Source: Selenomonas sp. AB3002 (GTDB taxonomy: Bacteria > Bacillota > Negativicutes > Selenomonadales > Selenomonadaceae). Taken from it: DNA of 64,000 bases. Both the position numbers and the translations under genes were made by a program. The notes beneath the pieces are model-generated. The model worked only from the letters and a program-made list of their open reading frames with translations, had not been told where the DNA came from and ran no database searches. This document shows positions 1-64,000 of this stretch, one piece after another. Location: NCBI RefSeq assembly GCF_000702545.1, contig NZ_JNIO01000008.1:434001-498000 (forward strand). Reading direction: 5' to 3'. Position 1 is the stretch's first letter, and every line of letters begins with the position of its first letter.

Positions 1-2547
1 GTGGCATACAAGCATCTTGTAGGGCAGGATGAGCGTGGAAGGCCCTATGTAATTGGAACGTATGCTCTTTTAGAGGATTCCACCTGCAAATTTCTGGTGT
101 TCGATTTTGATGACCATGATGGGTCTCATGTGGCATGGCAGGAGGAGGCACGTCTCTTAAGAGAGATATGCCAGAGCTATGGTATTGACACAGCCCTGGA
201 ACGGTCACGTTCTGGCAAGGGTGCTCATGTCTGGATTTTCTTTGACGAGCCGCTGGAGGCAAAGTTGGCACGGAGATTCGGTGCAGCACTTCTGGCTAAG
301 GGAGCAGAAAAAGTACATCAGAGGGATTTCAACACTTTTGACCGCATGATGCCTAATCAGGACGAGATGCCCGCCGGTGGTATGGGGAATCTCATTGCAT
401 TGCCCTTGCAAGGTCTCCCTCGCAAACAGAATAATTCTGTATTTGTCGATGAGAACTGGGAGGTTATACCAGACCAATGGGGATATCTGGAGCAAAAGAA
501 ATTGCTGTCCAGAGAATTTGTGGGAAACAAGCTCACAGAATGGGGACCGCAGGATTTGCCAGCCCTCCTGGAGGAAAATGAGACTGAGCTGGATTTAAAG
601 CCTTGGGAGCCTAAGTCTAAAGTGATATTGGAGCGGTCTGACGTAAGGGGCCCCCTGAGGCTTACACTGGCAGACTGCATCTATATTCCCCAGCAGTCTG
701 TTAAGCCGCGTACTATGAACCTTATTCGCAAGATGGCCACCTTCAGTAACCCACAGTTTTATAAGATGCGGGCTATGCGCTATTCCACCAAGCAGATTCC
801 TCGCCGAATACAATGCTTCCGTGATACAGAAGATTTTGTCGCCTTGCCTCGCGGGTGCCTGAAAAAGCTGAAGGAGCAGCTGGAGACGGCGGGCATCGCT
901 TATGAAATAGAGGATTGCCGTACGACAGGCAGGGCTATAGATGTCAATTTTCAAGGGATGTTGCAACCAGAGCAGGAAAAGGCGATAGAAGCTATGTTGG
1001 CCCATGATATTGGTATCCTGGGGGCAGCAACAGGCTTCGGAAAGACGGTGCTGGGGACTTATCTTATTGCCAGTCGCAAGGTCAATACACTGGTATTGGT
1101 GCACAATCGCGAGATTATGCGGGGCTGGCAGGAGGATATAGCAAAGTTCCTGCAAATCAATGAGGAGGTGCCGATAGAGGAAGGGAAACGCAGAAGAAAG
1201 CCAAAGAGCATAGTTGGGACGCTTTATGCCGGGCATGATTCATTGCATGGTATCGTAGACGTGGCTATGATCTCGTCTCTGGGAAGAGATGACGCTGTGG
1301 ATGAGCGTGTGGCAGATTATGGCATGGTTATCATGGATGAGTGCCATCACGCCGGAGCCTACACTTTTGAAAATGTGTTGTGGAAGGTGAAGGCTAAATA
1401 TGTCTATGGACTGACAGCTACTCCTGTGAGGGAGGATGGCCATGAAAAGATTGTCTTTATGCAGTTTGGAGACGTGCGTTATCGCCTGTCCGAGAAAGAC
1501 AGGGCTGCCATGCAGGACTTCAGGCATGAGATTTGCCCGCGATTCACGAGCTTTGCTCCAGTAACCAGAGAGAAACCATCGATAAACGAATTGTATAAGC
1601 TGCTAATTCAGGATAAACTGCGCAATCAGATGCTGGTGGATGATATCGCAGCTGCTGTTGACGATGGACGTACACCGCTGGTGCTTACAAAATTTAAGGA
1701 GCATGCGAAACTCATTCATGAAGCACTGCAGAAAAAGGGCTTTAATTCAGTACTGGCTCTTGGAGGAGGTTCAACAAGCGAGCGCAAGGCTCGGCGTGAT
1801 GTTTTGCAGGCTGCCACTGACGATGAACGGCTAGTGATTGTCGCCACAGGGAAGTATATAGGCGAAGGTTTCAACTTCCCCAGGCTGGATACGCTCTTTT
1901 TGGCAGTGCCGGTGTCCTGGAAGGGCAATATTGCCCAATATGCCGGAAGGTTGCACAGGGACTTTGAGGGCAAGGAAAATGTAATCATATATGATTACGT
2001 GGACGTGCATGTGAAAATGCTGGAGCGTATGTATCAAAAGAGGTTGTCTGCGTATGCTGCCATGGGGTATACGGTTTATGCCCCTACTGGGAATGATGGA
2101 GCCAATGTGATACATACGGTAAGGGATTATCAGGAAACGTACTGGCAGGATTTCCAAATGGCAACGAGCAGGATATGTATATGCAGCCCAAGGCTGAGTC
2201 ACCGGCGGGTATGGGAATTGATCAAGAAGCTTAAGCAGGACAAACGCTCTCAGATAGATTGCATCATTCTGACTTTAACAACAGGGAAATACTCTCCTCA
2301 GCAGCAGGCAGCTGTTGAGAACATGAAGAAGGCAATGCGGGAGGCGGGGGCAGATGTGCGTGAATTTGAAAGCCTAAACTGCCACTTTGCTGTTATGGAT
2401 GATGATCTGGTGTGGTATGGCAGCATGAACTTCCTCTCACGTGAACACGAGGATGATATCCTGATGCGAATCAACAGCGAGTCTATAGTGAAGGAGTTAT
2501 TGGCGATAAGCAATCAGGAGAAATCATCAGGAACAGTTAGAAAATGA
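1..2547 (+). CDS. TOTE-type primase-helicase-PLD protein, 5' partial
   Basis: Large three-part protein likely used in DNA conflict or defence. Residues 1 to about 170 match the archaeo-eukaryotic primase (AEP) domain of TOTE conflict systems: FDFDDHDG, ERSRSGKGAHVWIFF, DRMMPNQDEMPAGG and GNLIALPLQG are all readable. Residues of about 310 to 690 form a superfamily 2 helicase with Walker A GAATGFGKT near residue 342 and a DECHH box near 447. The last 130 residues look like a phospholipase D-like nuclease half, with a GSMN element, but the HxK lysine is replaced (H-F-A). The GTG at base 1 is probably internal, because the family has a further N-terminal segment before HLVGQDERG; the true start lies outside the window. 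A terminator follows the stop. Function in defence is inferred from the family, not shown. Confidence 0.85.
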   Translation: MAYKHLVGQDERGRPYVIGTYALLEDSTCKFLVFDFDDHDGSHVAWQEEARLLREICQSYGIDTALERSRSGKGAHVWIFFDEPLEAKLARRFGAALLAKGAEKVHQRDFNTFDRMMPNQDEMPAGGMGNLIALPLQGLPRKQNNSVFVDENWEVIPDQWGYLEQKKLLSREFVGNKLTEWGPQDLPALLEENETELDLKPWEPKSKVILERSDVRGPLRLTLADCIYIPQQSVKPRTMNLIRKMATFSNPQFYKMRAMRYSTKQIPRRIQCFRDTEDFVALPRGCLKKLKEQLETAGIAYEIEDCRTTGRAIDVNFQGMLQPEQEKAIEAMLAHDIGILGAATGFGKTVLGTYLIASRKVNTLVLVHNREIMRGWQEDIAKFLQINEEVPIEEGKRRRKPKSIVGTLYAGHDSLHGIVDVAMISSLGRDDAVDERVADYGMVIMDECHHAGAYTFENVLWKVKAKYVYGLTATPVREDGHEKIVFMQFGDVRYRLSEKDRAAMQDFRHEICPRFTSFAPVTREKPSINELYKLLIQDKLRNQMLVDDIAAAVDDGRTPLVLTKFKEHAKLIHEALQKKGFNSVLALGGGSTSERKARRDVLQAATDDERLVIVATGKYIGEGFNFPRLDTLFLAVPVSWKGNIAQYAGRLHRDFEGKENVIIYDYVDVHVKMLERMYQKRLSAYAAMGYTVYAPTGNDGANVIHTVRDYQETYWQDFQMATSRICICSPRLSHRRVWELIKKLKQDKRSQIDCIILTLTTGKYSPQQQAAVENMKKAMREAGADVREFESLNCHFAVMDDDLVWYGSMNFLSREHEDDILMRINSESIVKELLAISNQEKSSGTVRK

Positions 2548-2570
2548 CATGTTAATAGGAAGCACAAAGG

Positions 2571-2596
2571 GTCGGGGCTGATGCCCCGGCTTTTTT
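2571..2596 (+). terminator. Rho-independent terminator after the TOTE gene
   Basis: A CGGGGC stem pairs with GCCCCG across a TGAT loop and is followed directly by six T. It lies about 25 bases after the helicase stop codon. Confidence 0.85.
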
Positions 2597-2707
2597 CATC
2601 AGGGGACGGATGGGGGATTGATGCTGACAAGCAGGAAAAATTAGGACGGAGGCGAAATTAACTAGATATGGATATACAAAAGGAACAAGATTGTAGGAGG
2701 GATATTG

Positions 2708-3034
2708 ATGCGCAGGGCAACGAGCTTGCTGTGCTTTTTGATTGTGATGCTGTGTGGCACGGTGGCTATGGCCGCCTCGACTGTCAATGCTGACGGCTAT
2801 TACAAGGGCATTAAGCTATGCGGCAGGGTGAAGGTTGTGGAGCACTTTGCAGATATCAAGGTGAAGGTAGTGGATTCCTTTCCTGATTTGAGGGTAAAAG
2901 TTGTAAGTTCCTTCCCGGATGACGTGGGGGAATGGCAGTTTGTGGAGTACGGTGAGGACTTCACGGTGCAGTTCGTGGAGAGCTTCCCGGATATCAAGAT
3001 AAAGTATGTGAACAGCTTCCCCGGAGTTGAGTAA
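2708..3034 (+). CDS. Small secreted repeat protein
   Basis: Exported protein of 108 residues. It has a signal peptide (hydrophobic LLCFLIVMLCGTVAMA, cleavage near AMA-AS). The mature part is built from about five short repeats of the form (K/R)VKVV-x-SFPD, with one longer spacer (GEWQFVEYGEDF). The alternation of charged and hydrophobic residues suggests beta strands. The ATG at 2708 is chosen because AGGAGG at 2695-2700 sits 7 bases upstream; a TTG at 2705 is the alternative. No function is recognised. It heads a run of small genes (3053, 3314, 3781) with short gaps. Confidence 0.8.
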   Translation: MRRATSLLCFLIVMLCGTVAMAASTVNADGYYKGIKLCGRVKVVEHFADIKVKVVDSFPDLRVKVVSSFPDDVGEWQFVEYGEDFTVQFVESFPDIKIKYVNSFPGVE

Positions 3035-3052
3035 GGATGGTGCTGACAGGAT

Positions 3053-3301
3053 ATGAATAGGTTTCTGGATTTCTTATATGACCGTGGTTCTGAGACGTTC
3101 GCTGATAATGATGATTATGTGAGGGTAGTCCTGCCCTCAGACTATCCTGATTCCAGAATGCTGGAGAAGCTGTATGTGGCAGCAGGGTTGTTGCCGAAGC
3201 GCGAGGATATGGAGGCTTACAACAGGCAGGAGATAGCAGCGTACAACGAGAGACACCCGGACCACCCCATCAGTCTAGCTCTATTTGAGATGCAGATGTA
3301 G
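3053..3301 (+). CDS. Small hypothetical protein
   Basis: An 82-residue acidic, soluble protein with no signal peptide or membrane segment. It begins 18 bases after the repeat protein and ends 12 bases before the next gene, so it is probably in the same transcript. The ribosome site is weak (an AGGAT just before the ATG). No domain is recognised. Coding status rests on position, an uninterrupted frame and ordinary amino acid composition. Confidence 0.6.
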   Translation: MNRFLDFLYDRGSETFADNDDYVRVVLPSDYPDSRMLEKLYVAAGLLPKREDMEAYNRQEIAAYNERHPDHPISLALFEMQM

Positions 3302-3313
3302 CAGGAAAGGACG

Positions 3314-3748
3314 ATGTTGTTGTTTTCTTATATTTGGCCTATTGCGCTGGTGATTATCTGCAATACAGTTTATCAGGTGTGTGCCAAGTCGGTGCCGGTG
3401 GAAATCAATCCGCTGGCTTCGTTGACGGTAACATATCTGGTGGCAGCGATTATGTCCGGGCTGCTTTATTTGTGGCTGGGAGAGAGCGTAGATTTCCTGG
3501 GAGAGTATCGGAAACTGAACTGGGCGCCATTTGTGTTGGGGGCTGTTATAGTGGGTCTGGAAGCTGGCTGGATATATGCATATAAAGCTGGCTGGCCGGT
3601 GAGCACTGGCTTCATTGTGCAAAGTTCAGTACTGGCAGCGGCGCTTTTGCTGGTGGGATACTGGCTGTATCAGGAGCCTCTGGCGTGGAATAAGGTTGTG
3701 GGGGTAGCCATCTGCCTGATTGGGCTGGTGGTCATCAACTACAGGTAA
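3314..3748 (+). CDS. EamA/SMR-like small membrane transporter
   Basis: A 144-residue integral membrane protein with four predicted helices, about residues 5-22, 33-52, 70-90 and 97-142 (the last stretch holds a helix pair). The size and the YWLYQEPLAWNKVVGVAICL segment fit a half-size EamA or drug/metabolite transporter. Such proteins act in the inner membrane as dimers; the substrate cannot be told. GGAAAGGA lies before the ATG. It follows the 3053 gene closely. Confidence 0.75.
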   Translation: MLLFSYIWPIALVIICNTVYQVCAKSVPVEINPLASLTVTYLVAAIMSGLLYLWLGESVDFLGEYRKLNWAPFVLGAVIVGLEAGWIYAYKAGWPVSTGFIVQSSVLAAALLLVGYWLYQEPLAWNKVVGVAICLIGLVVINYR

Positions 3749-3780
3749 TGGCATCGGGTGCCAGCTGATAAGTAAGGGGG

Positions 3781-3957
3781 ATGACCATGAAGTTCTGTCA
3801 ATACTGCAACCAGCAGGTGCAGCCACGGAAGCATATCAACTGGTTCATACTGGCCCTGATGTGCCTGATTACCGGCGGGGGATGGCTGTTTGTGTATGTG
3901 CCATACTATTTCTTGTTTAAAAGCGAGTCTTGTCCTATATGCGGCGGGAAGTTTTGA
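3781..3957 (+). CDS. Zinc-ribbon protein with one membrane segment
   Basis: A 58-residue protein below usual gene-calling length. It carries CQYC near the N-terminus and CPIC near the C-terminus, so the two halves can form one zinc ribbon, separated by a hydrophobic helix (WFILALMCLITGGGWLFVYV). AAGGGGG lies immediately before the ATG. This CxxC-helix-CxxC layout is common in small bacterial membrane-anchored zinc ribbons. The role is unknown. It closes the small-gene run started at 2708. Confidence 0.75.
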   Translation: MTMKFCQYCNQQVQPRKHINWFILALMCLITGGGWLFVYVPYYFLFKSESCPICGGKF

Positions 3958-3982
3958 AAAAAGGCTCCGCGTGCGTGATATG

Positions 3983-4037
3983 CTCCCCCTTGAGAGACAG
4001 TAAAAAAAACAAAACTGTCACCATAGGGGGAGTTTTT
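3983..4037 (+). terminator. Terminator-like nested hairpin
   Basis: CTCCCCC pairs with GGGGGAG and, inside it, GACAGT pairs with ACTGTC; a TTTTT run follows. It ends the small-gene run. Confidence 0.6.
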
Positions 4038-4059
4038 CATGCCACACAAACCCCCGGCT

Positions 4060-4127
4060 CCTTGAAGTTATTGTCCTGATTCTAGTATTGAACCTGAAAG
4101 GCAGCGTAAAGGAATGGTGGATAATAA
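4060..4127 (-). pseudogene. Remnant of the 23.2-kb esterase gene with middle deleted
   Basis: Bases around 4063-4095 match the 3' end of the esterase gene at 23.2 kb (CGGCTCCTTGAAG...), and the next 30 bases match an internal part of it near 23,668 (AACCTGAAAGGCAGC...). About 430 bases of the gene are missing between the two parts. This is a relic with no coding capacity. Confidence 0.65.
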
Positions 4128-4179
4128 GCTAATTAACCTAGTGTTTCAGTGGGAAGGGATAAAGCTTGATAGAAATTTA

Positions 4180-4261
4180 CATATTGTTATAATAGGTAAT
4201 ATAGAAATTAGCAGACGATATTATGGTATCTACGAGAGGCAGATCTGCTCTCAGAGTCATA
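4180..4261 (+). pseudogene. Truncated Rrf2 regulator gene with decayed operator
   Basis: From the ATG at 4223 the first 12 codons (MVSTRGRSALRV) match the intact Rrf2 gene at 42,286, then the match stops abruptly. The upstream region is also shared, including a decayed operator, CATA-N9-TAGG at 4180-4196, where the intact locus has CCTA-N9-TAGG. The open frame continues to 4453 with unrelated, unlikely residues. About 120 codons of the regulator have been deleted. Confidence 0.8.
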
Positions 4262-4349
4262 GGCTGGGGCTTTTGTGCTATTCATAGATGGCAAAACCAT
4301 AACTGCGGCAGTATAATGAAATATATGCGCTTACAAGGGGGATACGGAT

Positions 4350-5144
4350 ATCAACACGGTAATTTATTACTATTCAGCAACAGGGAATTCACTATATACA
4401 GCGAGGGCTTTGCAAGAGTTGCTGCCGGAGGCGGAGCTTCGGTATATTCCTGAGGCGCTGGCAGAGGACAGCCCTTCTGTCAATGCGGAATGCGTGGGCT
4501 TTGTGTTTCCCATGCATTACTTTGGTCTGCCGCTTCAGGTGGAGGAGTTCCTGGAGAAGCTGACCATCTATGAATCTCCCTATACCTTTGCCATAGCCAC
4601 CTGCGGTGTGCCCTACTGGGGGAGGCCTTTCCTGGATGCCGAGGCAATACTGGCTAAGAAAAACAGGAAACTTCATGGCAAGTGGTATGTGCGGCTGGTA
4701 TCCAATTATATTCCCTACCGGGATATTGCCGCTGACTGGCGCATAAGCATCAGAGCTTGGCTGGCGAAGCGAAAAATCCGCAAGATTGCAGATGCTGTAA
4801 AAAACAAGGAACCCCATGATACATGGCAGCTTTTGCGGAAGTTTTGCCAGAGGTATCACGAGGATTGGCGGGCACGTCAGGAAAGGATTGACGAGGCATT
4901 CCTGTGTGACAAGGAGAAATGCACGTCATGCGGCCTGTGTGAGAAAATCTGCCCCAGAGGAAATATAGAGAGGCCGGAGGGATTTCCGGTGTGGCAGCAT
5001 AGGTGCGTGGAATGCCTGGGGTGCCTCCATATCTGCCCGGTGAAGGCCGTAGATTTCGGAGAAGTCACCAAGGGGAGGAAGCGCTACAGACATAAGGAAA
5101 TAAAAGTGACAGAGTTGATTAAGTCAGGAAAATCCAGGGGGTGA
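4350..5144 (+). CDS. EFR1-type flavodoxin-ferredoxin protein, apparent ATC start
   Basis: Iron-sulfur flavoprotein of about 264 residues, probably a cytosolic electron carrier. The N-terminus has a flavodoxin-like phosphate-loop motif, YYYSATGNSLYTA. The C-terminus has two [4Fe-4S] ferredoxin motifs, CTSCGLCEKICP and CVECLGCLHICP. The reading frame clearly extends upstream of the first standard start (TTG at 4410) through these flavodoxin residues, yet the in-frame codons back to the stop at 4317-4319 contain no ATG, GTG or TTG. AAGGGGG at 4335-4341 sits 8 bases before an ATC at 4350, which is therefore taken as the start. The second copy at 42,847 shows the same arrangement. TATAAT lies at 4312-4317. 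The P1 peptidase gene begins 6 bases after the stop. Confidence 0.8.
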   Translation: MNTVIYYYSATGNSLYTARALQELLPEAELRYIPEALAEDSPSVNAECVGFVFPMHYFGLPLQVEEFLEKLTIYESPYTFAIATCGVPYWGRPFLDAEAILAKKNRKLHGKWYVRLVSNYIPYRDIAADWRISIRAWLAKRKIRKIADAVKNKEPHDTWQLLRKFCQRYHEDWRARQERIDEAFLCDKEKCTSCGLCEKICPRGNIERPEGFPVWQHRCVECLGCLHICPVKAVDFGEVTKGRKRYRHKEIKVTELIKSGKSRG

Positions 5145-5150
5145 AGGTGA

Positions 5151-6134
5151 ATGAATCTCATGGAAATACCCTTTGATGCAATAGATGGGGTTATGGTGGG
5201 CAATGCCCAGAGCGAAGAGGGCAAGACAGGGGTTACTGTCTTGTGCTTCAAGAAGGGAGCAAAGACCGGTGTAGATATAAGCGGCGGTGGTCCGGCCTCC
5301 AGAGAGACACCTGTCCTGGATCCCACCAGAGAAGATATTGGCATTCATGCCATAGTACTGTCTGGGGGCAGTGCCTACGGTCTGGCTGCTGCTGATGGGG
5401 TTATGAAGTGCTTGGAAGATAATGGCATAGGCTATGATACGGGCTTTGCCCTGGTTCCCTTGGTAGTACAGAGCAGCATTTATGACCTGTCCTATGGTAG
5501 TGCGAAAATCAGGCCGAACAGCAGGATGGGGTATGAGGCTTGCCAAAACGCCTTGCTGAAAAGCCAGCCCATAAGCGGCTCTGTTGGTGCGGGCAAAGGC
5601 GCTACCGTAGGAAAGCTCAAGGGCATGAGGCAGTCTCAGAAAAGTGGTATCGGATACTATGCTGTGCAGGCGGGAAACTTGAAACTGGGAGCTGTGGTAG
5701 TGGTGAATGCCCTGGGTGATATATACGTCGAGGGGCAAAAAGCAGCCGGTCTCATGAATGAAGAACGTACCGGCTTCATTGACAGTGTACAAGAGCTGTA
5801 TCGCATAGCTGCCCCAAAAGATTTGCTGTCCCGTACCAATACAACCATAGGAGCCATTGTAACTAACGGCAAGTTTGACAAGTCGCAGCTGACCCGCATT
5901 GCAGCTCAGGCAGGAAATGCCTATGCGCGGTGCATAAATCCTGTAGGTACCTTGGCGGATGGGGACACAATATATGCTTCGTCATGTGGGGAGCCTGTGG
6001 AGGCCGATGTGAACATGGCAGGAACTATGGCGGCAGAGGTGATGGCCAACGCCATCAAAAATGCCATAGAGTCCTCAAAGATGGAGGATGCGGAGTATCT
6101 GAAATGCTGCCTGAATCTGCCAGTATGTCAGTGA
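5151..6134 (+). CDS. P1/DmpA-family N-terminal nucleophile peptidase
   Basis: A 327-residue member of peptidase family S58 (DmpA, BapA, P1), self-cleaving enzymes that release N-terminal residues from short peptides or hydrolyse beta-peptides. VDISGGGPASRETP near residue 41, the glycine-rich GSVGAGKGATVGK near 143, and NTTIGAIVTNG near 230 are readable. The last one holds the expected self-cleavage site, with Thr231 as likely nucleophile. Length is within the family range. GGGGGTGAAGG precedes the ATG. It is probably cotranscribed with the ferredoxin gene just upstream; no functional link is evident. Confidence 0.85.
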   Translation: MNLMEIPFDAIDGVMVGNAQSEEGKTGVTVLCFKKGAKTGVDISGGGPASRETPVLDPTREDIGIHAIVLSGGSAYGLAAADGVMKCLEDNGIGYDTGFALVPLVVQSSIYDLSYGSAKIRPNSRMGYEACQNALLKSQPISGSVGAGKGATVGKLKGMRQSQKSGIGYYAVQAGNLKLGAVVVVNALGDIYVEGQKAAGLMNEERTGFIDSVQELYRIAAPKDLLSRTNTTIGAIVTNGKFDKSQLTRIAAQAGNAYARCINPVGTLADGDTIYASSCGEPVEADVNMAGTMAAEVMANAIKNAIESSKMEDAEYLKCCLNLPVCQ

Positions 6135-6168
6135 CCTTCATGGAATAGCCTCCTTTGTGACAGAATGG

Positions 6169-6366
6169 TCAGCCATGATTCCAGGAAATGTTTTTGGCGC
6201 CTGATGGTACATTTACCATATCGTTGAAAGCAATGCTCTTGGCCGTGGCTTCGGCTGCCTCTGCCGGAGTGGAAGCCGGGTTGCGGCGGATCTCATATAC
6301 TTCATGGGAGGCTTGCTTGATGGCGTAAGAATTGGGGGGATGGAACTGCAATTCCGTCTTGTTCCC
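6169..6366 (-). pseudogene. Possible small gene remnant
   Basis: On the minus strand an open frame with natural-looking composition runs from about 6366 to 6169 (…QFHPPNSYAIKQASHEVYEI…, then …ASTPAEAAEATAKSIAFND…). It has only a TTG as a possible start, at 6351, with GGAGG 12 bases upstream. It may be a real 60-residue protein or the tail of a lost gene. No family is recognised. The rest of the 6135-6583 gap shows nothing else convincing. Confidence 0.3.
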
Positions 6367-6583
6367 TCCAGTCTTGTGTTATCAAGTGTTGCGAACAATA
6401 TGAAGCATAGGAGGAGTAAATGAAAACAAGATGGTTGCTTATGAAAACTAAATGAAATAATATATTGAAAACATGAATGTACTCCTTGTAATGTGAGTCA
6501 GGGATAAGGTCAGATGGTTGAAATAGGGAGATACAGGGTATATCATAAGAAATAGAAGAACAGATGACAGGAGGAAGCGCGGT

Positions 6584-7429
6584 ATGAAAAAATCCATGTT
6601 TAAGAAAATAGCTGTGGCCGGACTGATGGCCATGGGAATTATGGGCTGTGGAGTTAGTACTGGGATGGCGCAGAGCCGGGACATAACCATTGATGGCGAT
6701 CATGGCAAGCTCTCTGCAACGCTCCAGACACCAGAGGGATATAAGGAGTACCCCCTGGTGATTATCATGCACGGTTTCACTGGCAACAAAGATGAGGCTT
6801 TGTTGACTACTCTGGCTGATGATCTGGAGAAAGATGGAATTGCCTCTCTGCGCTTTGATTTCAACGGTCACGGCAAAAGCGAAGGCCGTTTCCAGGATAT
6901 GACGGTGCCTAATGAGATTGAGGATGCCAAGCATGTATACGAGTATGCCAGCAAACTGCCTGGTGTTACTTCCGTATCTATGGCCGGTCATTCACAGGGA
7001 GGCGTAGTTACCAGCATGACTGCTGGTATACTGGGGACGGCCAAGGTGAAGAGTATAGCTCTCATGGCACCGGCAGCAGTGCTGAGGGAGGATGCTATCC
7101 GTGGCCAAATCTTCGATAAACACTATGATTCACTGAATCCTCCTGCTGCTATTGATATTTTCAAGGGTCTGAAACTGGGAGCTGATTATGTACGGACAGC
7201 CAGGAATCTGCCTATATACGAAACGGCATCGCAGTATCAGGGGTCGGCTTTTATGATTCATGGTACCGGGGATATTGTGGTGCCATATACCTACAGCCTG
7301 AGGTATCAGAGAATCTACTTTAACGGACAGGTGAAGTTAGTGGAAGGTGAAGACCACGGGTTCTCCAAGGATACCAAGGGGGCAGCTAAGGCAGTGGCGG
7401 ATTTCTTTTGCGGGCAGTTGAAGAAGTGA
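6584..7429 (+). CDS. Exported alpha/beta hydrolase, cinnamoyl-esterase-like
   Basis: A 281-residue hydrolase of the alpha/beta fold. The signal sequence contains a possible lipobox (IMGC, Cys22), so it may be a lipoprotein; cleavage near GMA-QS is the alternative. The oxyanion region is IIMHGFTGNKDE, the nucleophile elbow is GHSQGG (Ser137), and Asp230 (HGTGDIVVP) and His258 (EDHGFS) complete the triad. The HGFTGNK pattern and size resemble feruloyl/cinnamoyl esterases of gut bacteria, which release hydroxycinnamates from plant esters; this substrate is inferred. GGAGG precedes the ATG, and a terminator follows at 7474. Confidence 0.85.
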   Translation: MKKSMFKKIAVAGLMAMGIMGCGVSTGMAQSRDITIDGDHGKLSATLQTPEGYKEYPLVIIMHGFTGNKDEALLTTLADDLEKDGIASLRFDFNGHGKSEGRFQDMTVPNEIEDAKHVYEYASKLPGVTSVSMAGHSQGGVVTSMTAGILGTAKVKSIALMAPAAVLREDAIRGQIFDKHYDSLNPPAAIDIFKGLKLGADYVRTARNLPIYETASQYQGSAFMIHGTGDIVVPYTYSLRYQRIYFNGQVKLVEGEDHGFSKDTKGAAKAVADFFCGQLKK

Positions 7430-7473
7430 TGGATTAGGTCACATAATAGCGGCGTTGTTATTTGAATAAGCGG

Positions 7474-7503
7474 AACGGCAGGGGAGGTAAACCTGCCGTT
7501 TTT
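7474..7503 (+). terminator. Terminator after the esterase
   Basis: AACGGCAGG pairs with CCTGCCGTT across a 9-base loop and runs into TTT. It lies 45 bases past the stop codon. Confidence 0.8.
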
Positions 7504-7564
7504 GATGGGATTGTAATGATGGTGGGATTGGAAGCCTTGATAATCAGTTTTTGACAAGGAAGGT

Positions 7565-8344
7565 ATGGCATATTTTATGAACACGAAGCAGATTGCTATT
7601 ATTACCGGCGCTTCCAGCGGTTTGGGGGCAGGATATGCCCGGCAGCTTGACGAGGAGGGGCTGTCTGAGATATGGCTTATAGCCAGGCGGGAGGACAAGC
7701 TTGTGGCACTGGCAGACAGTCTGGGCACCGCTTGCAGGTGTCTGTCGTTAGACCTGACGGATAAAGAGGATTTGGAGGATTTGGGACGAAATTTGTCGGC
7801 AGAGGGCAGTAAGGTTCAGATATCGTATCTGATAAATGCTGCAGGTTTTGGCTGCATTGGCCTCAGCCGGGAGTGTCCCAGGGAAAAACTCCAGCAGATG
7901 GTGGACCTCAACTGCCGGGCAGCCGTGGCTTTGACAGAGATGTGCGTTCCTTACATGGCAAGCGGGAGCCATATTTTGCAGATTGTTTCCTGTTCTGCAT
8001 TCCAGCCTATCCCTAATTTAGCTGTATATGCTGCCAGCAAGGCTTTCCTGCTGTCGTATAGCCGGTCGATTAGTGTGGAACTTAAGGACTTGGGGATAAT
8101 GGTCACAGCAGTATGCCCCTTCTGGATCAAGGATACGGAATTTGTGGCTAAGGCCAGGGAAACAGACAAGCGTGGTGCCTACTTTGACATGCCTGGCGCT
8201 ACAACTGTGGACAGGGTAGTGCAGAAGTCTCTGCTGGCAGCCAGTAGAGGCAAGGTGGTATGTACACCTGACCCGGTGAGCAGTTTGCATCGTATCGTGG
8301 CATCCTTGTTGCCGCATGGGTTGCTGGCCAGGATTTGCAAGTAG
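7565..8344 (+). CDS. Short-chain dehydrogenase/reductase
   Basis: NAD(P)-dependent oxidoreductase of the SDR family, 259 residues. The nucleotide-binding motif TGASSGLGAGYA lies at about 14-25, NAAG at 91-94, and the catalytic pair YAASK at 155-159 with a serine near 142. Substrate is unknown. Two ATG codons are possible: 7565 is only 1 base after AAGGAAGG, while 7577 (giving MNTKQIAIITG) starts closer to the usual SDR N-terminus but has a 13-base gap. The stop is followed within 33 bases by the start of mazG, so the two are likely cotranscribed. Confidence 0.85.
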   Translation: MAYFMNTKQIAIITGASSGLGAGYARQLDEEGLSEIWLIARREDKLVALADSLGTACRCLSLDLTDKEDLEDLGRNLSAEGSKVQISYLINAAGFGCIGLSRECPREKLQQMVDLNCRAAVALTEMCVPYMASGSHILQIVSCSAFQPIPNLAVYAASKAFLLSYSRSISVELKDLGIMVTAVCPFWIKDTEFVAKARETDKRGAYFDMPGATTVDRVVQKSLLAASRGKVVCTPDPVSSLHRIVASLLPHGLLARICK

Positions 8345-8376
8345 TTGTGCAATTATATTCAGAGGAGAATTTGACT

Positions 8377-8859
8377 ATGAGCCGGGATGAAGTAAAGCGC
8401 TTGCAGGACATCGTCCGCAAGCTCCAATCAGATGAGGGGTGCCCATGGGATAAGGTTCAGACCCATGAAAGCATAAAGGCCGGTTGTATCGAGGAAGCCT
8501 GTGAAGTGTTGGCAGGTATCAATATCCTTGCGGAAACAGGGAAGGCAGAAAACCTGAAGGAAGAGCTGGGGGATCTGTTGCTCCAAGTGATTTTCCATGC
8601 CAATCTGGCCGAAAAAGAAGGGCTGTTTGATTTGCAAGATGTGGCTCGCGCTGTCAATGAAAAGATGATCAGGCGGCACCCGCATGTTTTCCATGAACCA
8701 ATAGTGGATAAGGATGGTCAGCCTGTTACCGATTGGACTGAAATCAAGAGGATGGAAAAGGCGGGGCGTGAATGGGAGGAGGAATATCTCCCTGCAGCAC
8801 TGGAAGAAGGTCGAGCACTTATTGAACAGGCTGCGAAGCGCAAGGGGCTGTCTGTTTAG
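8377..8859 (+). CDS. mazG: MazG-family nucleotide pyrophosphohydrolase (copy 1)
   Basis: Hydrolyses nucleoside triphosphates to monophosphates and pyrophosphate; MazG proteins clean up non-standard or excess NTPs. The 160-residue protein shows GCPWDKVQTHES, the metal-binding EEACEV and EELGDLLLQV helices, and RRHPHVFHE, all typical of the MazG fold. It holds a single MazG domain, shorter than the two-domain E. coli protein. ATG at 8377 is chosen because AGAGGAGA lies 8 bases upstream; a TTG at 8335 inside the previous gene is unlikely. A close paralog is at 60,369. Confidence 0.9.
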   Translation: MSRDEVKRLQDIVRKLQSDEGCPWDKVQTHESIKAGCIEEACEVLAGINILAETGKAENLKEELGDLLLQVIFHANLAEKEGLFDLQDVARAVNEKMIRRHPHVFHEPIVDKDGQPVTDWTEIKRMEKAGREWEEEYLPAALEEGRALIEQAAKRKGLSV

Positions 8860-8943
8860 AAAAAAATTAAAGGAGCAGGAAGGTAAGCAGGCAAATCTTT
8901 TTCATAGTAGATTCTCCCTGTCAATTGTGGTAAAGAAAGTATA

Positions 8944-9552
8944 TTATGTCTTGGTATGGGCGAGGATGAAGTTAAGCACGAAATCAAAATCTTCTTTTTC
9001 CGCATAAACCTGATTCTTGTTAAGCAGCTCATTGACCTTGATGAGATCACTGCCAGGGCAGGACTCCACGCTCCTGACATCGGCAAAGGCAGTGTACATA
9101 CTGGTGCGGGCACCAGCCAGCATACCTGTACCTACTGCACCGGGGCGTCCAGCCATGGCTCCCACCAGCCTGGTCAAAATACTGATGGCTTCAACCTTCT
9201 TGATCTGGGACTCCATCTGGATGTGATGGACGCCCCTGTCATCCATTTCAAAGAGCACGCAGTACTTGCCGCCCATCATCAGGGCGTAAAGCAGGTATCC
9301 AATCAGGCACAGCAGGCCAAAGCCCAGGGCTAAGAGCAGGAATACACTTGTGATATCCATGAGCGTGTCCAGGGATAGATTATCGTCAATTATTTCCAGC
9401 ATTACCATGAAAAGCCATATGCCCAGCAGGACAAAACCAAAAATCTTCCAAATCAGGAAGAGGATGGTAGGATTCTTGTATAGGTTCAGCTCGTAGACCC
9501 AACGGTAGACCCCGTCCGAATCAAAGGTAATGTTTTTTGTTACATTGTTCAT
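8944..9552 (-). CDS. Hypothetical membrane protein
   Basis: A 202-residue protein with two strong hydrophobic segments (about 30-55 and 66-92), followed by a soluble C-terminal domain of about 110 residues (MDDRGVHHIQMESQIKKVEA...). It resembles bacterial proteins with two N-terminal helices and a cytoplasmic PH-like or DUF-type domain, but no family is recognised with confidence. ATG at 9552 is preferred over GTG at 9564, since the GTG overlaps the GGAGGA site. It runs opposite to its neighbours and stands alone. Confidence 0.75.
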   Translation of the reverse strand: MNNVTKNITFDSDGVYRWVYELNLYKNPTILFLIWKIFGFVLLGIWLFMVMLEIIDDNLSLDTLMDITSVFLLLALGFGLLCLIGYLLYALMMGGKYCVLFEMDDRGVHHIQMESQIKKVEAISILTRLVGAMAGRPGAVGTGMLAGARTSMYTAFADVRSVESCPGSDLIKVNELLNKNQVYAEKEDFDFVLNFILAHTKT

Positions 9553-9748
9553 ACCACTATTCACTCCTCCGTGGCTTTTTTACGATGGTTTCTTTGTTTC
9601 ATTTTTCAAGGACTTCGGCAGAGTGAGAGGATTATCCTGCTATTCATGGATTGATTTCTTGACAATGGAATGATGAAATGATACCATAAGAATAATTGGA
9701 ATTGTTTGACAAGTATTGGCTTGTCATATCGAGAGGGGGGATTGCAAT

Positions 9749-10243
9749 ATGCTTTCAGTGAAAGATATTCTGAGGAAAACTGCTCTGGTTATGTCTGCGG
9801 CGATATTGATGACTTCTTCTGCAAGCGCCATGGAAATTATAGATAACCAGGAAGGAAATCTGCATGTTGTGGGATGTGAAGAGTGGATAAGTTTGCGTTC
9901 TGTGCCGTCAATGATGGAAGGAGAGGTGCTGGCACAGATTCCCCTGGGACAATTAGTGCGCCACATAGATGACTATGATAACCCGGAATTCGCGCATGTG
10001 AGCTATAAGGGGATTGAAGGATATGCTTTATGGATGTATCTTTCGCATCGTGCCACAATATATAAAGTTGCACGGTGTGAAGAATGGATCAGTCTAAGAG
10101 CTGCTCCTTCTACAGACAGCGATACAATAGCGCGCATACCGCTTGGAGCATATGTTATATTTGTCAAAAACTCGACCAACGATTTTTGGTACGTCAATTA
10201 TAGGGGTAATTTAGGATATGTTCTCAATAAATATTTGGATTGA
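9749..10243 (+). CDS. Exported protein with two bacterial SH3 repeats
   Basis: A 164-residue secreted protein. A signal peptide (residues 1 to about 27, ending SASA-ME) is followed by two SH3-like repeats. Each starts with C-EEWISLR and a proline-containing PS segment, then IPLG, and ends with a G-Y-(A/V)L motif. Such SH3 domains commonly bind peptidoglycan or its peptides in the cell envelope. No enzymatic domain is attached. GAGAGGGGGG lies 8 bases before ATG 9749. It stands alone, with a weak hairpin downstream. Confidence 0.85.
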   Translation: MLSVKDILRKTALVMSAAILMTSSASAMEIIDNQEGNLHVVGCEEWISLRSVPSMMEGEVLAQIPLGQLVRHIDDYDNPEFAHVSYKGIEGYALWMYLSHRATIYKVARCEEWISLRAAPSTDSDTIARIPLGAYVIFVKNSTNDFWYVNYRGNLGYVLNKYLD

Positions 10244-10285
10244 CTAAATTGCCAATGAAACTGAGACCCATTATATCCTGAATCG

Positions 10286-10312
10286 GCTCCCGCTGAAGAA
10301 GCGGGGGCCTTT
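10286..10312 (+). terminator. Terminator-like hairpin
   Basis: GCTCCCGCT pairs with AGCGGGGGC around a GAAGA loop, followed by a short CTTTG. The T run is poor, so termination is only likely. Confidence 0.5.
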
Positions 10313-10373
10313 GTGGTTTAGTTATTAAACGAAATATCTATCAGAGGTCAGTTTCCCGCAAGCGATGAGTTTG

Positions 10374-10640
10374 TCAAATCAGCTGATAAATCAGCTTCCC
10401 TATTAGGATGGCAGTCACCCCGATAAAAAGTGGCTTTACATAGCCTACTCCCTTGGTTAGCGCCATGCGGGCGCCACAGTAGGCACCGAGAATCATAGCA
10501 GCACCCATGGGGAGGGCGTATGCATAGTCAATCTGCCCTAGAAAAGCGAAGAACAATGCTGCCGAGAGATTGCTGGCAAAATTCAGAGTGCGGGCGTTGC
10601 CTGTTGCTCGCAGGAAGTATTGAGCGGAATGGCCAGGTTG
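10374..10640 (-). pseudogene. C-terminal fragment of a TauE/SafE (TSUP) permease
   Basis: About 80 residues at the end of this minus-strand frame (RATGNARTLNFASNLSAAL, then ALPMGAAMILGAYCGARMAL) match the last three helices of TSUP-family sulfite/organosulfur exporters. The first two thirds of the gene are absent. The frame upstream of about 10,640 reads into unrelated sequence with odd composition, so this is a relic. A 23-base sequence shared with 12,522-12,544 lies just beyond the broken end. Confidence 0.75.
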
Positions 10641-10661
10641 GCGGTCATAAGGCGTAGGAGG

Positions 10662-10684
10662 CAGGAGGTTAATAATTAACATCC
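10662..10684 (+). repeat. 23-bp direct repeat, left copy
   Basis: The 23 bases here (beginning CAGGAGGTTAATAATTAAC) are identical to 12,522-12,544. The core TTAATAATTAA is nearly palindromic. The copies flank a segment of about 1.86 kb holding two genes. Confidence 0.7.
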
Positions 10685-10818
10685 CCATGGAGGTGTTTGC
10701 CTTGTTGGGAGAGAATAGATACGTTAATTTAGCATGATGAGGGGATGTCATTGACATAATGAGGCCAGTTTACAATTTCAAAGCGGCAGAAAAGTAGCAT
10801 GAGTGAGGAGGAATAGTC

Positions 10819-11358
10819 ATGAAAAGGTGTATGAGGATTGCATGGTTTACACTGATCCTGTTGCTTGCCATGGTGGCAACGGCACTGGCCAATTATCCCG
10901 GTACGCTGGATAGCGGGAATCTGGTGCTGGTGGATGGCGGCATGGGTGTGGGTTATTATGCAGACAGGTCATCGGTGCAGGTGGAGCAGTATGCGCCGCC
11001 AAGGTATCAGCTGTCTATCAATGTTGTGGGAGTGACGTTTTCTGATGAGTATTGGCGAAGCCACGAAACCTATATTGGTGGGCCATATACCATGGGAGAT
11101 ATAATCACGCTTAAGTTTCGCTACAATTGGGACAGGAAGGTCATTTCTTACCAACGGGGAGAGACCTGGCTGGATTGGGATGTCAACCGTGACTACTGCC
11201 ATGCAGAAGGTGATCCCATGATTCCCTACGCTGCAGAGGTGGCCTTTGTAAGTGCATACAATATGAGATTCTTTGATGACCAGCTGGGGTACAGCCCGGT
11301 GCTGAAGAAGCCTCAGCGGGTCATTGACGAACAGCTGTATCTCAGATTGGGGATTTGA
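10819..11358 (+). CDS. Exported hypothetical protein
   Basis: A 179-residue protein with a clear signal peptide (hydrophobic WFTLILLLAMVATALA, cleavage before NYPG). The mature part is rich in Tyr, Trp and Gly, with no cysteine pattern that names it. It resembles uncharacterised exported proteins that are frequent in Selenomonas-type bacteria; that comparison is from general familiarity only. GAGGAGGAAT lies 6 bases before the ATG. The HD-GYP gene starts about 100 bases downstream. Confidence 0.7.
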   Translation: MKRCMRIAWFTLILLLAMVATALANYPGTLDSGNLVLVDGGMGVGYYADRSSVQVEQYAPPRYQLSINVVGVTFSDEYWRSHETYIGGPYTMGDIITLKFRYNWDRKVISYQRGETWLDWDVNRDYCHAEGDPMIPYAAEVAFVSAYNMRFFDDQLGYSPVLKKPQRVIDEQLYLRLGI

Positions 11359-11465
11359 ATTTAGGAGAGGAGGCAGCTCAGGCAACTGACAGTGTATTTG
11401 GATATGCTGCTTGCTCCCGCAGATGGAATGATGCATTGAGGTATGCATGAGAGGAACTGAGGCTT

Positions 11466-12539
11466 ATGGAATTTAAGCAGGCAACGCTATATGGGGAGAA
11501 AAAGCCTCATATCTTGGTTATTGATGACGATGAGGTAATCCGGGGACTTATCAAGAATAATTTAAATGATCTTGCTCATGTGGATACGGTTATTTCCGGT
11601 GAAGATGGTTTGTCATACCTGAAGTCTGGTAGGGAGACAGCACTGATACTGCTGGATTACCTTATGCATGGAATGACAGGGTTGGAATTCCTGAAGCATA
11701 TGAAGAGCATGACCGCTTTAGAAGATATTCCTGTTCTCATGCTTACAGGTGAAGAGGATGGCAGTCTGGAATTGCAGGCATTGGAGGCAGGGGCTGTTGA
11801 TTTTATTCACAAGCCTGTAGCGGTTGCTGTGATGCGGCAGAGAGTACTGAATATCCTAAACTATACATACTTGCAGCATAGCCTTCAAGATGAAGTGGAG
11901 AGACAGACTAAGCTGGCAGATAAGCGCAAGGAAGAAGCGGAACAGCTTTTTGAAGAAATGATCATGGCTCTGGCGCAAGCCATTGATGCCAAGGATCACT
12001 ATACCCATGGTCATTCCCAGAGGGTGGCAGAGTATTCAGCTCAACTGTCTTATTTGCTTGGGGACGACCCTAAACAGGTACGGCAAATCTATTACATGGG
12101 TCTGCTCCATGATATCGGGAAAATTGGCATCCCAGTGGAAATCATCAACAAGCCGGGAAATCTTACGGATGAGGAGTATGCAATCATCAAGTCTCATTCT
12201 GTAATTGGCGCGGAGGTGTTGAAGCCCATCAGGATAAGCCCGGAACTTATGATAGGGGCGCGGCATCATCATGAAAGGTTTGATGGCCATGGCTATCCAG
12301 ATAAGCTGTCAGGTAACGACATCCCACGTGCGGCCAGGATTATTGCTGTTGTTGATGCTTATGATGCCATGACATCGAACCGCAGCTATAGAAAGGGGCT
12401 TACCACGGAAAAGGTGTACAATGAGATAGCCAGAAACAGCGGAAGCCAGTTTGACCCTGAGTTTGCGGGAATTATGTTAGAATATCTGAGAAAAGAGAAA
12501 GACAGTATCAAAGAATCAGTTCAGGAGGTTAATAATTAA
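11466..12539 (+). CDS. HD-GYP response regulator (cyclic-di-GMP phosphodiesterase)
   Basis: Two-domain signalling protein of 357 residues. The N-terminal receiver domain (about 14-135) has the DDDE acidic patch, the phosphorylated Asp in LILLDYLM, and the conserved Lys in FIHKP. A coiled linker follows. The C-terminal HD-GYP domain (about 160-345) has HDIGKIG and HHERFDGHGYP, the signature of cyclic-di-GMP hydrolases. No sensor kinase is adjacent, so it is an orphan here. The stop codon overlaps the right copy of a 23-bp direct repeat. Confidence 0.9.
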   Translation: MEFKQATLYGEKKPHILVIDDDEVIRGLIKNNLNDLAHVDTVISGEDGLSYLKSGRETALILLDYLMHGMTGLEFLKHMKSMTALEDIPVLMLTGEEDGSLELQALEAGAVDFIHKPVAVAVMRQRVLNILNYTYLQHSLQDEVERQTKLADKRKEEAEQLFEEMIMALAQAIDAKDHYTHGHSQRVAEYSAQLSYLLGDDPKQVRQIYYMGLLHDIGKIGIPVEIINKPGNLTDEEYAIIKSHSVIGAEVLKPIRISPELMIGARHHHERFDGHGYPDKLSGNDIPRAARIIAVVDAYDAMTSNRSYRKGLTTEKVYNEIARNSGSQFDPEFAGIMLEYLRKEKDSIKESVQEVNN

Positions 12540-12544
12540 CATCC
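12522..12544 (+). repeat. 23-bp direct repeat, right copy
   Basis: Identical to 10,662-10,684. It includes the last codons and stop of the HD-GYP gene and marks the boundary with the rearranged region that follows. Confidence 0.7.
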
Positions 12545-12556
12545 TGAATGGCAAAT

Positions 12557-12584
12557 TGGGGGGGCTGCTCGGAGCAGTTCCCCT
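12557..12584. terminator. Possible terminator hairpin
   Basis: A GGGG...CTGCTC arm pairs with GGAGCAG...CCCC, followed by an A/T-rich stretch rather than a clean T run. It may end the HD-GYP transcript. Confidence 0.4.
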
Positions 12585-12642
12585 ATTATATTATCAGCAA
12601 ATTGGCTTGGGAAAATGTATATCTTTCCATGGTGTGGCTCCT

Positions 12643-12757
12643 TTTTCCCTTTGTTGATGATAAGATCATCAAGTACTTCATCTGGGAGATTATAGGCTGA
12701 GAAATCAATCCAGATGAGATAAGTTCCCTCTGGCTCTATAAGGCGGGCTTTTGGCAA
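12643..12757 (-). pseudogene. Fragment of a patB C-S lyase gene
   Basis: About 38 residues (PKARLIEPEGTYLIWIDF, then SAYNLPDEVLDDLIINKG) match residues near 313-350 of the intact PatB protein encoded at 36,113-37,285. At one end the match stops at a junction near 12,643 with a short esterase-start relic (CCATGGTGTGGCTCC, near 12,631). At the other it is joined near 12,760 to part of an M20 peptidase gene. All genes that lie between these two in the intact locus are missing. Confidence 0.9.
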
Positions 12758-12764
12758 GTTGTTG

Positions 12765-13551
12765 TTATGAGTTGCCTGTTTTCCGGGGTCAGGCTGCGGA
12801 CTGTTCCCTCAAGTTCGGCTGTTTCCGGCAGTACATTCCAGGTATTGCCAGCCGTGATTCTGGTGATGCTGACAAGATTTGCAGCAAAGGGGTCAGAGTT
12901 GCGACTTACGATGATCTGCAAAGCACTGATGAAGTGAGCAGCCAGAGGGATGACATCTACTCCCCGGTCAGGGTGGGCTGCATGAGTGCCTGTGCCTTGG
13001 AAACGAAGGACGAATCTGTCTACTGCTGCCATTACAGGCCCGGAGCTCAATCCCAGGGTTCCTACTGGGAAAAGGGGAGAGGTGTGTATTCCGAAGATGG
13101 CTTGAACCTCATCAAGGATGCCTGTCTCCAGCACCTGCTGTGCTCCGCCGGGGGCTTCCTCAGCAGGCTGGAAAATGATACGTGCCTTGCCGGGAAGTGC
13201 TGATTCTTTTTCCTTCAGGAGCAAAGCTGCTCCCAGTACCGCAGCAGTGTGAAAGTCATGTCCGCAGGCGTGCATCCTGTCTTCAATCTTTGAAACATAA
13301 GGAAGGCCTGTTTCTTCTGTGATGGGCAGTGCATCTATGTCTGCTCTAAGAGCAACCAGTGGCCCGTCCTGACTGCCGATTTCAGCAGCTGCACCTGTAG
13401 GCAGGGGCAGTTCCAGGAGCTTGATTTTGTTACGGCTCAACAGCTCTTTAAGCTTGGTTGTTGTCTCATGTTCTTCATAGGAAAGCTCCGGGTGTGCGTG
13501 AAGCCAGGCAAAAACCTCTTCTATGTAACTTTTTGCGGTTGTTTCGTCCAT
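12765..13551 (-). pseudogene. Truncated M20 peptidase gene
   Basis: The first 260 or so codons are almost identical to the intact M20-family gene at 40,981-42,120, starting MDETTAKSYIEEV and including HACGHDFHTAA. The frame breaks off after LTPENRQLI and the last 115 or so residues are lost. The downstream sequence is the patB fragment. The protein would lack the C-terminal part of the catalytic domain, so it is taken as inactive. Confidence 0.9.
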
Positions 13552-13607
13552 GTGCTCACCTCGTTTTGTTAAGTGTTTCTTTGCTTGCAACTTTGGAAAA
13601 AAAGAAT

Positions 13608-13649
13608 GTATGCCTATACATAAATTTATTAACCTAGTGTGTCAATAGG
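13608..13649 (-). promoter_or_regulatory. Orphan promoter and CCTA-N9-TAGG operator of the broken copy
   Basis: CCTA-GTGTGTCAA-TAGG at 13,633-13,649 matches the site in front of the intact M20 operon. On the minus strand it overlaps a TTGACA -35 box, with a decayed -10 (TATGTA). The adjacent Rrf2 gene present at the intact locus has been deleted here. Confidence 0.65.
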
Positions 13650-13728
13650 AAAATAAAGCTTGATAAGAAAGTTGGATTAACCGGGGCTTTTGCTTTCTCT
13701 GCAGATGATAGCTGAGGGAATTCTGCCT

Positions 13729-13758
13729 TCGACAAAACTTGAACAATGGCGTTATAAT
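13729..13758 (+). promoter_or_regulatory. Promoter before the YbaK gene
   Basis: TCGACA at 13,729-13,734 and TATAAT at 13,753-13,758, 18 bases apart. The whole 110-base region from 13,672 is nearly the same as 42,728-42,840, which drives a different gene (the EFR1-type copy), so the promoter segment itself is duplicated. Confidence 0.65.
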
Positions 13759-13831
13759 GGACGTATGAAATTCTAAGGGAGATAGGGATGTGAAGGTGGC
13801 AGATCTTTTGCCAAAGGGAGGCAGGGCATAA

Positions 13832-14293
13832 ATGTCTATAGATTTGGTCAGAGAATTTTTTCGTTCTGAGGGAATGGAAGAGGCAATTTTGGAGTTTGAT
13901 GAATCCAGTGCAACGGTAGAGTTGGCTGCACATGCGGTTGGGTGTGAACCTGCCCGCATTGCCAAGACGCTGTCCTTTGATTTGGCTGGGAAAACCATTG
14001 TGGTGGTGACGGCAGGAGATATGCGTATTGCCGGGAGCAAATTCAAAGCAGAATTTCACGGCAAGCCCAAGATGCTGCCAGCCGCTGAGGTGGAAGACCG
14101 TACAGGCCATGCGGTGGGAGGAGTATGTCCCTTTGCCTTGAAGGATGGGGTGACGGTGTATTTGGATGTCTCCATGAAGCGTTTTGGCACAGTATTTCCT
14201 GCCTGTGGCAGCAGCAACAGCGCAATTGAGCTATCGCCAGAGGAACTGGAGAGGCTATCCGGGGCTGCTGGCTGGGTGGATGTTTGCAAGTAA
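13832..14293 (+). CDS. YbaK/EbsC-family aminoacyl-tRNA deacylase
   Basis: A 153-residue free-standing editing domain that removes wrongly attached amino acids from tRNA (for example Cys or Ala from tRNA-Pro). The key lysine is in ARIAKTLSFDL (Lys45), with the VVTAGDMRI strand and GGVCPFAL glycine turn of the family. The length matches stand-alone YbaK proteins. Exact tRNA specificity cannot be read from sequence. AGGGAGGCAGGGC precedes the ATG. A small conserved gene follows 13 bases later. Confidence 0.9.
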   Translation: MSIDLVREFFRSEGMEEAILEFDESSATVELAAHAVGCEPARIAKTLSFDLAGKTIVVVTAGDMRIAGSKFKAEFHGKPKMLPAAEVEDRTGHAVGGVCPFALKDGVTVYLDVSMKRFGTVFPACGSSNSAIELSPEELERLSGAAGWVDVCK

Positions 14294-14306
14294 AGGATGA
14301 GGCAAT

Positions 14307-14531
14307 ATGATTTTTGAAGAGGAACTAAAGCGGGGCGTTATCTTTGCAGACAACGAATCCGAAGAATACGTATATATGCCAGCCAGTGAAATTGGCCTGG
14401 ATAATCCCTTGCTCGTTTATGAAAATGAAGGAAAATGCAGTGATGTTGATATGCACGAGGCGCTGAGACTGATAGGTGTGCGGGCACTGAGGCCAGGGAG
14501 ACATCCAAAGCTGGGGACGAGTTCGTGCTAA
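14307..14531 (+). CDS. Small acidic hypothetical protein
   Basis: A 74-residue soluble protein with EEYVYMPASEIG in the middle and HPKLGTSSC at the end. A damaged relative is found at 58,763-58,969 with EYVYMPGSEIG and HPVLGTSSC, so this is a small conserved family rather than a chance frame. The C-terminal cysteine is kept in both. No function is recognised. It lies 13 bases after the YbaK gene and 27 before the DUF1848 gene, probably in one transcript. Confidence 0.75.
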   Translation: MIFEEELKRGVIFADNESEEYVYMPASEIGLDNPLLVYENEGKCSDVDMHEALRLIGVRALRPGRHPKLGTSSC

Positions 14532-14558
14532 GGTGAAGAAGGAAGAGGCTTTTGTACC

Positions 14559-15455
14559 ATGATTATTAGTGCAAGCCGCCGGACGGACATACCTGCAATC
14601 TATTTCGACTGGTTTTGCCGGAGGCTGAGAGAAGGCCATGTAGATGTAGTGAATCAGTTTAACCGCAAGCAGGTGAGCCGCATATCTCTGCGGCCTGAGG
14701 CAGTAGACTGCATTGTGTTCTGGACGAAGGATCCGTCACCTATGCTGGAGTGTCTGGATGAGCTGTATGGTTACTCTTACTATGTGCAGGTATCTATTAC
14801 TCCTTACGACAGGGACATAGAAACAAATCTGCGTCCCAAAGATGACATAATCAGGACAGTGCAAGAGCTGTCAAAACAAATTGGCCCGGAGCGAGTGGTA
14901 TGGCGGTATGATCCCATACTGTTGAATGACAGATATACCATCGATGGCCATTTGATGTGGTTCGAAAAGTCGCTTGAGGCATTGGCTCCCTATGTGAATA
15001 GATGTGTCATCAGTTTCATAGATATGTATGCCAAAGCAAAGAAGAATACAGTTGGGCTGAACCTACGGGAACTGGCTGAGACGGAAATGCGTGAGATTGC
15101 TTCGGGGCTGGCGCATGTAGCCAGGGGGAGCGGCGTAGGACTGCAGACCTGCGCAGAAGCTGTTGATTTGGAACCTTATGGAATCAGGCATGGAGCCTGC
15201 GTGGATGGAGATCTGATTGAACGCATTACGGGCAAGCCCATCAAGGCGGGCAAGGCTAAGAGCCAGCGGCCGCTATGCAATTGTGTGGAGAGTTTTGATA
15301 TTGGGCAGTATGACACATGTATCCATGGTTGTAGGTACTGCTATGCCAATGCCAGTCCGGAGAAGGCACGATTGGGATTTGATGGACACGATCCCAAGGG
15401 CACTGTCATCACAGGCAGACTGCTGGGGGATGAGAAAATTACCGTTCATGAGTAA
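14559..15455 (+). CDS. DUF1848 protein, probable iron-sulfur enzyme
   Basis: A 298-residue member of the DUF1848 family. It starts with the family motif MIISASRRTDIPAIY. It has VDCIVFWTKDP and ends in a cysteine-rich region, LCNCVESFDIG and TCIHGCRYCYA. The CxxxCxYC layout resembles the cluster site of radical-SAM-like proteins, so a [4Fe-4S] cluster is likely. The reaction is not known. Third gene of a possible YbaK operon. Confidence 0.85.
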   Translation: MIISASRRTDIPAIYFDWFCRRLREGHVDVVNQFNRKQVSRISLRPEAVDCIVFWTKDPSPMLECLDELYGYSYYVQVSITPYDRDIETNLRPKDDIIRTVQELSKQIGPERVVWRYDPILLNDRYTIDGHLMWFEKSLEALAPYVNRCVISFIDMYAKAKKNTVGLNLRELAETEMREIASGLAHVARGSGVGLQTCAEAVDLEPYGIRHGACVDGDLIERITGKPIKAGKAKSQRPLCNCVESFDIGQYDTCIHGCRYCYANASPEKARLGFDGHDPKGTVITGRLLGDEKITVHE

Positions 15456-15554
15456 AGATATGGGGGATTGTTCGAAATCATTGACGGCAAGACCACGAAA
15501 ACTAAGAATATATTATGAGTGTTTCGGTAGATGATGGAAGGGGGGGATTTCTCC

Positions 15555-16199
15555 ATGTGGCAGCAGCAGGGAAGTGAAACGGGGATGAGCCTCGTTCCTT
15601 TGAAAATAGTGCTGGCGCTCCTGATTTTAGGGGTGGGAGTTTTGATGTACGGCTCCCATTGCCAATGGCGTCAGGCCGCAGAAAATGCCGCTATGGCGGG
15701 CGCAGAGCGGCTGGCGGCAGCAAAGTACGGCGATATGGTGGTCCACTTGGAACCGACACCGGAGTGGGGCGATGCTTTATCCGGCAGGATGGAAGCTGCT
15801 TTGGGAGAATCCGTGCATTTCCGGACGAACTTCCAGCGTGAGAAGAGGCAGCAACAGGCCAAAATTGCCGGGGAGGAAGTAGGAAAGTTCCATGCGTCCT
15901 CCGGGGAAAACATGGAACTTTCCTGGGAGGAAGTGCAGCAGGCAGAACGGGAAGCCTCCTTTTGCGCCGGGGAACTGTGCACTGGCATGCAGTCTGCATG
16001 GGCTGGCAGAAGGGCGTTCGTCACCCTCGGAGAAGAGGGGGAGAAGAGCCAGGCCGTGACCGATGAGATTGACTGCTATGCTTATGCCGTGAAGCTGGAG
16101 CGGGCACTCCCTTTGCCCGCATTTCTGGTCGAGAAGAGCTTGAAGCTGGAATACACCGCCCTTGCCACTGTTACGGTTCGTTATAACCTGTGGAAATAA
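15555..16199 (+). CDS. TadE/G-like single-pass membrane protein
   Basis: A 214-residue protein with one N-terminal hydrophobic helix (PLKIVLALLILGVGVLMYG), followed at once by QAAENAAMAGAERLAAAKYG. This is like the start of TadE/TadG pilus-assembly proteins and other class III pilin-like proteins. The remaining 160 residues are extracellular in that model and have two cysteines close together (CAGELC). ATG 15,555 is chosen because GGAAGGGGGG is 8 bases upstream. No other Tad genes are nearby. Base composition is more GC-rich than its neighbours. The Tad assignment is tentative. Confidence 0.6.
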   Translation: MWQQQGSETGMSLVPLKIVLALLILGVGVLMYGSHCQWRQAAENAAMAGAERLAAAKYGDMVVHLEPTPEWGDALSGRMEAALGESVHFRTNFQREKRQQQAKIAGEEVGKFHASSGENMELSWEEVQQAEREASFCAGELCTGMQSAWAGRRAFVTLGEEGEKSQAVTDEIDCYAYAVKLERALPLPAFLVEKSLKLEYTALATVTVRYNLWK

Positions 16200-16386
16200 A
16201 GAAGATGTGGAGTCAGAAAAAGTAGCTGTATCTGACTAAAAGCAGGGGGCATGTCTCCCTTGCACACCCGGCCACCCTGATGTTGCTGTATAATGAAACC
16301 TATGGCAGGTGAGGTTATGGAAAAAACGATATAACATAATCTGGATGGAGAAGATTATTGGGAGACACAACTGAGGAGAGAATTAC

Positions 16387-16668
16387 ATGGATTTTGATTA
16401 CCATAGAATCATTGGCTGGTATTTGCTCATAGTCAATGTATTGGCTGTGCTGGTCTTTGGTTGGGATAAGCTATGTGCCAAGAATGATAGGTGGCGGGTG
16501 CCGGAGCTGCGACTTATGCTGCTGGCCTTGCTGGGAGGGAGTCTGGGAGCATTATTGGCTATGAAGGTGTTCCGGCATAAGACCATGCATTTCAAGTTCA
16601 AGTATGGCATACCACTGATATTGGTTTTGCAGGTTGCCGGAATCGCTTATCTGCATTGGCCCCAGTAA
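16387..16668 (+). CDS. DUF1294 membrane protein
   Basis: A 93-residue protein of the DUF1294 family with three helices. The family pattern is visible: NVLAVLVFGWDKLCAKN, RVPELRLMLLALLGGSLGALLAM and the HKTMHFKFKYGIP loop. Members are small inner-membrane proteins of unknown role, sometimes fused to cold-shock domains; no fusion is seen here. GAGGAGAG precedes the ATG. Confidence 0.85.
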   Translation: MDFDYHRIIGWYLLIVNVLAVLVFGWDKLCAKNDRWRVPELRLMLLALLGGSLGALLAMKVFRHKTMHFKFKYGIPLILVLQVAGIAYLHWPQ

Positions 16669-16718
16669 AATCATAAAGATTTGCATATATCTCTCAGAGT
16701 AGAGGGAGGGGGACTTCC

Positions 16719-17627
16719 ATGAATAAGGTATTAGTTGTTGGCAGCCTGAATATGGACTTTGCCGTTTACATGGATAGAAGGCCACTGGCCGGGGAAACGG
16801 TTATGGCTCGTGGCATGAAGCTTGTGCCAGGGGGAAAGGGCGCAAATCAGGCTTATGCACTTGGGAAGCTTGGTGTCAGAACATCTATGATTGGCGCTGT
16901 TGGTACTGATAGCTCTGGTGAGCAGCTGTTGGAAAGTCTGGAAAGCGTTTCCGTGAATACAACAGGCATTCAAAAGATGGCAGAGGTGGAAACAGGCAAG
17001 GCTTTTATCGAAATCGAAAGCAGTGGGCAAAACAGCATCAGTGTGATTGCCGGGGCAAATGCTGCCGTTGATGAAGCTGTGGTACAGGGGCAGGAGAACC
17101 TGTTTGCCAAGGCTGATGCTGTGGTCATGCAGTTGGAAATTCCTGTGACTTCTGTTGTTGCTGCTGCAAAACTTGCCAGGAAACACGGCAAGATTGTGGT
17201 GTTTGACCCTGCTCCGGCAAGGTCTGACCTGCCTGATGAACTCTGGTCATTGGTGGACATCACCAAGCCAAATGAGACAGAATTGGCCCTGCTCACGGGG
17301 CTGCCAACTGGTACCGGGGATGAAATTGTGACGGCAGCCAAGTCCTTGTTGACCAAAGGCGCAAAGACTGTGTTGGTGACTCTGGGGGGCGATGGCACTC
17401 TGCTGGTAACGGCAGATAAAGTGGAGAAATTCCCCGCTTACAAGGTTAAGGCCGTAGATACCACTGCTGCTGGAGACTGCTTCCTGGCTGCCTTCGTAAG
17501 CCGATTCACTGGCTGCAATTTTGCCGAGGCCATAGATTTCGGTGCCAGAGCAGCTGCCATTGCTGTAACCAGGCAGGGGGCACAAACCTCGATTCCCATG
17601 ATGGACGAGGTCGAGAAATTTACTTGA
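16719..17627 (+). CDS. rbsK: Ribokinase (PfkB family)
   Basis: Phosphorylates D-ribose to ribose 5-phosphate with ATP in the cytosol. The 302-residue protein has the first PfkB signature in VPGGKGANQAYALGKLG (about 36-52) and the second in DTTAAGDCFLAAF (about 246-258), where the catalytic Asp follows AAG rather than the commoner GAG. NMDF near the N-terminus fits sugar binding. GAGGGAGGGGG precedes the ATG. No ribose transporter or RbsD is adjacent, so the exact sugar is less certain than the family. Confidence 0.85.
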   Translation: MNKVLVVGSLNMDFAVYMDRRPLAGETVMARGMKLVPGGKGANQAYALGKLGVRTSMIGAVGTDSSGEQLLESLESVSVNTTGIQKMAEVETGKAFIEIESSGQNSISVIAGANAAVDEAVVQGQENLFAKADAVVMQLEIPVTSVVAAAKLARKHGKIVVFDPAPARSDLPDELWSLVDITKPNETELALLTGLPTGTGDEIVTAAKSLLTKGAKTVLVTLGGDGTLLVTADKVEKFPAYKVKAVDTTAAGDCFLAAFVSRFTGCNFAEAIDFGARAAAIAVTRQGAQTSIPMMDEVEKFT

Positions 17628-17702
17628 TGTAAGCGGTTTTGAATGATCTGGCGTACCATAGACTCAATTTTTGGGGGATGACAGGAGAATTATACCGAGT
17701 TG

Positions 17703-18428
17703 TCATTTTTTCTTGCGAATGGCGGTATCCTCGAAGCAAAAGTAATCTGGCTGGTGGCGGGATTGCGTGTATTCGAACTGTACGCCATCGGCATTGTAGG
17801 TTTGCCCTGTAATCACGGCCAGGCAGTTGTACTCGCCCAAAGCTAGGAAGGCTTCGTCTTCCCGGGTGGCCCGCTCTACTGTCATGCGTCGTTTGCTAGT
17901 GACGATGGTCATGCCCAAAGTACCTTCAATGTACTCGTAGATGGAAGTTGCGGCGATGGCTTTGGTAAGGCCGGGAACAAGATCTTTGCGGAACAGATTG
18001 ATATCCATAATCAAGGCCTTGCCGTCCAGGCAGCGCACCCGCCGGATATCGTACAGAGTACTGCCTATGGGGAAGCCGGTTTTGCGTGAGAGGCGCTCGT
18101 CCGCTTCGATTTCCTCAAAGCGCAGCACTACAGTGGAGGCCTTCATATGATTCCTGGCAGCGGATTCTTTAAAGGATTCGATGCCGCCGATGGTGAATTC
18201 GTTTTTGGCAATGGGCTGATAGATGACGCGGACCCCACGACCATGGAGGGACTGCACATAGCCAAGTTCTGCCAGTCCACCTATGGCGCGGCGGATGGTG
18301 TTACGGGAGCAGCTATAGAGTTCCGTCAGCTGATTCTCTGAGGGCAGCAGGCTTTGGAAGGTATATTGCCCCGCCTCGATGCGCTGCTTGAGATCATGGA
18401 AAATTGATTCGAATTTTGCTTTAGGCAT
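17703..18428 (-). CDS. treR: GntR-family trehalose operon repressor
   Basis: Transcription regulator of 241 residues. The N-terminal winged helix (about 1-70) includes LLPSENQLTELYSCSRNTIRRAI, and the C-terminal UTRA domain (about 90-235) senses a ligand, by analogy trehalose 6-phosphate. It is divergent from the trehalose PTS gene with twin palindromes between them, which is the standard TreR layout. ATG 18,428 follows AGAGGTGAG; an upstream ATG at 18,461 has no ribosome site. Confidence 0.9.
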   Translation of the reverse strand: MPKAKFESIFHDLKQRIEAGQYTFQSLLPSENQLTELYSCSRNTIRRAIGGLAELGYVQSLHGRGVRVIYQPIAKNEFTIGGIESFKESAARNHMKASTVVLRFEEIEADERLSRKTGFPIGSTLYDIRRVRCLDGKALIMDINLFRKDLVPGLTKAIAATSIYEYIEGTLGMTIVTSKRRMTVERATREDEAFLALGEYNCLAVITGQTYNADGVQFEYTQSRHQPDYFCFEDTAIRKKK

Positions 18429-18536
18429 AAACTCACCTCTGGTCTTTATTGTCGATTTCATTATAGTATAGATTCATGTCTATTGCCAGCGGAAGTTTAC
18501 TGATTTTTTTTACTTCTTAAAAAATAATATTTACTC

Positions 18537-18592
18537 TTGACTTGTTTAAACAAGTGTGGCAGTATATAACTACAGAGTTGTTTAAACAAGTT
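18537..18592 (+). promoter_or_regulatory. tre promoter with two TreR operators
   Basis: Two palindromes with core TTGTTTAAACAA lie at 18,541-18,554 and 18,577-18,590, with centres 36 bases apart (between 3 and 3.5 helix turns). The first overlaps a TTGACT -35 element; an AT-rich -10 (TATATAAC) follows. This placement would let a bound GntR repressor block RNA polymerase. Confidence 0.8.
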
Positions 18593-18610
18593 TCCGAAAG
18601 GAGCATGAAC

Positions 18611-20554
18611 ATGGGTCAGTACACAGAGGACTCAAAGGAGCTTTTGCGTCTGGTAGGTGGCAAGGATAATATAGCCGCTGTGTCTCATTGCATCACGCGG
18701 ATGCGCTTTGTGCTGGGGGATCCCAAGAAAGCGAACGTCGAGGCCATCGAGGCTATGAAGGTGGTGAAGGGCAGCTTTACACAGGCTGGACAGTTCCAGG
18801 TTATCATCGGCAATACGGTGAGTGAGTTCTATAAGGATTTCACGGCGGTGGCCGGAATTGAGGGCGTTTCCAAGGAGGCAGTCAAGGCAGCAGCCGGGGC
18901 TAATCAGAATATTTTCCAGCGTGGAGCAGCCATAGCTGCAGAGATTTTTGCTCCGTTGATTCCAGCTATCATCACCGGTGGTCTGATTTTAGGATTCCGC
19001 AACTGCATTGATTCCCTGTATATTTTTGAAAACGGCACCCAAACTTTGGTTGAACTCAGTCAGTTCTGGGCAGGCATGGATCACTTCCTCTGGCTGATAG
19101 GCGAAGCTGTCTTCCACCTGGGGATTCCTGTGGGTATCTGTTGGTCAGTGGTGAGGAAGATGGGAGGTACACCCATCTTGGGCATCGTGCTGGGGCTGAC
19201 ACTGGTCTCCAGTCAGCTGCTGAATGCTTATGCCGTGGCCACTACTCCGGCAGACAAGATTCCCTTCTGGGATTTCGGCGGGTTTACTGTGGATATGATT
19301 GGCTATCAGGCCCAGGTGTTGCCGGCAATCCTGGCTGCTTTGACCCTGGTCTATCTGGAGAGATTCTTCCGGAAGATTACTCCTGCCGTGATTTCCATGA
19401 TAGTGGTGCCTTTCTGCAGTCTGGTGCTGACAGTATGCGCAGCCCATTTCGTGCTTGGTCCAATCGGCTGGAAGATTGGTTCGGCCATTTCTGCCGTAGT
19501 CTTCTCGGGGATTACGGGTGATTTCAGGGTGATTTTCGGAGCCATCTTTGGCTTCATCTATGCGCCGTTGGTTATCACAGGCTTGCACCATATGACCAAT
19601 GCCATTGATTTGCAGCTGATTGCCGATTACCATGGCACAATGCTCTGGCCTATGATTGCTCTTTCCAATATAGCCCAGGGTTCTGCAGTTTTGGCCATGA
19701 TTTACCTGCAGCGGAAAAATGCAGCTGCCCAGGAAATCAATGTGCCTGCCTGGATTTCCTGCTACCTTGGCGTTACGGAACCGGCCATCTTTGGTGTGAA
19801 TCTGAAATATTTCTTCCCCTTCATTTGCGGCATGACCGGTTCAGCTTGTGCGGCAGTGGTATGCGTGTCCACCTCTACTACGGCTAATGCTATCGGTGTG
19901 GGTGGCGTTCCCGGCATTCTTTCCATACAGCCCCAGTATATGCCCAGCTTTGCACTGAGCATGGTGGCGGCAATCGTTGTGCCCTTTATCCTTACTGTCA
20001 TTGTAGGCAAAAAGAAGGGGGTGGATAAAGAAAATGTTCTGGAAATGGCATCTGTTGACCATGTAGAAGGCAGTGTTGTACCTGTACAGGCAGCTGCATG
20101 CGAGCATGAATTACTGGCTTTTTTAGACGGCGAGGTTATCTCCCTGGTGGAAGTGAATGATGGGGTGTTCTCGGCAGGAATGGTGGGAGAAGGCTTGGCT
20201 ATCCGTCCCTGCAGCGAGACCCTGTTTTCCCCTGTTTCTGCCAGAGTGGCGGTGCTTATGGAGGACTCCCGTCACGCAGTGGGGCTGGTGCTGCCAGATG
20301 GAGTGGAGATTCTGCTGCACGTGGGTCTCGACACGGTAGATATGCAGGGCGACGGTTTCGAGTATTTGGTGAAAGCTGGGGATGAAGTGCAGGCTGGTAC
20401 GCCTCTGCTGAAGTTTGACCGTGAGAAGATCAAGAAGGCAGGCCATGAAGATGTGACTGTGTGTATTATCACCAACAAAAATGGTGTGGACAGCTTTGCT
20501 TTCAAAACTGGCATACAGGGCAAGGCCGGTGAGACTGTCATAGCTGCATATTGA
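18611..20554 (+). CDS. treB: Trehalose PTS transporter EIIBCA
   Basis: Imports trehalose and phosphorylates it to trehalose 6-phosphate. The 647-residue protein holds three parts in order: IIB (about 1-80, phosphorylated Cys27 in AVSHCITRMRF), membrane IIC (about 100-460, ten or so helices), and IIA (about 500-640, phosphorylated His near 570 in ILLHVGLDTV). E. coli TreB lacks the IIA part, so this version needs only HPr. ATG 18,611 has AAAGGAG 7 bases upstream; an earlier ATG at 18,605 is less well placed. It is followed by the phosphotrehalase gene. Confidence 0.93.
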   Translation: MGQYTEDSKELLRLVGGKDNIAAVSHCITRMRFVLGDPKKANVEAIEAMKVVKGSFTQAGQFQVIIGNTVSEFYKDFTAVAGIEGVSKEAVKAAAGANQNIFQRGAAIAAEIFAPLIPAIITGGLILGFRNCIDSLYIFENGTQTLVELSQFWAGMDHFLWLIGEAVFHLGIPVGICWSVVRKMGGTPILGIVLGLTLVSSQLLNAYAVATTPADKIPFWDFGGFTVDMIGYQAQVLPAILAALTLVYLERFFRKITPAVISMIVVPFCSLVLTVCAAHFVLGPIGWKIGSAISAVVFSGITGDFRVIFGAIFGFIYAPLVITGLHHMTNAIDLQLIADYHGTMLWPMIALSNIAQGSAVLAMIYLQRKNAAAQEINVPAWISCYLGVTEPAIFGVNLKYFFPFICGMTGSACAAVVCVSTSTTANAIGVGGVPGILSIQPQYMPSFALSMVAAIVVPFILTVIVGKKKGVDKENVLEMASVDHVEGSVVPVQAAACEHELLAFLDGEVISLVEVNDGVFSAGMVGEGLAIRPCSETLFSPVSARVAVLMEDSRHAVGLVLPDGVEILLHVGLDTVDMQGDGFEYLVKAGDEVQAGTPLLKFDREKIKKAGHEDVTVCIITNKNGVDSFAFKTGIQGKAGETVIAAY

Positions 20555-20562
20555 AAAGAAAT

Positions 20563-20583
20563 AGCTTCTGCAAGACAGAAGCT
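20563..20583 (+). other. Hairpin between treB and treC
   Basis: AGCTTCTG pairs perfectly with CAGAAGCT around a CAAGA loop, with no T run. It may stabilise or process the treB message rather than end it. Confidence 0.6.
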
Positions 20584-20611
20584 TTGCAAATATAGAGAAG
20601 GAGTGTTTCTC

Positions 20612-22252
20612 ATGGCTGGTTTCCATGATAAAGTTGTTTATCAGATATATCCAAAATCCTTTCGGGATGCCAACGGCGATGGTCTGGGGGATTTGCCGGG
20701 CATCATTGAGAAACTGGATTATCTGGCCGAGCTTGGGGTGGATTACCTTTGGATTACGCCGTTCTTCGTATCTCCCCAAAGGGACAATGGTTATGATGTG
20801 GCGGATTATCGCCGCATTGACCCGCGTTTCGGCACCATGGCAGATGTTGAGCGTCTTATTACCGAGGCAGAGGCTCGTGGCATAGGCCTCATGTTTGATA
20901 TGGTGTTCAACCATACTTCCACGGAGCATGAATGGTTCCAGCGTGCCCTAGCGGGAGATAAGGAATATCAGGACTACTACATTTTTCGGGATGGTGAGCC
21001 TGACAAGCCTCCTACTAACTGGGTCTCCAAATTCGGAGGCTCTGCTTGGGAGTATATATCAGAACTTGGCAAGTGGTACCTGCACCTTTTCGACAAGACT
21101 CAGGCAGATCTTAACTGGGAGAATCCGGCTGTGCGGCGTGAACTTCAGGATATCCTGCGCTTTTGGAAGGAAAAGGGAATCAAGGGCTTCCGCTTCGACG
21201 TGGTAAACCTTATATCCAAGCCGGAAGTCTTTGAAGACGACCACGAGGGGGATGGGCGTAGATTCTACACCGATGGCCGCCATGTGCATGAGTTTTTGCA
21301 GGAAATGGTGCGGGAAAGCGGCATTGAGGGCATGGTGACGGTGGGGGAGATGTCCTCTACCAGCCTGAAAAACTGCATCCGCTACTCCCGGCCTCAGGAT
21401 AGGGAACTGGCCATGGTTTTCAGCTTCCATCATCTGAAGGTTGATTACAAGGAGGGGGATAAATGGCAGTTGATGGAACCGGATATAGCAGAGCTCAAGC
21501 AACTTTTTGCCAAATGGCAGGAAGGCATGCAGGAAGGGGAGGGGTGGAATGCCACTTTCTGGTGCAACCATGACCAGCCCCGGGCTGTTTCCCGTTTCGG
21601 TGATGGCGGCACCTTGCGGAAGGAATCTGCTAAAATGTTGGCAGCTTGCATCCATCTCATGAGGGGAACTCCTTATATTTACCAAGGGGAAGAAATCGGC
21701 ATGACCAATGCGCACTACAGCTCCATAGAGCAGTATCGTGACGTGGAAAGCCTAAATTACTACGAAATACTGCAGCAGCAGGGGAAATCTTCTGAAGAGG
21801 CTTTGGATATTCTTGCAGCGCGTTCCAGGGACAATGGCCGCACTCCCATGCAGTGGTCAGCAGAAAAATATGCAGGCTTTTCTGCTGTGGAACCCTGGAT
21901 ATTGCCTCCTGACAGCTATCGTCAGATCAATGTGGCGTCAGAAATACAGGAGCAGGATTCTATTTTTTCCTTCTACCGGCAGCTCATAAGTCTGCGCCAT
22001 GAAATGCCTATCATTGCAGAAGGCTCGATAGTTTTTCTGGAGAGAGAAAACAAGGATGTAATTGCTTATAAGCGGGAATTGGATGGGGAAAAACTTGTAG
22101 TCCTGTGCAATTTCCGACACGGTTCGGTCCCTCTGAAGGAAAGATCCCTTCAGGAATACACAGAGGCAGGTTATGTCAAATTGCTGGGTAACTATGAGGG
22201 GCTGGGAAAAGAGTTGCGGCCCTTTGAGGTGGTGGTATTCATAAAGCAATAA
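20612..22252 (+). CDS. treC: Trehalose-6-phosphate hydrolase
   Basis: Splits trehalose 6-phosphate into glucose and glucose 6-phosphate in the cytosol. The 546-residue GH13 enzyme has VVYQIYPKSFRDANGDG at the start, DMVFNHTS, the nucleophile Asp in GFRFDVVNLIS, the acid Glu in VGEMSS, and the third carboxylate in NHDQPR. The length is typical of phosphotrehalases. GAGAAGGAG lies 8 bases before ATG 20,612. Together with treB and treR it forms a complete trehalose use module. Confidence 0.93.
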   Translation: MAGFHDKVVYQIYPKSFRDANGDGLGDLPGIIEKLDYLAELGVDYLWITPFFVSPQRDNGYDVADYRRIDPRFGTMADVERLITEAEARGIGLMFDMVFNHTSTEHEWFQRALAGDKEYQDYYIFRDGEPDKPPTNWVSKFGGSAWEYISELGKWYLHLFDKTQADLNWENPAVRRELQDILRFWKEKGIKGFRFDVVNLISKPEVFEDDHEGDGRRFYTDGRHVHEFLQEMVRESGIEGMVTVGEMSSTSLKNCIRYSRPQDRELAMVFSFHHLKVDYKEGDKWQLMEPDIAELKQLFAKWQEGMQEGEGWNATFWCNHDQPRAVSRFGDGGTLRKESAKMLAACIHLMRGTPYIYQGEEIGMTNAHYSSIEQYRDVESLNYYEILQQQGKSSEEALDILAARSRDNGRTPMQWSAEKYAGFSAVEPWILPPDSYRQINVASEIQEQDSIFSFYRQLISLRHEMPIIAEGSIVFLERENKDVIAYKRELDGEKLVVLCNFRHGSVPLKERSLQEYTEAGYVKLLGNYEGLGKELRPFEVVVFIKQ

Positions 22253-22545
22253 GTTATCCAGTCAGGACATTCATCCTATCGAAAACTGATTATACATTGT
22301 CGGTAGTGAATTCAGGCGAATGAAGCCTTTGCAGAGCATGAGTATCATTATGGGCATTCCCTATGAGGAGAGCTTTCGATTTATGGCTGCTAGGTATTGA
22401 CATGCCCGCGTGTTTGCCGTATGCTGAAAGCAGACAATTTCAACTGGCGCCTGCTGCCACCGGGTAGCAGGAAAAGCGTCATTTTCTTATCGTTAGATCT
22501 TGGAAGATAAGGAAGTGGCGCTGTTTTGATTGGGAGGAAGAATTT

Positions 22546-23022
22546 ATGTTCAGGAAGATGCGCAGATTCAAGCAACAGCTTGAGGAGGAAGAATGCAGGG
22601 AGGTCCTGCGGCAGCAGAATCGGGGTGTATTGTCCCTGCTGGGAGATGGCGGGTATCCTTACGGCATTCCCATGAATCATTGGTATTCAGAGGAAGATGG
22701 GACCATCTATTTCCACAGTGCCAAAGAGGGACATAAACTGGATGCCATCAAGGCCTGTGATAAGGTCAGTTTTTGCGTGTATGACGAGGGCTGGCGAAAG
22801 CCCGGTGAATGGGCGCTGAATATCAGGAGCGTGGTGGTCTTTGGTAGGATAAGCCTGGTGACAGATGAGGCAAAGGCCAGGGAGATTGGCACTGCGCTGG
22901 TGAGAAAATTCACGGATGATGAAGCATACCTGGAAAAAGAACTGAAGCACGCCTTGCCCAGAGTGCAGTGCCTGGCCTTGGTGCCGGAGCATATCACAGG
23001 GAAGCTGGTCAATGAATCGTGA
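22546..23022 (+). CDS. Pyridoxamine-5'-phosphate-oxidase-like flavin-binding protein
   Basis: A 158-residue split-barrel protein of the type that binds FMN, close to the NimA (5-nitroimidazole reductase) group. Readable are GVLSLLGDGGYPYGIPMNHWY, then YFHSAKEGHKLDAI, the usual His-rich start of the flavin site, and SVVVFGRISLV. It probably reduces a small molecule or holds a cofactor in the cytosol. The substrate cannot be told. GGGAGGAAG precedes the ATG. The 293 bases upstream hold only a short hairpin (22,450-22,471). Confidence 0.85.
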   Translation: MFRKMRRFKQQLEEEECREVLRQQNRGVLSLLGDGGYPYGIPMNHWYSEEDGTIYFHSAKEGHKLDAIKACDKVSFCVYDEGWRKPGEWALNIRSVVVFGRISLVTDEAKAREIGTALVRKFTDDEAYLEKELKHALPRVQCLALVPEHITGKLVNES

Positions 23023-23026
23023 AAAT

Positions 23027-23055
23027 AGGGGGGGGTTGCGGTAGCCCCCTGTTTG
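23027..23055 (+). terminator. Terminator after the flavin-binding protein gene
   Basis: AGGGGG pairs with CCCCCT across a short loop, followed by GTTTGATAT. The flanking bases recur near 34,280. Confidence 0.6.
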
Positions 23056-23159
23056 ATATCTGAAAATGTCATAACAGATGTGATATATTTATCTCTTTAG
23101 ATGTCAATGGGAACACTAAAAATCCCCCAAGGTAGCAAGCACTCTGGGGGAAGAACGGC

Positions 23160-23891
23160 TCATATTCTCTTCAGGCACCAGCGGAAGGCTTTGGCGGTGC
23201 GGAGCTCCGGCTCCTTGAAGTGATTCCCCTGATTCCATTCCAGAGTACTGGAGATAGCTGGAATCTCTTGTAATATCTGGTACTCTTCTGTAATGCACTG
23301 CTCAACGCTTGCCAGAACGGGGTTCCGGGATTTGGCTTCCTTGTCTCCCATACTCAGGTAGACAGAATCTGTCAGCAGAGTATTCTGCCGGGCATATTCC
23401 AGCCAGTTGGGGAACCATACAGAAGGGGAGGCGGCAGCTATGGCTGTGAAAGTATCTGTGTTATATGCAGCCCAGAGGGAAAATAGAGCGGCCAGGGAGT
23501 AGCCTCCTAGGATTACTGGGATATCACTTGGAAGGGAATATCGTTGGCAAAGGTGAGGGATCAGGTAATCCAAAATAAAGCCCAGCGTTGCCGGTGCGCC
23601 GTGGCCGAAGGATTCCTTGCCAAATACGGGAGGCGCCTCCCAGGGAGAAAGCTCCTGGTTCCAGTCCTTAACCTGAAAGGCAGCATAAAGAAATGGCGGG
23701 CAGGGAGGGGAGGACAGGAGTGCAAGCTTTTGCTCCAGAGTGTTTGCTTCATGTTCGTCTATGGGCTGGATGAGGATAGCCTGAGGCGATGTGCCAGCAG
23801 AGCAGAGGCACTGCCTATCTTGCAGAAAAAATTTTTCCATGGTGTGGCTCCTTTGCATGTCTGTAATGTCTTTGAGATGGTCTATTTCCAT
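23160..23891 (-). CDS. Esterase-like alpha/beta hydrolase
   Basis: A 243-residue cytosolic hydrolase resembling the esterase family of enterochelin hydrolases. The nucleophile elbow is GGYSLAALFSLWAA, an acidic residue follows in SMGDKEAKS, and the catalytic His is in GNHFKEPELR near the end. The substrate is unknown. ATG 23,891 follows AAAGGAGG. A second ATG at 23,840 also has its own AAGGAG site, so there may be two starts or a short leader. Relics of this gene, including that second start, occur near 4,060, 12,631 and 34,317. Confidence 0.75.
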   Translation of the reverse strand: MEIDHLKDITDMQRSHTMEKFFLQDRQCLCSAGTSPQAILIQPIDEHEANTLEQKLALLSSPPCPPFLYAAFQVKDWNQELSPWEAPPVFGKESFGHGAPATLGFILDYLIPHLCQRYSLPSDIPVILGGYSLAALFSLWAAYNTDTFTAIAAASPSVWFPNWLEYARQNTLLTDSVYLSMGDKEAKSRNPVLASVEQCITEEYQILQEIPAISSTLEWNQGNHFKEPELRTAKAFRWCLKRI

Positions 23892-24029
23892 GAGATCGCC
23901 TCCTTTGCAGCTGTTATATGGCTCTATATGTATATCGGAGAAATGGAGAAATGTATAAGGAGGATTTAGGAACGGTTGAAATAGTATAACCTTTGGCATA
24001 CAATGATCTATAGAAAAATTTGAACATGG

Positions 24030-24344
24030 CATGTATACCTGGTCAATGCAGACCAGTTGTCGGGACTGGTGACGCTTGCTAATTATGACATGGAGAGCCA
24101 GGACAATGTGAAGGTGCGTTTTGCCTCTGGCTGCGGGCAGGCGGTGTTATATCCCTTATCAGACGAAGAGAAAGGTGAAAAGGCTTGCTATATCGGCCTG
24201 ACAGATCCATCGGCCAGGAAGGTGATTGATAAGGAGCAGCTATCCTTCAGCATACCCTACAGCAGATTCCTGGAACTGGAGCAGGAAGCAGAGGGAAGCT
24301 TCTTTGCTACCGGCACATGGGACATTATACAGCGCAGAATTTAG
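24030..24344 (+). pseudogene. DUF169 gene with N-terminal half deleted
   Basis: The upstream region and first codons match 47,100-47,160, then the sequence jumps to the part of the intact DUF169 gene that begins near 47,588. The jump removes about 430 bases and puts the remaining C-terminal 95 residues (LVTLANYDMESQDNVKVRF...) out of frame with the original ATG. A TTG at 24,057 could start a fragment, but it lacks a ribosome site. Confidence 0.88.
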
Positions 24345-24364
24345 CAAGGAAGGGGCAGTACTTT

Positions 24365-24775
24365 ATGGGACGCGGGAAGCAAAGCAAAAAGAAGGTTGTG
24401 AAATACCTGAAGGACTGGAACGGTTCAAGATATCTGGACCAGGAAGAATTCTGCAAGATTTCATTTAAAGTCAACAAGAATAAGGTCATGATATTTGCAT
24501 CGTTGGTATCAGATTATGTCTTCGCCAGATATGTGGAAGAACTTGAAGAGAGGACGAAGTACCTGCCTCATGGACTAGGTATGAGCAGGGAGAAGCGTGG
24601 CGAAATGGGTCATATGCTACATGAGGCCAAATATGCCATGGAGCAGATAAGGGATGCTTCCAGCAATGAGGAGCTATTCCATGCACAGTACAGACTGAGA
24701 GATATATGCAGCGCATTTGTAGATGCCGGAATACAGGTACTAGAGGGGAATAGGGAAGCAGAACAAGGAGGGTAA
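24365..24775 (+). CDS. Hypothetical protein, paralog of the 47,922 gene
   Basis: A 136-residue soluble protein with a basic start (MGRGKQSKKKVVKYLKDW) and a helical C-terminal half. It is over 90 percent identical by eye to the protein at 47,922-48,323. AAGGAAGGGG lies about 10 bases before the ATG. It is intact although both neighbours are truncated, so it may still be expressed. No function is recognised. Confidence 0.65.
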   Translation: MGRGKQSKKKVVKYLKDWNGSRYLDQEEFCKISFKVNKNKVMIFASLVSDYVFARYVEELEERTKYLPHGLGMSREKRGEMGHMLHEAKYAMEQIRDASSNEELFHAQYRLRDICSAFVDAGIQVLEGNREAEQGG

Positions 24776-25299
24776 GCTTTGGCAAATGGTCTTGCCCTCC
24801 GTTGGACTTTGATGCGGATGAGTATCTGGAAAAGTTCGCATGGGTTAATGTTTTAGGGGCCAAGGTAATACTGAACACGAAGGTTATTGAGGAAGCGGAT
24901 ACAGCGGAAAAGGTCATGACCGTAGGCTGGGAGATTGTGTCTGCTGTTAAGCTGGTACTGGAAGAAAAGATGAGACAGATGGAGCGACAAATATCAGGAG
25001 GCGTATCCTTGTCATCTGGCGGATGCAATCTATGTAAAGAGTGCATCCGGAAGGAAGGGAAATCATGCAGGATGCCAGAGAAGATGCGGTATTCACTGGA
25101 TGCATTTGGCTTTGATCTGAGTGCCATCACCAAAGATATGCTGGGTATTGACATCCTGTGGTGCAGGGACAGGCTGCCAGAGTACTTCACCCTGATACAT
25201 GGGCTGCTATCGAAAGAAGAGGTACCGGAAGCGACTTGGGATAGCATGGGGCTGTCGTTTGTCGAAGGGACCATGACACGAACCGAGCTGGATATATAA
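24775..25299 (+). pseudogene. DUF2284 metal-binding protein, N-terminally truncated
   Basis: The frame reads SFGKWSCPPLDFDADEYL and later GGCNLCKECIRKEGKSCR, typical of DUF2284 predicted metal-binding proteins, but the start and the first cysteine group are missing. The break sits at TTTGGCAAA, a short stretch also present at the start of the coiled-coil gene in the other copy (near 48,334), which suggests joining at a microhomology. The remaining frame has only a weak start (24,802). A further relic of this gene's end lies at 53,971. Confidence 0.8.
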
Positions 25300-25363
25300 A
25301 GGAACACCCGTTGTGTCCATTGTTATTGGCCGTCACCTAAAACGGCAGAGAGGAGATAATGCT

Positions 25364-26440
25364 ATGAAATTTATGCGCAAGAAAATCTTGGCATGTGCGC
25401 TGTCTTTAGCACTCAGCTTTGGCTGCGTATATGGAACAGAGGCGGCCTCCCGCACTGAGATCAGTCAGATTTCTGTGAACAAACAGGGAAGTAATTTCAA
25501 ATACTGGCAGAAAGACGCTACTTCTTATCAGGCTTTGATTAGCTATGTGAAGGATGTTACAAACAAAAAGAGTGCAAGCTATATTCCAAAGGTGGATAGA
25601 ATTGCCGTCTTTGATATGGATGGCACAATCCTCTGTGAGACAGCCCCATATTATTTCGGACAAATGCTGATTATCGACCGCACTCTTCATGATGACAGCT
25701 ATACACCTTCCGAGGAGGACAAACAGTTTGCCACGGAGTTGGAAAGCTGGCTTAAGAATAATAAAACAGGGGACAAGCCCACGGGCAGCAGTAGTCCTCA
25801 TTTTGCATCGATTTTTTCAGGTATGACTTATCCCGAGTTCGATGCTTATGTGGAAAAATTCATGCAAAAGCCGGTTGATGGCCTGAGTAACATGGTCTGG
25901 GGGGAGGCTTTTTACCTGCCAATGGTGGAGGTAATCAAATACCTGCAGGCTAATGATTTTCAGGTTTATATTGTCTCCGGCAGTGAGCGCCAGCTGGTGC
26001 GGCATATAGTTTCTGATTTGCTAGACATCCCCAGGGAACACATTATCGGTATGGACAATGAAATTTTAGCGGCTCAGCAGAACGGCGTTGATGGGCTGAA
26101 GTATATCTACCATCGTGATGATCATCTGGTACGTGGGCAGTTTATTGGCAAAAATCTGCAGATGAACAAGGTGGTGAATATCTTCAGGGAGATAGGCAGG
26201 CAGCCTGTGCTGGCCTTTGGGAATTCCAAGGATGATGCCAGTATGCTAAATTATACCATCACTGGAAACAAGTATAAAAGTACCGCCTTCTTCGTTCTAT
26301 GTGATGACCTGGAGAGGGAAATTGGAGATACAGCCAAGGCAGAGAAGTGCCGAAAGCTTGCCGAGGAAAATGGTTGGTACGGCATTTCCATGCGGGATGA
26401 TTTCAAGACTATCTATGGAAATAAAGTGCATCGTAACTAA
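25364..26440 (+). CDS. Exported HAD-family phosphatase (copy 1)
   Basis: A 358-residue secreted phosphatase-like protein. The signal peptide ends near TEAAS. HAD motifs are in place: DMDGTI (nucleophile Asp), IVSGSERQ, and the acidic GNSKDDASM. The cap region between motifs 1 and 2 is long (about 110 residues). Likely acts on phosphate esters outside the cytosol; the substrate is unknown. AGAGGAGA lies 7 bases before ATG 25,364. The copy at 55,526 is similar throughout, and both follow a DUF2284 gene or relic. Confidence 0.88.
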   Translation: MKFMRKKILACALSLALSFGCVYGTEAASRTEISQISVNKQGSNFKYWQKDATSYQALISYVKDVTNKKSASYIPKVDRIAVFDMDGTILCETAPYYFGQMLIIDRTLHDDSYTPSEEDKQFATELESWLKNNKTGDKPTGSSSPHFASIFSGMTYPEFDAYVEKFMQKPVDGLSNMVWGEAFYLPMVEVIKYLQANDFQVYIVSGSERQLVRHIVSDLLDIPREHIIGMDNEILAAQQNGVDGLKYIYHRDDHLVRGQFIGKNLQMNKVVNIFREIGRQPVLAFGNSKDDASMLNYTITGNKYKSTAFFVLCDDLEREIGDTAKAEKCRKLAEENGWYGISMRDDFKTIYGNKVHRN

Positions 26441-26574
26441 GAAATGGGTTGTGCAGACTTGGAATCAAGAAAACACAGCATAAAAAATATGTAATACTTT
26501 GCAGTTTCAAGCGTATATAAATATAAGTAGGAAATAAATAGTCGATAGGTGCAATAACAAGGAGGATGATTTTC

Positions 26575-26856
26575 ATGAAACTCAAAAATGAAACCAAACT
26601 CTCCGATGAATAGCTCTCAAAAGTTGCAGGAGGCATGTGTTACGAAACTGCCGATGATACAAGATTCCTTAACTCGCTGAATGGGTCTGTAGACAGACTT
26701 GGACAATTTAAGGTGATGATGACAAGAACTATCGCTGGTCAATGCCCAGGGCAGTGGCGGCTGCTGCATTGCTCATGCCGACAGAGGTTACAGCTATCAC
26801 CAGTGGAACGTCATGGTACTGCCCCTCTACGAAGCGCCAATGACATTTTTCCATGA
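26575..26856 (+). pseudogene. Double-glycine leader peptide gene with an amber codon
   Basis: AAGGAGG precedes ATG 26,575. The frame reads MKLKNETKLSDE, then TAG at 26,611, then LSKVAGG-M in the same frame. Reading Glu for TAG gives LSDEELSKVAGG, a classic double-glycine leader of peptides exported by peptidase-containing ABC transporters (bacteriocin-like). The frame then runs on to 26,856, but a better sequence (NYRWSMPRAVAAAALLMP) lies in another frame from about 26,720, so a frameshift is also likely. No transporter or immunity gene is adjacent. Probably a dead gene. Confidence 0.6.
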
Positions 26857-26893
26857 CCTTGATGGGCTGCCTTTGGAACTTCACGAGTAGGTG

Positions 26894-27409
26894 CTATTTA
26901 TCTGCTTCGAGGATGCCTATTGGGGTGTAGATCATGCCGTTCTTTCCCCGGTCAGAACGCATCAGTGATATTTCGGAGACTTCCATGGTGGAGACAGGCA
27001 GGTTCATCAGCATTTTCTTCATGGTTTCCGGGGAATCTCCTTTACGTACCAAAGTAACGTGTGGAGCAAATTTCTTACGGTCGTAAGGAATTTTATTTTC
27101 GGCAAGTGCATGTCTTATCCTGCGAACACAACTAACAAGAGATTCGTTTGGTGCTATCCCCGCCCAGTATGCATCGTGGAAGTTACCGGCTCCATCAAGC
27201 TGGATGGTGAATGGCTGGAAGGAGACAGCTGAAATGGCACCCATGATATCATCAGGATTGCCGTATTCACCGATAAAAGCAAGAGTCAGATGCAGCTTCT
27301 CAGGTGGTATGAAGTGGCCTCTCATGCCAAGCTGGTACCATTGCTTCTGAAGACTAAGAAGGGATTCTTTGATTGCTCCTTCGAGGGGGATTGCTATAAA
27401 CAGTCGCAT
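26894..27409 (-). CDS. thpR: RNA 2',3'-cyclic phosphodiesterase
   Basis: Opens 2',3'-cyclic phosphate ends on RNA (2H phosphoesterase family, LigT/ThpR). The 171-residue protein starts MRLFIAIPL and has the two paired motifs HLTLAF near residue 40 and HVTLVR near 117 that form the active site. The length is normal for ThpR. It lies 21 bases after the endonuclease IV gene on the same strand, so both are likely in one transcript. Confidence 0.9.
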   Translation of the reverse strand: MRLFIAIPLEGAIKESLLSLQKQWYQLGMRGHFIPPEKLHLTLAFIGEYGNPDDIMGAISAVSFQPFTIQLDGAGNFHDAYWAGIAPNESLVSCVRRIRHALAENKIPYDRKKFAPHVTLVRKGDSPETMKKMLMNLPVSTMEVSEISLMRSDRGKNGMIYTPIGILEADK

Positions 27410-27430
27410 ATATCCTTCCTCCTATACATT

Positions 27431-28270
27431 TCAATAGGATGTACATGAATTTTTACGTAAAAGGGCAATTTCCCGGGCATATCCATCAAGGTCGTTTGGT
27501 GTTTCCAGTATAAAGGGCAGTTCCTGCAGCTGTGGATGGTTGATTACTCTTGTCAATGCTTCAAGTCCGATGCATCCTTCACCAATGCAGGCATGACGGT
27601 CTTTGTGGGAGCCGCAAGGATTCAGGCTGTCATTGAGATGGATGGCCTTGAGGCGGTTAAGTCCTATTATGTTATCGAATTCTGTAAGTACGCCATCTAG
27701 GTTGTGCACAATGTCATATCCACCGTCCCATACGTGGCAGGTGTCAAGGCATACCCCAAGCTTGTCCTGAAGCACTACCTGGTCAATGATGCTCTTGATT
27801 TCTTCGAAGGAACGGCCAATTTCTGAGCCTTTTCCGGCCATGGTCTCTAAAAGGACTGTGGTGGTTTGGTTAGGTTGCAGGACACGGTTCAGCTCTGTGG
27901 CAATCATTTCGATGCCCTGCTGGCTGCCCTGGCCAACAGGGCTGCCGGGGTGGAAGTTGTAGTAGTTTCCGGGAGTGGCTTCCATGCGCTTTAGGTCATC
28001 CAAGAGTATATCATGGGCAAAGGCACGGATATTTTCTTTGGCGGCGCAGATATTCATGGTGTAGGGGGCATGTGCCACCAGTTTGGCGAATTTATGTTTT
28101 GAAGCAAATTCTAGAAAGGCTTGGACGTCATTCGGGTCAATATCTTTAGCTTTGCCACCACGGGGATTGCGAGTAAAAAAAGCAAATGTGTCGGCCTTGA
28201 TGTTAACGGCATCTTTGCCCATGGCAAGATAACCTTTGGCAGAAGAAAGATGACAGCCGATGTGGAGCAT
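27431..28270 (-). CDS. nfo: Endonuclease IV (AP endonuclease)
   Basis: Cuts DNA at abasic sites in base excision repair. The 279-residue protein has the zinc-binding motifs of the family: HAPYTMN near 72, [15 protein letters not shown] near 140, CLDTCHVW and [16 protein letters not shown] near 210-225, and ILETPN near the end. ATG 28,270 follows AGGAGGA by 6 bases; an upstream in-frame codon at 28,288 has no such site. It shares its transcript with thpR. Confidence 0.93.
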
Positions 28271-28315
28271 GATAGTTCCTCCTAGCAATGATATGGAAAT
28301 GAGGGAGAATGGAAA

Positions 28316-28854
28316 ATGCGTAGCAGCTTGAATGAGGCCGTGCAGGAATCTTTTGGACAGGATGTGAGTGTGGAGTGGTCAGAGCCGGTTTCCGGCGGCG
28401 ATATCAATGAAGCCTATCATCTTTTGCTGACTGGTGGAGAAGAGGTGTTCCTGAAGCTGAATGCCAGGGCAGAGGAGAATTTCTTTACTGCAGAAGCCTA
28501 TGGGCTGAAGTGCATGAGGGAATGTGGTGCCAACCTACATAGGTGCCACCAGGCAAATCAATAAGCCCAAGGCTGGCTGGATAGATTTTTTCCGGGAAAA
28601 CAGGCTGGCCACACAGATGAAAATGGCAGACCATTATTTTTGATAAGGAGGATAAGCGGCGTTGCCGGAGAATACTTGACCATCTTGAAGATTTCTTGAT
28701 AGAGCCTGAGTTTCACTCTTTGCTGCATGGTGATCTTTGGAGCGGCAATGTAATGGTGGACAGCCAGGGGGAGCCAATGCTTATAGACCCGGCAGTTTAT
28801 GTTGGGCATCATGAAGCAGATTTAGCCATGACGCATATTCACTTGCTAATATGA
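28316..28854 (+). pseudogene. Broken fructosamine kinase gene
   Basis: The first 80 residues (SEPVSGGDINEAYHLLLTGG...) match the start of fructosamine kinases, which repair sugar-modified amines. The frame stops at 28,562. Later pieces in other frames read FHSLLHGDLWSGNVMVD and MLIDPAVYVGHHEADLAM, the catalytic part of the same family, then stop. At least one frameshift and a large internal loss are needed to explain this. No functional protein is expected. Confidence 0.85.
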
Positions 28855-29150
28855 CTACAAATGGTAAAAGTCTTTCAGGTGGTGGTATATCTGGTGTTTA
28901 CGGGTATAGAGAAAAGGTTGGTACAGAAGACCGCGCCATGTGTCAAGTCAATAGCTATTTGCTCTACAAAATGGAGCTGTTAGGGGATTTCGTCTGTTTG
29001 CTGGAATTTGATATGTTTATTAAGCATAAGCGGTATTTTCCAGATAATGAGTCCGAGAACAAATACAAGATTTTCGACAAGATTCGAGTAATGGTGTTTC
29101 TGCCCCCTCTGATAGGTCGATTGGATGGCAACGTAATATTGTTACGGATA

Positions 29151-29188
29151 AGCCGATACTGAATTTAGAATTCGGTATCGGCTTTTTT
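29151..29188 (+). terminator. Strong Rho-independent terminator
   Basis: AGCCGATACTGAATT pairs with AATTCGGTATCGGCT (one G-T pair) and is followed by six T. It separates the broken kinase region from the structured element downstream. Confidence 0.88.
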
Positions 29189-29270
29189 CATGCTCATTTG
29201 TTATAGCATGTGATAAATGTGAGCGAAAGTTAATACGGGGAGGTTGTTTGGATGACTACGTACTTGTACA

Positions 29271-29390
29271 AGGATTTTTTCCCGTAGAAAAATCCTGGCT
29301 TGATGGAGGTCAAGTCAGGTCTTCGAGGATTAATTGCTGGTTAAAAAGCAACATGAAGTTAATTGCTATTCTAGCACAATAATCCTCGGA
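29271..29390 (+). ncRNA. Candidate structured RNA with a three-way junction
   Basis: No protein gene is visible here. Hairpin AGGATTTTT/AAAAATCCT spans 29,271-29,296. A small hairpin CTTGA/TCAAG follows at 29,299-29,314. Then TTCGAGGATTA pairs with TAATCCTCGGA (29,322-29,332 with 29,380-29,390) and encloses two hairpins, TTGCT/AGCAA and TGCTA/TAGCA, forming a three-way junction. A very short frame (11 codons, from ATG 29,252) with a GGGGAGG site ends inside the first hairpin. It may be a leader or free RNA; the downstream side has been displaced by the IS at 29,481. Confidence 0.45.
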
Positions 29391-29577
29391 ATGCACGATG
29401 TTTTTAATATTGTGGAAAGTCGAGGGTAAAAATGGACGAGTATGAATTGCCGTTCTGACAGGTTACAAGTGTTGATAAGGTGGCCTTCCCCCATGCGCTT
29501 AGACACCTAAAATGAAAGATTCCTAACGCATCCTCAAAATTGCTTTATTTTCCGCAGTTTTGGCCATCTTCACCAAT

Positions 29578-30459
29578 TTAGGCAGCAATTTTTTCAACGG
29601 GCATTCGCTCCATGTAGTATTCTTCCGGAGTCTGGTAATCGTTGCTGGAATGTATTCGCTGGCGGTTGTAGAAAATCCAAATATACTCAAATACAGCCGC
29701 CTTAGCTTCAGCGCGAGTGCGGAAATGCTTCTCGTTCAGCCATTCCTGTTTTAATGTACCCCAGAAGCTTTCCATGGGAGCGTTATCCCAACAGTTGCCT
29801 TTCCGGCTCATGCTCATCGTAAAACCATTCTGCTTTGCCATTTGGCAGTAGTCTTTGGAACAATACTGGCTTCCACGGTCAGAATGGAGGATGCAGCCGT
29901 TTACATCGCTGGTATGATTTATGGCATCCTGTAAAGCTGACATAACTAGCTGTTTGGTCATACGGCTGTCCATGGCCACTCCTACCATTTTACGGCCGCA
30001 TAAATCCATCACCCCAGCTAGATAAAGCCAGCCTTCGTCTGTAGGGATATAGGTTATATCACTGACCATCTTTTCCCCAGGATGTTCCGCAGAAAAATTG
30101 CGGTTGAGAACATTTTCGGCAACAGGCATATCATGGTCTGAATATGTTGTAGCCTTATATTTACGACGTGCCTTGCCATGTATGCCGTTTGCCTTCATGA
30201 TACGTTCTACACGCTTGTGGTTGACCTTAATCCCCTTTTTACGTAGCTTTCTGAAAATGCGCACGGAACCATAGGTCTTATTGGATTTTTCGTGAATTTG
30301 CTTAATGATACGTAAAAGCTCATCATTGCTTTTGTCACGTGGGCTTGGCTTGCGGGAAAGCCAAGCGTAAAAACCGCTTCTGGATACATTAGCCCATCGC
30401 ACCATCTTTGCAATCGGATATTTGCCGCGGTTAGCTTCGATGTAGTAATATCGGATCAC
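29578..30459 (-). CDS. IS3-family transposase OrfB (copy 1)
   Basis: Catalytic part of the transposase, 293 residues. The integrase core has the DDE residues in MVSDITYIPT, LHSDRGSQY and NAPMESFWGTLKQE. An N-terminal HTH_21-type segment (RSGFYAWLSRKPSPRDKSND) comes first. The GTG start overlaps the orfA stop, but the main product is expected to be an OrfA-OrfB fusion made by -1 frameshifting upstream. Confidence 0.93.
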   Translation of the reverse strand: MIRYYYIEANRGKYPIAKMVRWANVSRSGFYAWLSRKPSPRDKSNDELLRIIKQIHEKSNKTYGSVRIFRKLRKKGIKVNHKRVERIMKANGIHGKARRKYKATTYSDHDMPVAENVLNRNFSAEHPGEKMVSDITYIPTDEGWLYLAGVMDLCGRKMVGVAMDSRMTKQLVMSALQDAINHTSDVNGCILHSDRGSQYCSKDYCQMAKQNGFTMSMSRKGNCWDNAPMESFWGTLKQEWLNEKHFRTRAEAKAAVFEYIWIFYNRQRIHSSNDYQTPEEYYMERMPVEKIAA

Positions 30460-30767
30460 TTCAGGTTCTTGGCAAAGAAGGCGCTCGCTTTTTTTAGGAA
30501 TTCATTCTCCTGTTCAAGGTCTTTAATACGCCGCTGTAGCCTTCTTAGCTCGGCATCCTCATCACGGAGCTTGCCACTGCCGACAAAGGGCTGCTCCGGA
30601 TGTTTTATGTATCTTGCCTTCCAAGTGTATAGGGAACTTACGTTGACTCCTATCTCTCGGGCTACCTGGCTGGCCGGAACACCGCTCAAGACTCTTTTTA
30701 CGGCTTCTTCCTTAAATTCATTACTGTATCTGTTCAATCGTATCACCTCATGAATGTATTGTACCAT
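30456..30767 (-). CDS. IS3-family transposase OrfA (copy 1)
   Basis: DNA-binding part, up to 103 residues; a TTG start 10 codons in (MNRYSNEFKEEAVKRV) follows GAGGTG and may be the real one. A helix-turn-helix (ASQVAREIGVNVSSLYTWKARY) is followed by a leucine zipper (LRRLQRRIKDLEQENEFLKK). A run of seven A then G near the end of the gene is a probable -1 slip site; the -1 frame is open from there into orfB. Confidence 0.9.
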   Translation of the reverse strand: MVQYIHEVIRLNRYSNEFKEEAVKRVLSGVPASQVAREIGVNVSSLYTWKARYIKHPEQPFVGSGKLRDEDAELRRLQRRIKDLEQENEFLKKASAFFAKNLK

Positions 30768-30897
30768 TCATTTCGGGTGTCCAGCAAAGCGGGTATGGGG
30801 CAAAGGCTGTAAAGGACTTGATTTAGCAATGATGCGTTTTTTGTGGTAGAATTTGTCAGGGATTACATGGAACAATAAAATTTTGGGAGGGTATATT

Positions 30898-31314
30898 TTG
30901 GCTACTACTAAGAAAACTACTACCACTGCAGCAAAGAAGACTACCGCAGCTGCCAAGAAAACCGTAAAGGCTGCTGAAACTAAGGCAGTGAAGGCTGAGG
31001 CATCTGCTCCAGCTACGAAGACCACTGCTGCTAAAAAGACGACTGCAAGCAAGAAGTATATGTATGTGTTCTTCAACTGCAACGATAACAAAGATGCTGC
31101 CAGCATGAATATCCGTTACAACAATGAGGCATTTGCTGATACTGTCGCTGGCAGGAAGGCTCTGCTGAAGAAAGTTGAAGATGAAGCTGCTGCCGGGCGT
31201 GTGAATGTGTCCGATGCAGAGGCTGTGAAGAATGAAATTCTGAAGGGCGAACCTACGGATGCCAGTGCGAAGCTCCAGTATGGTGATATTGAGCGTCTGG
31301 TGGTTGTGGCTTAA
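30898..31314 (+). CDS. Small protein with histone-H1-like Lys/Ala-rich tail
   Basis: A 138-residue protein. The first 55 residues are nearly all Lys, Ala and Thr (ATTKKTTTTAAKKTTAAAKK and similar), like the DNA- or RNA-binding tails of bacterial H1-type and HU-like proteins. The C-terminal 80 residues form a compact domain (KYMYVFFNCNDNKDAASMN...). TTG 30,898 is chosen since GGGAGGG lies 7 bases upstream. Nucleic acid binding is inferred from composition only. The IS copy ends about 95 bases upstream. Confidence 0.75.
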   Translation: MATTKKTTTTAAKKTTAAAKKTVKAAETKAVKAEASAPATKTTAAKKTTASKKYMYVFFNCNDNKDAASMNIRYNNEAFADTVAGRKALLKKVEDEAAAGRVNVSDAEAVKNEILKGEPTDASAKLQYGDIERLVVVA

Positions 31315-31410
31315 GAGAATCTTCTCTGGGTGGACTTATTCGGAGAAATATTTGGACAAATACGCTTGAACGTGATAGAATAATCGCAGGAGAGCGTTAG
31401 ATACGTGAAG

Positions 31411-31447
31411 GAACCCCCAAGGCTAGGTGTATTGGCCTTGGGGGTTC
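31411..31447. terminator. Bidirectional terminator hairpin
   Basis: GAACCCCCAAGGC pairs perfectly with GCCTTGGGGGTTC over an 11-base loop. It ends the H1-like gene's transcript; the T run is short. Confidence 0.75.
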
Positions 31448-31480
31448 TTGCTGTAGTTGAAAATATTTTTCATTTAGGTA

Positions 31481-31509
31481 TTGAATATCATTATCAATTA
31501 TGCTAATAT
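31481..31509 (+). promoter_or_regulatory. Promoter with a Fur-box-like site
   Basis: TTGAAT at 31,481-31,486 and an extended -10 TGC-TAATAT at 31,501-31,509 are 17 bases apart. Between and over them, TGAATAT-C-ATTATCA at 31,482-31,496 matches the 7-1-7 Fur site TGATAAT-N-ATTATCA at 12 of 14 defined positions. This would put the promoter under iron repression. Confidence 0.55.
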
Positions 31510-31515
31510 AATTAC

Positions 31516-31592
31516 AGGCTTTCGTTAAGCTCTCCTAAATACAATACACAGCCAAAAAGCGGCCGTACTGCTCATACGGCCGCTTTTTGGTA
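31516..31592 (+). ncRNA. Candidate Fur-controlled small RNA
   Basis: From the predicted transcription start near 31,516 to the end of a strong terminator is about 77 bases with no start codon or frame. The single-stranded part contains GCTCTCCT, complementary to a ribosome-binding AGGAGAGC, as in C-rich regulatory RNAs. Short length, own promoter with a Fur-like box and own terminator together suggest an iron-responsive antisense regulator. This is a prediction. Confidence 0.5.
31552..31590 (+). terminator. Strong terminator of the candidate small RNA
   Basis: CCAAAAAGCGGCCGTA pairs perfectly with TACGGCCGCTTTTTGG over a 7-base loop. It can work on both strands. Confidence 0.85.
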
Positions 31593-31822
31593 CGGATATA
31601 CGAGAGATTACGAATTGATGAAAAATATGGGGTAATTTGTGTAAATATTAATGTTTCGCTAATCATTTTATAAGGAAAATCTAATCGAGAGAGAGTATCA
31701 TCATAGTTAAGCGGGAATCATACCGCTGGAAAAAGGGAAGTAAATAAACCGATGGGGGCACCATGCCATGGGAATTATCTCCGGCATGGGCCTTGTTTTG
31801 TTGTTGTGAAAGCGGTGATGAG

Positions 31823-32590
31823 ATGGCAGGAGAAGAAGCAGCAGAGAACGTTGAAGAGAAGAAAAAGAGACCAAAATTCTGGGATAGTTTCCCAACTGAC
31901 TTATTCTGTACCAGCCGATGCGTCAAGTACAGCTTGTATTTTGGTGCCAGTGCATTTTTTCTTTACGGGTATTCCGTTTTCTGGGCCTCATGGCTAGTTT
32001 TATATAGTCTTGTGCTTGCAATCTGGATAGGATATAAGATTTTTCCGGTGATGTGGAAAGCTAAGTCGTTGGAAATGGGAAAGTGGTATGCTGTAGCTGG
32101 GTTTTATCTAATGCTGGCGCCGATGGTATTTCCTTTCATATATGCAAACGAAGTGTTTGGGATGGAAAGGTTGTCGTGGATAGGCGAATGTCTGCTATGC
32201 TTTATCGGAGTGTTGTCTTTATATGTTGCAATTTTTCATAGATATATCAAGAAAGGATTCGCCTTTATGCCCTTTGGGATAGCAATCGCTTCTTATGCCG
32301 TATTGCTGCTATGTGGGTCAAATGTGGTATTTGACAGGAGTCCTGGAGAATATAAGGAAATTATTATATACAAGATCTCCCACTACAGTCGAAGGGATAA
32401 CGGTCACCTACGGCATACATATTCTGCGTACATTGATTTGAAGGATTATGGGGGATATGAAAAAGAAAAGATTAAGCTTTCAAAAGAGGAATATGAGAAA
32501 TATGACAATATGACAGGGGAAAAGACAATGCTGATGAGAGTGCATCCAGGGTTGTTTAATCAGCCGTGGCTTGAAATTGTATATGATTAA
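31823..32590 (+). CDS. Hypothetical multi-pass membrane protein
   Basis: A 255-residue protein with about five hydrophobic segments between residues 35 and 175, and a soluble C-terminal domain of 75 residues (DLKDYGGYEKEKIKLSKEEYEKY...). The N-terminus is charged and cytoplasmic (EEAAENVEEKKKRPKFW). ATG 31,823 is used because a weak GGTGATGAG site precedes it. No family is recognised. A terminator follows at 32,662. Confidence 0.7.
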   Translation: MAGEEAAENVEEKKKRPKFWDSFPTDLFCTSRCVKYSLYFGASAFFLYGYSVFWASWLVLYSLVLAIWIGYKIFPVMWKAKSLEMGKWYAVAGFYLMLAPMVFPFIYANEVFGMERLSWIGECLLCFIGVLSLYVAIFHRYIKKGFAFMPFGIAIASYAVLLLCGSNVVFDRSPGEYKEIIIYKISHYSRRDNGHLRHTYSAYIDLKDYGGYEKEKIKLSKEEYEKYDNMTGEKTMLMRVHPGLFNQPWLEIVYD

Positions 32591-32661
32591 AGTATGTAGG
32601 AAATGAGATCCTTGATTACGCGAGACATGAAATGGTTACAGTTACTTTGGGAAGAGATGGA

Positions 32662-32693
32662 AACTGGCTGTGCTGGCTGCGCAGCCAGTTTTT
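32662..32693 (+). terminator. Terminator after the membrane protein
   Basis: AACTGGCTG pairs with CAGCCAGTT, followed by TTT; it lies about 70 bases past the stop. Confidence 0.65.
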
Positions 32694-32833
32694 GCGTGGT
32701 GGCAGCTGGCTTATGCGTTGACCGTAATATCCGATAATGTTAGAATGGGCACTACGATAGTTTCACGCAATGGCGTTGGTTAATAGCGATTACTGGGCAA
32801 ATCATTTATGATTCTGGAAGGAAGCGCATAGCT

Positions 32834-34231
32834 TTGGAATTCTCGATTGGCCACTTGGCGGTAATGGCCGTGACAATCTGTCTGGTTTTGGGTGGCGGTT
32901 TGTATGCAGCCAGGTCGGTGCATTCATCTGATGGCTTCAGCCTGGGAGGCCGCTCAGCAGGTGTCCCCATGATAACGGGAAGCATTGCCGGTACCTGTGT
33001 AGGAGGCGGTGCCACTATCGGCACAGCACAGCTGGCCGGTTCTGTAGGCCTGTCAGCTGTATGGTTTACTATAGGCGTGGGATTGTCCCTGTTGGTTATG
33101 GGACTTATCTATGCCCGTCCTCTGCGATATACGGGGCTGGAGACAATATCCCAGTATATAGTTGGCAATTATGGGAAAGGGGCAGGCAGGATCACCAGCT
33201 GCGCCACTTCCTTTGGCATATTGTTCAGCGCAGTATCCAGCATTCTTCCCGGGATTGGCTTGCTGGCTGCCTTGACTGGACTTTCCCCTTTAGTATCGGC
33301 GGGAATACTGTTGCTGTTAGTGATCCTGTACGCTTTCTTCGGAGGAATGAAGACGGCTTCTATAGGTGGAATCCTGAAGATGCTGGTACTCTTTGTGACG
33401 CTGTTTGCGTTGGGATTTGTGGCCTGGCAGGGGCTTGCTGCCTCACCAGAACTACTGAGAGAAAAACCAGAGGGCTTCCTCAGCCTTTGGGGCATCAGCG
33501 CAGGTTCTATCCTGACCAATGTGGCTTCGGTATTGGTGGGCATGATCTGTACGCAGACATATATTCAGGCAGTTTTCTCAGCAGCCACCCCCAGAACTGC
33601 AGCAGTAGGACTTATTCTGGCAGCAATGGTTGCTATACCCATAGGTTTGCCCTGTGCGATGATGGGCATATACATGCAGTCTGTACATCCTGAACTTCCA
33701 GCCATGCTGGCACTGCCAGCATATTTGCTTCACTACGCCTCGCCATTGATGGGCGGCATGGCTCTGGGGGGCATTGTTCTGGGGGTTATAGGGTCCATTG
33801 CAGGCCTTAGCCTGGGAGTGGGCACTATGGTGGCCAGGGATATGCTGGAACCTCTGTTGAAGGTGCGGACGGAAGCTGGAAAACTCATGCTTATGAGGAT
33901 GTCTGTGGTGGGAGCCATTGTTGTGGCTATGGCCATTGCACTGGCAAATCAGGGGTCACAGATTCTGTTCTGGAATTATCTGTCCATGTCCCTTAGAGGA
34001 TGCGGCGTATTTATTCCGCTGACACTGGCTATATTCAGGCCCAAGGCTCTGGAGCCCAAATGGGCAATGGCTTCCATGATACTATCCATATGCTCCGCTG
34101 CAGTGGCCGGTCTAATCCATACGGTCATGTCTCACGTATTTATCGGCTTGGGCGTAAGCCTGGTAGTGGTTTTGATGGGGATAGTGTGGAAACGGGTACG
34201 GTGTCGGCATGTGTCTGCGCGATTCCATTGA
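32834..34231 (+). CDS. Sodium:solute symporter (SSS family)
   Basis: A 465-residue inner-membrane transporter with about 12-13 helices. SSS features are visible: DGFSLGGRSAGVPMITGSIAG near residue 33, GGGATIGTAQLAG, then QYIVGNYGKGAGRI and YAFFGGMKTASIGG. Members couple solute uptake to sodium entry; the solute here cannot be told. The start is a TTG at 32,834 with GGAAGGAAG about 8 bases upstream. It appears to be a single-gene unit ended by the hairpin at 34,254. Confidence 0.88.
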   Translation: MEFSIGHLAVMAVTICLVLGGGLYAARSVHSSDGFSLGGRSAGVPMITGSIAGTCVGGGATIGTAQLAGSVGLSAVWFTIGVGLSLLVMGLIYARPLRYTGLETISQYIVGNYGKGAGRITSCATSFGILFSAVSSILPGIGLLAALTGLSPLVSAGILLLLVILYAFFGGMKTASIGGILKMLVLFVTLFALGFVAWQGLAASPELLREKPEGFLSLWGISAGSILTNVASVLVGMICTQTYIQAVFSAATPRTAAVGLILAAMVAIPIGLPCAMMGIYMQSVHPELPAMLALPAYLLHYASPLMGGMALGGIVLGVIGSIAGLSLGVGTMVARDMLEPLLKVRTEAGKLMLMRMSVVGAIVVAMAIALANQGSQILFWNYLSMSLRGCGVFIPLTLAIFRPKALEPKWAMASMILSICSAAVAGLIHTVMSHVFIGLGVSLVVVLMGIVWKRVRCRHVSARFH

Positions 34232-34253
34232 TGCCTGGTTATGGTTAAACTAA

Positions 34254-34287
34254 AAGGGGCCTGTTGCAGTTAAGCAGCAGACCCCTA
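34254..34287 (+). terminator. Terminator after the symporter
   Basis: AGGGGCCTGTTGC pairs with GCAGCAGACCCCT across an 8-base loop. The T run after it is weak. Confidence 0.6.
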
Positions 34288-34372
34288 TTTGATATATGAA
34301 AATGTCACAGGCAAATCTTTCCCATGGTGTGGCTCCTTTGCACGTCAGTAATGTCTTTGTGATGGTCTGTGA
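34284..34372 (-). pseudogene. Ends of a deleted esterase gene
   Basis: Bases 34,284-34,312 match the flank downstream of the intact esterase gene (23,046-23,075). Bases 34,317-34,370 match its translation start region (CCATGGTGTGGCTCCTTTGC). The whole coding part between is gone, leaving both ends joined. Confidence 0.7.
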
Positions 34373-34424
34373 TGTAGGTGCAAACAAGCGGAACCAGTGT
34401 GGCTCCGCTTGATAAGATACACGA

Positions 34425-35255
34425 TTATGATTGTAGATTGGGAATCTGTGCCCTTATTTCCATGACCTGTTCTTCAGGGAGCTTGGCAATTTTAGCAACC
34501 CGCTCAACAGAGAGGCCGTCTTCAAGCATGCTTCTTACGGTGGTAAGAATTCCCTCTTTGATACCTTCCTTGATGCCCTCCTTGATGCCTTCCTTGCGTT
34601 CTTCCTGCAATTTCATAGCGTAGGTCATATAGCTTCGCCTCTCTTTCTCGATGGTCTTGACCATCTTGATTTCCTGGTCGATTTCCTGAACGAAGTCGTC
34701 ATTGCTGATGATGCCATCAACGTAGTTAAGAAAAGCCATTACATCTGGGGAGACATCTTCAAGCGCCCCCTTGGTGCTTAGGAATACCTTAGTGGCACCA
34801 TCAGGCATAACTACGGAGAAATCTTCATCACACCGGTGGCGGAAAGTGTATATGTGACGCTGACCGTCCAAAACAGGGAAGGGGCAGATGAAGATGATAT
34901 AGGTGTCAGTCAGTTCATCGTAATCCATGCCCGCCATGAGCAGGTCAGTGTCTATGAGGGACTGATAATAGCGAGTACGGCGGAAAAGGCCTTCGCCGTC
35001 CGGCTTGCGTACCTGCATCTCAATGCTGTATACGGAATTTTTATCGTCTTGAACATAGACGTCGAGCCTGATGCCCTTGCTCTCGTAGGTGGCGTTGATG
35101 GTCTTTTCTTCTTCAAGATACTTTATGTGATGGATTTTGATTTTGAGGATTTTCTCAAGCATGCGCTTGCAGATGCGTTCACGGCGCATAATGAGCTTGA
35201 ACATATAGTCATCCTGGATAGTAAGCTCTTCCCAGGGCTTGATGGTGTAAGGCAT
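34425..35255 (-). CDS. Rpn-family recombination-promoting nuclease
   Basis: A 276-residue PD-(D/E)xK nuclease of the Rpn/transposase_31 type. These proteins cut DNA and promote RecA-independent recombination. The core has GIRLDVYVQDD, then YSIEMQ (the ExQ variant), and RTRYYQSLID. A C-terminal run of four KEGI units is encoded by 12-base tandem repeats, typical of this family. ATG 35,255 lies after GGAGAG. It stands alone between terminator-like regions. Confidence 0.88.
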   Translation of the reverse strand: MPYTIKPWEELTIQDDYMFKLIMRRERICKRMLEKILKIKIHHIKYLEEEKTINATYESKGIRLDVYVQDDKNSVYSIEMQVRKPDGEGLFRRTRYYQSLIDTDLLMAGMDYDELTDTYIIFICPFPVLDGQRHIYTFRHRCDEDFSVVMPDGATKVFLSTKGALEDVSPDVMAFLNYVDGIISNDDFVQEIDQEIKMVKTIEKERRSYMTYAMKLQEERKEGIKEGIKEGIKEGILTTVRSMLEDGLSVERVAKIAKLPEEQVMEIRAQIPNLQS

Positions 35256-35369
35256 GGTGTAATCTCTCCTTTGCTGTAATTATACCATATTTTTGTAATG
35301 GTCATGTTATTTTGTAGGGGCAGGGATGACTGAAATTTTCAGCCATCCCTGCCTGAGCAAGAGAGAAGG

Positions 35370-35813
35370 TTAGGCAGACTTCTTGCGACGGAAGAGCCCC
35401 ATCTGTACGCCTAATACAGCCGCATGGCTTCTGTTTATGGTGTAATCCCTGAGCTTTTCCGCGTCAGTGGGTTCTATGCCTATGAAATCATGTTCTTCGT
35501 TGGTGCGGGTGATGATATAATCACCGAAAACCAGAATACAGGTTTCATCGACGCCAATCGTGCCAACTAACAGGGAGGGAAGGGGAAGCTCAGGCTTGTC
35601 CGCTATATCCCCATCAAACCAGACCATGAAACTGGTGCCCTCATGCTGGAAGGGGAATTGTGCGAGAGTGTTGCAGCCTATGATTTCCCGTGCTTCCTTT
35701 AGAAAATCTGCCATGGATGCCTTCTGTACAGTGGCCTTGAAGCCAATACCCTTTGGGTCATTGAATTTATGCACTGCCAAGATGCTGATGTCCTTCTGCT
35801 CTAACTGGTTCAT
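35370..35813 (-). CDS. Hypothetical protein
   Basis: A 147-residue soluble protein with no signal or membrane segment. A block LVGTIGVDETCILVFGDYIITR suggests a beta-rich core, and the C-terminus is basic (GLFRRKKSA). ATG 35,813 (MNQLEQKDIS) is chosen because GGAAAGGAG lies 8 bases upstream; the open frame upstream has unlikely composition. It lies downstream of a long hairpin (35,879). Function is unknown. Confidence 0.7.
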   Translation of the reverse strand: MNQLEQKDISILAVHKFNDPKGIGFKATVQKASMADFLKEAREIIGCNTLAQFPFQHEGTSFMVWFDGDIADKPELPLPSLLVGTIGVDETCILVFGDYIITRTNEEHDFIGIEPTDAEKLRDYTINRSHAAVLGVQMGLFRRKKSA

Positions 35814-35878
35814 GAGAAAAACTCCTTTCCGGGAGCCTCTGCCCCCACGCCGCATTTTATTTTTTGACGCACAGGCGT

Positions 35879-35958
35879 TACCGCAGGAGGGGGCTGTAGG
35901 CAAGGGCGGCCCGCAGGGACGGCGTAGCTTCCCTTGCCGGAAGCCTCCACCTGCGGTA
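35879..35958. other. Long rod-like hairpin of 80 bases
   Basis: TACCGCAGG pairs with CCTGCGGTA. Inside it GGGGGCT pairs with AGCCTCC (one G-T pair), and GGCAAGGG pairs with CCCTTGCC; short internal loops separate the stems and a 24-base tip closes the rod. In all 24 base pairs. On the minus strand it lies in the leader of the 35,370-35,813 gene. No second copy was seen in the window. It could be an RNA element or an interspersed repeat. Confidence 0.65.
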
Positions 35959-36070
35959 GACTGAGGCGGGCAAAAAATACCCCTGTAATATAACAGGGTT
36001 GGGATGAAGGCGGTTTTTCTGTGATGGTTTGTGATGATTGGCAATAAGTTCTTGAGCCAAGGGAGCAAGA

Positions 36071-36109
36071 AAAAAGCGGAGTATCTGTTGAAAGGATACT
36101 TCGCTTTTT
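36071..36109 (-). terminator. Terminator of the sulfur amino acid operon
   Basis: On the minus strand AAAAAGCGAAGTATC pairs with GATACTCCGCTTTTT and runs into T, a few bases past the patB stop. Confidence 0.88.
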
Positions 36110-36112
36110 ATG

Positions 36113-37285
36113 TCATATTGTGGCAAAAGCCTTGTCAAGCCTGGATAAGCCGTCAGATAGCACTTGCCAGGGACAGGCTATGTTGATGCGCTGGAAGCCT
36201 TGCCCGCCTGCACCGAAGATGTGACCACTGTCCAGCCAGACTCTCCCTTTGTTGATGATAAGGTCATCAAGTACTTCATCAGAGAGATTATAGGCCGAGA
36301 AATCGATCCAGATGAGATAAGTTCCCTCTGGCTCTATAAGGCGGGCTTTTGGCAAGTTGGCGGCAAGGTAATTCTTGGTGCGTTGGAGGTTTTTCTCTAG
36401 GTAGGATTTCAGCTCTGTAAGCCAGGGGAGTCCCTGCCCATAGGCTGCCTTGGCTGCTGTCATGCCGAAAATATTCGGTTCGCCATAGCCTGTGGCAAGC
36501 AGCTCCTGCTTAAATTTCCTGCGCAGGGATTCATTTGGTATGAAGATATTGGAAAGCTGCAAGCCCGCAAGGTTGAAGGTCTTGCTGGGGCTGGTGCAGG
36601 TTATGGTGTTATTGGCTACTGCATCAGAGAGTGTGGAGAAGACTGTATGCTGATGCCCTGGGCGAATGAAATCGTGATGGATTTCATCTGCTACTACTAG
36701 CACATGATGGCGCTGGCAGATTTCAGCAAGGCGTGACAGTTCGTCTTTTGTCCAGACTCGTCCCACCGGATTGTGGGGACTGCAGAGGATAAACATCTTT
36801 ACCTGCTCATCGATGATTTTCTGCTCAAAGTCTACAAAGTCAATTTCATAGTGTCCATTGTTCTCAACCAGCGGGCTTTCCACCAGTCTGCGGTGGTTGT
36901 CTCGTATGGACGCGGAGAAAGGATAATAGACAGGCGGGCAGATGAGCACTCCGTCATCTTCCTGAGTAAAGGCTCGGATGGCTGTGCATATTGCAAATAC
37001 AACCCCCGGGGTGATGATGAGGCTCTTCATATCAGGGTTCCAGCCATGTTGCTGGCGGAACCAGTCTGACAGCACCTCACGGTAGTCATCCCTGATGCCT
37101 GAGTAGCCGAAAATGCCATGCTGACTGCGTTTAGCAAGCTCTGTGATAACAGGCTCCGGGGAACGGAAATCCATGTCGGCTACCCAAAGGGGCAGCACAT
37201 CCGCTGGAAGTCCTCGCTCTTCGGCAAAATCATATTTGATGCAGGACGTTCCCCGGCGATTGATCACTTCATCAAATTTTTCCAT
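36113..37285 (-). CDS. patB: PatB/MalY-type C-S lyase
   Basis: PLP enzyme that splits cystathionine or cysteine conjugates to a thiol, pyruvate and ammonia. The 390-residue protein starts FDEVINRRGTSCIKYD and has LPLWVADMDF, CSPHNPVGR, VVADEIHHDF and the PLP lysine in SPSKTFNLAG. The length and motifs fit the MalY/PatB branch of class I aminotransferases. Last gene of the M20-metNIQ operon, 3 bases after the trans-sulfuration gene. A broken piece of a second copy lies at 12,643. Confidence 0.92.
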   Translation of the reverse strand: MEKFDEVINRRGTSCIKYDFAEERGLPADVLPLWVADMDFRSPEPVITELAKRSQHGIFGYSGIRDDYREVLSDWFRQQHGWNPDMKSLIITPGVVFAICTAIRAFTQEDDGVLICPPVYYPFSASIRDNHRRLVESPLVENNGHYEIDFVDFEQKIIDEQVKMFILCSPHNPVGRVWTKDELSRLAEICQRHHVLVVADEIHHDFIRPGHQHTVFSTLSDAVANNTITCTSPSKTFNLAGLQLSNIFIPNESLRRKFKQELLATGYGEPNIFGMTAAKAAYGQGLPWLTELKSYLEKNLQRTKNYLAANLPKARLIEPEGTYLIWIDFSAYNLSDEVLDDLIINKGRVWLDSGHIFGAGGQGFQRINIACPWQVLSDGLSRLDKAFATI

Positions 37286-37288
37286 GTT

Positions 37289-38428
37289 CTACACCTCTAA
37301 TGCTTGTTTCAGGTCTTCTATCAGGTCTTCCTTATCCTCAAGCCCCACGGAGAAGCGCAGCAGCTTGTCATCGAGGCCGGTACGTACCAATAGTTCTTTT
37401 GGCATTTCTGCATGGGTCTGGGCAATTGGATAAGTAAGCAGGCTTTCTACGCCTCCCAGGCTCTCAGCGAAAGCAATGAGCTTAAGCCGCTCAAGCATGG
37501 ACTTAGCCAGCTCTGCTGAAGTCACTTTGAACGAGAGCATGCCGCCGTTGCCGGAAGCTTGCTTCTTTTGCACCTCGTAGCCAGGAGAATCTGGCAGACC
37601 GGGATAATGCACCTCTGTAACCTGAGGGTGCTCCCGAAGCCAATGGGCTATAGATAGAGCAGTCTGTGCCTGACGTTCTACACGTATCCCAAGAGTCTTG
37701 AGACTGCGGAGCATGAGCCAGGCATCCATGCTGGACATATTGGGACCTTCGGATTTTACCAGCATCTCCAGGCGTTGCGCTTCTTTTGAGGACCCGTCCT
37801 TTACTACCAAAAAACCTGCAATGACATCGTTGTGCCCGCAGAGATATTTGGTGCCACTATGAACAACCATATCTGCGCCTAGGGTCAACGGCTTCTGGAA
37901 GTGGGGCGACAGAAATGTATTGTCAACTACCAGGAACGCTCCTGTTTTATGGGCTATTTCGCTGACTGCTTCTATGTCAGTGATGAACATCATGGGATTG
38001 GAAGGTGTCTCGATAAAGATAGCCCTGGTGTTTGGACGCACCCTGGATTCCAACAGGGCAAGGTCCGTAGTGTCCACATACTCAAAATCTATACCATAGT
38101 GACCATAGATTTCATTGGCCAGTCTCACAGTGCCACCGTATAGATCTTCTGAAAGAAGGACATGATCGCCTGGGTCGAAAAGAATGAGTACGAGGTTTAT
38201 GGCAGCCATGCCAGATGAGACAGCCCAGGAACGGTCTCCCTTTTCCAGGCGGGCAATAGTTTTCTCCAGGGCATCCCGGGTAGGGTTGCCAACACGTCCG
38301 TAGTCATAGCCAGTGCTTTTGCCAAAGCCAGGATGGCGGAAAGTAGAAGACAGATAAATAGGCTGGCTGATTGCACCCGTGCTGTCATAGGCATGGGCAC
38401 CATGGACTTCCAATGTATGGTCATGCAT
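37289..38428 (-). CDS. Trans-sulfuration enzyme (cystathionine gamma-lyase/synthase family)
   Basis: PLP enzyme of the Cys/Met metabolism family, 379 residues. Readable motifs: DYGRVGNPTRDALEKTIA, the Ser-rich SSGMAAI, DNTFLSPHFQKP, and the PLP lysine in VVHSGTKYLCGHNDV. The reaction may be cystathionine gamma-synthesis, cystathionine or homocysteine gamma-cleavage; sequence does not decide. In this operon it would move sulfur between methionine and cysteine pools together with PatB. It is separated from metQ by one base. Confidence 0.9.
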   Translation of the reverse strand: MHDHTLEVHGAHAYDSTGAISQPIYLSSTFRHPGFGKSTGYDYGRVGNPTRDALEKTIARLEKGDRSWAVSSGMAAINLVLILFDPGDHVLLSEDLYGGTVRLANEIYGHYGIDFEYVDTTDLALLESRVRPNTRAIFIETPSNPMMFITDIEAVSEIAHKTGAFLVVDNTFLSPHFQKPLTLGADMVVHSGTKYLCGHNDVIAGFLVVKDGSSKEAQRLEMLVKSEGPNMSSMDAWLMLRSLKTLGIRVERQAQTALSIAHWLREHPQVTEVHYPGLPDSPGYEVQKKQASGNGGMLSFKVTSAELAKSMLERLKLIAFAESLGGVESLLTYPIAQTHAEMPKELLVRTGLDDKLLRFSVGLEDKEDLIEDLKQALEV

Positions 38429-38429
38429 T

Positions 38430-39254
38430 TTATTTTACCTCCGGCACATACCAAAGCCCGTTGTTGTTTTTCTTCATGTACTCGGCAAATTCCTCTGAGT
38501 GGTAGGCAGCTACAATATCCTTGGCCCACTGGCTGTCCTTGTCTTTTTCGTTTACCACAAGCTGCAGGAGAAGGTGGGGGAGAATATCCTCGGTCAGGAG
38601 AGCAGTAGAGGGGTCGATCTTGGCATTGTAGACGATGGAGCCGGTAATGACGATGAAATCAAAGTCCTCGCGCACAGCAGGGATGTTGAGGGATTTCATT
38701 TCCGTGAACTGGATGTGATGAGGATTTTCTATGATGTCCTGCTGGGTGACCGTGGATAAGTCCTTATTGGGGTCAAGCTTGATCCAGCCAGCTTTCTGTA
38801 AGAGTGCATAGGCTCTGGCGGTATTTGATGCGTCATTGGGAACTGCGACTTTTGCACCATCGGAGATATCGCCCAGGGAGTTCTTTGCTCCCGGATAGAT
38901 GCCTGCTGGTACAGTGGGAATGGGAGTGAGGGCAGCAAGATGTCCGTCCTGCTTGTTGTTGAAGTTTTCCATGTAGGCGGTATGCTGCTCAACGTTGAAG
39001 TCCACTTCACCTTCGCTGAGTGCCACATCTGCCTGCAGGAGATCTGACATATCCTTGCCTACAATCTTGTAACCCTTTTTCTCCAGGATGGGCTTCACGC
39101 CGTTTTCAAAGAGTTCTGAGTAAGGCCCCTGGGATTTACTGAAAACCAGATCCTGCTTGCCCTGGGCATTTTCACTGCCGCAGCCGGCGGCAAAAACACC
39201 CACAGCCAGTGCCAAGGCAATTATTCCTGTTTTTTTGAAATTGATGAATCTCAT
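38430..39254 (-). CDS. metQ: Methionine-binding lipoprotein MetQ
   Basis: Solute-binding lipoprotein of the methionine ABC importer. Residues 1-25 form a lipoprotein signal with lipobox FAAGC (Cys25). The mature part matches the NlpA/MetQ family, e.g. SEGEVDFNVEQHTAYMENF and GAKVAVPNDASNTARA. 274 residues, the normal length. Captures D/L-methionine or related sulfur compounds and hands them to MetI. Between metI and the trans-sulfuration gene. Confidence 0.93.
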   Translation of the reverse strand: MRFINFKKTGIIALALAVGVFAAGCGSENAQGKQDLVFSKSQGPYSELFENGVKPILEKKGYKIVGKDMSDLLQADVALSEGEVDFNVEQHTAYMENFNNKQDGHLAALTPIPTVPAGIYPGAKNSLGDISDGAKVAVPNDASNTARAYALLQKAGWIKLDPNKDLSTVTQQDIIENPHHIQFTEMKSLNIPAVREDFDFIVITGSIVYNAKIDPSTALLTEDILPHLLLQLVVNEKDKDSQWAKDIVAAYHSEEFAEYMKKNNNGLWYVPEVK

Positions 39255-39305
39255 AATGAACGCCTCCTAGATTTGTGAATCATATCTCTTCATTTATTTC
39301 AATGG

Positions 39306-39962
39306 TCAATGACCTCTTGATTTTGCGGCAAAGTGATTGCCGATGCTTTGGATTATCTGAACGAAAACAATAAGTACAATGACGGTGAACAGCATCAAGG
39401 GAAAATTCAACCGTTCATAGCCGTAAGTCAATGCCAGATCTCCCACACCACCAGCGCCGATGGCACCGGCCATGGCTGTGGCTCCCAAGAGACCGATAGT
39501 TCCAGTAGTGACTGAAAGAATCAGGGAACCCTTGGCCTCAGGCAGAAGGAAATAACGGACTATCTCGTAGTATGAGGCTCCCATGGCCTGGGCGGCCTCA
39601 ATGATACCCTTGTTGACTTCCAGCAGGGAGTTTTCAAAGAGCCGGGTGAGATAGGGTACAATGAAGACCACCAGAGGCACCAGCGCAGCCGTAGTTCCCA
39701 CTCGTGTGCCCACCAGCAGCTTGGTCAGGGGCAGAATAAAAACCATCAAGATGATGAAGGGAACACTGCGGATGATGTTTATGCCCGTATTCAGAGCCAC
39801 AAAAGAAGTTCGGTGGGGAAGGATTCCCCCGGAAGCTGTCAGCACCAGCAAAACGGCCAGAACCATAGCAATGGCTGTGCCGATGGCCAGGGAAACAAAA
39901 ACCATGTACAGAGTCTGTTCTGCTGCCAGCCCAATTTGTGAGTAAGGTACACCTAAATCCAT
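39306..39962 (-). CDS. metI: Methionine ABC transporter permease MetI
   Basis: Inner-membrane channel subunit, 218 residues, with five helices. The EAA loop that contacts MetN is in GIIEAAQAMGASYYEIVRYFLLPEA. ATG 39,962 overlaps the metN stop by one base (TGATG), so translation is coupled. Sits between metN and metQ, and works as a dimer with two MetN subunits. Confidence 0.93.
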   Translation of the reverse strand: MDLGVPYSQIGLAAEQTLYMVFVSLAIGTAIAMVLAVLLVLTASGGILPHRTSFVALNTGINIIRSVPFIILMVFILPLTKLLVGTRVGTTAALVPLVVFIVPYLTRLFENSLLEVNKGIIEAAQAMGASYYEIVRYFLLPEAKGSLILSVTTGTIGLLGATAMAGAIGAGGVGDLALTYGYERLNFPLMLFTVIVLIVFVQIIQSIGNHFAAKSRGH

Positions 39963-40984
39963 CAAAGAGCCACCTCCTGCCATTTAACGCCCCGGGACTG
40001 CATGTAAGCTGCGGCTTCCTGCAGCCGTTTCTCAGGGCCAAAGATCTGTATGATGAAGATTCCTAAAACCTCCCGCTGTATCTCAGTCACAGAAGCGAAG
40101 AGGACGCTGGTTTCAAGCCCCAGCCGGGTATTTAGACTGTAGAGCAGGTTCTCCCGGGTATTGTCTCCCAGAAATCTCAGCTTCAGCAGTTTGAAAGGAC
40201 GACTGTCAGTTTTCAATGCCTGGCACAACGGCTCTGGCAGATGGTCGGGAATGACTGTTTGTACAAAGCGTTCGGTCATGGGTTCTTGGGGCGCACTGAA
40301 AACATCTAATACGGTGCCGGTTTCCACCACCCGGCCTTTTTCCATGACAGCTACGTGCTTGCAAAGCTTCTGTATCACCTGTATCTGATGGGTGACGAAC
40401 AGTATGGTAAGACCGAGAGAGGAATTAATCTTTGCCAAAAGTTGCAGGATGGAATCCGTGGTTTCCGGGTCAAGGGCACTGGTGGCTTCATCGCAGAGCA
40501 GTATATCAGGCTTGGTGGCCAGTGCTCTGGCGATTCCTACGCGCTGCTTTTGTCCACCGGATAGCTGCCAGGGATAGGCTTCAGCCTTGTCGGAAAGCTC
40601 TACGAAATCCAGCAGTTCGTTCACTCTGGCATTTATTTCCTCTCTTGAGTGCTTTTGCAGCAGCAAAGGGATAGCTATGTTGTCAAAAACGTTTTTTGAC
40701 TCCAGCAGGTTGAACTGCTGAAAAATCATGCCTATTTTTTGACGGACATGCCTGAGGTCACGGTAGTTAAGGGAAGCTATATCCTGGCCATTGATTTCCA
40801 CATGGCCGGAGGTGGGCACTTCCAGGGCATTTACCATGCGCAGCAGAGTGGATTTTCCTGCCCCGCTGAAACCGATGATGCCGAATATGTCTCCATCGGG
40901 AATGGTGAGGTTCACCTGCTCAAGGGCTTTGACCTGCTTGTCGCCACTGATGAAATCTTTGCTGACGTTTTCGAATCTGATCAT
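39962..40984 (-). CDS. metN: Methionine ABC transporter ATPase MetN
   Basis: Energises methionine import. The 340-residue protein has Walker A GFSGAGKST near 41, signature LSGGQKQRVGIARAL near 140, and Walker B DILLCDEATSALD near 160. The C-terminal 90 residues form the NIL domain, which binds methionine and slows transport when it is plentiful. Starts 4 bases inside the end of the M20 gene (ATGA overlap). Confidence 0.93.
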   Translation of the reverse strand: MIRFENVSKDFISGDKQVKALEQVNLTIPDGDIFGIIGFSGAGKSTLLRMVNALEVPTSGHVEINGQDIASLNYRDLRHVRQKIGMIFQQFNLLESKNVFDNIAIPLLLQKHSREEINARVNELLDFVELSDKAEAYPWQLSGGQKQRVGIARALATKPDILLCDEATSALDPETTDSILQLLAKINSSLGLTILFVTHQIQVIQKLCKHVAVMEKGRVVETGTVLDVFSAPQEPMTERFVQTVIPDHLPEPLCQALKTDSRPFKLLKLRFLGDNTRENLLYSLNTRLGLETSVLFASVTEIQREVLGIFIIQIFGPEKRLQEAAAYMQSRGVKWQEVAL

Positions 40985-42120
40985 TTGGCAAGCCTCCTTA
41001 GTGCTCCTTCGGCAAGAGCTGCCAGAAGTTTGGCAGCGGGCAGCAGGGCAGCAGGGTCAACTTTGAATTTTGGGTTGTGATTGGGAGCTGACAGTCCCGT
41101 GCCGATGGAGGCAAACACGCCGGGCAGTTTTTCCTGATAATAGGCGAAATCCTCTCCACCTAATGATTTTGGCGCCTCCTGCAAGGTAAAACCTTGTTTT
41201 CGGGCAATATCCAGGAAGAGATTCGTCCATGCTTTATCGTTTATAGTGGGAGGCGGCCCCTGAATCCAGTCAATCGCAACCTTGGCTCCAAAAGCCTCGG
41301 CTTCGTTCTGCGCCAATGCATACAGCCTGTCTTTTATGAGTTGCCTGTTTTCCGGGGTCAGGCTGCGGACTGTTCCCTCAAGTTCGGCTGTTTCCGGCAG
41401 TACATTCCAGGTATTGCCAGCCGTGATTCTGGTGATGCTGACAAGATTTGCAGCAAAGGGGTCAGAGTTGCGACTTACGATGGTCTGCAAAGCACTGATG
41501 AAGTGAGCAGCCAGAGGGATAACATCTACTCCCCGGTCAGGGTGGGCTGCATGAGTGCCTGTGCCTTGGAAACGAAGGACGAATCTGTCTACAGCTGCCA
41601 TTACAGGCCCGGAGCTCAATCCCAGGGTTCCTACTGGGAAAAGGGGAGAGGTGTGTATTCCGAAGATGGCTTGAACCTCATCAAGGATGCCTGTCTCCAG
41701 CACCTTCTTTGCTCCGCCGGGGGCTTCCTCAGCTGGCTGGAAAATAATCCGTACCTTGCCGGGAAGTGCTGATTCTTTTTCCTTCAGGAGCAAAGCTGCT
41801 CCCAGTACCGCAGCAGTGTGAAAGTCATGTCCGCAGGCGTGCATCCTGCCTTCAATCTTTGAAACATAAGGAAGGCCTGTTTCTTCTGTGATGGGCAGTG
41901 CATCTATGTCTGCTCTAAGAGCAACCAGTGGCCCGTCCTGACTGCCGATTTCAGCAGCTGCACCTGTAGGCAGGGGCAGTTCCAGGAGCTTGATTTTGTT
42001 ACGGCTCAACAGCTCTTTAAGCTTGGTTGTTGTCTCATGTTCCTCATAGGAAAGCTCCGGGTGTGCGTGAAGCCAGGCAAAAACCTCTTCTATGTAACTT
42101 TTTACGGTTGTTTCGTCCAT
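40981..42120 (-). CDS. M20-family N-acyl-amino acid amidohydrolase
   Basis: Zinc amidohydrolase of 379 residues (YxeP/SndA type). Metal-site motifs are ALRADIDALPITEE, HACGHDFHTAAVLG, FQPAEEAPGG and, near the end, SLGGEDFAYYQEKLPG. First gene of the operon. Its place with MetNIQ and C-S lyases suggests it removes an acyl group (for example acetyl) from an imported sulfur amino acid conjugate before PatB splits it; that role is inferred from B. subtilis-like pathways. A nearly identical 5' part is left at 12,765. Confidence 0.9.
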   Translation of the reverse strand: MDETTVKSYIEEVFAWLHAHPELSYEEHETTTKLKELLSRNKIKLLELPLPTGAAAEIGSQDGPLVALRADIDALPITEETGLPYVSKIEGRMHACGHDFHTAAVLGAALLLKEKESALPGKVRIIFQPAEEAPGGAKKVLETGILDEVQAIFGIHTSPLFPVGTLGLSSGPVMAAVDRFVLRFQGTGTHAAHPDRGVDVIPLAAHFISALQTIVSRNSDPFAANLVSITRITAGNTWNVLPETAELEGTVRSLTPENRQLIKDRLYALAQNEAEAFGAKVAIDWIQGPPPTINDKAWTNLFLDIARKQGFTLQEAPKSLGGEDFAYYQEKLPGVFASIGTGLSAPNHNPKFKVDPAALLPAAKLLAALAEGALRRLAK

Positions 42121-42183
42121 GTGCTCACCTCGTTTGTTAAGTGTTTATTTGCTTGTAACTTTGGAAAAAAAGAATGTATGCCT

Positions 42184-42258
42184 ATAATAAACTTATTAAC
42201 CTAGTATGTCAATAGGAAAATAAAACTTGATAAGAAATTTACCTATTGCTATAATAGG
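42184..42258. promoter_or_regulatory. Divergent promoters with two Rrf2 operators
   Basis: Minus-strand promoter for the M20 operon: TTGACA (42,212-42,207), 17 bases, TATTAT (42,189-42,184). Plus-strand promoter for the Rrf2 gene: TTGATA (42,227-42,232), 17 bases, TATAAT (42,250-42,255). Each carries one palindrome of the form CCTA-N9-TAGG, at 42,200-42,216 over the first -35 and at 42,242-42,258 over the second -10. Occupation of both sites would repress the operon and the regulator. Confidence 0.8.
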
Positions 42259-42285
42259 TAATACAAAAAATAGGCAGGTGATATT

Positions 42286-42690
42286 ATGGTATCTACGAGA
42301 GGCAGATATGCTCTCAGGGTCATGCTTGACCTGGCTGAGCAGGAATCTGACCGATTCATTCCTTTGGCAGATATTGCCAAACGGCAGGGCATCTCCCAGA
42401 AGTATCTGGAGATTGTCATAAGGGAACTGGTGAAACACAAGCTGCTGAGGGGATTGCGCGGCAAACGGGGAGGATATATGCTGACCCGTTCGCCAGAAGA
42501 TTATACAGTGGGGGAGATACTGGAACTGACGGAGGGGAAATTTGCCATAGTATCCTGTACTGGAAATTGCGCAAAGCAATGTGACAGGAAGGCTTTCTGC
42601 CGTACCCTGCCTATGTGGCAGGAGTTCAATAAGATGACGCATGATTATTTTTTTGGCATCACGCTGGCAGACCTGCTGGGCAAACCGTAA
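42286..42690 (+). CDS. Rrf2-family regulator (CymR-like)
   Basis: A 134-residue winged-helix repressor that probably controls the divergent M20-metNIQ operon and itself. It starts MVSTRGRYALRVMLDLA, has a helix-turn-helix in PLADIAKRQGISQKYLEIVI and a wing in LRGKRGGYMLTRSPEDY. The end has four cysteines (SCTGNCAKQC and FC), so an Fe-S cluster or redox sensing is possible, unlike classic CymR. GGCAGGTGATATT precedes the ATG. Relic copies: start only at 4,223; fully deleted near 13,670. Confidence 0.9.
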   Translation: MVSTRGRYALRVMLDLAEQESDRFIPLADIAKRQGISQKYLEIVIRELVKHKLLRGLRGKRGGYMLTRSPEDYTVGEILELTEGKFAIVSCTGNCAKQCDRKAFCRTLPMWQEFNKMTHDYFFGITLADLLGKP

Positions 42691-42785
42691 GAGAGAAAAG
42701 TAATAGATCAGTAAAATGGAATCCCTGGTTGGATTAACCGGGGCTTTTGCTTTCTCTGCAGATGGTAGCTGAGAGGGGGCTGCCT

Positions 42786-42815
42786 TCGACAAAACTTGGA
42801 CAATGGCGTTATAAT
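42786..42815 (+). promoter_or_regulatory. Promoter before the truncated ferredoxin-type gene
   Basis: TCGACA (42,786-42,791) and TATAAT (42,810-42,815), spaced 18. The region is nearly identical to the YbaK promoter at 13,729. Confidence 0.6.
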
Positions 42816-42846
42816 GTACGTATGAAAATCTAAGGGGGATACGGAT

Positions 42847-43302
42847 ATCAGCACGGTAATCTATTACTATTCAGCAACAGGCAATTCACTTTATACGGCC
42901 AGGGCTTTGCAGGAGTTGCTGCCGGAGGCGGAGCTGCGGTCTATTCCTGAGGCAATGGCGGAGGGTAGATTGGCTGTCAATGCGGAATGCGTGGGCTTTG
43001 TGTTTCCCATGCATTATTTTGGTCTGCCGCTACAGATGGAAGAGTTCCTGGAGAAGCTGACCATCTATGAATCTCCCTATACCTTTGCCATAGCCACCTG
43101 CGGTGTGCCCTACTGGGGCAGGCCCTTCCTGGATGCTGAGGCAATACTGGCCAAGAAGAACAGGAAGCTTCATGGCAAATGGTATGTGCGGCTGGTATCC
43201 AACTACATACCCTATAGGGATATTGCTGCTGACTGGCGCATAAGCATCAGGGCCTGGCTGGCGGAGCGAAAAATCCGCAAGATGGCAAAGTTTGTTTTCT
43301 GA
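42847..43302 (+). pseudogene. EFR1-type gene lacking its ferredoxin domain
   Basis: The N-terminal 145 residues are about 95 percent the same as the intact protein at 4,350, including YYYSATGNSLYTA, but the frame ends in RKMAKFVF and both [4Fe-4S] motifs are gone. As in the intact copy, the flavodoxin motif lies upstream of the first usual start (TTG 42,907); ATC at 42,847, 8 bases after AAGGGGGA, is the only well placed start. Truncation near 43,290 makes a working redox protein unlikely. Confidence 0.82.
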
Positions 43303-43325
43303 ATATGACCAGGGCGTGATAAGTG

Positions 43326-43592
43326 ATGGCTGAGAAGAAGCATAGAACAGATGAATTGGAGAAACATCGGCAGGAAGTGTGGAAGCTTGTTGAAGATGCT
43401 GTCCTTGAGGAATATGGCTGCTTGTTGCCACCAGGGGATGTTACTGTTTCTATAGTGCTACCCTGGACCAAGGAAAAAGCACTGGGGCTTTTGAAGAGGC
43501 AGGGGAAGATTGCTTCCTGGGGACTGGACAAGGATTACAGTGAAGGCAATAAGCGGCGGTATTTGGTGACGGTGGATACTGATACGATTTAG
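43326..43592 (+). CDS. Hypothetical protein
   Basis: An 88-residue soluble protein with charged helical start (KKHRTDELEKHRQEVWKLVE) and a beta-rich end. It begins just after the broken ferredoxin-type gene. No domain is recognised and the ribosome site is weak. Coding status rests on length, natural composition and spacing to the next gene (34 bases). Confidence 0.6.
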   Translation: MAEKKHRTDELEKHRQEVWKLVEDAVLEEYGCLLPPGDVTVSIVLPWTKEKALGLLKRQGKIASWGLDKDYSEGNKRRYLVTVDTDTI

Positions 43593-43626
43593 ACGGAGCT
43601 GTATGACTGATATAGGTTGAGGGATT

Positions 43627-43953
43627 ATGCATAAAGACATATTTGTGGAGAAGGATTGGAAGCTGTTTCGCAAGAAGGTTGCAGACTGGCAGGAGAACTA
43701 CATTGAGAAGCTGACCAGAGTATATATTGACCTTTTGTCTGGGGAGGGCAATGCCTCGGATAAATTCTGGGAACTGGACAAGCGCATGAAGAAGGATAAG
43801 AAAAAGGCTGGTGTACTCATAACAGATATGAGCCGGTCAAATATGATATTCATCATCATGCAGCTACTGGATGAAAAGGTTATAACGCTGGTCGACCTGA
43901 CAGATTTCAGCGAAGGTCTCAGGGAACGGCTGGAATTCTTGTACAGGCGGTAA
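43627..43953 (+). CDS. Conserved hypothetical protein
   Basis: A 108-residue basic protein. The end, VLITDMSRSNMIFIIMQLLDEKVITLVDLTDFSEGLRERLEFL, looks like a family of small bacterial proteins with the MSRSNM pattern. That resemblance is from memory and no function is known. It lies just before the split S49 peptidase gene. Confidence 0.7.
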   Translation: MHKDIFVEKDWKLFRKKVADWQENYIEKLTRVYIDLLSGEGNASDKFWELDKRMKKDKKKAGVLITDMSRSNMIFIIMQLLDEKVITLVDLTDFSEGLRERLEFLYRR

Positions 43954-44083
43954 CACTCACTAAGGGGAAAGGCAGGATTAAGATATGTTTTCCAGAAGCA
44001 AAAAGAAAAAAGTATATGTGATTGACATCTTTGGAGTTATCGAGGCTGTGCCCCATACCCGCTTTGCTGGACACCCGAAATGA

Positions 44084-44395
44084 ATGGTACAATACATTCA
44101 TGAGGTGATACGATTGAACAGATACAGTAATGAATTTAAGGAAGAAGCCGTAAAAAGAGTCTTGAGCGGTGTTCCGGCCAGCCAGGTAGCCCGAGAGATA
44201 GGAGTCAACGTAAGTTCCCTATACACTTGGAAGGCAAGATACATAAAACATCCGGAGCAGCCCTTTGTCGGCAGTGGCAAGCTCCGTGATGAGGATGCCG
44301 AGCTAAGAAGGCTACAGCGGCGTATTAAAGACCTTGAACAGGAGAATGAATTCCTAAAAAAAGCGAGCGCCTTCTTTGCCAAGAACCTGAAGTGA
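44084..44395 (+). CDS. IS3-family transposase OrfA (copy 2)
   Basis: Same protein as in copy 1: HTH plus leucine zipper. Seven A and a G at 44,356-44,363 form the probable -1 slip site. TTG 44,114 after GAGGTG is an alternative start. Confidence 0.9.
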   Translation: MVQYIHEVIRLNRYSNEFKEEAVKRVLSGVPASQVAREIGVNVSSLYTWKARYIKHPEQPFVGSGKLRDEDAELRRLQRRIKDLEQENEFLKKASAFFAKNLK

Positions 44396-45273
44396 TCCGA
44401 TATTACTACATCGAAGCTAACCGCGGCAAATATCCGATTGCAAAGATGGTGCGATGGGCTAATGTATCCAGAAGCGGTTTTTACGCTTGGCTTTCCCGCA
44501 AGCCAAGCCCACGTGACAAAAGCAATGATGAGCTTTTACGTATCATTAAGCAAATTCACGAAAAATCCAATAAGACCTATGGTTCCGTGCGCATTTTCAG
44601 AAAGCTACGTAAAAAGGGGATTAAGGTCAACCACAAGCGTGTAGAACGTATCATGAAGGCAAACGGCATACATGGCAAGGCACGTCGTAAATATAAGGCT
44701 ACAACATATTCAGACCATGATATGCCTGTTGCCGAAAATGTTCTCAACCGCAATTTTTCTGCGGAACATCCTGGGGAAAAGATGGTCAGTGATATAACCT
44801 ATATCCCTACAGACGAAGGCTGGCTTTATCTAGCTGGGGTGATGGATTTATGCGGCCGTAAAATGGTAGGAGTGGCCATGGACAGCCGTATGACCAAACA
44901 GCTAGTTATGTCAGCTTTACAGGATGCCATAAATCATACCAGCGATGTAAACGGCTGCATCCTCCATTCTGACCGTGGAAGCCAGTATTGTTCCAAAGAC
45001 TACTGCCAAATGGCAAAGCAGAATGGTTTTACGATGAGCATGAGCCGGAAAGGCAACTGTTGGGATAACGCTCCCATGGAAAGCTTCTGGGGTACATTAA
45101 AACAGGAATGGCTGAACGAGAAGCATTTCCGCACTCGCGCTGAAGCTAAGGCGGCTGTATTTGAGTATATTTGGATTTTCTACAACCGCCAGCGAATACA
45201 TTCCAGCAACGATTACCAGACTCCGGAAGAATACTACATGGAGCGAATGCCCGTTGAAAAAATTGCTGCCTAA
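44392..45273 (+). CDS. IS3-family transposase OrfB (copy 2)
   Basis: Same protein as in copy 1, with an intact DDE core, so this copy should be able to move. Its frame is open back to the A7G site in orfA (…SERLLCQEPEV-IRYYY), which supports production as an OrfAB fusion. Confidence 0.93.
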   Translation: MIRYYYIEANRGKYPIAKMVRWANVSRSGFYAWLSRKPSPRDKSNDELLRIIKQIHEKSNKTYGSVRIFRKLRKKGIKVNHKRVERIMKANGIHGKARRKYKATTYSDHDMPVAENVLNRNFSAEHPGEKMVSDITYIPTDEGWLYLAGVMDLCGRKMVGVAMDSRMTKQLVMSALQDAINHTSDVNGCILHSDRGSQYCSKDYCQMAKQNGFTMSMSRKGNCWDNAPMESFWGTLKQEWLNEKHFRTRAEAKAAVFEYIWIFYNRQRIHSSNDYQTPEEYYMERMPVEKIAA

Positions 45274-46206
45274 ATTGGTGAAGATGGCCAAAACTGCGGA
45301 AAATAAAGCAATTTTGAGGATGCGTTAGGAATCTTTCATTTTAGGTGTCTAAGCGCATGGGGGAAGGCCACTGCTTCGTCATCCATTTCCCTGAGCAAAA
45401 AGAATACCAACATGCAGAAAGTGATCAAGACCCTGCATAAGATTGCCGGAAAAGACAAGGAAGAGGTTGCAGGTGTCATCATTCACCTGAATACACCCGG
45501 CGGCACCACGGGTACCTCCGAGGAAGCGGCCATGATGATAGAGAAAGTCCGGGAGAAGGGGATCCCTGTAGTGGCTTCTATTGCAGACATATGCTGTTCC
45601 GGGGGCTACTGGATTGCCTCTGCCTGTGATTACATCTTTGCCAACCGCACATCCATGACTGGCAGCATAGGTGTTATCATGCAGCTGCCCAATATCAACG
45701 GGCTGTCCGAGAAACTGGGAGTGAAACAGGTAACGGTTAAGGCTGGAAGGATGAAGGACATAGGCAACCCATTCAGGGAGCTTACGGAGGAAGAGCGTGA
45801 GTTCTTGCAGGAACACGCCGAAGAAACTCATGAAATATTCAAAGAAGCGGTCAGGAAGAACCGCAAAGAAATACCAGCTGATGTGCCGGAAATCTTTGAC
45901 GGGCGTCCCTTCTCGGCAGATTTTGCCCTGCAGAATCATCTGATTGATGAAATAGGCACCTTCTATGATGCTCTGGACTATTTGCTGAGCAAGGCAGGTG
46001 TGGAAGAAAAGGACATCAAGCTTCAGCAGAACGTGGAGAAGAAGGGAATATTATCAAAGCTTTTTTCCATGGAGGTAGATAACTCTCTTGTCAACGCACT
46101 GGCTGATTATCTGGCAGGGAAGTCGTTGTCATCACGATGAAATCCTGTGCGGAGTGGTAATGGAAAAGCTTGGGCAACTGGTCAAGCAAGGAAAGAGGTC
46201 TGGCGA

Positions 46207-46596
46207 ATGGAGCATGAATTGCTGTTGAAACGTGTGTATGAACCCTGCGAACCACAAGATGGCTACAGGATACTTGTAGACAGGCTTTGGCCCAGGGGGA
46301 TAAAGAAGGAAGCCGCTCAGCTGGATGAATGGGCAAAGGAAATCACCCCCAGTACGGAAATCCGCCGCCTGTATCACCAGGGGGATATGCCTTTTGAGGG
46401 TTTCTCTCAGGCATATCTTGAAGAGCTGGAGTCTAATGAGGCTTCTGAAACTTTTGTCAGCAACTGCAGTGAGCAGCTGAAATCGCAAAATGTCACGCTG
46501 GTATATGGGGCGAAGAATGAGCAGGAAAATCATGCGATGGTGCTTAGGGAATGGTTGAAGCGCAAGATAGCAGGAGGGCAATATGTTGCACGCTGA
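46207..46596 (+). CDS. DUF488 protein
   Basis: A 129-residue cytosolic protein of the DUF488 (YeaO) family. The family pattern is clear: LLLKRVYEP, ILVDRLWPRGIKKEAAQLDEW, KEITPSTEIRRLYH and TLVYGAKNEQENHA. The role is unknown. ATG 46,207 is chosen by alignment with the family start; GGAAAGAGG lies upstream. Its end overlaps the next gene by 14 bases, so the two are coupled. Confidence 0.88.
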   Translation: MEHELLLKRVYEPCEPQDGYRILVDRLWPRGIKKEAAQLDEWAKEITPSTEIRRLYHQGDMPFEGFSQAYLEELESNEASETFVSNCSEQLKSQNVTLVYGAKNEQENHAMVLREWLKRKIAGGQYVAR

Positions 46597-47002
46597 ATTC
46601 TCGAATCAACTGCTGGATGATGAGAAACAGATTCGTCAGGAAGTGTTTGTGTCAGAGCAGGGCTTTGAGATTGAATTTGATGATATAGACAATAATTCAA
46701 CGCACATGATGCTCTATAGTGATGATGATGCCGTAGGCTGCTGTCGGTTCTTTCCGGGGGAAGCTCCCGGTGAGTATATAATTGGCCGTATTGCTGTGCG
46801 AAAAGCCTACCGGGGCCAGTCTATGGGGAAGCGCATTGTTGAAATGGCCCTTCAGCACATCAAAGACACAGGAGCATCTAAAGTATCTCTATCAGCTCAG
46901 GTTCAGGCTAAAGGCTTCTATGAGGCGCTGGGCTTCCGGGCAAAGGGAGATGTGTATTTGGACGAGCATTGCCCACATGTACATATGGAGAAGTGTCTGT
47001 AG
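46583..47002 (+). CDS. GNAT-family acetyltransferase
   Basis: A 139-residue N-acetyltransferase that moves acetyl from acetyl-CoA to an amine. The acetyl-CoA loop is RIAVRKAYRGQSMGKRIV, preceded by IRQEVFVSEQGFEIEFD at the start and followed by FYEALGFRAKGDVYLD. This is close to the ElaA/YjcF type. The substrate is unknown. Translation starts inside the end of the DUF488 gene; a long hairpin terminator follows. Confidence 0.88.
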   Translation: MLHAEFSNQLLDDEKQIRQEVFVSEQGFEIEFDDIDNNSTHMMLYSDDDAVGCCRFFPGEAPGEYIIGRIAVRKAYRGQSMGKRIVEMALQHIKDTGASKVSLSAQVQAKGFYEALGFRAKGDVYLDEHCPHVHMEKCL

Positions 47003-47025
47003 ACAGAATTGATGTCATAGAAAGA

Positions 47026-47067
47026 GGGGTTGCTGCATGAGTGAAGTCACTTATGCGGCAGCCCCTT
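47026..47067 (+). terminator. Long terminator hairpin
   Basis: GGGG-TGC-GCAT-AGTGA on one side pairs with TCACT-ATGC-GCA-CCCC on the other, with single mismatches between blocks, then TT. It ends the DUF488-GNAT transcript. Confidence 0.75.
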
Positions 47068-47179
47068 ACCTATAAGCAGATATAAGGTGAACTTAGGAAC
47101 GGTTGAAATAGTATAACCTTTGGAATACAATAATTTATAGAAAAACTTGAACATGGCATGTATCGGGGAGGCGCAAGAT

Positions 47180-47896
47180 ATGGAGAGCAAGATTGGCAAA
47201 TATCTTAAGCTTGGTAATCATCCTGTAGCTGTGTTGTGGAAAGGCGAAATGCCGGAGGAGGCCATACACTTCCAGGAAGGGAAATGGGGGTGTGTGGTGG
47301 CGCTTATCAAGGCAGCCTCTAAGGGTAAAGTGGCTTGTGCGACAAGGGCCACAACTGTCTGCATGGGAGGCAGGGCTGGTCTGGGGTTCCAGGGATATGA
47401 GCATGGCTGGATAGAGTATTTCTTGTCCACCGGCAATGAAAATATTGCCAACAGCGAACATTACAAGAAAACGCCGGAACTGGCCAGGGTTTTTACGGAT
47501 ACTATTCCAAGGGTAAGTCCAAAGGAGTGCCTGGTTTTCAAACCTCTGGATATGGTGTCTGATGACGAGAGGCCTGAGTGCGTGATATTCCTGGTCAATG
47601 CAGACCAGCTCTCGGGACTGGTGACGCTGGCTAATTATGACATGGAGAGTCAGGACAATGTGAAGGTGCGTTTTGCCTCTGGCTGCGGTCAGGCGGTGCT
47701 ATATCCCTTGTCTGCCGAAGAGAAGGGCGATAAGGCTTGCTATATCGGGCTGACAGATCCATCGGCCAGGAAGGTGATTGATAAGGAACAGCTTTCCTTT
47801 AGCATACCTTATAGCAGATTCCTGGAACTGGAGCAGGAAGCAGAGGGAAGCTTCTTTGCTACTGGCACATGGGACACTATACAGCGCAGGATTTAG
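47180..47896 (+). CDS. DUF169 protein
   Basis: A 238-residue protein of the DUF169 family, of unknown role but often placed with redox and metal genes. Readable: HPVAVLWKGEMPEEA, CATRATTVCMGGRAGLGF, FASGCGQAVLYP and IGLTDPSARKVID. It has conserved cysteines (WGCVVALIKAA, VCMGG, SGCGQ) that could bind metal. ATG 47,180 has GGGGAGG 8 bases upstream; an earlier ATG at 47,153 does not. Its truncated sister is at 24,030. Confidence 0.88.
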   Translation: MESKIGKYLKLGNHPVAVLWKGEMPEEAIHFQEGKWGCVVALIKAASKGKVACATRATTVCMGGRAGLGFQGYEHGWIEYFLSTGNENIANSEHYKKTPELARVFTDTIPRVSPKECLVFKPLDMVSDDERPECVIFLVNADQLSGLVTLANYDMESQDNVKVRFASGCGQAVLYPLSAEEKGDKACYIGLTDPSARKVIDKEQLSFSIPYSRFLELEQEAEGSFFATGTWDTIQRRI

Positions 47897-47921
47897 CAAG
47901 ACAGGAAGGGGATGAAACCTT

Positions 47922-48323
47922 ATGGGACGTGGGAAGCAAAGCAAAAAGAAGGTTGTGAAATACCTGAAGGACTGGAACGGTTCAAGATACCTGGGCCAGG
48001 AAGAATTCTGCAAGATTTCATTCAAGGTCAACAAAAACAAGATCATGATATTTGCATCGCTGGTATCAGATTATGTTTTCGTCAGATATGTGGAAGAACT
48101 TGAAGAGAGGACGAAGTACCTGCCTCATGGACTAGGTATGAGCAGGGAGAAGCGTGGCGAAATAGGGCATATGCTGCATGAGGCAAAATACGCCATGGAG
48201 CAGATAAGGGATGCTTCCAGCAATGAGGAGCTTTTCCATGCGCAATACAGATTGAGGGATATCTGCAGCGCATTTGTAGATGCCGGGATACAGGTATTAG
48301 AGGGGAACAGGGAAACAGAATAA
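47922..48323 (+). CDS. Hypothetical protein, paralog of the 24,365 gene
   Basis: A 133-residue soluble protein with a basic, lysine-rich N-terminus and a helical end (AKYAMEQIRDASSNEELFHAQ). Only scattered substitutions separate it from the copy at 24,365. AGGAAGGGG precedes the ATG. Coupled in position with DUF169 upstream (26-base gap) and the coiled-coil gene downstream (13-base gap). The function is unknown. Confidence 0.7.
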   Translation: MGRGKQSKKKVVKYLKDWNGSRYLGQEEFCKISFKVNKNKIMIFASLVSDYVFVRYVEELEERTKYLPHGLGMSREKRGEIGHMLHEAKYAMEQIRDASSNEELFHAQYRLRDICSAFVDAGIQVLEGNRETE

Positions 48324-48335
48324 GGGGTGTAGGTT

Positions 48336-49850
48336 TTGGCAAACGTATTGAGCGTCTTGAAAGAGGCCATGGATGATGACATACGAAACCAGGTGGCCAT
48401 ATTTGAGGTTGTCACCGTCAAGAATATAATGGAGACGGAGGGGCTGAAGGTAGCAGAAAAGGCTGCCGGGATGGTGAATTCTGTGGGGAGGCTCTTGGGC
48501 GCAAAGAATCGACTTGTGAAGGATTTAAGGCCCCGAAGCATTGATGAGCAGATTGATGACAAGATCGAGGAGTGCGCCCATGACAGCCGGGGAATGCTGG
48601 ATGCAGAGCTTCGGGGCCTTTTGGTGGAGCGACTGGAGCTGGAAGATGAAGCTTCGGATGAGAGAATTGCCAAGGAGCTTGTGAAACGTGCAGCTGAGTA
48701 CATGGAGATTGATGAGGTACTGACTTCGGCGGAGATGACTGATGCCGTGCTGCAGCAGTACAAGAATCAGCAGGAAAAGAAAACGGGCTGGCCAGCCCTG
48801 GCCATGCTAGGCGTGTGGCAGCAGATGACGGGCACCTCCAAAGTGGACGGGGAGGTCTACTGCCAGCTGATTTCAATGGCCGGGTCTGTCTACGGCAGAA
48901 ACTTCGCGCCGGAGGATGATGACTTGCCTGACTGGATTATGGGCAGGGAGGCTGACACCAGGCAGGAGATAGAGGAATCGGATGCCTCATATCTGGCAAG
49001 GGAAGAGGAACTGAAAGAGGCACGATTTGCCCGTGAGGTGGCAGAGAGGAATCTCCGGGAAGCCCGAAGAAGCGAGGAGGCTGCCAGGGCTGAACTGGAG
49101 ATGCATAGAAAGCATATTGAGGAGATCCAGGTATGGCTGGATAACTACGACAATATGAGGGTGAGCCAGGAGATTGAGCTTGGTGTGCTGCAGGGCCAGC
49201 TGGTGTCGGCTGCCAGTGATGCCAAGAGATCGGCCCGTACTATCAACAAGCTGAAGCGGGCTATAGTACAGCAGAGGAAAAAGTTGGCCAGCCTCCATGC
49301 AGAGAGGGAATCCAATCTGGCAACACTGGGAAATGCACCGCAAAGGGAAATGGAGCTTCGCAAGCTGATAGAGCAGGCTGAGGCAGAGAGTGCAAGTGCG
49401 CTGGAAGCTTGCCATGAAGCTGAGGATGAGTATGAATTTGCCCGAGCTGCCAGAGACGAAGAACGCCGCAGACGTATAGAAAACATCAGTCGTAGCATGG
49501 AGGAATGGTTCGAGCAGGAGTATGGCGGGAAAGCCTATGAACTTTATGAGGTGATTCTAAACCAGCTGGCTATGACCAACAATGAGCACAGGATAGGCGT
49601 ATTCAAGGCCATAAAGCAGGTGTTGGATGCAGATACGCCAAAAGATTTGGGAAATAAGGTCAGCGATGAGAGCTTGCGGCTGCCCATCAAGGGAACGGGG
49701 ATGTTCCTGGTGTACGAAGCAGATGAGGTTGGTAAGATTAAGTTTGTACGGTTCACGGATGGGGATAGTCTATCAGAACTGCAGCGGGAGAAAGAAGAGA
49801 AACAGCGGCTTGAGCATGATGAAGGCCAGATGATAGAAGAAATGGCATAG
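48336..49850 (+). CDS. Coiled-coil hypothetical protein
   Basis: A 504-residue cytosolic protein. Residues of about 215-390 are a long coiled coil rich in Glu, Arg and Ala (EELKEARFAREVAERNLREA...). The first 200 and last 100 residues look globular. No known domain is recognised; an ATPase motif is absent. The start is TTG 48,336 after an AAGGGGTG stretch. It is missing from the shorter sister block at 24-26 kb, where a DUF2284 piece is joined at this point. Confidence 0.65.
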   Translation: MANVLSVLKEAMDDDIRNQVAIFEVVTVKNIMETEGLKVAEKAAGMVNSVGRLLGAKNRLVKDLRPRSIDEQIDDKIEECAHDSRGMLDAELRGLLVERLELEDEASDERIAKELVKRAAEYMEIDEVLTSAEMTDAVLQQYKNQQEKKTGWPALAMLGVWQQMTGTSKVDGEVYCQLISMAGSVYGRNFAPEDDDLPDWIMGREADTRQEIEESDASYLAREEELKEARFAREVAERNLREARRSEEAARAELEMHRKHIEEIQVWLDNYDNMRVSQEIELGVLQGQLVSAASDAKRSARTINKLKRAIVQQRKKLASLHAERESNLATLGNAPQREMELRKLIEQAEAESASALEACHEAEDEYEFARAARDEERRRRIENISRSMEEWFEQEYGGKAYELYEVILNQLAMTNNEHRIGVFKAIKQVLDADTPKDLGNKVSDESLRLPIKGTGMFLVYEADEVGKIKFVRFTDGDSLSELQREKEEKQRLEHDEGQMIEEMA

Positions 49851-49857
49851 AGGAACT

Positions 49858-49880
49858 GCGGAGCCAATGGCTCCGCGTTC
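49858..49880 (+). terminator. Terminator after the coiled-coil gene
   Basis: GCGGAGCC pairs perfectly with GGCTCCGC around AAT, followed by GTTCTT. Confidence 0.75.
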
Positions 49881-49962
49881 TTGCTAAAGGGGCAGGATTA
49901 TGTATTAGATGAGATGAATACTCATAGAGGGGAATCTGCCGTGGATAAAAAAGGAGATATCA

Positions 49963-50307
49963 ATGACTGGAGAAACGTTAGCGCAGTTTTATATGCGTAA
50001 GCTGCCGGAGCTTAGGCGGAAGCGGGATGTTACCCGCAAGGAAGTAGCCCAGGGAGTAGGAGTTACCTTGGGAAAATATGACAAGTGGGAGACTGGTAAA
50101 GCACTGCCTAAGGCCGGGGACGTGGACAGGCTGGCGGAGTACTATGGCATCAGCATAGATGAGATGCTGGAGATCACGCCGGAGGAGAGTGCTGCTATCA
50201 ACAGGCAGATCATTGCGGATGCGGAGCAACTGCCGCCAGAGCAACGAAAAAATGTGCTGAGAGTGATGAGGGACGGCCATCCTGAGTTATTCCCTGATGT
50301 GTTCTGA
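49963..50307 (+). CDS. XRE-type DNA-binding protein
   Basis: A 114-residue regulator with a Cro/CI-type helix-turn-helix at about 15-70 (RRKRDVTRKEVAQGVGVTLG and KWETGKALPKAGDVDRLAEYYGIS). The short C-terminal part has no ligand domain. The target genes are unknown, but the next gene starts 20 bases on. AAGGAGATATCA precedes the ATG. Confidence 0.85.
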   Translation: MTGETLAQFYMRKLPELRRKRDVTRKEVAQGVGVTLGKYDKWETGKALPKAGDVDRLAEYYGISIDEMLEITPEESAAINRQIIADAEQLPPEQRKNVLRVMRDGHPELFPDVF

Positions 50308-50327
50308 GGCACCCAAAGGCAGGAAAC

Positions 50328-50810
50328 ATGGATATAATTGATTTTGCTAAAGTCCGGGAAGCACGGCTGGCAAAGGCAGCCAAGGAGAAGGCGGAACCTT
50401 ACTCACGGTATACGGCTATGGTGGAGGCTCTGAGCAAAGAAGATTTGACAGTGATGGAGTACATTGCCCAGAATCATGCCCTGCAAATGGCACATAAGAT
50501 TGTGGAGCACAGCCCTTGCTGGGGAGATAAGCATGGAGATTTTTCCTTGCAGGTCTGGTCATCACTGGAAGCTGTGGTGCCTGTGCTTGGAGATTTGATT
50601 ATAGCCAATAGCTATGTGGATGGAGCAGTGCGTCTGGCAGGGCAGAAGTTTATGGCCAATGAAGTAGGCCGGTGGGCAGCCCGGCGGATGATACTTGACT
50701 ATCTGCTGATTCTGATTGATGACAACAGCCTACCCGATGATTGGCTGGATATCCGTGATAAGCAGCCGCTAAAAAACGCCTTTGAATATTTGGGGTATAA
50801 GTTGGAATAG
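50328..50810 (+). CDS. Hypothetical protein
   Basis: A 160-residue soluble, mostly helical protein (DIIDFAKVREARLAKAAKEK at the start, WAARRMILDYLLILIDDN later). Follows the XRE gene and precedes the thioesterase by 11 bases, so the three probably form one transcript. AGGCAGGAAAC lies before the ATG. No function is recognised. Confidence 0.65.
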   Translation: MDIIDFAKVREARLAKAAKEKAEPYSRYTAMVEALSKEDLTVMEYIAQNHALQMAHKIVEHSPCWGDKHGDFSLQVWSSLEAVVPVLGDLIIANSYVDGAVRLAGQKFMANEVGRWAARRMILDYLLILIDDNSLPDDWLDIRDKQPLKNAFEYLGYKLE

Positions 50811-51229
50811 GAGAGAAAAACATGTCTTTGAGTGATAATTACTGCTTTGCCTGTGGCAAGGAGAATCCTATTGGCTTGAAACTGGATTTTGTGGTGCAGG
50901 ATGATAAATATGTGGCAAGGAAGGTTTTGGCCAAGGAGTACCAGGGCTATGATGGCATTGCGCACGGCGGGATACTGACGACCATGTTGGACGAGGCTAT
51001 GGCTGGGTATCTGAACAAGGAGCTGGGAGAGAAAGCTGTTACGGCAAGGCTGGATATACGCTATAGGAAGCCTGTTCCCATAGGAGAGGAACTGGTGATA
51101 TCCAGCTGGGTGGAATCACGCAAGGGCAGTTTTGTGAGCATGAAGGGCAGCATTGCCTTGCCGGATGGCACTATTGCGGTGGAAGGCAGCGGAATGCCCC
51201 ATACCCGCTTTGCTGGACACCCGAAATGA

Positions 51230-51541
51230 ATGGTACAATACATTCATGAGGTGATACGATTGAACAGATACAGTAATGAATTTAAGGAAGAAGCCGTAAA
51301 AAGAGTCTTGAGCGGTGTTCCGGCCAGCCAGGTAGCCCGAGAGATAGGAGTCAACGTAAGTTCCCTATACACTTGGAAGGCAAGATACATAAAACATCCG
51401 GAGCAGCCCTTTGTCGGCAGTGGCAAGCTCCGTGATGAGGATGCCGAGCTAAGAAGGCTACAGCGGCGTATTAAAGACCTTGAACAGGAGAATGAATTCC
51501 TAAAAAAAGCGAGCGCCTTCTTTGCCAAGAACCTGAAGTGA
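51230..51541 (+). CDS. IS3-family transposase OrfA (copy 3)
   Basis: Same 103-residue HTH and zipper protein as in the other copies, with the A7G slip site near its end and a possible TTG start at 51,260. Confidence 0.9.
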   Translation: MVQYIHEVIRLNRYSNEFKEEAVKRVLSGVPASQVAREIGVNVSSLYTWKARYIKHPEQPFVGSGKLRDEDAELRRLQRRIKDLEQENEFLKKASAFFAKNLK

Positions 51542-52419
51542 TCCGATATTACTACATCGAAGCTAACCGCGGCAAATATCCGATTGCAAAGATGGTGCGA
51601 TGGGCTAATGTATCCAGAAGCGGTTTTTACGCTTGGCTTTCCCGCAAGCCAAGCCCACGTGACAAAAGCAATGATGAGCTTTTACGTATCATTAAGCAAA
51701 TTCACGAAAAATCCAATAAGACCTATGGTTCCGTGCGCATTTTCAGAAAGCTACGTAAAAAGGGGATTAAGGTCAACCACAAGCGTGTAGAACGTATCAT
51801 GAAGGCAAACGGCATACATGGCAAGGCACGTCGTAAATATAAGGCTACAACATATTCAGACCATGATATGCCTGTTGCCGAAAATGTTCTCAACCGCAAT
51901 TTTTCTGCGGAACATCCTGGGGAAAAGATGGTCAGTGATATAACCTATATCCCTACAGACGAAGGCTGGCTTTATCTAGCTGGGGTGATGGATTTATGCG
52001 GCCGTAAAATGGTAGGAGTGGCCATGGACAGCCGTATGACCAAACAGCTAGTTATGTCAGCTTTACAGGATGCCATAAATCATACCAGCGATGTAAACGG
52101 CTGCATCCTCCATTCTGACCGTGGAAGCCAGTATTGTTCCAAAGACTACTGCCAAATGGCAAAGCAGAATGGTTTTACGATGAGCATGAGCCGGAAAGGC
52201 AACTGTTGGGATAACGCTCCCATGGAAAGCTTCTGGGGTACATTAAAACAGGAATGGCTGAACGAGAAGCATTTCCGCACTCGCGCTGAAGCTAAGGCGG
52301 CTGTATTTGAGTATATTTGGATTTTCTACAACCGCCAGCGAATACATTCCAGCAACGATTACCAGACTCCGGAAGAATACTACATGGAGCGAATGCCCGT
52401 TGAAAAAATTGCTGCCTAA
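51538..52419 (+). CDS. IS3-family transposase OrfB (copy 3)
   Basis: Same 293-residue DDE transposase part as in the other copies; no substitution was noticed between the three. Confidence 0.93.
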   Translation: MIRYYYIEANRGKYPIAKMVRWANVSRSGFYAWLSRKPSPRDKSNDELLRIIKQIHEKSNKTYGSVRIFRKLRKKGIKVNHKRVERIMKANGIHGKARRKYKATTYSDHDMPVAENVLNRNFSAEHPGEKMVSDITYIPTDEGWLYLAGVMDLCGRKMVGVAMDSRMTKQLVMSALQDAINHTSDVNGCILHSDRGSQYCSKDYCQMAKQNGFTMSMSRKGNCWDNAPMESFWGTLKQEWLNEKHFRTRAEAKAAVFEYIWIFYNRQRIHSSNDYQTPEEYYMERMPVEKIAA

Positions 52420-52597
52420 ATTGGTGAAGATGGCCAAAACTGCGGAAAATAAAGCAATTTTGAGGATGCGTTAGGAATCTTTCATTTTAGGTGTCTAAGC
52501 GCATGGGGGAAGGCCAGAAAGCTGGCTATAGTGGAACAGGCTGAGTAGTTTTCTGAAGTAGGCAAAAGCCGGAAGTGCTGTGAGAGGAATGAGTTCT

Positions 52598-53233
52598 ATG
52601 GCGGAGCAAAGGAAAATAAAGTTCTCTGGAGTAGTTCAATCTGTGCAGCCACGGTCTAATGTGTGGCGGTATCGACTGGATAACCGCAATCACAGTACGA
52701 CAGGGTACAACATATTCCTAACGGGTGTAGCTGATGATGAGGAGAAGACCTTTGCGGTGGCTATATCTGAGAAGCAGCAGGAAAAGATGCGGCTTCATAT
52801 TGGGGACGAGATAAGCGGCACTGCTTGGACGAAGAAGTATACTAAGCTGGAATATGCGGATTACTATAGGGCTGGTGCCTTGAAGAAAAACACTGAGGCG
52901 CATATGTCAGAGGAAGAGACAGCCTCTCCCTGGACTGGAGAAGTGCCGGGGCTTGATGTGTATGACTGGCGTGGCTGCCGTATGCTGGATGGCAGAACAT
53001 ACAGAAGTAAGTGCTTCAAATGCAAGTGGGCCTGTATGGCGAATGTAGCCATTGAATATGACTGGGGCGTACAGCAGAAGTTCCGTTTTGAGAGCTTCTG
53101 CTATGGACCTAAGAACTGTAAGCTGTATAAGATGGGCAAGCCCAGGCCAGTACCCTACAAGGGTGATACTCCCTCATATGATGAGGGCTGGCTGGATGAT
53201 GTATGTACGGAACGGCGCGGGGATGACGATTGA
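52598..53233 (+). CDS. Cysteine-rich hypothetical protein
   Basis: A 211-residue soluble protein. The first 85 residues look like a small beta barrel (KIKFSGVVQSVQPRSNVWRY...). The second half has a cysteine cluster, CFKCKWACMANVAIEYDW then CYGPKNCKLY, that could bind zinc or an Fe-S cluster. No family is recognised. ATG 52,598 is chosen with AGAGGA 9 bases before it. Its end overlaps the start of the ATPase gene by 11 bases, so the two are translationally coupled. Confidence 0.7.
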   Translation: MAEQRKIKFSGVVQSVQPRSNVWRYRLDNRNHSTTGYNIFLTGVADDEEKTFAVAISEKQQEKMRLHIGDEISGTAWTKKYTKLEYADYYRAGALKKNTEAHMSEEETASPWTGEVPGLDVYDWRGCRMLDGRTYRSKCFKCKWACMANVAIEYDWGVQQKFRFESFCYGPKNCKLYKMGKPRPVPYKGDTPSYDEGWLDDVCTERRGDDD

Positions 53234-53960
53234 AATGGAGATACCTCTGTATATAGCAAAAGCCAGAATAAGATGGGACGAGATAGAGAAAGACAGCTAC
53301 CTCAGGGATATTCCGGCTATCGCTCAGATTTCAGAGCTGGATTTCCACATGCCTATAACGCTCCTAGCTGGGGAAAATGGTACAGGAAAATCCACCCTGC
53401 TTGAAGCTTTGGCGGTGGCCTCAGGATTCAATCCTGAGGGGGGGACAAGGAATTATGCTTTCTCAACCTATGATTCTCACTCGGAGCTATTTGGCTGCAT
53501 AAGTTTGGTACGGGGAATCAGGAAGCCTAAGTGGGGGTATTTTCTACGGGCGGAGAGTTTTTACAATGTGGCTACACAGGAAAATGAATACAGCAGGGGG
53601 CCGGGAGGAAGGCCGGAGCATTTTCACGAGAAATCACATGGAGAAAGTTTCTATAGGATTGCAGAGGGCCAATTCAAGGGGAATGGGTTATATTTCCTGG
53701 ATGAGCCTGAGGCAGCGTTGTCACCTCAGAGACAGCTTGCCCTGCTTCGTATGATCTGCATGTATGCCAAGAGGGGAGCGCAGTTCTTCATTGTGACACA
53801 CTCGCCGATTCTGTTGGGGATGCCATATGCAGAGATTTTGGGATTTAGCAAAAATGGTATTGGTTCATTGTCTTATGAGGAGACAGAGAGTTATCAGGTA
53901 ACATCGTTGTTTCTTAATCAGAGGGATAGGATACTGGCGCAGTTGCTAGAAGATGAATAG
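53223..53960 (+). CDS. AAA-type ATPase (COG3910-like)
   Basis: A 245-residue predicted ATPase. Walker A is LAGENGTGKSTLLEALAVASG near residue 50, Walker B is LYFLDEPEAALSP, and the His switch is in FIVTHSPILLGMP. This small, ABC-like form without a membrane or nuclease part fits the COG3910 group. The partner and role are unknown; the Cys-rich protein just upstream, with overlapping reading frame, is the likely partner. ATG 53,223 is the start that gives the family N-terminus. Confidence 0.85.
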   Translation: MTIEMEIPLYIAKARIRWDEIEKDSYLRDIPAIAQISELDFHMPITLLAGENGTGKSTLLEALAVASGFNPEGGTRNYAFSTYDSHSELFGCISLVRGIRKPKWGYFLRAESFYNVATQENEYSRGPGGRPEHFHEKSHGESFYRIAEGQFKGNGLYFLDEPEAALSPQRQLALLRMICMYAKRGAQFFIVTHSPILLGMPYAEILGFSKNGIGSLSYEETESYQVTSLFLNQRDRILAQLLEDE

Positions 53961-53970
53961 CTGTCAAGGC

Positions 53971-54057
53971 GTGGTGATTATGGGCTGCTGGCGGCAGAAG
54001 AGGTTCCTGAGGCGGCTTGGGATACCATGGGGGTGTAGTTTGTCGAAGGGACATAAG
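53971..54057 (+). pseudogene. C-terminal relic of a DUF2284 gene
   Basis: The frame YGLLAAEEVPEAAWDTMGV-stop-FVEGT matches the last 25 or so residues of the DUF2284 protein at 24,775-25,299 (HGLLSKEEVPEATWDSMGLSFVEGT). Everything before it is lost. It marks where a full DUF2284 gene once stood ahead of the second HAD phosphatase. Confidence 0.8.
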
Positions 54058-54086
54058 TGCGATAAAATAGATATGGGGGTGAGGAT

Positions 54087-54845
54087 ATGGGCAAGAATGG
54101 TCGGAATTATTTCAGAAATACGCTGCTGGCTCTGGCAAGGCTCGACAAGCCGTTCATCATCAGAGGCCGGTATTTTGCCAATCCTCACCTGGACTATCTG
54201 ACATATACAGATATCCGTCCCTATGTGCCAGCAGGGGCTTCCACGAACATGATCTGCGATCATGTGAATGTGATGCTACCTGACCTAAGCAAATACATAG
54301 CGGTGAGGCCGGAAGTGAATTATACAAAGGATTATTTGGTCTGTCGTGCCGTAACTTACTCGGATGCCAACGGAGATATTCGGGGAGGGATAGTGCTGAC
54401 GGAGGAACTGGGTATACCGCCTGTTATTACTTCCGGCTACCCCGAAAGCAGAGAAATTATCGGGACGGTAGACAAGAGCAGGTATGTGGATTTCTTCTCT
54501 TTTGCTGAAGGTCGGTATGCCTATTATGGCGAGAATCAGTGGGTTGACGGGCACAAGACAGCACTGGCAAGCTGGGAACAGTCTGCGGAGGAAGCTAAAT
54601 GGCGGATGAAGGAGAAGAAGCGCAAGGAGTCTGCCAGGAGAAAGCTGGAGCTGACTTTTGACGAATTCATGGCACTGCATAAGAGAGCCAATCCTTTGTG
54701 GATTCCGCCGCCAGGAAGCCTAAGAGCCATGGGGGGACGCAGCTGGCTGAATGTCTTTGTGCCGCAGAAGTTCCTGCGAGATATACTGGATAGACAGCCT
54801 GCTCTCAGGAAGGAAGTGCATCAGGAGTTCCTGAGGCGGCTATGA
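54087..54845 (+). CDS. Hypothetical protein
   Basis: A 252-residue soluble protein, starting MGKNGRNYFRNTLLALARLD. The middle has YVPAGASTNMICDHVNVMLP and a charged helix (EEAKWRMKEKKRKESARRKLE) near 170-195. No domain is recognised. ATATGGGGGTGAGGAT precedes the ATG, a strong site. Transcribed with the same direction as the amidase and HAD genes that follow. Confidence 0.7.
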   Translation: MGKNGRNYFRNTLLALARLDKPFIIRGRYFANPHLDYLTYTDIRPYVPAGASTNMICDHVNVMLPDLSKYIAVRPEVNYTKDYLVCRAVTYSDANGDIRGGIVLTEELGIPPVITSGYPESREIIGTVDKSRYVDFFSFAEGRYAYYGENQWVDGHKTALASWEQSAEEAKWRMKEKKRKESARRKLELTFDEFMALHKRANPLWIPPPGSLRAMGGRSWLNVFVPQKFLRDILDRQPALRKEVHQEFLRRL

Positions 54846-54923
54846 TGGGGAAAATGGTTGATGTGAGCAAAAGTATTGTCAAGGCGCAGAATAGATTTAT
54901 GGTATAGGCAGGAGGTGGGGAGC

Positions 54924-55502
54924 TTGAACCGGCGGGAATTTGTGCGAAAGAGTGTTTTGTGCCTCCTGGGGATGATGGCATGGGATGCGAATTGGCCGGA
55001 GGCTGAGGCTTGCAGGGAACCTATGATATACAAGGGGTTCCTGCGGTTCACAGAGTACGAGTACAGAAAGGCGACGGAGTACATTGTGATACATCATGTG
55101 GGCATTCCTGATGTAGACAAGGACTCTGCTGCTACAGCCATTCACAAGTACCATCAGGAGCACAACGGCTGGTCAGGGATAGGTTATCATTATCTGATTC
55201 GAAAGGACGGCACCATAGAGCAAGGCAGACTGCCGGAAATGGTGGGCAGACATGCATATGAGCATAATCAAACCTCCGTAGGCGTATGCCTGGCAGGGAA
55301 CTTCGATGTTGGCCAGCCTACCGAGAAGCAGATGGCATCGGTGAAGGAGCTATGCAGGTGGCTGTGCCGGAAGTATGGGCTGGATCCAAGGAAGAAGGGA
55401 GTCATTGTGGGGCATCGCGACCTCAATGACACTGCCTGTCCCGGCAAGAATCTATACAGGAAGCTGGGCGATATACGGCGGTTTGCCTACGATGGAGCAT
55501 GA
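54924..55502 (+). CDS. Exported N-acetylmuramoyl-L-alanine amidase (PGRP fold)
   Basis: Cuts the bond between MurNAc and the stem peptide in peptidoglycan. The 192-residue protein has a twin-Arg-like signal (NRREFVRKSVLCLLGMMAW). The amidase_2 domain has the zinc ligands in EYIVIHHVG and GHRDLNDTACPG, and GIGYHYLIRKDGTIEQGR, as in T7 lysozyme. TTG 54,924 is chosen, with AGGAGGTGGGG before it; ATG 54,876 is the alternative. The HAD phosphatase starts 24 bases later. Confidence 0.88.
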   Translation: MNRREFVRKSVLCLLGMMAWDANWPEAEACREPMIYKGFLRFTEYEYRKATEYIVIHHVGIPDVDKDSAATAIHKYHQEHNGWSGIGYHYLIRKDGTIEQGRLPEMVGRHAYEHNQTSVGVCLAGNFDVGQPTEKQMASVKELCRWLCRKYGLDPRKKGVIVGHRDLNDTACPGKNLYRKLGDIRRFAYDGA

Positions 55503-55525
55503 AATAGAGAGAAATGGAGGTTCTT

Positions 55526-56602
55526 ATGAATAAGCATATCAAAACCATTGCATCTCTTTGTGTTGCTGCAGCTATCGGAGCCGGATGGGCTGGTACTGCT
55601 CAGGGTGCTACGAGAGAAGATATTGCCAGTATCCAGGTCAATGCCAGGGGGAGCAACTTCCAATACTGGCAAAAAGATTCTCAGGCATTAGCCAGGCTAC
55701 GCAGCTATGTGAAAGAGGTGACAAATACTAAAAGTTCGGATTTCATACCACAGCGTGACCGCATTGCTGTGTTTGATGTAGATGGCACGCTGGCCTGTGA
55801 AACAGCTCCCTTCTGCTTTGACTTCCTCATGATGGTGGACAGGGCACTGTATGATTCAGAATACAATGCCTCAGCCAGAGATAGAGCCAATGCCAAGGAT
55901 GTGGAAAGGGATATATATGCTCATAAGGTGACCAATGACACAAGGCTGAAGACCTGCGAATCCCACGCCTCTGTCTTTGGTGGTATGACTATGGACGAGT
56001 ATAATGCTTACACGGAAAAGTATCTGAGGAAGCCTGTTGAAGGGTTCAATAATCTCAAAATAGGTGAGGCTTATTTCCTGCCTATGGTAGAAGTGCTGTC
56101 CTATCTTCGGGCGAATGGATTCAAAGTATTCTTGGTGTCAGGTGCAGACAGGCAGTATACTCGTGTCATGGCAGAAGTGCTGCCTGTGGACAGTGACAAT
56201 ATCCTTGGGACTGATTACCGCTATGTTGCAGCTGCCCAGAAGGGTCAGGATGGCATGGTGTATGTATTTGCCCCAGAGGACAAGGTGGTGCGGGGTGAGT
56301 TCGAGGTCAAGAATATCAATATGAACAAGGTCTCTGTCATGGCAAGAGAGATTGGCAAGCAGCCTGTTCTGGCATTCGGCAATTCCAGCGGCGATTTCAG
56401 CATGTACAACTACACAGCCACGAATCCTAATTACAAGACGATAGTATTCTCGCTGCTCTGCGATGATACAGAGAGGGAATTTGGCAAGCCAGCCTCGGCA
56501 GAAAAGATGCTGAAGAACTGCGAGAAGTATGGCTGGGTGCCTGTCTCCATGCGTGATGAGTGGAAAACCATATACGGGGACAGGGTGCAAAGATTAGATT
56601 GA
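55526..56602 (+). CDS. Exported HAD-family phosphatase (copy 2)
   Basis: A 358-residue secreted HAD protein. The signal peptide ends near AQGA. Motifs: DVDGTL with the nucleophile Asp, FLVSGADRQ, and GNSSGDFSM. Compared with copy 1 (25,364), motif 4 has SGD instead of KDD, so one acidic residue is changed, though the key Asp is kept. The central part has diverged most. ATGGAGG lies 5 bases before ATG 55,526. Confidence 0.88.
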   Translation: MNKHIKTIASLCVAAAIGAGWAGTAQGATREDIASIQVNARGSNFQYWQKDSQALARLRSYVKEVTNTKSSDFIPQRDRIAVFDVDGTLACETAPFCFDFLMMVDRALYDSEYNASARDRANAKDVERDIYAHKVTNDTRLKTCESHASVFGGMTMDEYNAYTEKYLRKPVEGFNNLKIGEAYFLPMVEVLSYLRANGFKVFLVSGADRQYTRVMAEVLPVDSDNILGTDYRYVAAAQKGQDGMVYVFAPEDKVVRGEFEVKNINMNKVSVMAREIGKQPVLAFGNSSGDFSMYNYTATNPNYKTIVFSLLCDDTEREFGKPASAEKMLKNCEKYGWVPVSMRDEWKTIYGDRVQRLD

Positions 56603-56639
56603 ACCGATGAGAGGTTGACTGTTGTATATAACTCGGAAG

Positions 56640-56736
56640 AAGATGTCTCCCACCTCTATAGGTGGCGAGTTCCTAATTTACTAATACCCTAAAGGGCACA
56701 ATGCAGGCGGTGAACATATACCTCCCGCCTTATAAA
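56640..56736. other. Intergenic hairpins of unknown origin
   Basis: CCCACCT pairs with AGGTGG near 56,648-56,665, and AGGCGG pairs with CCGCCT near 56,703-56,732. No gene is seen. It may act as a terminator for the HAD gene or be the end of an old IS200/IS605-type element; the latter is only a resemblance. Confidence 0.35.
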
Positions 56737-56806
56737 TGAGTATTTAGTGGAAAACCTTCTACAGTTATGGGGGTTCGAAAGCTGGCTTCAGGATGGGGGG
56801 AGATTG

Positions 56807-57742
56807 ATGCTGGAAAAAATGTGCTGGGCATCATGCCTGCTGGTAATTTTCCTGTGCATGGGATGTACATCTGCAAGAACTGCTGTGCCGGAAGAAGGAA
56901 AGGAGAAGACTGCCATGACGGTTAAAGTCAGTCCCATGGTAAAGCTGAACAGTGGCTATGAGATGCCTGTGCTGGGACTTGGAACGTGGACACTGCGAGG
57001 AGAAACGGCTGAGAGGGCTGTGGAGACTGCAATAGAGTGTGGCTATCGCCTGATTGACACGGCCAGGTATTATGGCAACGAGGAGGCAGTAGGCAAGGGG
57101 GTGAAGGAAGCAATACGGAAGGGGATAGTTAGCCGGGAAGAGTTGTTCATCACCAGCAAAATAATGCCGGAAGACTATCGGCGGGCTGATGCTGCCATTG
57201 ATGATTCCCTGTCTGCCCTTGGAGTGGATTACATTGATTTGATGCTGATACACCAGCCGGGCTCTAACGATGAGGAAGTATACAAAGCCCTGGAGCGTGG
57301 CGTGAGGGCAGGTAAAATCAGGTCGATAGGCATTTCGAATTATTACACGCCACAAGATTTCGAACGCATAAACAGGATTGCGGAGATAACTCCTGCTGTG
57401 GTGCAGAATGAAAATCATCTTTACTATCAGAATACGGCTCTGAAAGAGTATCTGAGGCAGTATGGCACTGTTGTCGAATCCTGGTACCCTTTGGGAGGAC
57501 GGGGAAATACCCAAAAAGTTTTGTCCAACAAGACCATAGAGGAAATATCTCATAAATACGGCAAAACACCAGCACAGATAGTTCTGCGCTGGCATATCCA
57601 AGCAGGCTATATAGTTATCCCAGGATCAGAAAATCCATTGCATATCCGTGAAAACAATGATATTTATGATTTACAGCTTAGCGAGGAAGAAATGGCTCGC
57701 ATAGCGGAACTAAACAAAAATGAACGGTTTGAGAATTGGTGA
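56807..57742 (+). CDS. Aldo/keto reductase with a lipoprotein signal
   Basis: A 311-residue NAD(P)H-dependent reductase of the AKR family. VLGLGTWTLRG, the catalytic Asp/Tyr in DTARYYGNE, Lys in ITSKIM and His in LIHQPG are in place, and the C-terminus has VIPGSENPLHIREN for the cofactor. Unusually, the first 20 residues form a lipoprotein signal ending in LCMGC, which would place the enzyme outside the membrane. ATG 56,807 follows GGGGGGAGATTG. A start after the signal (for example ATG 56,918) would give a normal cytosolic form. Confidence 0.85.
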   Translation: MLEKMCWASCLLVIFLCMGCTSARTAVPEEGKEKTAMTVKVSPMVKLNSGYEMPVLGLGTWTLRGETAERAVETAIECGYRLIDTARYYGNEEAVGKGVKEAIRKGIVSREELFITSKIMPEDYRRADAAIDDSLSALGVDYIDLMLIHQPGSNDEEVYKALERGVRAGKIRSIGISNYYTPQDFERINRIAEITPAVVQNENHLYYQNTALKEYLRQYGTVVESWYPLGGRGNTQKVLSNKTIEEISHKYGKTPAQIVLRWHIQAGYIVIPGSENPLHIRENNDIYDLQLSEEEMARIAELNKNERFENW

Positions 57743-57766
57743 AATAAGCACAAGGAGACAATTGGT

Positions 57767-58357
57767 ATGGACTGGAAATGGGTCAGAGAACCTGGCAAAT
57801 ACTTGATTGAGTCGGATAGGATAGAAATCACAACAATGCCACATACTGATTTGTGGCAGAGGACATACTATCACTTCCGCAATGATAATGCGCCTGTACT
57901 GCAGACAGAAACAGAAGAAAAGTTCTTCTCATTCATTGTGAAGACAGACTTTGCTGAGAGTCATAAGCGATTTGACCAGTGCGGCATTGTTATGTATCTC
58001 GATTCGGAGAACTGGCTCAAAGCTTCGGTGGAATATGAGAATGAGCAATTCCAGCATCTTGGTTCTGTAGTTACAAACCATGGATATTCTGATTGGGCTA
58101 CAACAGCGATATCTGCCGACATTAAAACCATGTGGTATAGATTCAGCCGACGAGAGGATGACTATTGCATAGAATGCTCTGCTGATGGCAGGTTATTTTC
58201 TCAGATGCGGGTGTGCCATATGTGGGAAGGGGCAGGAAGAATCAGATTCGGAATTTATGCCTGTAGTCCTGAGGAATCCAGCTTCAGAGCAGTGTTTACT
58301 GGCATGAAGGTTACGGATTGTGCCTGGAAGGCTCATGATGGACAACAGCCAGACTAA
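57767..58357 (+). CDS. DUF1349 (concanavalin-like) protein
   Basis: A 196-residue cytosolic protein of the DUF1349 family, with the beta-sandwich fold of lectin-like and xylanase-related proteins. Typical parts: FDQCGIVMYLDSENWLKASVEYEN and WYRFSRREDDYCIECSADG, then RFGIYACSPEESSF. It may bind a sugar; the family has no proven general role. GGAGACAATTGGT precedes the ATG. It follows the AKR gene by 24 bases and is probably in the same transcript. Confidence 0.88.
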   Translation: MDWKWVREPGKYLIESDRIEITTMPHTDLWQRTYYHFRNDNAPVLQTETEEKFFSFIVKTDFAESHKRFDQCGIVMYLDSENWLKASVEYENEQFQHLGSVVTNHGYSDWATTAISADIKTMWYRFSRREDDYCIECSADGRLFSQMRVCHMWEGAGRIRFGIYACSPEESSFRAVFTGMKVTDCAWKAHDGQQPD

Positions 58358-58405
58358 AAACAGGCTTGGCAAAGGAAGATTAATACACGTATCCTGAGCT
58401 TACTC

Positions 58406-58612
58406 TTGGCAGAAGAAATTAAAGACGGGGAATTTGGACTATCGGAGCAGGTGATGGCAAAGGGGCAGATTGCAATCGATACTGCCAAAAAATGCGCAGA
58501 CGAATATGAGAGCATAGATAACAATGAGGAACTGTTTAAGCATCTGAAAAGGATAAAAGAAGCACGGGACGGGTTGACCGAGCTGCTGCAGGAATTTGTA
58601 CGGGCATACTAA
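58406..58612 (+). CDS. Small helical hypothetical protein
   Basis: A 68-residue acidic helical protein starting at a TTG. NNEELFKHLKRIKEARDGL resembles the C-terminal part of the proteins at 24,365 and 47,922 (SNEELFHAQYRLRDI), so it could be a fragment of a third relative. The ribosome site is weak. Function is unknown. Confidence 0.4.
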   Translation: MAEEIKDGEFGLSEQVMAKGQIAIDTAKKCADEYESIDNNEELFKHLKRIKEARDGLTELLQEFVRAY

Positions 58613-58762
58613 TAGACAAGAAGACTAGCAGGTGACGCATATGAAATCCAAAACCATACCTAAAAACATACGTGAAAAGAACGCAGAATTCAGAGAAATA
58701 ATAGCAAAGCTAGAAGCTGCTGAGGGCAACGAGGAAGCGGGCTTCATTCCCAGGCCATTAGG

Positions 58763-58969
58763 TACGAATCCGGCGTTATCTTTGGTGATAATGAAAATCA
58801 GGAATATGTCTATATGCCTGGCAGCGAGATCGGCGTGGATAGTCCCATGTGCGTCTACGAGAGTGATGGCAGGCGATTGGATGTGAATCTGTATGAAGCG
58901 CTGCGGCTTATCCGGGTGCGGGCACTAAGGCATGCCAAGCATCCTGTGCTGGGCACAAGTTCGTGCTGA
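58763..58969 (+). pseudogene. Damaged paralog of the 14,307 gene
   Basis: The frame VIFGDNENQEYVYMPGSEIG to HPVLGTSSC matches the protein at 14,307 over 60 residues, but no start codon exists in this frame and the first 12 residues are replaced. An overlapping frame from ATG 58,641 (KSKTIPKNIREKNAEFREII...) runs into it out of phase and may be part of a different lost gene. Together they look like a fusion by deletion. Confidence 0.7.
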
Positions 58970-58981
58970 AGGGAGAGAAAC

Positions 58982-60064
58982 GTGAAGAAATCACTGGACA
59001 TTGTATTGCTGCTGTTGTTTTTCCTGGAGTTAGGCGGCATGTTCCTGCCTGGTCTTGCTCATGAACTGCTGGGGTGTATTTTTCTTTTGCTGGTTGTTCT
59101 TCATAATGCAGCAAACCGCAGTTTCTACCAGCATTTCCATGAAGGAAGGAACTCACCTCATAGATTGGTGAACAAGGCCAGCATATGCCTTTTTGCCGCA
59201 AGTCTCATCATGCTGGCGGTATCTGGCATGGCTTTGTCACGCAACCTCTTTTCGTGGGTGCAATTGGGGGAGGCGTGGAACTGGCGTTCATTGCATTTGC
59301 TGGCAGCTATAAGTGCGCTGGTCTTGCTTTTCGTCCATCTGCTGTGCCATGCCAGAAGGTATATACGCGGACGAGGGTTCTTCATTGCTTCGGGAGCGGC
59401 CTTTGTCCTGGCTACCGTGGGGATTTTTGGCTTGCCATATCTTGATCGTTGGTTTCATCAGGTAAAGGTGGAGAAAGAAGCCATCATACAAGGGGAGAAG
59501 GCCCAAGTATCCGGGCGAGTATTGACGGTGTATTTCAGCCGGGTAGGCAATACGGATTTTCCACCTGGGGTGGATGCGGTATCCGGGGCTTCCATTATGA
59601 AGGACAAGGAGACTCTTATCGGCAATGCTGAAATGATTGCGGCCATGATTCATGATGCTGCCGGGGGCGATATTTATGCCATTCGCACCAAGGAAAAGTA
59701 TCCTGCTGACTATGGTGCTACCACTAGGGTGGGCAGGAAGGAACTGGATGAGAATCTGGCTCCGGCACTGGTGGGGCCGTTGCCTGAGCTGGCAGATTAT
59801 GATGTGGTCTTTGTAGTGTACCCGCTTTGGTGGCACACCCTGCCTATGGCTGTCCAAGGTTTTTTGGAGCATTATGACTTGCATGGAAAAAGTATCATTC
59901 CAGTGGTAACCCACGGTGATGGCGGGATAGGTGAGAGCATCGAGAAAATAAAAAAAACCACCGGGGCACATCTCCCAGGGGAAATTCTTGACATCTATAG
60001 CAGCGATATCCCCTCTGCCAGACAGGATATAGCTGCATATTTGAAGCGAATGAAGCTTGATTAG
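58982..60064 (+). CDS. Membrane-anchored flavodoxin (DUF4405 fusion)
   Basis: A 360-residue protein joining two modules. The first 165 residues have four helices of the DUF4405 type with histidines that may hold heme (ANRSFYQHFHEG, LHLLAA, FVHLLCHARRYI). Residues of about 185-355 are a flavodoxin_4 domain, with TVYFSRVGNT as the FMN phosphate loop and VVYPLWWHTLPM. It probably moves electrons between the membrane and a flavin partner. GTG start at 58,982 after GGGAGAGAAAC. A terminator follows at 60,142. Confidence 0.82.
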   Translation: MKKSLDIVLLLLFFLELGGMFLPGLAHELLGCIFLLLVVLHNAANRSFYQHFHEGRNSPHRLVNKASICLFAASLIMLAVSGMALSRNLFSWVQLGEAWNWRSLHLLAAISALVLLFVHLLCHARRYIRGRGFFIASGAAFVLATVGIFGLPYLDRWFHQVKVEKEAIIQGEKAQVSGRVLTVYFSRVGNTDFPPGVDAVSGASIMKDKETLIGNAEMIAAMIHDAAGGDIYAIRTKEKYPADYGATTRVGRKELDENLAPALVGPLPELADYDVVFVVYPLWWHTLPMAVQGFLEHYDLHGKSIIPVVTHGDGGIGESIEKIKKTTGAHLPGEILDIYSSDIPSARQDIAAYLKRMKLD

Positions 60065-60141
60065 TATTTGAAAGGTATAACTCTCGCTGACTGCGATTTC
60101 ACGGGCATTGTCTTGAGCCGATATTGCAAGGGCAGAAAAAT

Positions 60142-60176
60142 AGCCTCGCCGGAAATGGGGATCCGGCGAGGCCTTT
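60142..60176 (+). terminator. Terminator after the membrane flavodoxin
   Basis: GCCTCGCCGGA pairs perfectly with TCCGGCGAGGC, followed by CTTTCTCTT. Confidence 0.82.
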
Positions 60177-60235
60177 CTCTTGTGTAGGAAGTATAGCACG
60201 GCAAATTGAGGAGACATAGGACATTTGTCCCATGG

Positions 60236-60251
60236 ATAATGTATACATTAT
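60236..60251. promoter_or_regulatory. Perfect 16-bp palindrome before mazG copy 2
   Basis: ATAATGTATACATTAT is a perfect inverted repeat about 118 bases before the mazG start. Its form is that of a dimeric repressor site. The regulator is not known. Confidence 0.45.
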
Positions 60252-60368
60252 TTCGTTGTGACAGTAAATAGCAGTTCGTTTTAAAGATAGCTTATGGGAT
60301 GACAATGGGATATGTGGTACAATTTTATTAGAGCAAGCGTTCATCAGGTCTGGAAAGGATTTTCATAC

Positions 60369-60869
60369 ATGAAGCAGGATGAGGTTGGGAGATTACATGC
60401 CATAGTGAGAAGGCTGCAATCTGAGGAGGGCTGCCCCTGGGACAAGGTTCAGACACATGAAAGTGTAAAGCCCGGATGTATTGAAGAAGCCTGTGAGGTA
60501 CTGGCAGGAATCAATATCCTCAGAGAGACTGGCAAGGCTGAGAATCTGAAGGAGGAACTGGGAGACCTGCTGTTGCAGGTGATTTTCCATGCTTGTCTGG
60601 CAGAGAAAGAAGGGCTGTTTGACCTGCAGGAGGTGGCGCGTTCTGCCGCTGACAAGATGATTAGGCGGCATCCGCATGTGTTCCATGAACCACTGCGTAC
60701 ATCTGAGGGAGAGCCTATCACTGATTGGTCGGAGATCAAGAAGATAGAGAAAGCTGGCCGGGAATGGGAGGAGGATTACCTGCCGGACGCACTGGAAGAG
60801 GGAAAAAGGCTTATTGAGCGTGCTGCCAGGCGTAAAGGGATCACATTGCCGTCAGAAGAAAAGTTATAG
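60369..60869 (+). CDS. mazG: MazG-family nucleotide pyrophosphohydrolase (copy 2)
   Basis: A 166-residue MazG protein, about 75-80 percent identical by eye to copy 1 at 8,377, with the same GCPWDKVQTHES, EEACEV, EELGDLLLQV and RRHPHVFHE motifs. It hydrolyses NTPs to NMPs. It has a slightly longer tail (GITLPSEEKL). ATG 60,369 (MKQDEVGRL) is chosen by comparison with copy 1; an in-frame ATG at 60,312 adds 19 unlikely residues. The two genes may share or divide a housekeeping role. Confidence 0.9.
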   Translation: MKQDEVGRLHAIVRRLQSEEGCPWDKVQTHESVKPGCIEEACEVLAGINILRETGKAENLKEELGDLLLQVIFHACLAEKEGLFDLQEVARSAADKMIRRHPHVFHEPLRTSEGEPITDWSEIKKIEKAGREWEEDYLPDALEEGKRLIERAARRKGITLPSEEKL

Positions 60870-60938
60870 ATATGGCACTGTTGATTTGAAGGGTTAAGAG
60901 AGCATCGGTGTAAGTAAGTGATAAAGGAGGCATGTCCT

Positions 60939-61163
60939 ATGGCTAAATATTATGATGGCTGCCCAAGGTGCGGCAGGAGAGATTTTGGAGAGATACTGCA
61001 TTGCAAGCGGTGCAATACTGATTTTTGCACCAAGTGCCAAGGAAAGAGACAACTGCCTGATGGAACGGAATATGCCTGTTGCCCTCGGTGTGGTGCGGAA
61101 ATAGATGATGATGATACGGTGATTGTGGTGACTACCGAGAAGGAGAATGCCAGGAACAAGTGA
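60939..61163 (+). CDS. Small protein with four CxxC zinc motifs
   Basis: A 74-residue protein with CPRC, CKRC, CTKC and CPRC, enough for two zinc ribbons, and an acidic end (AEIDDDDTVIVV). AAAGGAGG lies 8 bases before ATG 60,939. Such proteins often bind nucleic acid or partner proteins; no role is known here. It lies 70 bases after mazG copy 2. Confidence 0.75.
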   Translation: MAKYYDGCPRCGRRDFGEILHCKRCNTDFCTKCQGKRQLPDGTEYACCPRCGAEIDDDDTVIVVTTEKENARNK

Positions 61164-61201
61164 TTTCAGGAGAGTAATATTTAGCAGTAATTGGAGATAA
61201 T

Positions 61202-61681
61202 ATGAAAAAGCTACACGGAGATTCACGTTTATACAATATCCTGTTTCCAATTTGGCTGTTCTATCTGATTCCCACCGGCATTTGGCTGATAATCTTTCCT
61301 GCCAATTTCATCATTGACAGCTTGGTGCTTTACATTGCCATTAAGCACTATGCCGCTAACGGATTTGCTGATGTTTGGCGAAAGAGCATCTTGCGTATAT
61401 GGGGGATAGGATTCATCTGTGATTTGGCGGGAGCACTCCTGATACTGGCTATAGAGTTTCTAAGAGGCTATATGCTTCCAGCAATAAACACCTTTTATTT
61501 TCCGGGAGCGACAATTATCGCCATTCCGGGTGTGTTGCTGTCAGGTGTGCTCATATACAGGCTTAACAGACGGTATGCATTCAAGAAATGCAACATAGAA
61601 ATGGGCCTAGTCCAGAAATTGAGCTTGGCACTATCCCTATTCACTGCGCCATACGCTATGCTGATTCCGCTGTATGGCTGA
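61202..61681 (+). CDS. Hypothetical membrane protein
   Basis: A 159-residue protein with four hydrophobic helices (about 12-35, 38-50, 66-90, 98-120) and a fifth near the end. It starts MKKLHGDSRLYNILFPIWLF. No family is recognised. TTGGAGATAAT precedes the ATG. Follows the zinc-ribbon gene by 38 bases. Confidence 0.7.
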   Translation: MKKLHGDSRLYNILFPIWLFYLIPTGIWLIIFPANFIIDSLVLYIAIKHYAANGFADVWRKSILRIWGIGFICDLAGALLILAIEFLRGYMLPAINTFYFPGATIIAIPGVLLSGVLIYRLNRRYAFKKCNIEMGLVQKLSLALSLFTAPYAMLIPLYG

Positions 61682-61711
61682 TTTTATGTAACACAAACAG
61701 GAGGATTATAT

Positions 61712-62218
61712 TTGGGAGTTGTAATTGTTAATCGGACACCATTTTTTTTGCTGGCTAAGAATGCGTTCTTCAGAGGGAACGTAGGATTTGTTGGCGTATT
61801 TATGCTGGTAAGCGCTTTTCTGGGATATACTGATGGCAGAGGAGAGCATGAAATAATGCTTGACCTTCTGATGGGACTATTTCTTGGCTTCATGGCTGTC
61901 AGAGCATATGGAACTGAATCAAAGATGTATAAATATATATGGGGAGAAGCCTATTACAAGATGCAAAAAATACTGCTCTGTGACCCGACATCCCTTTCAG
62001 AGAAGGAAGCTGAGATTCACAGGCAGTATAATGAGGTCGAACATAATCTGACTTTCGAGCATCAGGTTACTGTAATGGCAGTGGATTTGTATATTGAGCA
62101 GCACAAGTTGTTTGAAGAGAAGTATGAGAAAGAGCATAAAGTTTCTGCTTTAGTTGGGAACGTGGCTCTGTTTATCATTATCCTGAATATCATCTATAGT
62201 ATTGCTACGCATGTTTGA
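61712..62218 (+). CDS. Hypothetical membrane protein
   Basis: A 168-residue protein with two hydrophobic segments near the N-terminus (about 22-40 and 48-65) and one at the C-terminus (VGNVALFIIILNIIYSI). Between them is a soluble, Glu-rich part (LSEKEAEIHRQYNEVEHN). Starts at TTG 61,712 with AGGAGG 8 bases upstream. No function is recognised. Confidence 0.65.
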   Translation: MGVVIVNRTPFFLLAKNAFFRGNVGFVGVFMLVSAFLGYTDGRGEHEIMLDLLMGLFLGFMAVRAYGTESKMYKYIWGEAYYKMQKILLCDPTSLSEKEAEIHRQYNEVEHNLTFEHQVTVMAVDLYIEQHKLFEEKYEKEHKVSALVGNVALFIIILNIIYSIATHV

Positions 62219-62260
62219 TGAAATAGGGTATGAGAAAATCATGAGAGAAGGAAACAGTAT

Positions 62261-62587
62261 TTGAATAAAGCGGTTCTGTTAAGAAATTATGAGTTCCCAA
62301 CATCTGAATACAGGAGAAGGGGGATTTTTCGTTGCTATGGAGCTGAGAAATTCGAGGATTTCTGCAAAGAACATATGGCGGACGGAACAAACCTAGATTC
62401 CATATGGAAGGAATTTTTGGCTTTGCATTGCCATAACAGCGTAAAAGGATATGTGATTGAAGCATCTTGTGCAAAGGATGGCAAAGCTCATGTAATTGGA
62501 TTTGATACTACTTATGTATTCAGAAGCGAGTTTTGTATGGATATTGGAGATTGCGAATGCATAGTTATTGAGTTTGATAAGAGATAA
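62261..62587 (+). CDS. Hypothetical protein
   Basis: A 108-residue soluble protein with five cysteines and aromatic-rich composition (NYEFPTSEYRRRGIFRCYG...). The start is a TTG at 62,261 with AGAAGGAAA upstream. No family is recognised. Last of the plus-strand run that starts at mazG copy 2. Confidence 0.55.
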   Translation: MNKAVLLRNYEFPTSEYRRRGIFRCYGAEKFEDFCKEHMADGTNLDSIWKEFLALHCHNSVKGYVIEASCAKDGKAHVIGFDTTYVFRSEFCMDIGDCECIVIEFDKR

Positions 62588-62603
62588 TCAATCAATGAGC
62601 CTG

Positions 62604-62948
62604 TCACGCTTGCTTTGCAGACCATTCTGAAAACAGTTTTTTGGCCTGATCCAGGGCTTCTTCCTTTGAAATGGCTTTGAAGGTATCTGTATCGCACATG
62701 CCAACGACCTTGGGGTGCCTGTAGGGGGCATCTATACCGTTGTCGGTCATGCAGACATACCTGGTGGACTCCCAGCCAGTGCGTTCCTCGTTCAATGTCC
62801 TTAGCTTGACTTTGGATTTCGCATCAGGATAGGTAGCCAGCCATAGCTTCTTTACATGGGCAAGCAATTCTTCCTCAGTGTCAAATGCGGCTGCCTCAGC
62901 AATTGCCTTATCAAGATTGCTCCTTTGAGGGCGAAATACGATTGCCAT
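62604..62948 (-). CDS. Hypothetical protein
   Basis: A 114-residue soluble protein; a conserved-looking central part is GWESTRYVCMTDNGIDAPY. GAAGGGAGA lies 8 bases before ATG 62,948, a good site, and the frame is clean. It faces the upstream run end to end (17-base gap). The function is unknown. Confidence 0.7.
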   Translation of the reverse strand: MAIVFRPQRSNLDKAIAEAAAFDTEEELLAHVKKLWLATYPDAKSKVKLRTLNEERTGWESTRYVCMTDNGIDAPYRHPKVVGMCDTDTFKAISKEEALDQAKKLFSEWSAKQA

Positions 62949-63058
62949 GGTGAAAATCTCCCTTCTGTACGTATCATGGTGCTTACAAAGCAGGGAAGTC
63001 TGATCCTGTGATGAATATTCTATACATTAAACATGAAAAGACAGGGGAGGGCATGCTT

Positions 63059-64000
63059 ATGGTCTGGAAAAAGTCGATACTTGGGCTATTGGTAGGAGGA
63101 CTCACTTTTTTCGTGGCAGGTTGTCAGGAACAGGGCGATGCCAGCGGTTTGAATGTCAATCAGGAACCGTTGGTGCAAGCAGCTGCTACGCTTGAGACAG
63201 AGGGGGAGCCTGACATGACCTTCTCTTTTGACGGGGGACAGGGAAGTATATACACCATTGACGGCCCGGCGGCAGATAGGGATTTTGTGTTCTTGGGAGA
63301 GCGTATTGTCTATGCGCATGGGGCAATTTACCGCCATGGTGAAGGATACAGGCCGCCTAAGGATGGAAAGCAAGATACGGATGACTGGCAGGAACTTTAT
63401 AAGCTGCCGGTGAAGGAAAGGAAAATCAAGGGGCGTTTTGGAATAGAGGCCAGCAAAGGTTCAGGAGCAGAGAGCGGCTACAACCTGGCTTCTTGTGGAG
63501 GATATGTCCTCTTTGAACGTTCAAAGGACGGTATGCTTGGGCTGTATGACGGTAAAAGGAGCTATGTCGGGACTGTGCCGTGGCAAAAAGAGTACAGTGG
63601 TATGGTTGGCACGGCTGGAGGAGAGCTGCTGATGGTGCGTTCTCCTGACACTATTTGCATAGGCAAACTTGCTGGAGCTACAATAAGTGAAGTGCGGGAC
63701 GTTGTTCCCCATGCCTTGGATGAGCTGCAACTATCTCAGGCCGCTCTGCGCCCGGTTCGTCTGAATGAGGATGAGTTATTTGTGAGCGTGTCACAGGGGG
63801 ATGGTACGGGCGAAAAGCTGTGCTGCTTTGACCGTGAGGGGGATCTGCTTGCTTGCTATGAGGGGGACTACAGCAACAAGACCGACTGGGCCGTGACAGA
63901 GAACTATGTCCTGCAGTCCTCCGGGGATAATCTGAGCATCTACAAGCTTACTACCGGGAAGAAGCTATTTGCCGGGACATTGAAGGACTTGCATGTAAAA
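63059..64000 (+). CDS. Lipoprotein, 3' partial
   Basis: An exported lipoprotein of which 314 residues lie in the window; the frame is still open at its end. The signal (KKSILGLLVGGLTFFVAGC) has lipobox VAGC with Cys22. The mature part has short beta-strand units such as YVLFERSKDGMLGLYDGK and NLSIYKLTTGKKLFAG, which suggests a beta-propeller-like fold. AGGGGAGGG lies 8 bases before ATG 63,059; ATG 63,053 is too close to it. No enzyme motif is seen. Confidence 0.8.
   Translation, partial: MVWKKSILGLLVGGLTFFVAGCQEQGDASGLNVNQEPLVQAAATLETEGEPDMTFSFDGGQGSIYTIDGPAADRDFVFLGERIVYAHGAIYRHGEGYRPPKDGKQDTDDWQELYKLPVKERKIKGRFGIEASKGSGAESGYNLASCGGYVLFERSKDGMLGLYDGKRSYVGTVPWQKEYSGMVGTAGGELLMVRSPDTICIGKLAGATISEVRDVVPHALDELQLSQAALRPVRLNEDELFVSVSQGDGTGEKLCCFDREGDLLACYEGDYSNKTDWAVTENYVLQSSGDNLSIYKLTTGKKLFAGTLKDLHVK

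Follow-up and report, generated by a model that had tools for sequence, protein, structure and literature searches.

In Pseudomonas aeruginosa, PrrF1 and PrrF2 are Fur-repressed small RNAs (sRNAs) that are arranged in tandem. FsrA of Bacillus subtilis is a short Fur-repressed sRNA that pairs through C-rich regions and has iron enzymes among its targets; it is bound by RosA, a stand-alone G-rich RNA that is controlled by CcpA, is processed, and also binds RoxS (PMC8216469, PMC12871923). In Escherichia coli, the Fur-repressed RyhB is sponged by 3′ETS-leuZ, which was proposed to cut transcriptional noise when RyhB is uninduced (PMC8383071). Here we describe a locus of Selenomonas sp. AB3002 for which FsrA with RosA is the nearest analog: a C-rich sRNA with a Fur-like box (RNA2) and a separate RNA predicted to bind it (RNA1), both recognized from sequence alone. 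RosA is longer than RNA1, CcpA-controlled and processed, whereas RNA1 is ~65 nt, lies directly upstream of its partner and would make contact through a 5′ tail and a hairpin loop. RyhB and 3′ETS-leuZ resemble the arrangement proposed for RNA2 and RNA1 in pairing a Fur-controlled iron-sparing sRNA with a noise-reducing sponge, but 3′ETS-leuZ is a tRNA-precursor fragment from another locus whereas RNA1 is preceded by a promoter of its own and is encoded next to RNA2. The tandem organization of PrrF1 and PrrF2 is mirrored by RNA2 in three genomes with tandem copies (G039, G121 and G124). It is the proposed neighbor-encoded, two-contact sponge that sets RNA2 and RNA1 apart from FsrA/RosA and RyhB/3′ETS-leuZ.

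The window is the entire stretch of 64,000 nt that was analyzed. The features assigned to the two RNAs are as follows.

31353–31381, plus strand: RNA1 promoter, TGGACA (31353–31358), 17-base spacer, extended TGa-TAGAAT (31376–31381)
31387–31452, plus strand: RNA1, candidate anti-sRNA (sponge) of RNA2, ~65 nt and hairpin-ended, both ends predicted
31388–31395, plus strand: RNA1 contact 1, AGGAGAGC, complementary to RNA2 31529–31536 and unchanged across 16 copies
31427–31434, plus strand: RNA1 contact 2, GTGTATTG in the hairpin loop, which complements RNA2 31542–31549
31481–31509, plus strand: RNA2 promoter, TTGAAT-17-TAATAT with extended TG, read from the sequence and conserved in copies
31482–31496, plus strand: Fur-like box of RNA2, TGAATATCATTATCA, 12/14, in the same register in 89 of 94 copies
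31516–31592, plus strand: RNA2, candidate Fur-repressed iron-sparing sRNA, start and end predicted
31517–31531, plus strand: RNA2 5′ hairpin GGCTT/AAGCT, hypervariable in length in relatives
31529–31550, plus strand: RNA2 seed, GCTCTCCTAAATACAATACACA, mostly unpaired, with CTCTCC invariant in 50 copies
31552–31590, plus strand: RNA2 terminator-like 16-bp stem, its loop CTGCTCA conserved and 15 of 15 modelled pairs showing compensatory change among relatives

The initial annotation had noted an extended promoter overlapped by a Fur-like box, ~77 bases without a reading frame, and an unpaired C-rich segment, and each of these elements was borne out. The −35 hexamer TTGAAT (31481–31486) is followed by a 17-base spacer and the extended TGc-TAATAT, with the −10 element at 31504–31509. 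The overlapping box is identical to TGATAATnATTATCA at 12 of 14 positions, as had been counted, which is below the score of the best copies. The sole possible start codon inside RNA2 is at 31587 and the transcript therefore lacks a reading frame. The C-rich segment is GCTCTCCT at 31529–31536. The predicted fold of 31516–31592 has an energy of −33.8 kcal/mol compared to −15.5 for shuffled sequences (z −7.0). The further claim of a perfect 16-bp terminator stem held for the stem but less well for the terminator. Positions 31552–31567 pair with 31575–31590 in 16 perfect base pairs, extended by a 17th G-U pair, but the U-run is located within the stem and is followed by GGTACGG instead of a U-tail, so that the terminator is of an atypical intrinsic type. 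A simple terminator scan called the stem on the minus strand only. Upstream of the −35 element, a second palindrome, TGAAAATATTTTTCA (31458–31472), matches the Fur box at 11 of 14 positions and might bind a second Fur dimer or serve as an UP element; a second upstream palindrome scoring at least 11 is present in 25 of 89 RNA2 copies. A two-gene IS3-type transposase (PF00665, PF01527) is located near the locus on the minus strand (29578–30767).

RNA2 is a multicopy element, a property that the initial annotation did not mention, as it did not mention the probable anti-sRNA just upstream. The Selenomonas sp. AB3002 genome possesses four promoter-bearing copies (C8:465516, C8:1131812, C2:212580 and C2:572156) and additional partial copies. 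With a covariance model, RNA2 was detected in 76 of 121 sampled Selenomonadaceae genomes, spanning 16 of 30 genera, where absence denotes a failure to pass strict filters in model searches and some genomes are incomplete. A model that included the promoter recovered RNA2 from 91 of 300 genomes across the class, and Selenomonadaceae account for 88 of the 91; outside this family, tandem copies occur in families f2 and f5, and f17 yielded a weak match only. Genomes contain one to seven copies, many of them just one or two. Named genomes with an exact match to the seed pattern are those of Selenomonas ruminantium, S. noxia, S. artemidis, S. infelix, Mitsuokella multacida, Centipeda periodontii and a Quinella. 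A scan of Rfam 15 returned no family at gathering score, and RyhB, PrrF and FsrA were absent from the 23 matches to E 10, as far as Rfam holds these families, so that FsrA and PrrF1/PrrF2 differ from RNA2 in showing no sequence match to it. The RefA9 family, at 33.8 bits against a cut-off of 49, was discarded, as the terminator stem accounts for most of the match. Searches of the literature on Negativicutes found no description of an iron-sparing RNA, and nothing relevant was found on sRNAs in Selenomonas, Veillonella or Negativicutes. RNA2 is an undescribed sRNA that is found across Selenomonadaceae and is rarer elsewhere in the class.

A comparison with other Negativicutes had been suggested as a check, and it revealed that the box, C-rich segment and stem are kept, with the 5′ hairpin insert, which varies widely in length among relatives, and the individual letters of the stem changing freely. 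The box is present in 89 of the 94 copies that were read, where it matches at 9 to 14 of 14 positions and in the same register from the −35 TTGA to the extended −10 element. Within Selenomonadaceae, 82 of 89 upstream segments have a box of at least 11/14 compared to 2.3% of dinucleotide shuffles. When the strict pattern TTGANAATNATTATCA was searched in the entire Selenomonas sp. AB3002 genome with one mismatch allowed, five matches emerged: four are the RNA2 promoters and the fifth falls within a long flagellin-like reading frame. Fur and Hfq are each encoded by a single gene in this genome. Among 50 diverse copies, CTCTCC is invariant, and next to it come an A-rich part under strong conservation and (C/T)AATACACA. 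The 3′ stem displays 179 double-changed cells in contrast to 53 in shuffles. Conservation of the promoter, box, seed and stem is a property of the aligned sequences; Fur binding and RNA2 expression are what we infer from them. On these grounds RNA2 is very probably a genuine sRNA with a Fur box.

Other features of the family were noted during the searches. The stem loop CTGCTCA (31568–31574) is nearly invariant in Selenomonadaceae although the surrounding stem changes freely, and TGCTCA recurs in the loop of RNA2 in other families; the loop could be recognized by a protein or provide a second site of contact. A paralogous RNA that shares its stem and loop with RNA2 but has a different seed (AAGCTATGCTGAATACAGACACA or AAGCTAAGCTG...) is located near RNA2 in two genomes (L012:2970–3044 and L015:930–1004). 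RNA2-like copies that lack a promoter and Fur box were observed at L013/L048, L019, L020, L021, L023, L049 and L106, some directly 3′ of genes; L019 and L020 are alike and are in two genomes. In G108, the seed of the RNA2 beside an RNA1 copy is interrupted by an insertion whose ends are short inverted sequences (L104:298–476).

Candidate targets were sought by complementarity to the seed. The exact complement of the seed, TGTATTTAGGAGAG, occurs six times in the Selenomonas sp. AB3002 genome. Four occurrences are on the antisense strand of the RNA2 genes, one is intergenic, and one covers the ribosome site of an NfnA-like gene, where 14 bases are exactly complementary. The product belongs to the NCBIfam subfamily ‘sulfide/dihydroorotate dehydrogenase-like FAD/NAD-binding protein’, and the following gene encodes the N-terminal cysteine motifs of a glutamate-synthase-like partner, an arrangement that we take to be NfnAB from knowledge of these families. 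Gene-wide statistics were derived from an 864-kb sample of the genome in which 770 genes were called by a simple ORF caller. The NfnA-like site, with a seed energy of −23.2, surpassed all 770 sampled genes and also outscored the top gene among the 770 for every one of 150 tail-shuffled seeds. Among 49 NfnA-like orthologues, pairing of the ribosome region with the seed had a median of −17.2 in genomes with RNA2 compared to −9.5 where RNA2 was not found (Mann-Whitney 2e-7, a statistic that ignores shared ancestry). One genome of the genus, G005, retains only a promoterless remnant of RNA2 and lacks the extended NfnA-like match. The NfnA-like gene is the best-supported candidate target of RNA2, and the complementarity of its ribosome site supports this role well.

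Other candidates were less compelling. The fumarase gene that heads a cluster with fumarate reductase ranked first of the 770 sampled genes with the RNA2 seed, but an equal score was attained by 18 of 150 (12%) tail-shuffled seeds and the site is therefore only suggestive. Fumarase orthologues did not separate genomes with RNA2 from those without, and the gene was kept as a candidate but rejected as a proven target. The leader of an indolepyruvate ferredoxin oxidoreductase gene is also complementary to RNA2, but its good energy derives mostly from the Shine-Dalgarno part and it was set aside; taken alone, this site and that of fumarase do not exceed chance. A gene recognized by eye as NifU-like also has a complementary leader. 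The NfnA-like, fumarase and indolepyruvate oxidoreductase proteins are, judging from their families, parts of Fe-S enzymes or their complexes. The intergenic 14-base complement (L272:1501–1514, C7:196771) has no adjacent start codon and may represent another decoy or an RNA that is not annotated. Separately, a strong RNA2 pairing of −34.3 is predicted across the start of a gene for a peptidoglycan-binding-like protein (L297, C8:1168182). The proposal in the initial annotation that this is the iron-sparing RNA of the lineage is well supported by the conservation of box, seed and stem together with the complementarity of the NfnA-like site, and is in keeping with the single Fur and Hfq genes and the complementary ribosome sites of Fe-S genes.

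The RNA1 promoter (31353–31381) has no Fur-like box and is kept among RNA1 copies. The alignment comprises 16 copies from nine genomes in two genera. In 12 of these copies, RNA2 starts 54 to 66 bases past the RNA1 end, including the RNA2 with the insertion in G108. The other four are solo copies, all in the genus of Selenomonas sp. AB3002: one follows a gene identified by eye as prfC (L005), two share the upstream ending of L005 (L024 and L032), and the fourth differs there (L025). A repeated element (CCTCCACCGCTTGCGG...GGTGGAAGGGGG) is found in several intergenic regions of the Selenomonas sp. AB3002 genome (L005, L279 and L294), twice beside CATTTAGGAGAGCTACGTT-like sequence. In the model searches, RNA1 was seen exclusively in genomes that bear RNA2 (nine with RNA1, 76 with RNA2), and it was not found in G005, where RNA2 has decayed. 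A match in G093 was rejected because its position coincides with the start of a reading frame.

Outside a short hairpin, RNA1 is fully conserved in two blocks, the 5′ AGGAGAGC and the loop GTGTATT(G/A), which complement GCUCUCCU and (C/U)AAUACAC of RNA2. In the window, AGGAGAGC and the loop GTGTATTG are complementary to GCTCTCCT and CAATACAC, respectively. Two such 8-base matches arose once in 20,000 shuffles of RNA1. Cofolding predicted a gain of 8 to 12.5 kcal/mol; for each pair, between 0 and 2 of 100 shuffled controls gained as much. The last base of the loop, G or A, tracks the C or U of RNA2 in two genomes: the loop GTGTATTA in two g16 genomes matches the U of their own RNA2, and other g16 copies keep a G-U pair. 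This covariation involves a single base position. The order of the contacts in RNA1 disallows one continuous duplex with a single RNA2; the contacts may be alternatives, a single RNA1 may engage two molecules of RNA2, or one of the contacts may be a kissing interaction. The complementarity itself is plain from the sequences. Since its two most conserved segments complement the adjoining RNA2, RNA1 is probably a built-in decoy of RNA2.

In the proposed mechanism, iron-loaded Fur would repress the multicopy, trans-acting RNA2 when iron is plentiful, and iron shortage would release its synthesis. The unpaired CUCUCCUAAAUACAAUACACA of RNA2 would then pair over the ribosome sites of iron-enzyme mRNAs and block their translation, thereby sparing iron. 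RNA1, expressed from its own promoter without a Fur box, would bind the seed region of RNA2 through the 5′ AGGAGAGC tail and the GUGUAUUG hairpin loop, soaking up RNA2 that leaks through at sufficient iron and so setting and sharpening a threshold. We infer translational repression by RNA2, as well as the direction of the sponge effect; RNA1 is placed as the one acting on RNA2 because the RNA2 seed is equally conserved in many genomes without detected RNA1. The complete model, a Fur-repressed iron-sparing sRNA with a linked sponge, is considered probable.

The relationship between the two RNAs could also be read in reverse, with RNA2 sparing iron and RNA1 regulating mRNAs of its own, RNA2 being either one of its targets or its sponge. 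A solo RNA1 gene with its own promoter and a good terminator exists away from any RNA2, as an independent regulator might. However, the equal conservation of the RNA2 seed where RNA1 was not found (76 genomes compared to nine) indicates that RNA2 did not evolve for RNA1, and the only fully conserved parts of RNA1 outside the short hairpin are those that complement RNA2; this reading appears unlikely. RNA2 might instead be controlled by Fur and sponged by RNA1 but serve another role, such as control of redox or fermentation flux, given that the gene for the NfnA-like electron-transfer protein relates to redox no less than to iron and that certain other complementary leaders belong to genes with no obvious iron link. 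Iron sparing nevertheless fits both the Fur-box control and the Fe-S or flavin candidates (NfnA-like, fumarase and indolepyruvate oxidoreductase), making the alternative role quite improbable.

The several copies per genome at unrelated sites, with some promoterless partial copies after genes, would also be expected of a mobile terminator or repeat devoid of trans-acting function. Against this, each of the four parts (promoter, box, seed and stem) shows conservation consistent with function, the changes in the stem are compensatory, and many genomes hold just one or two copies; it is very improbable that RNA2 is a repeat of this kind. The preferred reading remains that of an iron-sparing sRNA with a linked sponge. 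On balance, we lean towards a Negativicutes family of undescribed Fur-controlled iron-sparing sRNAs that, in two genera, has a dedicated anti-sRNA directly upstream which recognizes the seed region at two places, by a 5′ tail and by a hairpin loop.

With the anti-sRNA beside RNA2 and recognition of the seed at two places, the iron switch and its noise filter would constitute one genetic unit. Selenomonadaceae are common in the rumen and the mouth, and their succinate-propionate metabolism relies on Fe-S enzymes, so that RNA2 could link iron supply to this metabolism. A sponge that lies beside its target sRNA, that is present or absent among relatives, and that accompanies a family of one to seven RNA2 copies would provide a compact system in which to test the purpose of sponge RNAs.
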